Positions 1 through 21,730 of a stretch of 21,730 nt of DNA are shown piece after piece. The notes under the pieces are model-generated. The model made no database searches and had not been told where the DNA came from. It saw only the letters and a list, made by a program, of their open reading frames with translations. Each line of letters opens with the position of its first letter. Position 1 is the stretch's first letter. The DNA is taken from IMG/VR virus record IMGVR_UViG_3300042888_000113, positions 1 through 21,730 of that record. One strand, 5' to 3'. Made by a program: the position numbers and the translations under genes. Origin of the DNA: a virus.

Positions 1-1
1 T

Positions 2-460
2 GGTTCCATATGTGGTGGCAGCAAGGTTCAGGGTGAACGACTCCGATCAAGATTTCTACGAAACCTGCCAGCCCTCGCAAGACTTACAGACGGAGTTAAG
101 GAAGCTGCAGGAAAGGGCTATCTCGTTGGGTTGGACGGAAGATGGATACATGTACGGAGTCCACACGCTGCATTAAACACACTACTCCAAGGAGCTGGTG
201 CTGTCATATGTAAGCAGTGGTTGGTGATGCTTGAAGCACACCTCCAAGCCCAAGGTCTTAAGCATGGGTGGGATGGTGACTATGCCTTCTGCGCTTGGTC
301 TCATGACGAAGTACAGATAGCTTGTCGTGATGCTGAAGTAGCCACGATGGTTGCTGAACTAGCAACTAAGTGTGTGACCCTAGCTGGTGAACACTTTAAC
401 TTCCGCTGCCCCACTGCGGGTGAAGCAAAGATCGGAACCAACTGGAGCGAAACACATTGA
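2..460 (+). CDS. DNA polymerase, C-terminal part (T7 gp5-type family A), 5' truncated by window edge
   Basis: This is the replicative phage DNA polymerase, of which the last 152 residues are visible; the frame is open from base 2. The segment around LDGRWIHVRSPHAALNTLLQ is nearly the same as the C-terminal palm of T7 gp5. The polymerase motif C is present as HDEV (bases 302-313), whose Asp is a catalytic metal ligand; T7 has HDEI. The end, FRCP...GTNWSETH, matches the T7 terminus in style (FRCL...GPNWAICH). It is the first gene of an overlapping DNA-metabolism cassette, and its TGA overlaps the next start codon. The exonuclease domain and fingers lie upstream of the window and cannot be judged. 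Identification by family resemblance is very secure. Confidence 0.97.
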   Translation, partial: GSICGGSKVQGERLRSRFLRNLPALARLTDGVKEAAGKGYLVGLDGRWIHVRSPHAALNTLLQGAGAVICKQWLVMLEAHLQAQGLKHGWDGDYAFCAWSHDEVQIACRDAEVATMVAELATKCVTLAGEHFNFRCPTAGEAKIGTNWSETH

Positions 461-666
461 ACGATCACCTATATGAAGTAGTACATGAAGCATACCTAAA
501 TCAATTCACAGTGCAATCTAACTATGCCCGAGAACATTCTCAAGAGGTAGCCTCGGCTGCATCCCTTGGATTGATCTCTACCCTTGAAGCCCCCATGGTA
601 TTTGGTAGGCAGTGGCGGGTAACAGGTGTGGGGTTGCAGTTCATTCGTAATGGCGGACACCTATGA
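457..666 (+). CDS. Hypothetical small protein (69 aa), TTG start
   Basis: I do not recognise a function. The start is TTG, overlapping the polymerase stop as TTGA; a GGAG at 443-446 lies about 10 bases upstream, and the next in-frame ATG (595) would remove two thirds of the protein. The sequence is soluble, with no signal peptide or membrane segment. A central Ala-rich stretch (EVASAASLGLIST) is followed by a C-terminal QWRVTGVGLQFI block. This pattern resembles short proteins of unknown function common in aquatic podoviruses. It is translationally coupled on both sides (ATGA overlap with the next gene), which suggests co-expression with the replication genes. Confidence 0.72.
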   Translation: MNDHLYEVVHEAYLNQFTVQSNYAREHSQEVASAASLGLISTLEAPMVFGRQWRVTGVGLQFIRNGGHL

Positions 667-1016
667 AATACAAACAAGCAAGACCTAAGAGCCTCCGGGT
701 GATGGGCAGGGACTACGAGGTTAACTTTGAGAAAGAGTTAGTACTCAAGAGTCCCTCAGCAGGGCAGTGTGATAACCAGAAGATGATCATCACCATCCTT
801 GAAGAACAACATCCATCGGAAGAATTAGATACCGTGGTTCACGAACTGATGCATGCCATCTGGCATCACATGAGTATGAGTGAGCACCCACCGGAAGAAG
901 AAGTATTAGTACGCAAGATGGCTGGTGGATTAACTCAGGTGATCTTAGATAACCAACAGTTCAGCCGGTACATCAGCGCAGTCTATGACGAACAAATTAA
1001 AAGGAACTTTAAATGA
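663..1016 (+). CDS. Small zincin-like metallopeptidase-fold protein (HExxH)
   Basis: This 117-residue protein has a zinc-peptidase signature: H60-E61-L62-M63-H64 in the run VVHELMHAIWHH, followed by a Glu-rich block (E78-E80) and VRKMAGGLTQV. In ImmA/SprT-like small zincins two His bind zinc, the first Glu is the general base, and a downstream acidic residue is often the third ligand; E79 or E80 could serve here. No signal peptide is seen, so it would act in the cytoplasm. The start ATG overlaps the previous stop (ATGA), and its own stop overlaps the next ATG in the same way. The substrate is unknown. The position beside polymerase and exonuclease suggests an early or middle intracellular role. 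Domain class is fairly secure; activity is inference. Confidence 0.8.
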   Translation: MKYKQARPKSLRVMGRDYEVNFEKELVLKSPSAGQCDNQKMIITILEEQHPSEELDTVVHELMHAIWHHMSMSEHPPEEEVLVRKMAGGLTQVILDNQQFSRYISAVYDEQIKRNFK

Positions 1017-1306
1017 TTAGCAAACACGACATTGAAGACATGCTGCCAGCTATGGCACAACGCTTAGTAAAAGAATCATCCGGTGCTGAAGTTCCTGAGA
1101 AGGCATTGCCTAGCTTAGTTCGCTTCATGCAAGAGGTAGCCCGTGAGTGTGCTGACATTGTCCATGCTGGTGGCTCTATTGCTGCAGCGGATCGCATTGT
1201 CAAAACATTCAAGCTAGATGCTGCCCCCTGCTTCTTACTCAAGAAGACCCCCAAGGGTGGTAAGGGTGGAGCACAAGTGGAGATGAACTATGCAAGCAAT
1301 CATTGA
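1013..1306 (+). CDS. Hypothetical protein (97 aa)
   Basis: No family recognised. The ATG overlaps the preceding stop (ATGA) and is preceded by AAGGA at spacing suitable for a ribosome binding site. The first 70 residues look helical, with an amphipathic stretch (FMQEVARECADIVHAGGSIAAADRIV). The C-terminus is a basic, glycine-rich tail (KKTPKGGKGG) that could contact nucleic acid. No membrane segments are present. It overlaps the exonuclease start by 17 bases, which together with the coupled neighbours makes it a real gene of the replication cassette rather than chance. Confidence 0.75.
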   Translation: MISKHDIEDMLPAMAQRLVKESSGAEVPEKALPSLVRFMQEVARECADIVHAGGSIAAADRIVKTFKLDAAPCFLLKKTPKGGKGGAQVEMNYASNH

Positions 1307-2081
1307 TGCTGACATCCTAGCCTACCAAGCTGCCTCTACTAGTGAGAAGGCAGTGAAGTGGGACGATGATCTCTGGACACTACATGCCTATGAATCAGAA
1401 GCACAAGAGCACTTCCACGATATGGTTCTCAACATCACAGCTAAAGCCAACTGTGAGCAATCAATCCTAGTCTGGACTGATACAGAGAACTGGCGGAAGA
1501 CAGTACTACCAACTTACAAAAGCAATCGTGTAGGTGTACGAAAGCCATTAGTACTCTCACCCCTACGCAAGTGGGCTCAGGAAAACTATGAATCAAGAAT
1601 CATCCCAACCCTAGAGGGTGACGATGTGCTTGGTCTCATGGCTACAGATCCTGATATTGAGAGCAAGGTAGTCATTTGTTCTTTAGATAAAGACCTAAAG
1701 ACCATACCCGGCAATCACTATAACTTTGGTAAAGATGAACATTTCACAGTCACTACCCACAAAGCCAATATGTACCACATGTATCAAACGCTCATTGGGG
1801 ATGCTACCGATGGTTACAAAGGTTGCCCCGGTGTGGGTCCAGTGGCAGCACAAAAGATCATCGATTCCGTTAACGAACAAGCCACTCCATGGGCTAGTGA
1901 ATCTACATTCGTAGCACTACTCTGGGAGGCTGTTGTTAAAGCCTACAAGAAAGCAGGACTAGGGGAAGAGGAAGCACTGTGCCAAGCACAGGTAGCTCGC
2001 ATCCTCCGACATGGTGAGTATGGATTCAAATCACAACAGGTAAACCTATGGACACCGCCCATCATTCCACAAGCAGCGTAA
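1290..2081 (+). CDS. 5'-3' exonuclease, FEN/T7 gp6-like
   Basis: This 263-residue nuclease would degrade host DNA and remove primers during phage replication. FEN-family motifs appear in order: D6-A-D8 at the N-terminus, a WRK...YKSNR stretch (residues 68-80) in the arch-helix position, LEGDD (108-112), SLDKD (131-135) and GDATDG (170-175). A helix-hairpin-helix-like GCPGVGPVAAQKI (178-190) follows. The acidic residues are the expected two-metal ligands. It is somewhat shorter than T7 gp6 (300 residues). The ATG is preceded by GGAG at 1279-1282, and the gene overlaps both neighbours (17 bases upstream, 34 downstream). Family assignment is secure; equivalence to gp6 rests on position and motifs. 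Confidence 0.93.
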   Translation: MQAIIDADILAYQAASTSEKAVKWDDDLWTLHAYESEAQEHFHDMVLNITAKANCEQSILVWTDTENWRKTVLPTYKSNRVGVRKPLVLSPLRKWAQENYESRIIPTLEGDDVLGLMATDPDIESKVVICSLDKDLKTIPGNHYNFGKDEHFTVTTHKANMYHMYQTLIGDATDGYKGCPGVGPVAAQKIIDSVNEQATPWASESTFVALLWEAVVKAYKKAGLGEEEALCQAQVARILRHGEYGFKSQQVNLWTPPIIPQAA

Positions 2082-2299
2082 CAGCTAGAGATACCCAAGT
2101 AGGTGGCACACATTATCAAAACAAGATCCAGCCCTTCGACATCATTGATGCGTGGGAGCTGGACTTCTATGAGGGTAATGTTCTCAAGTACCTACTGAGA
2201 TACAGATACAAAAACGGATCGCAAGATCTAAAGAAAGCCCAGCACTACCTACAGAAGGTAATAGAGAACTGGGAATTAAAACAACTTCCACCCCCCTAA
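2048..2299 (+). CDS. DUF3310-domain protein (nucleotide kinase-like, relative of T7 gp1.7 domain)
   Basis: This 83-residue protein matches the DUF3310 pattern closely: GGTHYQNKIQPFDIIDAWELDF, then GNVLKYLLRY and a C-terminal QDLKKAQHYLQKVIENW helix. DUF3310 is found in T7 gp1.7, reported as a nucleotide kinase, and in many small phage proteins annotated as nucleotide kinase. This copy is essentially the domain alone, so catalytic competence is not proven. The ATG lies 34 bases inside the exonuclease gene, with only a weak CAGG before it, so translation is probably coupled. The stop is embedded in the left side of an intrinsic terminator, ending the cassette. A role in nucleotide supply would fit the adjacent ribonucleotide reductase. 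Confidence 0.88.
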   Translation: MDTAHHSTSSVTARDTQVGGTHYQNKIQPFDIIDAWELDFYEGNVLKYLLRYRYKNGSQDLKKAQHYLQKVIENWELKQLPPP

Positions 2300-2314
2300 C
2301 CGGGGGTTTTTTTT
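2290..2314 (+). terminator. Intrinsic terminator after the DNA-metabolism cassette
   Basis: The hairpin ACCCCC (2290-2295) / GGGGGT (2302-2307) has loop CTAACC and runs into eight T residues (2307-2314). It overlaps the end of the DUF3310 gene and separates the DNA-metabolism genes from the ribonucleotide reductase. The same six-base loop recurs in the terminator after the capsid gene. Confidence 0.85.
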
Positions 2315-2325
2315 ATTGAGAATTC

Positions 2326-4296
2326 ATGCAACCATCATTACGAGCACAGCTAATTACAAGACGTACATACAACAGACCTACAGATGACTCCGGAAAGAAT
2401 TTTGAATCATGGGATGACACAGTCTCCCGAGTTATAGGACACCAGCTCTGGTTATGGGAGCGAGCCCAAGGCAGCTACTTAACCTATGAGCAACAAGATG
2501 AGCTGCAGGAACTCAAACAGTTAATGCTAGATCGTAAGGTGCTCACCTCAGGTAGAACCCTGTGGCTCGGTGGTACTAACGTAGCCAAGACAAGAGAAGC
2601 CTCCCAGTTCAACTGCAGCTTCACCCATGTAGAAACTATTCAGGACACAGTAGATGTTCTCTGGTTGTTACTACAGGGTTGTGGTGTTGGCTTCCGTCCC
2701 ATCGTGGGACAACTTACTGGGTTCCAAGAGCCCATCAAAGATATACAAATCATTCGTAGCACCCGCACTGAGAAGGGTGGAGACGAACTAAACAAGGAAA
2801 CATTTGAGAATGGTGTATGGACAATTAGAGTCGGAGACTCAGCGGAAGCATGGGCTAAATCAATTGGTAAACTTTTGGCTCACCCTTATCGTGCATCCAA
2901 GCTTGTTCTTGACTTTAGTCAGATCCGCCCTGCAGGGGAAAGGTTAAAAGGTTATGGATGGATTTCCTCAGGGGATGACTCAATCGCTAAATCGTATTTG
3001 GCTATTGCTGAGATTCTTAATAAACGTAGTAGTAGTTTGCTTACTCGTATTGACATCCTTGATATTGTTAATTGGCTTGGCACTGTCCTTAGCAGCCGTA
3101 GAAGTGCTGAGATTGCTCTGTTCAATTATGGTGAAGACGAATGGGAAGAGTTCGCCGTTGCTAAGAAAGACTTCTGGATTAACAACATGCAGCGGGCTCA
3201 AAGTAATAACAGTCTTCTCTTCAAGACTAAACCAACCCGACCCCAATTAAAAGAGATCTTCGACTTGATGGTTGAGTCGGGAGGATCTGAGCCGGGTTTC
3301 ATTAACGGACAGACAGCTACCCATAGAGCCCCTTGGTTCAAAGGGTGTAACCCATGTGCAGAAATTCTGCTAGGTAACAAGAGCTTCTGTAACCTAACGG
3401 AGGTAGATGTTGGAAAATTTAAAGGGGACTCTTCAGGACTTCGTAGAGCAATTCACCTTGCAGCAAGGGCTAACTACAGGCAGACCTGTGTTAATTTATC
3501 TGACGGCATCTTGCAAGAAGGATGGCATCTCAACAACTCGTTTCTCCGACTCTGTGGAGTGGGGCTTACGGGCATCGTCAGGAGACCTGACCTTCGAGAC
3601 TACGACTACATTGAACTCAATCGTACAGCTACATCAGGAGCTTACGGGATGGCTGACGAGCTTGGGTTACCACGACCTAAGAATGTTACCACCGTCAAGC
3701 CTTCCGGCACTTTGTCAAAAATTATGGACACCACAGAAGGAGTCCATAAGCCTCTTGGTAAGTATGTGTTTAACAACGTCAACTTCTCCAAGCATGACCC
3801 ATTAGTACCCCTGTGTAGATCAGCGGGATACAAGGTGATTGATAACCCTATGGATCCTGAAGCTGTGCTGGTTACCTTCCCAGTTAAATGGGATGACGTT
3901 CCCTTCACGAAGTACGAGCACCCATCTGGGGTTACCCTAGAGGTAAACCTAGAGTCAGCCATTAGTCAGCTTGAGCGTTACAAGATGCTCATGAAGACTT
4001 GGTGTCAACAGAATGTGTCCGCCACTATCAGCTACTCAGTAGATGAGGTGGAGGGTATTGTTGACTGGCTGCTGGATAACTGGGACAACTATGTAGGTGT
4101 GTCATTCCTATTCCGAGCTGATCCTACAAAGACAGCCAAGGACTTGGGATACCTCTACCTACCTCAGGAAGTGGTAACCAAAGAGGCATACGAGGCATAC
4201 TCCGCAACCCTTCAGCCCATTGAGATTGATCAAGGTAACTCCTTTGATGAGCTTCAGGCGGATGAATGTGCAGGTGGTGCATGTCCTATAAAGTGA
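2326..4296 (+). CDS. nrdJ: Class II (adenosylcobalamin-dependent) ribonucleotide reductase, monomeric
   Basis: This enzyme reduces ribonucleotides to deoxyribonucleotides using a B12-derived radical, with no oxygen requirement and no second subunit. The catalytic cysteines can be placed against the Lactobacillus leichmannii enzyme: C97 (FNCSF) and C355 (FCNL) as the active-site redox pair, C344 in the NPCAEI motif as the thiyl-radical cysteine with E346, and C648/C653 in the C-terminal ECAGGACPIK as the swinging-arm pair. VTTVKPSGTLS is the conserved phosphate-binding block. At 656 residues it is shorter than the 739-residue Lactobacillus protein. Similar genes are known in aquatic T7-like phages at this place. 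Leu codon use changes abruptly over about residues 182-270. The ATG has a weak upstream GAG; no promoter was recognised after the terminator. Confidence 0.96.
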   Translation: MQPSLRAQLITRRTYNRPTDDSGKNFESWDDTVSRVIGHQLWLWERAQGSYLTYEQQDELQELKQLMLDRKVLTSGRTLWLGGTNVAKTREASQFNCSFTHVETIQDTVDVLWLLLQGCGVGFRPIVGQLTGFQEPIKDIQIIRSTRTEKGGDELNKETFENGVWTIRVGDSAEAWAKSIGKLLAHPYRASKLVLDFSQIRPAGERLKGYGWISSGDDSIAKSYLAIAEILNKRSSSLLTRIDILDIVNWLGTVLSSRRSAEIALFNYGEDEWEEFAVAKKDFWINNMQRAQSNNSLLFKTKPTRPQLKEIFDLMVESGGSEPGFINGQTATHRAPWFKGCNPCAEILLGNKSFCNLTEVDVGKFKGDSSGLRRAIHLAARANYRQTCVNLSDGILQEGWHLNNSFLRLCGVGLTGIVRRPDLRDYDYIELNRTATSGAYGMADELGLPRPKNVTTVKPSGTLSKIMDTTEGVHKPLGKYVFNNVNFSKHDPLVPLCRSAGYKVIDNPMDPEAVLVTFPVKWDDVPFTKYEHPSGVTLEVNLESAISQLERYKMLMKTWCQQNVSATISYSVDEVEGIVDWLLDNWDNYVGVSFLFRADPTKTAKDLGYLYLPQEVVTKEAYEAYSATLQPIEIDQGNSFDELQADECAGGACPIK

Positions 4297-4311
4297 TTAC
4301 CCGTCCCCTAT

Positions 4312-4316
4312 GGAGG
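4312..4316 (+). promoter_or_regulatory. Ribosome binding site GGAGG deciding the start at 4325
   Basis: GGAGG lies 8 bases upstream of ATG 4325. The in-frame upstream ATG at 4310 overlaps this Shine-Dalgarno element and has none of its own, so 4325 is preferred. Confidence 0.75.
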
Positions 4317-4324
4317 CTAAGTAT

Positions 4325-4513
4325 ATGAAGTACAAGGCATTTCCACCAATTCCCCGGGAGTTTTTACTGGCTCTGGAAGAATCCTTTCCGGACCAGTGTC
4401 CCCCTAAGGGAACCCCAGTGGATGAAATTTATTACAAGCAGGGACAGGTGAGCGTGATTGCTTTCCTCCGAGCCCAATACAAGAAACAAAACCTAAACAT
4501 TTTGGAGAATTAA
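4325..4513 (+). CDS. Hypothetical small protein (62 aa) preceding the gp7.3-like gene
   Basis: The function is not known to me. The start at 4325 is chosen because a GGAGG lies 8 bases upstream; the earlier in-frame ATG at 4310 would place that element inside the gene. The protein begins MKYKAFPPIPREFLLALEES, continues with a short CPPKGTPVDEIYYKQGQ segment and ends in a helix (VIAFLRAQYKKQN). The pattern (PPxF-LALE-F...CP...G---V-FLR--Y) recalls short conserved proteins found just before tail-assembly or portal genes in T7-like aquatic phages. No membrane segments or signal peptide are seen. It is only two bases from the next gene, so the two are co-translated. Confidence 0.78.
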   Translation: MKYKAFPPIPREFLLALEESFPDQCPPKGTPVDEIYYKQGQVSVIAFLRAQYKKQNLNILEN

Positions 4514-4515
4514 AT

Positions 4516-4734
4516 ATGTGCGGAGGCAAGAACAATAGTCCACCCCCACCACCACCAGCCCCACCACCAGCACCCCCAGCACCAGCCGTTCCTATGGCTC
4601 CCGCTGAGGACAGCCCAACTTCGGATGCTGCCAAGCTGAAGAAGCAGAAGGGTCGCTCAAGTCTTCGTATCGACAAGACTTCCAGCAGCGATACCTCCGG
4701 TGGTAGCACAGGTGGCTTAAATATACCTAGCTAA
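4516..4734 (+). CDS. Proline-rich gp7.3-like virion/tail assembly protein
   Basis: This 72-residue protein has three parts: an MCGGKNN N-terminus, a strongly Pro/Ala-rich stretch (residues 9-28), and a basic then Ser/Gly-rich tail (KKQKGRSSLRIDK...GGLNIPS). The ending resembles T7 gp7.3, which finishes with a KKSLSVARSSGGGINI type of tail and sits at the same place before the portal gene. T7 gp7.3 is a small virion protein needed for tail assembly and adsorption. Here the Pro-rich segment is distinct from T7. The Cys at position 2 is not preceded by a signal peptide, so it is not a lipobox. Assignment rests on position and the C-terminal pattern. Confidence 0.75.
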   Translation: MCGGKNNSPPPPPPAPPPAPPAPAVPMAPAEDSPTSDAAKLKKQKGRSSLRIDKTSSSDTSGGSTGGLNIPS

Positions 4735-4742
4735 GGAATTCA

Positions 4743-6395
4743 ATGGAAGACAAGAAGAATGAAGTACATAACTCTGCTGCTTCCCTGTACTCAAAGTTGG
4801 AATCTAGACGTAGTCCGTTCTTAATGCGGGCAAGGGATTGTGCTAAATACACTCTCCCTACCTTGATTAAGCCGACTCAAACTGATAATGGTGGTGCGGT
4901 TAACTATCCCACCCCATGGCAGGGTATGGGTGCTCGAGGGGTAAACAACCTCTCGTCTAAGCTTTTGCTTGCACTCTTCCCGCCCAACTCCCCATTCTTC
5001 AAACTTCAGATTGATGACTTCACTCTCGAGCAGCTAACGCAGCAAGAGGGTATGAGAGCTCAGGTTGAAGAAGGTCTAGCCAAGATTGAACGAGCAGTTC
5101 AATATGAGATCGAAGCTGGGGCAATTCGAGTAGGAGTATTTGAGGGTGTTAAACACTTAGTGACTACAGGTAACTGCCTGTTATACCTACCAGACTCTGG
5201 TGGTATCCGGGTGTTCCACCTAGATCGCTATGTTGTCCAGCGTGATGTCTATGGCAATGTCCTAGATATCGTGGTTGAGGAGATGGTGTCCCCAGCTACA
5301 TTAGATGCAGAGACACAGGCATTCCTCGGTTACAACACCGATGCGGATAAAGATAAAACAGATAAAGAGTTAGATCAAGATCGTAATAATCTAGATCGTA
5401 ACAAGACTGTAAAGATTTACACACACGTTTACCTTGAGGGTAACAAGTGGGAAGTCTATCAAGAGTCTAAGGGCAAACAAATCCCCGGCTCCTTTGGTAC
5501 TTACCCAAAAGATAAGACACCATGGATTCCAGTTCGCTTCACAAGAGTGGATGGAGAAGACTATGGTAGGGGCTATGTTGAGGAATACCTAGGTGACATC
5601 AAGTCACTTGACGGTTTATCCCAAGCAATTGTCGAAGGTTCTGCAATCGCAGCTAAGACAGTGTTCCTCGTGAACCCTAATGGAACCACCAGCCCTCGTG
5701 ATTTAAAAGAATCTGAGAATGGTGACATCATTGAGGGATTAGAGACGGATGTATCCGTACTCGGTTTAGATAAATATAATGACTATAGGGTTGCCCTAGA
5801 AACCATTAACTCCATTAATGAACGATTGTCCTATGCGTTCTTGCTTAACTCTGCTATTCAACGCAGCGGTGAGCGAGTAACGGCAGAAGAGATTCGCTAC
5901 ATGGCTAATGAGCTGGAGGCTGCCTTAGGCGGTATTTATTCAATACTGTCTCAAGAGTTACAGCTCCCTATTGTGAACCGTTTAATGTTCTCAATGGAGA
6001 GACAGAAGAAGCTTCCAGTGTTACCCAAAGGTACAGTAAATCCTGTTATCGTTACGGGTATGGAAGCACTTGGTCGTGGTAATGATCTGAATAAACTTCA
6101 GCAATTCCTACAGACCATTAGTTCTACCTTAGGACCTGAAGCGATGATGACTTACATTAACCCTAGTGATGCTATTACCCGAGTGGGTACAGCTCTCGGT
6201 ATTGATACCAAAGGATTAGTCAAGTCTCAAGAGCAGATTCAACAGGAACAACAAGCTGCAGCACAAGCACAGCAACAGCAAATGATGATGGAGCAGGGCT
6301 TAGCCCCAGCTATCAATCAAGTTGGTAATGCTGTAACACAAGGAATGGCAGATGGCTCGAAAGAAGCTCTCGCAGCCCGGTCCAACGCTGAGTGA
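4743..6395 (+). CDS. Portal protein (head-tail connector, T7 gp8-like)
   Basis: This 550-residue protein would form the dodecameric ring at the capsid vertex through which DNA is packaged and the tail attaches. T7 gp8 is 536 residues. The N-terminal part (LESRRSPFLMRARDCAKYTLPTL, then TPWQGMGARGVNNLSSKLLLALFPP) is the typical podovirus portal signature. A later segment with RSGERVTAEEIRYMANELE is also characteristic. The C-terminus is Gln-rich (residues about 500-525), usual for this family. AAGGA lies just before the ATG. The gene's last 44 bases overlap the next small gene. Confidence 0.96.
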   Translation: MEDKKNEVHNSAASLYSKLESRRSPFLMRARDCAKYTLPTLIKPTQTDNGGAVNYPTPWQGMGARGVNNLSSKLLLALFPPNSPFFKLQIDDFTLEQLTQQEGMRAQVEEGLAKIERAVQYEIEAGAIRVGVFEGVKHLVTTGNCLLYLPDSGGIRVFHLDRYVVQRDVYGNVLDIVVEEMVSPATLDAETQAFLGYNTDADKDKTDKELDQDRNNLDRNKTVKIYTHVYLEGNKWEVYQESKGKQIPGSFGTYPKDKTPWIPVRFTRVDGEDYGRGYVEEYLGDIKSLDGLSQAIVEGSAIAAKTVFLVNPNGTTSPRDLKESENGDIIEGLETDVSVLGLDKYNDYRVALETINSINERLSYAFLLNSAIQRSGERVTAEEIRYMANELEAALGGIYSILSQELQLPIVNRLMFSMERQKKLPVLPKGTVNPVIVTGMEALGRGNDLNKLQQFLQTISSTLGPEAMMTYINPSDAITRVGTALGIDTKGLVKSQEQIQQEQQAAAQAQQQQMMMEQGLAPAINQVGNAVTQGMADGSKEALAARSNAE

Positions 6396-6561
6396 ACCAA
6401 TAGATAAGTTAGTGACGGAAGAGGAGTTAAACGCTCCTCCTCCTTCCAACCAAATCATTGAGTACATTGGTGAAGGAGCTAAGGCTATTAAATTCACACC
6501 ACAACCTAAGGCTAAGATCATTCGGGTCTATGCCAAGGGGAACGTGGTTTATGTTTACTAA
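6352..6561 (+). CDS. Hypothetical small protein (69 aa) overlapping the portal 3' end
   Basis: No known family. It starts inside the portal gene with AAGGA (6340-6344) seven bases before the ATG, and extends 166 bases past the portal stop, filling the gap to the scaffold gene. The N-terminal half is polar with Pro-rich patches (ELNAPPPSN). The C-terminal half looks like a small beta-rich unit (IIEYIGEGAKAIKF, AKIIRVYAKGNVVYVY). The good ribosome binding site and lack of any other use for this interval make it a likely real gene, probably co-expressed with head assembly. Its role is unknown. Confidence 0.78.
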   Translation: MARKKLSQPGPTLSEPIDKLVTEEELNAPPPSNQIIEYIGEGAKAIKFTPQPKAKIIRVYAKGNVVYVY

Positions 6562-6570
6562 AGGAAGTGC

Positions 6571-7359
6571 ATGGTAGATACCATCGTAGTACAAACACCC
6601 GAAACTAGTATGGATGCTCCAGCCGATCACAATCAGAAAATGATTGATAAGGCAGATGGAATCAATTCACCGGATTCTGGCGATAATCTGCAACAACAAG
6701 CAGACCGACCAGCATGGCTGCCGGAAAAGTTTAAATCCCCTGAAGACATGGCAAAAGCATATGCCTCGTTGGAAAGCAAATTAGGTTCACAATCGAACCA
6801 ACCACAGGCTGCACCAGCAGCGGATCAAGCTACTACCCAACAAGCAGATGCTGCCTTGTCCCAACAGGGATTAGATATGAGCTCATTCACAAATGAGTTC
6901 GATACAACAGGCGAACTATCAGAAGCCTCCTATGCAAAATTAGCAAGTGCAGGATTTGATAAGAACATTGTAGATAACTACATTGAAGGACAACGGGCTC
7001 GTGCAAGTATGTACGAGGTATCCCTAAAGGATTCCGTTGGTGGTAATCAGGCTTATGGTGATATGGTGGAGTGGGCGAAAGCCACAATGACACCTGCAGA
7101 GATTGATGCATTCAATATGTCAGTCTCCTCAGCTAATCCTGAGGCAGCAAAGTTAGCTGTGGCTGGACTTAAGTCTCGCTATGAATCAGCTAATGGTCGT
7201 GAACCAAGATTACTACAGGGGAACTCCAGTGGTGGTCAGGGTGATGCATTCCAATCCCGAGCAGAGATGACTACTGCTATGAAGGATCCACGATACAAAG
7301 CTGATCCAGCGTATCGTCAAAGCGTAATTAACCGTTTATCAAGATCTAACGTCTTGTAA
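6571..7359 (+). CDS. Capsid scaffolding/assembly protein (T7 gp9-like)
   Basis: This 262-residue, acidic, Gln/Ala-rich protein lies between portal and major capsid, the position of T7 gp9 (307 residues). The RPAWLPEKFKSPEDMAKAYASLESKLG motif near residue 49 is the hallmark start of T7-like scaffolds. A long low-complexity Gln/Ala linker follows, then helical segments (ELSEASYAKLASAGFDKNIVDNYI) and a C-terminal basic SYRQSVINRLSRSNVL-type helix that would bind coat protein. Scaffold proteins form the core of the procapsid and leave before DNA packaging. AAGGAAG precedes the ATG. Its stop is followed at once by the structured non-coding leader of the capsid gene. Confidence 0.93.
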   Translation: MVDTIVVQTPETSMDAPADHNQKMIDKADGINSPDSGDNLQQQADRPAWLPEKFKSPEDMAKAYASLESKLGSQSNQPQAAPAADQATTQQADAALSQQGLDMSSFTNEFDTTGELSEASYAKLASAGFDKNIVDNYIEGQRARASMYEVSLKDSVGGNQAYGDMVEWAKATMTPAEIDAFNMSVSSANPEAAKLAVAGLKSRYESANGREPRLLQGNSSGGQGDAFQSRAEMTTAMKDPRYKADPAYRQSVINRLSRSNVL

Positions 7360-7365
7360 GCGGGA

Positions 7366-7389
7366 GCCTCTTGGGAAGCCCGAGAGTGC
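7366..7389 (+). other. RNA hairpin immediately after the scaffold stop
   Basis: CTCTTGGG (7368-7375) pairs with CCCGAGAG (7379-7386) with one G-U pair and loop AAG. A further G-C/C-G pair closes below a single bulged base (T7387). No T-run follows, so it is not an intrinsic terminator. It may be a processing site or mRNA 3'-end stabiliser; that is inference. Confidence 0.6.
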
Positions 7390-7398
7390 CTTTAGGTT

Positions 7399-7436
7399 TT
7401 ACCTGTACCTTTAGTTGATCACTAAAAAACAGGTAA
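7399..7436 (+). other. RNA hairpin with internal loop upstream of the tRNA-like element
   Basis: TTACCTGT (7399-7406) pairs with ACAGGTAA (7429-7436). Above an ACC/AA internal loop, TTTAGT (7410-7415) pairs with ACTAAA (7421-7426) around loop TGATC. The lower helix is 8 bp and the upper 6 bp, with no mismatches. It ends four bases before the tRNA-like acceptor strand. Confidence 0.65.
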
Positions 7437-7440
7437 CTAC

Positions 7441-7517
7441 ACTCAGGTCCTCTAAACGTAAGACCAGCCTTCCTCCCTTGGGCTGAAATGCGGGTTCAAT
7501 TCCTGCCCTGAGTTCCA
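7441..7517 (+). ncRNA. tRNA-like element with encoded CCA (degenerate tRNA fold)
   Basis: ACTCAGG (7441-7447) pairs perfectly with CCTGAGT (7507-7513), followed by T7514 as discriminator and CCA (7515-7517). The length of 77 nt is tRNA-sized. The T-arm is canonical: GCGGG (7490-7494), loop TTCAATT, CCTGC (7502-7506). CAGCC (7465-7469) pairs with GGCTG (7481-7485) in the anticodon-arm position, but the loop is 11 nt (TTCCTCCCTTG) rather than 7. The D-arm is only TCT/AGA (7451-7453/7461-7463) with loop AAACGTA, lacking the conserved GG. The base at 9 is C. A centred anticodon would be TCC (Gly) but lacks U33. It could be a decayed tRNA, a tRNA mimic used for RNase P processing, or a regulatory RNA. 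A normal decoding tRNA is unlikely. Confidence 0.6.
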
Positions 7518-7543
7518 CCACACTTCTACTCTTAGAGGTGGTG
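7516..7543 (+). other. RNA hairpin overlapping the CCA end of the tRNA-like element
   Basis: CACCAC (7516-7521) pairs with GTGGTG (7538-7543), continued by C7523-G7537 and TCTA (7525-7528)/TAGA (7533-7536) around loop CTCT, with single bulges at 7522 and 7524. It uses the last two bases of the CCA end, so it could compete with presentation of a free acceptor end. Confidence 0.55.
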
Positions 7544-7620
7544 CAAGTCTTATCCTGAATCACACCCTTTACCCGACTGCGGTTGGACAATTCTGAGGTT
7601 CAGTGTTTTGGAGAAATAAG

Positions 7621-7625
7621 AGGAG
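7621..7625 (+). promoter_or_regulatory. Orphan Shine-Dalgarno-like AGGAG in a small loop
   Basis: AGGAG forms the loop of TAAG (7617-7620)/CTTA (7626-7629) and is followed by TTTTTT at 7631-7636. There is no ATG, GTG or TTG within the next 15 bases; the capsid ATG is 43 bases further on. It could be a ribosome standby site or chance. Confidence 0.4.
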
Positions 7626-7668
7626 CTTAGTTTTTTCCTTTTTAACTCTATATGAAAGCCCACACAAA

Positions 7669-8637
7669 ATGGCAAACGCAACTCCGTCCCGCTTGGGACA
7701 AATTAATAGTGCTGGTGATGTTGATGCACTCTTCCTTAAAGTATTCGCTGGTGAAGTATTAACAGCCTTTGAAGAAACAAACGTAACTGCTGATAAGCAC
7801 ATGGTTCGCTCCATCAGCAATGGTAAGTCCGCCCAGTTCCCTATCACAGGTAAGATTGGTGCTGAGTACCATGTACCCGGTGCTGAAATCACCGGCGGTA
7901 AAGTACCAGCTAATGAGCGTGTAATCACTATTGATGACCTCTTGATTAGCAACGCATTCATCGCAAACATTGATGAAGCTAAGAACCACTACGATGTTCG
8001 CTCAATCTACTCGACTGAAATTGGTCGTGCATTGGCTTACACCTATGACAAACACATTCTTTCTCTCCTGATTCAGGCAGCCCGTGATGGCTCTCCTGTA
8101 ACTGGTGAAGACGGTGGTGGCAATATTGTTGCTGCTGAAGGTTTGACTGATGACACAGGTGAGGCATTGATTGCTGCACTCTTCCAAGCTGCACAGACTT
8201 TGGATGAGAAGCACATTCCTTCCGAAGATCGCTATGCATTCTTGAACCCTGCTGCCTACTACTTGTTGGCACAGAACACCAAGATCATGAACACATTGTG
8301 GAATGGTGTTGGTAAGTACTCTGAAGCCAACGTAATGAAGGTGGCTGGTATTAACATTGTTAAGACCACTCACGCTCCTTACGGCAAAGAAGTATTATCT
8401 ACTGACTTGCCTTTGGCAGGTACTGGTGGCAAATACGCTGTTGATGCAACCACAACCTTCGGTGTCGTAGCACACAAGATGGCTGTTGGTACAGTCAAGC
8501 TGTTAGATCTCTCAATGGAATCTGAGTACGACATTCGCCGTCAAGGTACATTGATGGTAGCTAAGTATGCAATGGGTCACGGTGTTCTCCGTCCTGCTGC
8601 TTCTGTTGAATTGTCAACTGCTGCTCCAGCAAAGTAA
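7669..8637 (+). CDS. Major capsid protein (T7 gp10-like, HK97 fold)
   Basis: This 322-residue coat protein begins MANATPSRLGQINSAGDVDALFLKVFAGEV, the standard start of T7-like major capsid proteins (T7 gp10A is 345 residues). Later blocks such as FPITGKIGAEYHVPG (N-arm/E-loop region), ERVITIDDLLISNAFI and the C-terminal YDIRRQGTLMVAKYAMGHGVLRPAA are typical. The ATG at 7669 is preferred over an in-frame GTG at 7603 because the family starts here and the extra 22 residues look non-coding. No strong Shine-Dalgarno sits directly before the ATG; only GAAAG (7654-7658) at 10 bases. A long structured leader lies upstream, and a strong terminator follows, as T7 Tphi follows gene 10. Confidence 0.96.
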   Translation: MANATPSRLGQINSAGDVDALFLKVFAGEVLTAFEETNVTADKHMVRSISNGKSAQFPITGKIGAEYHVPGAEITGGKVPANERVITIDDLLISNAFIANIDEAKNHYDVRSIYSTEIGRALAYTYDKHILSLLIQAARDGSPVTGEDGGGNIVAAEGLTDDTGEALIAALFQAAQTLDEKHIPSEDRYAFLNPAAYYLLAQNTKIMNTLWNGVGKYSEANVMKVAGINIVKTTHAPYGKEVLSTDLPLAGTGGKYAVDATTTFGVVAHKMAVGTVKLLDLSMESEYDIRRQGTLMVAKYAMGHGVLRPAASVELSTAAPAK

Positions 8638-8652
8638 TCTAGTTTTACCCTT

Positions 8653-8686
8653 AAGCCACTTCCCTAACCGGAGGTGGCTTTTTTTT
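8653..8686 (+). terminator. Strong intrinsic terminator after the capsid gene (Tphi position)
   Basis: AAGCCACTTCC (8653-8663) pairs with GGAGGTGGCTT (8670-8680): 11 bp with one G-U pair, loop CTAACC, followed by a T-run (8679-8686). It lies between the capsid and tail tube A genes, the same place as T7 Tphi. Confidence 0.92.
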
Positions 8687-8704
8687 ACATTTTTAGGAAG
8701 CCCA

Positions 8705-9277
8705 ATGCTAACCGTAACTAACGAACTTCAAGCAGTGAATATCATGCTAGGAACCATTGGCGAGTCCCCCATTAATTCCCTAGAGGAAACCTCAGGAGTT
8801 ATTGATGCTGTAACTGCCCGTCAAATCTTGAATGAGAATGCAGTAGCAGTATTAACGGAAGGTTGGCAATTCAATACTGAATATGATTGGTCATTCCTCC
8901 CTAATAAAGACAGTGAGATTACAGTCCCACCTACTATCATCCAAGCCGATGCAGTGGATCGGGATGTAGATGTTGCTGTCCGGGGTACACGCTTGTATGA
9001 CCTAAAGAACCATACATACAAATTTACAGCTCCAGTCAAACTGGATTGCTTAGTCCTCTTCGCTTTTGAAGAGCTCCCACAAGCAGCTAAGTACTACATC
9101 ACTATTCGTGCTGCTCGTGTGTTCCAGAATCGAGTAGTTGGATCAGAGCTCCTTCAGTCATTTACTGAGAAGGATGAGGTCCGAGCACGAATTGCACTCA
9201 TGCGCTACGACACCCGTAATGCTGACTACAACATGTTGAATGGTAGCTACACCGTTGCTCGCACACTACAGAGGTAA
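8705..9277 (+). CDS. Tail tubular protein A (T7 gp11-like, adaptor)
   Basis: This 190-residue protein would form the adaptor ring between portal and nozzle; T7 gp11 is 196 residues. The start ELQAVNIMLGTIGESPINSLEE is the recognisable T7 gp11-family opening. Also typical are VLTEGWQFNTEYDWSFLPN and the middle block DRDVDVAVRGTRLYDLKNHT. The ATG at 8705 has AGGAAG six bases upstream; the reading frame is open further upstream through the terminator into the capsid gene, but that part is not family-like and is not used. It is followed after two bases by the nozzle gene. Confidence 0.95.
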   Translation: MLTVTNELQAVNIMLGTIGESPINSLEETSGVIDAVTARQILNENAVAVLTEGWQFNTEYDWSFLPNKDSEITVPPTIIQADAVDRDVDVAVRGTRLYDLKNHTYKFTAPVKLDCLVLFAFEELPQAAKYYITIRAARVFQNRVVGSELLQSFTEKDEVRARIALMRYDTRNADYNMLNGSYTVARTLQR

Positions 9278-9279
9278 CC

Positions 9280-11688
9280 ATGGGATTAATATCTTCTGCA
9301 TTACCTAGTTTTATTAATGGTGTTTCTCAACAACCATATTCCCTCCGGTTGAATACCCAAGGGGAAATCCAAGAGAATGGAATCTCCACAGTATCTCAGG
9401 GGCTCAAGAAGAGACCCCCAAGTGTGTTCCGAAATAAGATTTCAACCACACCCATAGATGATGTTTATATCCACACGATTAATCGTGATGAGACAGAGCG
9501 ATATGTAATATTCCTTGCCAACGGAATCCTTAAGGTCTTTAGTATTGATGGTGTAGAGATGACAGTGAATGTTGATTCTGCAGCAGCAGCATACCTAGTA
9601 ACCCCCAAGGGTGAAGCAGAAAGCTTCTCCGCTGTAACCGTGGCTGACTACACATGGATTGTAAATAAGACTGTCACTGTTCTTGAGAGTGCCACACCCA
9701 CACAACCATCACCACATCCATATGAGGCTCTAATTAACGTCAAGTCCGGTAACTATGGTAAGACTTACGAGATCAAGATTGATGGTGCTGTCTCAGCTTC
9801 TTTCACCGTACCTAACGGAGATAACGCTGATCAAGCCCCACAGGTTGCAACGGACTTTATTGCTGCAAAATTAAAAGAGGGTTTAGATGCTAATGGCATC
9901 CCCAATATTACCCACGGTAATTCCATCTACATCTACAAAGATGATGCTGACTTTGACATTGAAGTAAACGATGGTTTTGGTAACAATGCCATGGTTGCTA
10001 TTAAAGAGCGTACACAGAAGTTTGCTGACTTACCTACTAACCCTAAGGTTGATGGTGTGATTATTGAGATCAATGGTGAGGCTTCCTCAACCTTTGATAA
10101 CTACTATGTTCGATTTACTTGTGATGAGGCTGGCTCTTCTGGTGTTTGGAAAGAGTGTGCTAAGCAGGGTATTAGTGGTGGTGTAAACCCAGCTACAATG
10201 CCCCACACATTAATCCGTCAGGCTGATGGCACATTTACATTTAAAGCTGCAGATTGGAAACCCCGCAAAGTGGGTGATGATAATTCCAATATGCAACCAT
10301 CCTTCGTTACCCGTAAGATCAACGAGATGTTCTTCTATCAGAACCGGCTAGGCATTCTCTCAGATGAGAACGTCATCATGTCGGAGTCTGGAACCTACTT
10401 CAACTGGTATCGGACAACCGTTACTGCCCTAGTAGACTCAGATGTAATCGATGTGACCGCAGCGCATACCAAGGTATCCATCCTGAACTATGCCGTTCCG
10501 TATAACAGATCGCTGCTATTGTTCTCAGAACAAACCCAGTTCATTGTTCCTTCGGATACTGTTCTTTCTCCCACAACAATGACCCTGCAGGTGTCCACTG
10601 AGTATCCCTGTGATACCAAGGTGAAGCCCATATCCGCTGGTCGTAACTGTTACTTTGCTATCACCAAGGGTAACTTCACGGCACTGCGTGAGTACTACAC
10701 AGATAACAACGGTGGTGGTGATGATGCTATGGAGATCACAGCTCACGTCCCCCGGTATATCCCTGCTGGTACTTATAAACTATCGGGAAGCCCTAACGAG
10801 GATACCTTTGCTCTCTTAACAAAAAAGGATCAAAACAGCGTATACATGTACAAGTACTTCTTTACCTCCTCTAACGAGAAGGCACAGAGTTCTTGGAGTC
10901 GCTGGACGTTTGGTCCTAACGATAAGATCTTGAATGTGGACTTCATTCAGTCTGTTATGTATTTAATTATTAGCAGACCTGAGGGTGTCTTCTTTGAGAG
11001 TATTGACTTATCTCTTGGATACATTGGAACCAAAGAGCCATATGCCATTCTGTTGGATAAGAAGATTCACATAATCCCATCTCCTGTAAAGGAAGCAAGG
11101 GTTATGAAGTTTGTTAAAAGAGGATTCTTTAGTGGCAGCGGGGTCACCCAGATCCCATTGGCTAGTATTCCTTATTCACCTACCGATGGTGATTACTACA
11201 TTGTCACCCTTAATGATCAACGCATTCGTGCTGGTGAGTTTATTAAAGGTACTGTAGTGGGGGATAACATTGAGTTCCAAGGAGACTTCACAGATTGTGA
11301 ATTAGCTTTTGGTAAGGGATATACCTTTAAATATGGTATCAGCCCAATTACCTATAAGACTCAAGCTGCCGGTGCTCAGAAGTCTGATACCGAAGGAAGA
11401 TTACAAGTTCGTAAGCTTTCATTTAACTATGCTGAAGCTGGTTACTTCCGAGTGGAAGTACAACCAACAGGCAGACAAACAAACACTTACATTTATTCGG
11501 GACGAATCGTTGGACAACCTTCAGCAACAGTTGGAGCCTACTCGATTCAAACGGGGAGATTTACTGTCCCCATTCTTTCTCGCAATACCGAAGTACGAAT
11601 AGATGTAATTAACGATAGTCCAGTGCCTAGTGCTCTCATTAGTGCGGACTGGGAAGGGTTATATGCTAAAAGGAGTCAGGGAGTCTAG
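9280..11688 (+). CDS. Tail tubular protein B (T7 gp12-like, nozzle)
   Basis: At 802 residues this matches T7 gp12 (794), the hexameric nozzle that closes the short tail and carries the fibres. The opening LPSFINGVSQQPYSLRLNTQGE...NGISTVSQGLKKRPP is the family hallmark. Further typical blocks are FVTRKINEMFFYQNRLGILSDENVIMSESGTYFNWY and SLLLFSEQTQFIV. GAGG lies five bases before the ATG, and the gene starts two bases after gp11. The last 26 bases overlap the gp13-like gene, whose ribosome binding site lies within this coding sequence. Confidence 0.97.
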   Translation: MGLISSALPSFINGVSQQPYSLRLNTQGEIQENGISTVSQGLKKRPPSVFRNKISTTPIDDVYIHTINRDETERYVIFLANGILKVFSIDGVEMTVNVDSAAAAYLVTPKGEAESFSAVTVADYTWIVNKTVTVLESATPTQPSPHPYEALINVKSGNYGKTYEIKIDGAVSASFTVPNGDNADQAPQVATDFIAAKLKEGLDANGIPNITHGNSIYIYKDDADFDIEVNDGFGNNAMVAIKERTQKFADLPTNPKVDGVIIEINGEASSTFDNYYVRFTCDEAGSSGVWKECAKQGISGGVNPATMPHTLIRQADGTFTFKAADWKPRKVGDDNSNMQPSFVTRKINEMFFYQNRLGILSDENVIMSESGTYFNWYRTTVTALVDSDVIDVTAAHTKVSILNYAVPYNRSLLLFSEQTQFIVPSDTVLSPTTMTLQVSTEYPCDTKVKPISAGRNCYFAITKGNFTALREYYTDNNGGGDDAMEITAHVPRYIPAGTYKLSGSPNEDTFALLTKKDQNSVYMYKYFFTSSNEKAQSSWSRWTFGPNDKILNVDFIQSVMYLIISRPEGVFFESIDLSLGYIGTKEPYAILLDKKIHIIPSPVKEARVMKFVKRGFFSGSGVTQIPLASIPYSPTDGDYYIVTLNDQRIRAGEFIKGTVVGDNIEFQGDFTDCELAFGKGYTFKYGISPITYKTQAAGAQKSDTEGRLQVRKLSFNYAEAGYFRVEVQPTGRQTNTYIYSGRIVGQPSATVGAYSIQTGRFTVPILSRNTEVRIDVINDSPVPSALISADWEGLYAKRSQGV
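11651..11656 (+). promoter_or_regulatory. Ribosome binding site GGGAAG deciding the start at 11663
   Basis: GGGAAGGG begins at 11651 and ends five bases before ATG 11663. The alternative in-frame GTG at 11630 has no comparable element. Confidence 0.6.
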
Positions 11689-12148
11689 ACTCTCATTTAG
11701 ACCTGCAACCTACGATGATTGTTTAGATTTAGCCCCCAGACTTCGTTCTGTAGATCAGGAAGAAGTTTGGGTTGCTAATGAGTGGTTACCTGAGGAAGCC
11801 CTAGTTGAAAGCTGGGGCAACACTAAGTTTCCATGGGCAGGAATAGTAGATGGTCAGGTTCAATTTATATTCGGGATAGGAAAAACACAGAGACCCGCAG
11901 AGGGCATTCCGTGGCTACTTGGTTCAGATGTAATCAAGGAGATATCTACAGAATTTGCAGTAAAGAGTAGACCTGTATGGGACGAAGTCTCAGAGGGATA
12001 TACCTACTTTCATAACTGTGTGTGGTCTAAGAACACAGTACACATTCGCTGGTTGAAGCACCTCGGTTTCGAGTTTGCTAGAGACCCCCACCCCCTCGGT
12101 ACAAACCGAGAACTCTTTTATTACTTTACCAAATATCAAGGAACATAA
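11663..12148 (+). CDS. T7 gp13-like protein (DUF2833 type, GNAT-like)
   Basis: This 161-residue protein corresponds by position and C-terminal motif to T7 gp13 (138 residues), which is needed for normal virion assembly. The diagnostic block is NCVWSKNTVHIRWLKHLGFEF, closely like T7's NYVWVGNTSHIRFLKTIGAVF. The N-terminal SFRPATYDDCLDLAPRLRSVDQEEVW is the DUF2833 opening. The overall shape recalls GNAT acetyltransferases, but no acetyl-CoA loop can be confirmed. The start at 11663 is chosen for its ribosome binding site (GGGAAGGG) and overlaps the gp12 end by 26 bases. It is longer than T7 gp13 at the N-terminus. Confidence 0.88.
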   Translation: MLKGVRESRLSFRPATYDDCLDLAPRLRSVDQEEVWVANEWLPEEALVESWGNTKFPWAGIVDGQVQFIFGIGKTQRPAEGIPWLLGSDVIKEISTEFAVKSRPVWDEVSEGYTYFHNCVWSKNTVHIRWLKHLGFEFARDPHPLGTNRELFYYFTKYQGT

Positions 12149-12150
12149 CT

Positions 12151-12648
12151 ATGTGCTCAACAGGCGCAATGATTGGTATGTCTATAGCATCAACGATGGG
12201 TGGGCTCTACTCACAGAACCAACAAGCTGATGCTCAAGCTGATGCCAATAAAAGACAGTATGACCAAACAATGGCTACTTACCGAGCCAATAACGAACAG
12301 GTAAATTTACAAGGTCAGCAGACTCGTGAACAAGCAATTCAACAAAAGAACAATAACAACATTGAGGCTGCTAAAGCACAAGGTAAAGCCACTAATGCTG
12401 CTGGAGCTACTGGTGCTGATGGCAATTCTGTTACTGCTTTACTTGGCGATCTCTCTGGTCAACAAGCTCGATACAACGACTCAGTCGATACTAACTATGA
12501 GTCGAGTATTGCTTCCCTAGAGAACCAAAGACAGAACGTCCATGCACAAGCTGCAAGTTCCATTAACGGATTACAAACACCCCAGATGCCAGACTACATG
12601 ACTGCCGGTCTACGCATTGCTGATGCTGGTTACAAATATTATTCATAA
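12151..12648 (+). CDS. Internal virion/ejection protein (T7 gp14-like)
   Basis: This 165-residue protein is in the place of T7 gp14 (196 residues), an ejection protein that inserts in the host outer membrane when DNA is injected. It shares the Met-Cys start (MCSTGAM; T7 MCWMAAI), a short hydrophobic N-terminal segment (AMIGMSIASTMGG), then long Gln/Ala/Asn-rich helical stretches (QQADAQADANKRQYDQTM). AAGGAA precedes the ATG and the gene begins two bases after the gp13-like stop. Sequence conservation in this family is low, so the call rests mainly on synteny, composition and the N-terminus. Confidence 0.9.
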   Translation: MCSTGAMIGMSIASTMGGLYSQNQQADAQADANKRQYDQTMATYRANNEQVNLQGQQTREQAIQQKNNNNIEAAKAQGKATNAAGATGADGNSVTALLGDLSGQQARYNDSVDTNYESSIASLENQRQNVHAQAASSINGLQTPQMPDYMTAGLRIADAGYKYYS

Positions 12649-12656
12649 GGAAAGCT

Positions 12657-14861
12657 ATGGCTATCGATAGAGCGCAGACAGGGTATAGCCCCGGTCAGCA
12701 AGCAGTACAGGTCCTAGCTAACCCTAACCGTCAGGATATCAAGGTCCGCTTTGATCCCAATTCAAATAAGGCAGCCCAACTAGCTAAACAGCTAGGTGCT
12801 AACTTTGATAACATCAATCGCCTTTATGAGTATGAGGCTACGCAAGAAAGACAGGCTGCTGCTGAAACTGTTAACTCTCAGTCTCGTGATGAGTTAGCAA
12901 CGCAGATTAAAGATAACTCTTATGCCCGTACAGCATCACCAGTCTATAACGCTACAGTTAAGAATCTCCACTATGCTAACGAGGCACAAGCCCAGCAGCG
13001 TGATGTTCTTACCAAGTTAAACACTGGGGAACTCCAGTTCAAAGATACTGCTGAATTAGATTCCTACTTACTTGAACAGCGAAACAACACACTCGCTGGA
13101 GCAGATAAGTATGGGATTGCTGGCTACGATAAGCAGTGGCAGCCATTCGTACAACAGGCAAGAACAGACAATGCCCGCATCCTAGCCAACCGTAAGATTG
13201 ACGAAGGCATTTCTATTGCTAACGATACGCTGCGTAATGCTATTGCTGGACCAATGTCCAACGATGAAATGCGTACCAAGTTCTTAGATTCTTGGGGTAA
13301 GGTCACTGAGAAGAGTGGACCCCTCCTTACTGATAAAGCTAAGAAGGAAGCCCTCAAAGATATCACCTATGAAATGGCTCGCCAAGGTCACACCGAGGGA
13401 TTAACCCACTTACTAGATACAACCCTAGATAACGGTATAAGTATTCGTGGTGTACTTGGTGGTAAAGAAGCTGCTCAATTAGAGTACACGGCTAACACAA
13501 TTGCTGAATCTAAGTTCAATCGTGCTCAAGTAGATGTTAACAAGGCTGCTTCAGAAGCTTCAATGAACGCAGTTAACTCAAACATCTCATCTATGGTTGG
13601 TCAGAACCGTGGCTTTGCTGTACCTACAGAGGTATCGTATCTTAAGCCTGATGGTTCCACCGGCTACATGAAGACAGAAGAAGTTGTCTATCGAGCAATC
13701 GATGCTAAGACACAAGGTATGTCTACTGCTGGTCGCTTACAAACCTTTAACACCAACGGTGTGGTTGATAAGCAATCCCAGAACGTCATTACATCAGGTC
13801 TAAATAACTTGAACTCCATTACCTATAACGAACCGGGTAAGCCTGTAGGCGAAGTAAATCAGCAGTTCGTAGAAGCTTATGAAACCTATCAAACAGCTAA
13901 GGCTGTAGATCCAGCATACGCTGGTAAGTTGGCAGGTGATGGTGCTAAGACATTAGAAGATGTTGAGTTGCTCAAACAAACAATGGGCATGGATACTAAG
14001 GGTGCTGCCCTTGTAGTAGCTCAAGCAAGAAACAATCCCACCTACATTAATGGTAACGACAAGATTACCAAACAAGTGGATAAGGTTGTTGCTGAGTTAA
14101 CCCCCGGGTTCTTTGGAAAACTATTTGGTGAAGACGAGCTAACAGGAAACATTAGCAACATTCGGGCTGATGTTAAGCGTTCCGCTGAGATCATGATTGC
14201 TCAGGGGGCAAGCCCAGAGAAAGTCATGGCAGATCTTGGTACCTACTTAGAGAAGAACACAGCCAACGTAAATGGCTCTCTGATCTACCTCCGTTCTGTT
14301 CCTATGTCCAAGAGGAGCTCTGAGGTTGTTGGTGGTTCTGTCACCCAGTTACAGCGTTTACACGAACAGATTGGTACTGACGTTGCGCTCTCTCAGGGTT
14401 ACGACCCTAAGGATGTACAGATGACCGTATCCAAAGATGGTGGCTTGTATACGTTTAATGTTCAGAATCAGCCCATGCTAATTAACAATCGTCCTATGGT
14501 TCTAACCAAATCTCAGGTTGAAGATTGGATGGATAGAGACTTTGAGAACTACAAGATAGATAAGCGTTTAGAACCTAAGCGTAAAGAGTTGAATTTAGAA
14601 GTTCAAGATACTTACATGGCTGGAAGGGCAGGTAAGTCCATGTCACCCAGAGATAAGTATTTAACCTCACCTACCGGATATCGCAAGCTGGTAGAGGCAA
14701 ACATGGAAGACAAACCACTCCAAGAGAAACGTGCTTGGGCTAAGAAACAGATTGATTCTGGTGCTAAGTGGTACTCCCCTTCTACCCCTGTTAAAGATTA
14801 TTCAACTACGGGGGATGTCAAAAAATCCCTCGCTCCCGGTGAGGAAGTTGTTAATCAATAA
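12657..14861 (+). CDS. Internal virion/ejection protein (T7 gp15-like)
   Basis: The 734-residue length is close to T7 gp15 (747). T7 gp15 is part of the internal core and, with gp16, forms a periplasmic channel for DNA entry. The protein is polar and helical throughout, rich in Ala, Gln, Asn and Lys, with no membrane segments. The opening YSPGQQAVQVLANPNRQDIKVRFDPNSNKAAQLAKQLG, followed by a helical repeat-like region, is typical for this family in aquatic phages. AAGGAAAG lies before the ATG, and the gene sits directly between the gp14-like and gp16-like genes. No enzymatic motif is recognised. Confidence 0.92.
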   Translation: MAIDRAQTGYSPGQQAVQVLANPNRQDIKVRFDPNSNKAAQLAKQLGANFDNINRLYEYEATQERQAAAETVNSQSRDELATQIKDNSYARTASPVYNATVKNLHYANEAQAQQRDVLTKLNTGELQFKDTAELDSYLLEQRNNTLAGADKYGIAGYDKQWQPFVQQARTDNARILANRKIDEGISIANDTLRNAIAGPMSNDEMRTKFLDSWGKVTEKSGPLLTDKAKKEALKDITYEMARQGHTEGLTHLLDTTLDNGISIRGVLGGKEAAQLEYTANTIAESKFNRAQVDVNKAASEASMNAVNSNISSMVGQNRGFAVPTEVSYLKPDGSTGYMKTEEVVYRAIDAKTQGMSTAGRLQTFNTNGVVDKQSQNVITSGLNNLNSITYNEPGKPVGEVNQQFVEAYETYQTAKAVDPAYAGKLAGDGAKTLEDVELLKQTMGMDTKGAALVVAQARNNPTYINGNDKITKQVDKVVAELTPGFFGKLFGEDELTGNISNIRADVKRSAEIMIAQGASPEKVMADLGTYLEKNTANVNGSLIYLRSVPMSKRSSEVVGGSVTQLQRLHEQIGTDVALSQGYDPKDVQMTVSKDGGLYTFNVQNQPMLINNRPMVLTKSQVEDWMDRDFENYKIDKRLEPKRKELNLEVQDTYMAGRAGKSMSPRDKYLTSPTGYRKLVEANMEDKPLQEKRAWAKKQIDSGAKWYSPSTPVKDYSTTGDVKKSLAPGEEVVNQ

Positions 14862-14871
14862 GGAATAAATA

Positions 14872-17800
14872 ATGGCAATTACGGATCAAGAAATTAATAA
14901 TCCGAATGTCCGAAAGTTTTTAGATTTCATTGCCTCAGCCGAGGGAACAGATAAATATGGGTATGGTACTCAAGTAGGCAATACCCAATTTACTGACTTC
15001 TCTGCACACCCCCGGAAGACCACTGTTGTGACCGCCGATGGTCCCAGCAGTGCTGCGGGTCGTTACCAGTTCATCAAAGGTACTTGGGATGATCAGGCAA
15101 AGAAACATCAACTGTCAGACTTTGGTCCTGTCAATCAAGACAAGGCAGCAGTAGGGTTACTAAAAGATAGTGGTGCATATGAGGATGTAGTAAATGGCAA
15201 CTACGGTCCAGCCATTAATAAGCTTGGTGGTATCTGGGCTTCTATGCCTTCCAGTAAATATAAGCAGCCTAAGAAGTCTTGGGACTGGACTACAGCCCAA
15301 CTAGAAGGTAAGGGTATTGATCCTGCAAGGGACTTCAATGACTCTACATTTCAGAAGGGTGGTCTTACACCCTCTGAGCACATCAAGAAAGATCAAGAAC
15401 GAAAGATCAAACGAGATCAGATGGGCATCGTTGGTGCTATAGGCAGCGACCTTGGTACAGGCTTTCGTGCTTCTCTGAATGACAACACCGGATACAACTG
15501 GTACACAGCTCGTGCTGGTGAGTCTGTAGAGGATCCTGACTTTAAGTGGACACCTGAGATTGCAGAAAAGTACACCAAAGATCTACCAGATAAATACTGG
15601 GACTATGTGTGGAACAACGCTACATCTGAAGCCCACGCAGCCAAGCTACAAGCCAATGCTAAAGAGTATGAGCAGGTAGAGAAGAGATACCAAGATGCAG
15701 GGTTTTCTGCTGGGGTATCCCGCATGGTTGGCGGTATGGCTGATCCAACCAACATTGCTCTTATTGGTTTAACTGCCTTTGCTCCAGAACTTGGAATCCC
15801 TATGGCAGCCTCCCGTGTAGGTCGTATTGTGGCGGGTGCAGCCGAAGGTGCTGTAACCAATATGGCACAGGAGCACCTCTTACAAAACCTTCGTCCTGAA
15901 GGATCCAATGGCACTGAAATGGTGTTCGCTGGATTGATGGGTACAGTACTTGGTGGTGTTGGTGGTCAGTGGGCGCATAGCCGGATCACTAACCAGTACA
16001 CCCAAGATCTTGAGAAGGTTAATGCTTGGGGTACTAAAGAATTAGAAAGAATGTCAGCGAATGACTATGCCAATGTACGCATTGGTATTGAAGAGCGAAA
16101 CCTTAGTAAGAGGTATAGCCAAGAGGAACGCAAGCTTAAAGAGGTGGAATACATCTCTGAGTACTTCCAGAAGGGTGAGCGATTAACTGCTGAGAATTTG
16201 GTTGGTCCTAAGGTTCCCGAAGGTGTGGAACTAAAAGATCCAACAGCATTCAAGAAGACTTGGAGTGATGAGTGGGATACCCCTGCAATTATTGAGAGTG
16301 GTAGCAAGAATGGGCAGGTGTTACACCTCCCACCAAACCAACCACTGGCATCACTCATAGAGTACACACGCTTACACAGCCCAAATAAAGCCATGGTAGC
16401 AATCATGGACAGGATGCTCAAAGGTATTGATTTAGAGAACATTCGATTCTTTGAAACTGGTAGCGGTACGAAGCCAGACTGGTATGCACGAAACCCACTG
16501 AAGAATGCGTTAGCTCACATTGTTACTCCTATAGGTTCTCGAGGAACTAAGTCTGGAGATGTAATTGACTTTGCTACGGTGGGTGCTCAGAAGTTAAGTA
16601 AGGGTGATCGTAAGGTTATGCAAACCGGTATGACGGATATGACATTCGTTCATGAGCTGGTACACGTCTCTGCTGTATATAAGCAGCGACTCATCCCTAC
16701 TACTAAAGATAAGAACTGGGCTAAGAAGTGGAGTGTGAATCTTGACACTATTGAAGGACAACCCCACATTGCTGCTGCTGTAAAAGATCTAGATGATCTC
16801 TTCAAGCATGTAGTAAAGGAGGCTAAGAAGCAGGGCTTAACTAAGGATAACCACTACGGTTTAACTAATGCCTATGAGTTCTTGGCTGAAGGATTATCCA
16901 ACCCTAGATTTCAAAAGTTACTCAGGAGTTACTCCTTAGAAGGAACCAAGTTAGATCGAGCTAATGTTCTGTCTGACTTCTTTAATAAGGTAATGGAGCT
17001 CCTCGGAATTGATAAGAGCGAAAGAACTGCTTTCCATAGATTGATGGAGTTATCTGAGCCCTTAACCGAAGGTGGTGGTATTTACCGTAAAGGTGAAATT
17101 ACAGGACCTAAGGAAGGGTATCGTCCAGATCCGGATAGTAAAGCAACAGCAGAGGATGCTATAGCTGCAGAGACTGCAGAGATCCCCCAAGTATTTGGCT
17201 GGGGTCTAGCACTAGAGAACCGCCTTAATAAAGGTATTCTTCCTCCCGCTGTAAGGTCGTTAGCTCAGAAGCTATTCGGCACTACTTCTGGTTACAAGAA
17301 TAATGCTGTAGTTCAATCCAATGCTTGGGATGATGCAGTTATGTTCCGTGATGGTTGGAATGCCAAGCTTAGAAAAGAAACCTTTATCTCCTTTAAAAAG
17401 TACTATGACGAAGGTGATTATAAGTTCTGGCAGCGTGGCGATGTTTTTGATCAATTCGGATTAGAGGTTAACAACTATATTCGTGGTTGGGAGGGTGACT
17501 ATCACCCAGAGGTTAAGAAGGCTGGTGATGCTATTCGTAGGAATATGGCAGATCGAGTTGATGATATTAACAACCCAAACAGAACTGGTAGTGGTTGGAA
17601 GAAGGGTCTTACTGAGAAGGAAGTCCTAGATGACAAAGGTAATGTTGTAGGTTACGAAGGTAAGCTCGAGAAGAGCGACACCTATCTACCTCGTGTACAT
17701 GATGCCAACAAGTGGAACACAATGGTTTCCAAGCATGGTAGGCAGCCTGTCATTGACTTCTTTGCTGCTGCTTATAAATCAGGTAGAAGCGATGGTGTTA

Positions 17801-19617
17801 CAGATGCTGATGCTCAGATGTTTGCTAAGTGGTATGTACAAACGGTAGAGCGTTCTAAGAACCAAGCTTCAAGTGGAATCCTTACAGACATGCTCCGGGG
17901 TCAAGATAAACCCGGGCTGGTCTCTTCCTTACAGTCACAACTAGGCATTGATGAAGCTGCTGCTACACGCATGGCTAATCAGATCTTAGGTCAGACTAAG
18001 GATGACTCAGGTCGCATTGTTGCTAACTTAAAGCACCGCAATACTATTGATGAACGATTCGTAGGTCCTAAGGGTTCTGACATCGAAGGTATGACTATTA
18101 ATGATTTCATTAAGACGAATGCCCTAGAGGTAACCGAGAGTTACAACAACCGGGTAGCCGGTAACGTAGCCTTGGCTAAGAACCTAGATGTCTATAAGAC
18201 AGGTGACATTGACCGCTTGATTAGTGATTCTGTTAAGAATGAGTTTGGTACTAACTACCGTGAGAATGATCTTCGTAAAGCTGCAGATGATTTGCAGTTT
18301 GCCTTTGATCGTATCTTAGGTGTTCCCCAAGAGGAAGGTTTTGATCCTTGGCGCAAGGGTCTCTCCATGGTTCGTAACTTCAACGTAGCCCGACTAATGA
18401 GTGGAGCAGTATTTAACCAGATGGTTGAGACAGCTCAGATCTCTAGTACGGTTGGCTACAAGGCAATGCTACAAGCCATGCCAGAGTTTAATAAGTTAAG
18501 CCGAGACATGAAGACAGGCAAAGCACCCAATGATCTATTAGATCACCTAGAGAACTCCTTTGGTGGCGCAGGTGCTCAATTCCTACAGCGTATGGATTGG
18601 AGCAATCGCTCTGCTTGGACCGAGAACCTAGGGGATACCTCAGGGTTTCGTGCCTTAGATAAGGTGGATGCTGGTATCTCAGAGATGGCAAAAAAGACCC
18701 TTGACTGGACGGGTATGAGTGGGATGATGGTTCAACAATCTCGCATTCATGCTACAGCACTAGTTAATGGGTTCGTTGAGCTTGCTAATGGTGTAGATCG
18801 TGGAGCTGGTAAGTTTCTAACTAAAGAGCGTTTAGCTTGGATGGGTCTCAGTGAAAATGATTTTAATACGCTGAAGTCCACACTTAAAGACCTCACTAGC
18901 GATGGTGCTGGAAACATTAAAGATGTGTCTAAGCAAGTTGATTGGGATAAGTTCGCTGCAGATCACCCAGAAATTCATCATAAGTTTATGAGGGCTATCT
19001 GGAGGGAATCCCGTAGGGTTATCCAAGAGAACGACTTAGGGTCAATGATTCCTTTCATGGGATCAACGCTAGGTAAGACTGCATTCCAGTTTATGAACTT
19101 CGGTATGCAAGCTTGGAATAAGCAGCTCATGTTTAGTGCTAATCACATGGATACATCAACCATGATGGGTATGCTTCAAGGAACCCTATATGGATCAATC
19201 ATCTACTCTGCTCGTGCCTACCAACAGTCTATCGGAATGGAAGAAGAGAAAAAGCAGGAATTCCTAGAGGAACGCTTAGGTAACCCAGCGAAGATTGTTC
19301 TTCGTGGTTGGGGTCGTACAGGTGCTTCATCCATGATTCCTAATCTAGTAACACTTGGTGGTGTTGATTGGTTCCAAGGCGGTAGAACAACTACTGACTT
19401 GTCTGGACTAATGTCTAACCCGACATGGGCTTTGGCAAACAGCGTAATCACTGGTGCTAAGAAAGGGATTAGTAACGCTGTTAGTTCTGAAACACAAACA
19501 ACCGAAGCGGATGTCAAGGCATTGTTTAGGATCATGCCTCTACACAATCTCATGGGAGTTAACACACTTCTAAACGGGGTTGCTAATGATTTCCCCACTG
19601 AGAAAGCAGAACAGTAA
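14872..19617 (+). CDS. Internal virion/ejection protein (T7 gp16-like) with GH104 muramidase and zincin-like domains
   Basis: At 1581 residues this is longer than T7 gp16 (1318). Residues about 12-145 resemble lambda R (GH104 lytic transglycosylase): KFLDFIASAEGTDKYGYG, TQFTDFSAHPRK, SAAGRYQFIKGTWD and IWASMPSSKY, with E24 in the catalytic Glu position. T7 gp16 has an SLT-type domain there instead. Residues 283-366 hold hydrophobic Gly/Ala-rich segments that may insert in membrane. Residues about 495-725 look like a zincin: H594-E-L-V-H598 and, 71 residues later, YEFLAEG with E669 as possible third zinc ligand. The C-terminal third (for example MSGMMVQQSRIHATALVNG and the final LFRIMPLHNLMGVNTLLNGV) is the conserved gp16 channel region. 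AAGGA precedes the ATG. Peptidase activity is inference. Confidence 0.94.
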   Translation: MAITDQEINNPNVRKFLDFIASAEGTDKYGYGTQVGNTQFTDFSAHPRKTTVVTADGPSSAAGRYQFIKGTWDDQAKKHQLSDFGPVNQDKAAVGLLKDSGAYEDVVNGNYGPAINKLGGIWASMPSSKYKQPKKSWDWTTAQLEGKGIDPARDFNDSTFQKGGLTPSEHIKKDQERKIKRDQMGIVGAIGSDLGTGFRASLNDNTGYNWYTARAGESVEDPDFKWTPEIAEKYTKDLPDKYWDYVWNNATSEAHAAKLQANAKEYEQVEKRYQDAGFSAGVSRMVGGMADPTNIALIGLTAFAPELGIPMAASRVGRIVAGAAEGAVTNMAQEHLLQNLRPEGSNGTEMVFAGLMGTVLGGVGGQWAHSRITNQYTQDLEKVNAWGTKELERMSANDYANVRIGIEERNLSKRYSQEERKLKEVEYISEYFQKGERLTAENLVGPKVPEGVELKDPTAFKKTWSDEWDTPAIIESGSKNGQVLHLPPNQPLASLIEYTRLHSPNKAMVAIMDRMLKGIDLENIRFFETGSGTKPDWYARNPLKNALAHIVTPIGSRGTKSGDVIDFATVGAQKLSKGDRKVMQTGMTDMTFVHELVHVSAVYKQRLIPTTKDKNWAKKWSVNLDTIEGQPHIAAAVKDLDDLFKHVVKEAKKQGLTKDNHYGLTNAYEFLAEGLSNPRFQKLLRSYSLEGTKLDRANVLSDFFNKVMELLGIDKSERTAFHRLMELSEPLTEGGGIYRKGEITGPKEGYRPDPDSKATAEDAIAAETAEIPQVFGWGLALENRLNKGILPPAVRSLAQKLFGTTSGYKNNAVVQSNAWDDAVMFRDGWNAKLRKETFISFKKYYDEGDYKFWQRGDVFDQFGLEVNNYIRGWEGDYHPEVKKAGDAIRRNMADRVDDINNPNRTGSGWKKGLTEKEVLDDKGNVVGYEGKLEKSDTYLPRVHDANKWNTMVSKHGRQPVIDFFAAAYKSGRSDGVTDADAQMFAKWYVQTVERSKNQASSGILTDMLRGQDKPGLVSSLQSQLGIDEAAATRMANQILGQTKDDSGRIVANLKHRNTIDERFVGPKGSDIEGMTINDFIKTNALEVTESYNNRVAGNVALAKNLDVYKTGDIDRLISDSVKNEFGTNYRENDLRKAADDLQFAFDRILGVPQEEGFDPWRKGLSMVRNFNVARLMSGAVFNQMVETAQISSTVGYKAMLQAMPEFNKLSRDMKTGKAPNDLLDHLENSFGGAGAQFLQRMDWSNRSAWTENLGDTSGFRALDKVDAGISEMAKKTLDWTGMSGMMVQQSRIHATALVNGFVELANGVDRGAGKFLTKERLAWMGLSENDFNTLKSTLKDLTSDGAGNIKDVSKQVDWDKFAADHPEIHHKFMRAIWRESRRVIQENDLGSMIPFMGSTLGKTAFQFMNFGMQAWNKQLMFSANHMDTSTMMGMLQGTLYGSIIYSARAYQQSIGMEEEKKQEFLEERLGNPAKIVLRGWGRTGASSMIPNLVTLGGVDWFQGGRTTTDLSGLMSNPTWALANSVITGAKKGISNAVSSETQTTEADVKALFRIMPLHNLMGVNTLLNGVANDFPTEKAEQ

Positions 19618-19622
19618 TACAT

Positions 19623-19649
19623 AACCCCCCTTCACTGGGGGGTTTCTTT
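19623..19649 (+). terminator. Intrinsic terminator between gp16-like and tail fibre genes
   Basis: AACCCCCC (19623-19630) pairs perfectly with GGGGGGTT (19637-19644) around loop TTCACT, followed by TTTCTTT. It isolates the tail fibre gene from the ejection-protein operon. The loop differs from the CTAACC loop of the other two terminators. Confidence 0.88.
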
Positions 19650-19674
19650 AAACATAAACTAGGAGAGTCCTTCT

Positions 19675-21654
19675 GTGGCTTACAGTTATATAAAATATAC
19701 CGGAGATGGTTCTCAGACGGATTTCACATTCGCCTTTGCATACTTCGATACTAGCCATGTCCATGTATTAGTTGACGGAATTGACGTTGACTTTGTGTGG
19801 CTCAATGCTCAAACAATCCAATGCGTAACAGCACCTGCTGCTGGTACGAAAGTAGTAGTTATGCGTAATACACCTAAGGAAGAGCCACCTGTAGATTTCA
19901 CGGATGGGTCTATTCTCTTAGAAAGAGACCTAGATACTTTAGTTCTCTATAACCTCTATATCTCACAAGAAGCAATCGACCAAGCCCAGCTCGGCATTCA
20001 ACAGAATGCTCTAGGTCAGTGGGATGCTAAAAACTTAAACATTGTTAATCTCGCTGATGGTGTAGAACCCGGCGATGCAATTAACAAGAGACAACTGGAT
20101 TATGAATATCCAGCAGTGAAGACTGTTGCTGACAACATGCCAGCAGTAGTTACTGTATCCGAGAACATTCCTGTCATTACTGAAGCTGCTACTTTAGTTC
20201 CTCATGCTGCTGCTATTGATACAGTGGCAAACAACCTGACAGATATCAACTCATTTAAAGATACCTACTTCATTGGACCAACGGCTCCAACACAAGCGGT
20301 AACTCTGGGTGACCTCTGGTTTGACACTGCTGGTAACCGAATGATGGTGTTTGGTAATGGTGGCTGGATGAATGCAGGTAGTTCTATTAACGGAACATCT
20401 AATCGTTCTGTCCAAGTATTGACTGAAGGTCAAACAGAAGTATCTGGTTTCGTGTATGACTCCATCTATTTGGATGTATACCTTAACGGTAATAAATTAA
20501 ATCCATTAACTGACTTCATTGCTGAGACAGGTTCAAGCATTACGCTGACAGAACCTGCTCATGCTGGGGATGTTATCGATTGCGTAGCATACGGAACCTT
20601 TGCGGTAGTCCGTGGTGCTGGTGGTAGTACAGGTTGGGGTGGTACTCCAATAGGTACTATTGCAATGTGGGCGGGGCAACTAAGCAACATCCCACAAGGC
20701 TGGATGCCATGTGACGGTATCGATGGTCGACCAGATTTACGCAACAGATTTGTTGTAGGTGCTGGTGATCTATATGCTGCTGGTAGTACTGGTGGTTTCT
20801 TAAATGCTACTTTGCCTACACATACTCATGAATTAATTCAGAGTCGTTCAGTAGCTACAGGTACTACTGATACAGCGGGTGAACACACCCACACCTCACA
20901 AGGCAACGGTGCTCCAAACGGTGGTGGTGCAGGTTCGGCATATACTTCTGGCGGTAATTCTCCACACACTATTAATGCTGGTGGGTCTCATTCCCACACA
21001 TTCACATTAGATATCCAAGGTGGTGTCTCTGGTTTGAATTCAGCAGGTGAAGATCCTACAGGTAAGAACCTACCTCCGTACTATGCCTTGATGTACATCA
21101 TCAAGATCACTGGTGATATAACTGATGGTCCTACAGGTCCTCAGGGTCCAGTGGGTCCAGCCGGAGCCTCTGCAGTTACTGGAGCAATCCAACACTTTGC
21201 TTTACGCACAGCCCCTACAGGTTGGTTAGCAGCGGATGGTTCTGCTGTAAGCCGTACTGACTATGCTGCTCTTTATACAGCAATGGGAGATACCTTTGGT
21301 GCTGGTGATGGTTCATCCACATTTAACTTACCCAACTTAATTGGTAAGTTCTTACAGGGTGTTAGTGGTGATGCTGTAGGTACTACAGGCGGTTCTGCTA
21401 ATGCTGTTGTTGTGTCACACAGTCACGATGTAGCAATTACGGATCCGGGTCACAGCCACGCACAGTGGTGTGATAGCGATATGGATGGTAATGCTAATGG
21501 TGGTCCAAGACCTGCCCGGAAAGAGTTTCAAAACACCGAGCATATTGTAGCAAACACTACAGGCATCACAGCTTCGGCTACTGCTGCAGGTGAAGATGGT
21601 ACGGGTAAAAACATTCCCCCATATGTTGGCTTACTGCCATGTATTAAGACTTAA
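19675..21654 (+). CDS. Tail fibre protein (T7 gp17-like N-terminus) with two tandem collar-type domains
   Basis: This 659-residue receptor-binding fibre starts at GTG 19675, with AGGAGAG at 19661-19667. Residues 1-150 are the T7 gp17 attachment domain (YIKYTGDGSQTDFTFAFAYF...DAINKRQLD). A second beta-domain (residues about 260-315: SIYLDVYLNGNKLNPLTDF...AGDVIDCVAYGTF) follows. Residues about 324-480 and 503-659 are two phage tail collar-type domains, each with HxH motifs (H383/H385, H404/H406, H439/H441; H582/H584, H593/H595) and each ending in GED-TGKN-PPY (458 and 639). A short collagen-like Gly-X-Y linker (485-499) joins them. Collar 1 lacks the segment between DG and PDLR that collar 2 keeps. 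It lies alone between a terminator and the next gene. Confidence 0.95.
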   Translation: MAYSYIKYTGDGSQTDFTFAFAYFDTSHVHVLVDGIDVDFVWLNAQTIQCVTAPAAGTKVVVMRNTPKEEPPVDFTDGSILLERDLDTLVLYNLYISQEAIDQAQLGIQQNALGQWDAKNLNIVNLADGVEPGDAINKRQLDYEYPAVKTVADNMPAVVTVSENIPVITEAATLVPHAAAIDTVANNLTDINSFKDTYFIGPTAPTQAVTLGDLWFDTAGNRMMVFGNGGWMNAGSSINGTSNRSVQVLTEGQTEVSGFVYDSIYLDVYLNGNKLNPLTDFIAETGSSITLTEPAHAGDVIDCVAYGTFAVVRGAGGSTGWGGTPIGTIAMWAGQLSNIPQGWMPCDGIDGRPDLRNRFVVGAGDLYAAGSTGGFLNATLPTHTHELIQSRSVATGTTDTAGEHTHTSQGNGAPNGGGAGSAYTSGGNSPHTINAGGSHSHTFTLDIQGGVSGLNSAGEDPTGKNLPPYYALMYIIKITGDITDGPTGPQGPVGPAGASAVTGAIQHFALRTAPTGWLAADGSAVSRTDYAALYTAMGDTFGAGDGSSTFNLPNLIGKFLQGVSGDAVGTTGGSANAVVVSHSHDVAITDPGHSHAQWCDSDMDGNANGGPRPARKEFQNTEHIVANTTGITASATAAGEDGTGKNIPPYVGLLPCIKT

Positions 21655-21663
21655 AGGAACTCT

Positions 21664-21730
21664 ATGTCAACAATAACAAGAGAATCAGCCGATGTTCTAC
21701 GGCTAATAGAACAACGAGGGTTCCCCATTG
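21664..21730 (+). CDS. Start of an unidentified protein, truncated by window edge
   Basis: The ATG at 21664 follows AAAGGAA nine bases after the tail fibre stop. Twenty-two residues are visible, beginning MSTITRESADVLRLIEQRG. In T7-like phages this place holds a holin, a small terminase subunit or a small unknown gene. The visible residues are polar and helical with no membrane segment, which argues weakly against a holin, but the gene cannot be identified. Confidence 0.6.
   Translation, partial: MSTITRESADVLRLIEQRGFPI

Follow-up and report, generated by a model that had tools for sequence, protein, structure and literature searches.

Codon supply is the usual explanation for tRNAs encoded by phages. 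The locus described here raises the question of what a tRNA shape that has lost its decoding parts does in front of a capsid gene. The window (the whole 21,730-nt stretch that was analysed, from IMG/VR record IMGVR_UViG_3300042888_000113) comes from a T7-like phage and encodes, in this order, portal, scaffold, capsid, tail and internal virion proteins, as well as a ribonucleotide reductase. The element lies in the 309-nt gap between scaffold and capsid genes. Its features are listed below together with their support; L001 is a related contig with 96% capsid identity, and L085 an uncultured relative whose scaffold protein is 55% identical.

6571–7359, plus strand: scaffold (head assembly) gene, upstream of the element (PHROG 1052, E 1e-62)
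7368–7386, plus strand: upstream hairpin 1, CTCTTGGG-AAG-CCCGAGAG (fold of the gap; mostly retained in L001, with three paired changes and one broken pair)
7399–7436, plus strand: upstream hairpin 2, with a TGATCA-type loop (fold of the gap; in L001 the outer stem survives through paired changes; L085 has a similar hairpin)
7441–7447, plus strand: 5′ strand of the acceptor-like stem, ACTCAGG (sequence, fold, Rfam match; pairing kept in L001 with paired changes)
7451–7463, plus strand: D-arm remnant, a 3-bp stem of TCT (7451–7453) and AGA (7461–7463) with the 7-nt loop AAACGTA (sequence, fold, Rfam)
7465–7485, plus strand: anticodon-arm remnant, CAGCC(T)..(G)GGCTG, with loop UUCCUCCCUU (fold, comparison with L001, alignment to tRNA-Gly)
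7490–7506, plus strand: canonical T-arm, GCGGG-TTCAATT-CCTGC, with one G-U pair (sequence, fold, Rfam; missing from the L001 allele)
7507–7513, plus strand: 3′ strand of the acceptor-like stem, CCTGAGT (sequence, fold, Rfam)
7514–7517, plus strand: discriminator U73 (7514) and encoded CCA (7515–7517) (sequence, fold of the gap)
7516–7543, plus strand: hairpin 3, the first part of the conserved capsid leader, abutting the tRNA-like element (fold of the gap, leader comparison)
7544–7668, plus strand: remainder of the conserved, structured leader, reaching to the capsid ATG (leader comparison; ~95% identical to L001)
7669–8637, plus strand: major capsid gene, downstream, with its ATG at 7669 (PHROG 267, E 1e-83)

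An acceptor-like stem, a T-arm, U73 and CCA can be read directly at 7441–7517 (77 nt) in tRNA spacing, and every structural detail that a preliminary description had given for these parts was found in the sequence. Folded alone, the element forms all four arms at −23.9 kcal/mol (z −2.6), which 2 of 200 shuffles equalled, and this four-arm fold is still present in the predicted fold of the entire gap; C7516 and A7517 double as the start of the hairpin 3 stem. The Rfam tRNA model (RF00005) matched 7441–7514 with 30.0 bits, barely over the gathering cut-off of 29, at an E-value of 2e-4, or 2.5e-6 if the search is limited to RF00005. With default settings, an Rfam scan over the full window did not report the element, and ARAGORN—a check proposed at the outset—called no tRNA gene there. 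We also scanned with a minihelix pattern (7-bp acceptor, 5-bp T-stem with G-U accepted, TTCRA loop, CCA). It had a single match in the window, 7441–7517, and none in 400 whole-window shuffles, which places the element well above chance: the tRNA-like element is real. Across ~220 related loci, the other matches of this pattern were ARAGORN-called tRNAs of the same gap and one site in phage LUZ100. Two further Rfam candidates were rejected, namely RAGATH-21 RNA (RF03097; 22.3 bits against a cut-off of 70.3) and Plastid-ycf2, which lay far under its cut-off and on the strand opposite to the tRNA shape.

The remaining arms are as aberrant as first described. The D-stem has 3 bp, C10 and C25 are unpaired, and the D-loop lacks the GG for docking with the T-loop. 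The anticodon-side loop is 11 nt long (9 nt counting the U-G pair), with neither the U33/purine-37 frame nor a recognisable anticodon. A tRNA that still works despite its odd anticodon loop, such as a decoding or suppressor tRNA, could draw on the intact acceptor, T-arm, U73 and CCA and on the Rfam score just over the cut-off; against these defects, the silence of ARAGORN and the loss of the T-arm from L001, we regard it as extremely improbable, and the earlier doubt about a decoding tRNA holds. The element is tRNA-derived and is no decoding tRNA.

As to its ancestor, a glycine identity had been hinted at, and comparison with 35 tRNAs from phage T5, E. coli and relatives—a set containing only two glycine tRNAs—supported the hint. 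The best global match was E. coli tRNA-Gly(UCC), with a score of 14.0 versus 7.0 for the next; the T5 glycine tRNA was not among the best matches. Element and E. coli tRNA-Gly(UCC) share CAGCCTTCC and GCTGA..ATGCGGGTTC, and relative to that tRNA the window has six additional bases, TCCCTT, inserted after the TCC anticodon. By this resemblance, the element probably derives from a tRNA-Gly(UCC) gene. Exact patterns of the element's acceptor/T-arm and of a Gly-type anticodon/T-arm both returned 0 matches in 84,980 prokaryote genomes, so a donor was not found, and named phages and E. coli genomes held no direct DNA homologue.

The preliminary description had named no precedent for such an element at this locus. 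There is one, for relatives carry ordinary tRNAs in the scaffold-capsid gap. The nearest cultured phages, Pseudomonas phage LUZ100 (59% capsid identity) and the Rhizobium phages RHEph21 (60%) and RHEph01 (59%), all Autographiviridae, have a tRNA-Asn in the gap, and ARAGORN called tRNA-Arg in L026, tRNA-Asn in L027 and tRNA-Tyr in L029. L085 has two tRNAs, a Trp (59.9 bits) and a weak Ser (33.4 bits), between a hairpin-2-like stretch and a homologue of hairpin 3, the last one stopping a few nucleotides before that homologue. The tRNAs of the three cultured phages share with the window element the genomic site, the tRNA outline, the encoded CCA and a position ahead of the capsid leader and capsid gene. 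They differ in scoring 61–71 bits with full D and anticodon arms, whereas the window element reaches 30 bits and cannot decode. In RHEph21, a second, damaged and unannotated tRNA-like element (L213 1245–1317, 39.1 bits) adjoins the tRNA-Asn; with its short anticodon loop, perfect T-arm and CCA, it parallels the element in the window. The trait is patchy: TRX32-1 has no tRNA at the site, and ARAGORN found one in the gap of only 3 of 121 deduplicated capsid loci, so the phage group does not require it. Nor does the site demand a particular isotype, given that the tRNA-Arg of L026 (2634–2710) and the tRNA-Asn of LUZ100 (L212 1140–1215) are flanked on either side by sequence that is 98% identical.

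Because cultured relatives have working tRNAs at the same spot, the element is probably not of a new kind but an old tRNA gene, preserved at least partly as an RNA landmark. The same tRNAs raise a serious rival, a plain pseudogene: a tRNA-Gly captured at a tRNA hot spot and now decaying without function. Intact tRNAs are freely gained and lost among relatives (none in TRX32-1, one in RHEph01), RHEph21 and L085 each have a weak tRNA there in addition to the first, the element's D and anticodon arms are damaged, and the T-arm is gone from L001. The preliminary description had itself held that intact tRNAs in relatives would mark the element as a decayed tRNA; finding them favours that outcome, but the closing stem kept in L001 suggests that it may not be simply decaying. 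We consider mere decay rather unlikely for what this diverged allele retains.

Along most of the contig, L001 and the window are ~90–100% identical. At 7300–7513 identity falls to 66–68%, returning to ~95% near hairpin 3, and since the drop is confined to this cassette, the cassette has probably recombined. L081 is nearly identical to the window over ~6700–8200 and 75–97% identical upstream. The mosaic divergence of both contigs from the window suggests, at the level of sequence comparison, recombination around the scaffold-capsid gap. In L001, GTCCGGT...ACCGGAC closes a junction that contains a D-like hairpin and CAGCG-TTCCTCCCTT-TGCGTTG, whose loop TTCCTCCCTT is the same as in the window; the T-arm is absent, and CCC replaces CCA after the discriminator.

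In an ungapped alignment, all seven closing pairs are kept in L001, five of the seven being changed on both sides and none broken; given the same changed columns, the chance that all pairs stay standard is 0.017. A gapped alternative, drawn by eye and partially backed by alignment, is more parsimonious, with two double changes (A-U to G-C and A-U to C-G), the second pair lost coordinately and four pairs unchanged. As read from the two aligned sequences, pairing of the closing stem is kept under either alignment. Of the covarying acceptor and T-arm pairs that had been sought in relatives, the closing stem thus shows paired changes and the T-arm is lost. Hairpins 1 and 2 also show paired changes in L001, with two broken pairs in total. 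DNA patterns and protein queries turned up two alleles in viral contigs, the L001 allele and that of the window, which is also present in L081, L082/L084 and, in part, L162; with just two alleles, the evidence for selection is suggestive rather than strong. Even so, L001 keeps the closing stem by way of paired changes and keeps loop UUCCUCCCUU despite ~66% segment identity and the loss of the T-arm, so that some structure still seems to be selected and the element is perhaps more than simple decay. These features, with the paired changes in the neighbouring hairpins, are what speaks against a functionless pseudogene.

What the alleles share—closing stem and UUCCUCCCUU loop, not the T-arm—would also suit a leader structure of tRNA origin that works without RNase P: a multi-branch junction, closed and presenting UUCCUCCCUU, that would serve as insulator, stabiliser or binding site for protein or RNA. 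It stands in a chain of hairpins that retain pairing. A perfect T-loop and CCA in the window allele would however be superfluous for such a structure, and the idea that the UUCCUCCCUU loop pairs with the purine-rich leader downstream, sequestering a Shine-Dalgarno sequence, was rejected because shuffled loops paired no worse. We judge this reading improbable.

The capsid leader begins right at the element's CCA and is conserved in sequence and structure over relatives with ~54–96% capsid identity, at 7516–7668 in the window and likewise in most related loci (L003–L037, L085, L086, L101, L168 and others). It opens with a hairpin bearing a near-invariant CRCACU...RGUG, continues with ACCUUWGCC-hairpin-GAYAAC..UG and ends in a purine/pyrimidine hairpin ahead of the start codon. 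No Rfam family matched this leader above cut-off in the loci scanned, and it is possibly a new RNA family. In the leader of L026, L027, L029 and L212 (~1228–1241 in L212) we also observed AAGGAGGTGATCC, which is complementary to the 3′ end of 16S rRNA and lies far from the capsid start codon.

Published transcriptome data bear on what a tRNA in this gap may do. LUZ100 was profiled by ONT-cappable-seq (PMC10134795), where terminator annotations span −60 to +40 around the transcription termination site. We calibrated this rule on five intrinsic LUZ100 terminators, whose called ends fell in or beside U-rich tracts. Inferred in this way from a 100-bp annotation, RNA 3′ end T14, which the authors name a terminator, lies at 20829 of OP329100.1, 1–2 nt from the tRNA-Asn starting at 20831. 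By our own estimate, the chance of an RNA end within 2 nt is ~0.003; with only 22 such ends in 37 kb, the coincidence is unlikely. T15 maps to 21030 in the conserved leader, at the bulge of the hairpin homologous to hairpin 3 of the window. The passages of PMC10134795 that we covered do not comment on T14 or RNase P. We suggest that T14 and T15 are processing sites, not terminators; judged by its position, T14 suggests the end that RNase P would leave at the 5′ side of the tRNA. Promoter phi7 lies upstream of the tRNA-Asn and hence places the tRNA within the capsid mRNA leader; no LUZ100-type phage promoter was present in the window.

T14 beside the tRNA 5′ end, together with isotypes that differ inside 98% identical flanks, makes processing of the capsid transcript the most likely role. 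With phi7 upstream, the same facts suggest that the tRNA here is a processing point whose isotype matters little, and by analogy that the window carries a decoding-dead form of such a point. That the tRNA position recurs across lineages while the isotype changes and decoding is lost in the window points to a cis role in the message for the virion's most abundant protein. A tRNA at the site would thus act in cis: host RNase P would cut at its 5′ end, trimming on the CCA side would leave a capsid message with a defined 5′ end near hairpin 3, and once this was useful the decoding parts would be free to decay while acceptor, T-arm and CCA stayed. The tRNAs in the gap of LUZ100, RHEph21, RHEph01, L026, L027, L029 and L085 count in favour, as does the way the window element stops at hairpin 3, just as the L085 tRNA stops a few nucleotides before its homologue. 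We therefore lean, with modest confidence, towards a decoding-dead tRNA derivative, probably of tRNA-Gly(UCC), at a tRNA site of variable isotype, putatively acting as a cis processing point in the scaffold-capsid transcript.

The enzyme is less secure. RNase P is known to accept a minihelix of acceptor, T-arm and CCA (review PMC11143913), and the window has the minihelix with UCCA, its discriminator being U against RCCA. A1-U72 and a C at −1 are unfavourable for RNase P. L001, the closest relative, already lacks the T-arm and has CCC for CCA, so recognition by RNase P is not conserved; a substrate that is both efficient and conserved is made less likely by the T-arm loss and by A1-U72. Aminoacylation, another role raised in the preliminary description, gained no positive support. 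That a T7-like lineage uses a tRNA shape of any isotype, even a decoding-dead one, as an RNase P mark that separates scaffold and capsid messages and sets the capsid mRNA 5′ end is a tentative idea, conceivable though less likely than not. The processing role is a testable proposal, no finding, and it can be approached in a cultured phage, as the published LUZ100 data already hold an RNA end at the tRNA border. If true, part of the tRNA genes or pseudogenes annotated in phages would be signals for mRNA processing.

Known systems offer partial likenesses. T7 mRNA has RNase III processing sites; if the proposed role is right, they compare in separating neighbouring messages, but enzyme and RNA structure differ. 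The stable RNAs RNA1, RNA2 and RNA3 of phage T5 (AY543070), which lie beside ordinary tRNAs, are likewise phage-encoded tRNA-like RNAs, though they sit in the tRNA cluster of a large phage, whereas the window element precedes a capsid gene. T5 RNA3, the only one of the three in the 35-tRNA set, was outside the twelve best matches to the element. M3 RNA and C4 antisense RNA are non-tRNA phage RNAs processed by RNase P (review PMC11143913); the element would resemble them as a substrate if the proposed role is right, but theirs is processed and here processing is putative.

Three further observations concern LUZ100 and the gap in relatives. An acceptor/T-arm/ACCA motif on the LUZ100 minus strand (L217, 34601–34686 of the reverse complement) maps to plus-strand 2658–2743, an annotated tRNA-Leu beside the integrase. 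Matches to abiF RNA (RF03085), maybe terminator-like hairpins, lie in or near the scaffold-capsid gap at L014 1327–1363 and L213 1062–1097. Finally, L003, L005, L006, L011, L012, L091, L093–L095, L097 and L170 carry another conserved structured element, CCTTAGGAACGTTG..CACGGTAAGGCGTCTGACAGC with a GCCGG hairpin and perhaps a pseudoknot, upstream of the capsid leader at the place that the tRNA-like element occupies in the window.
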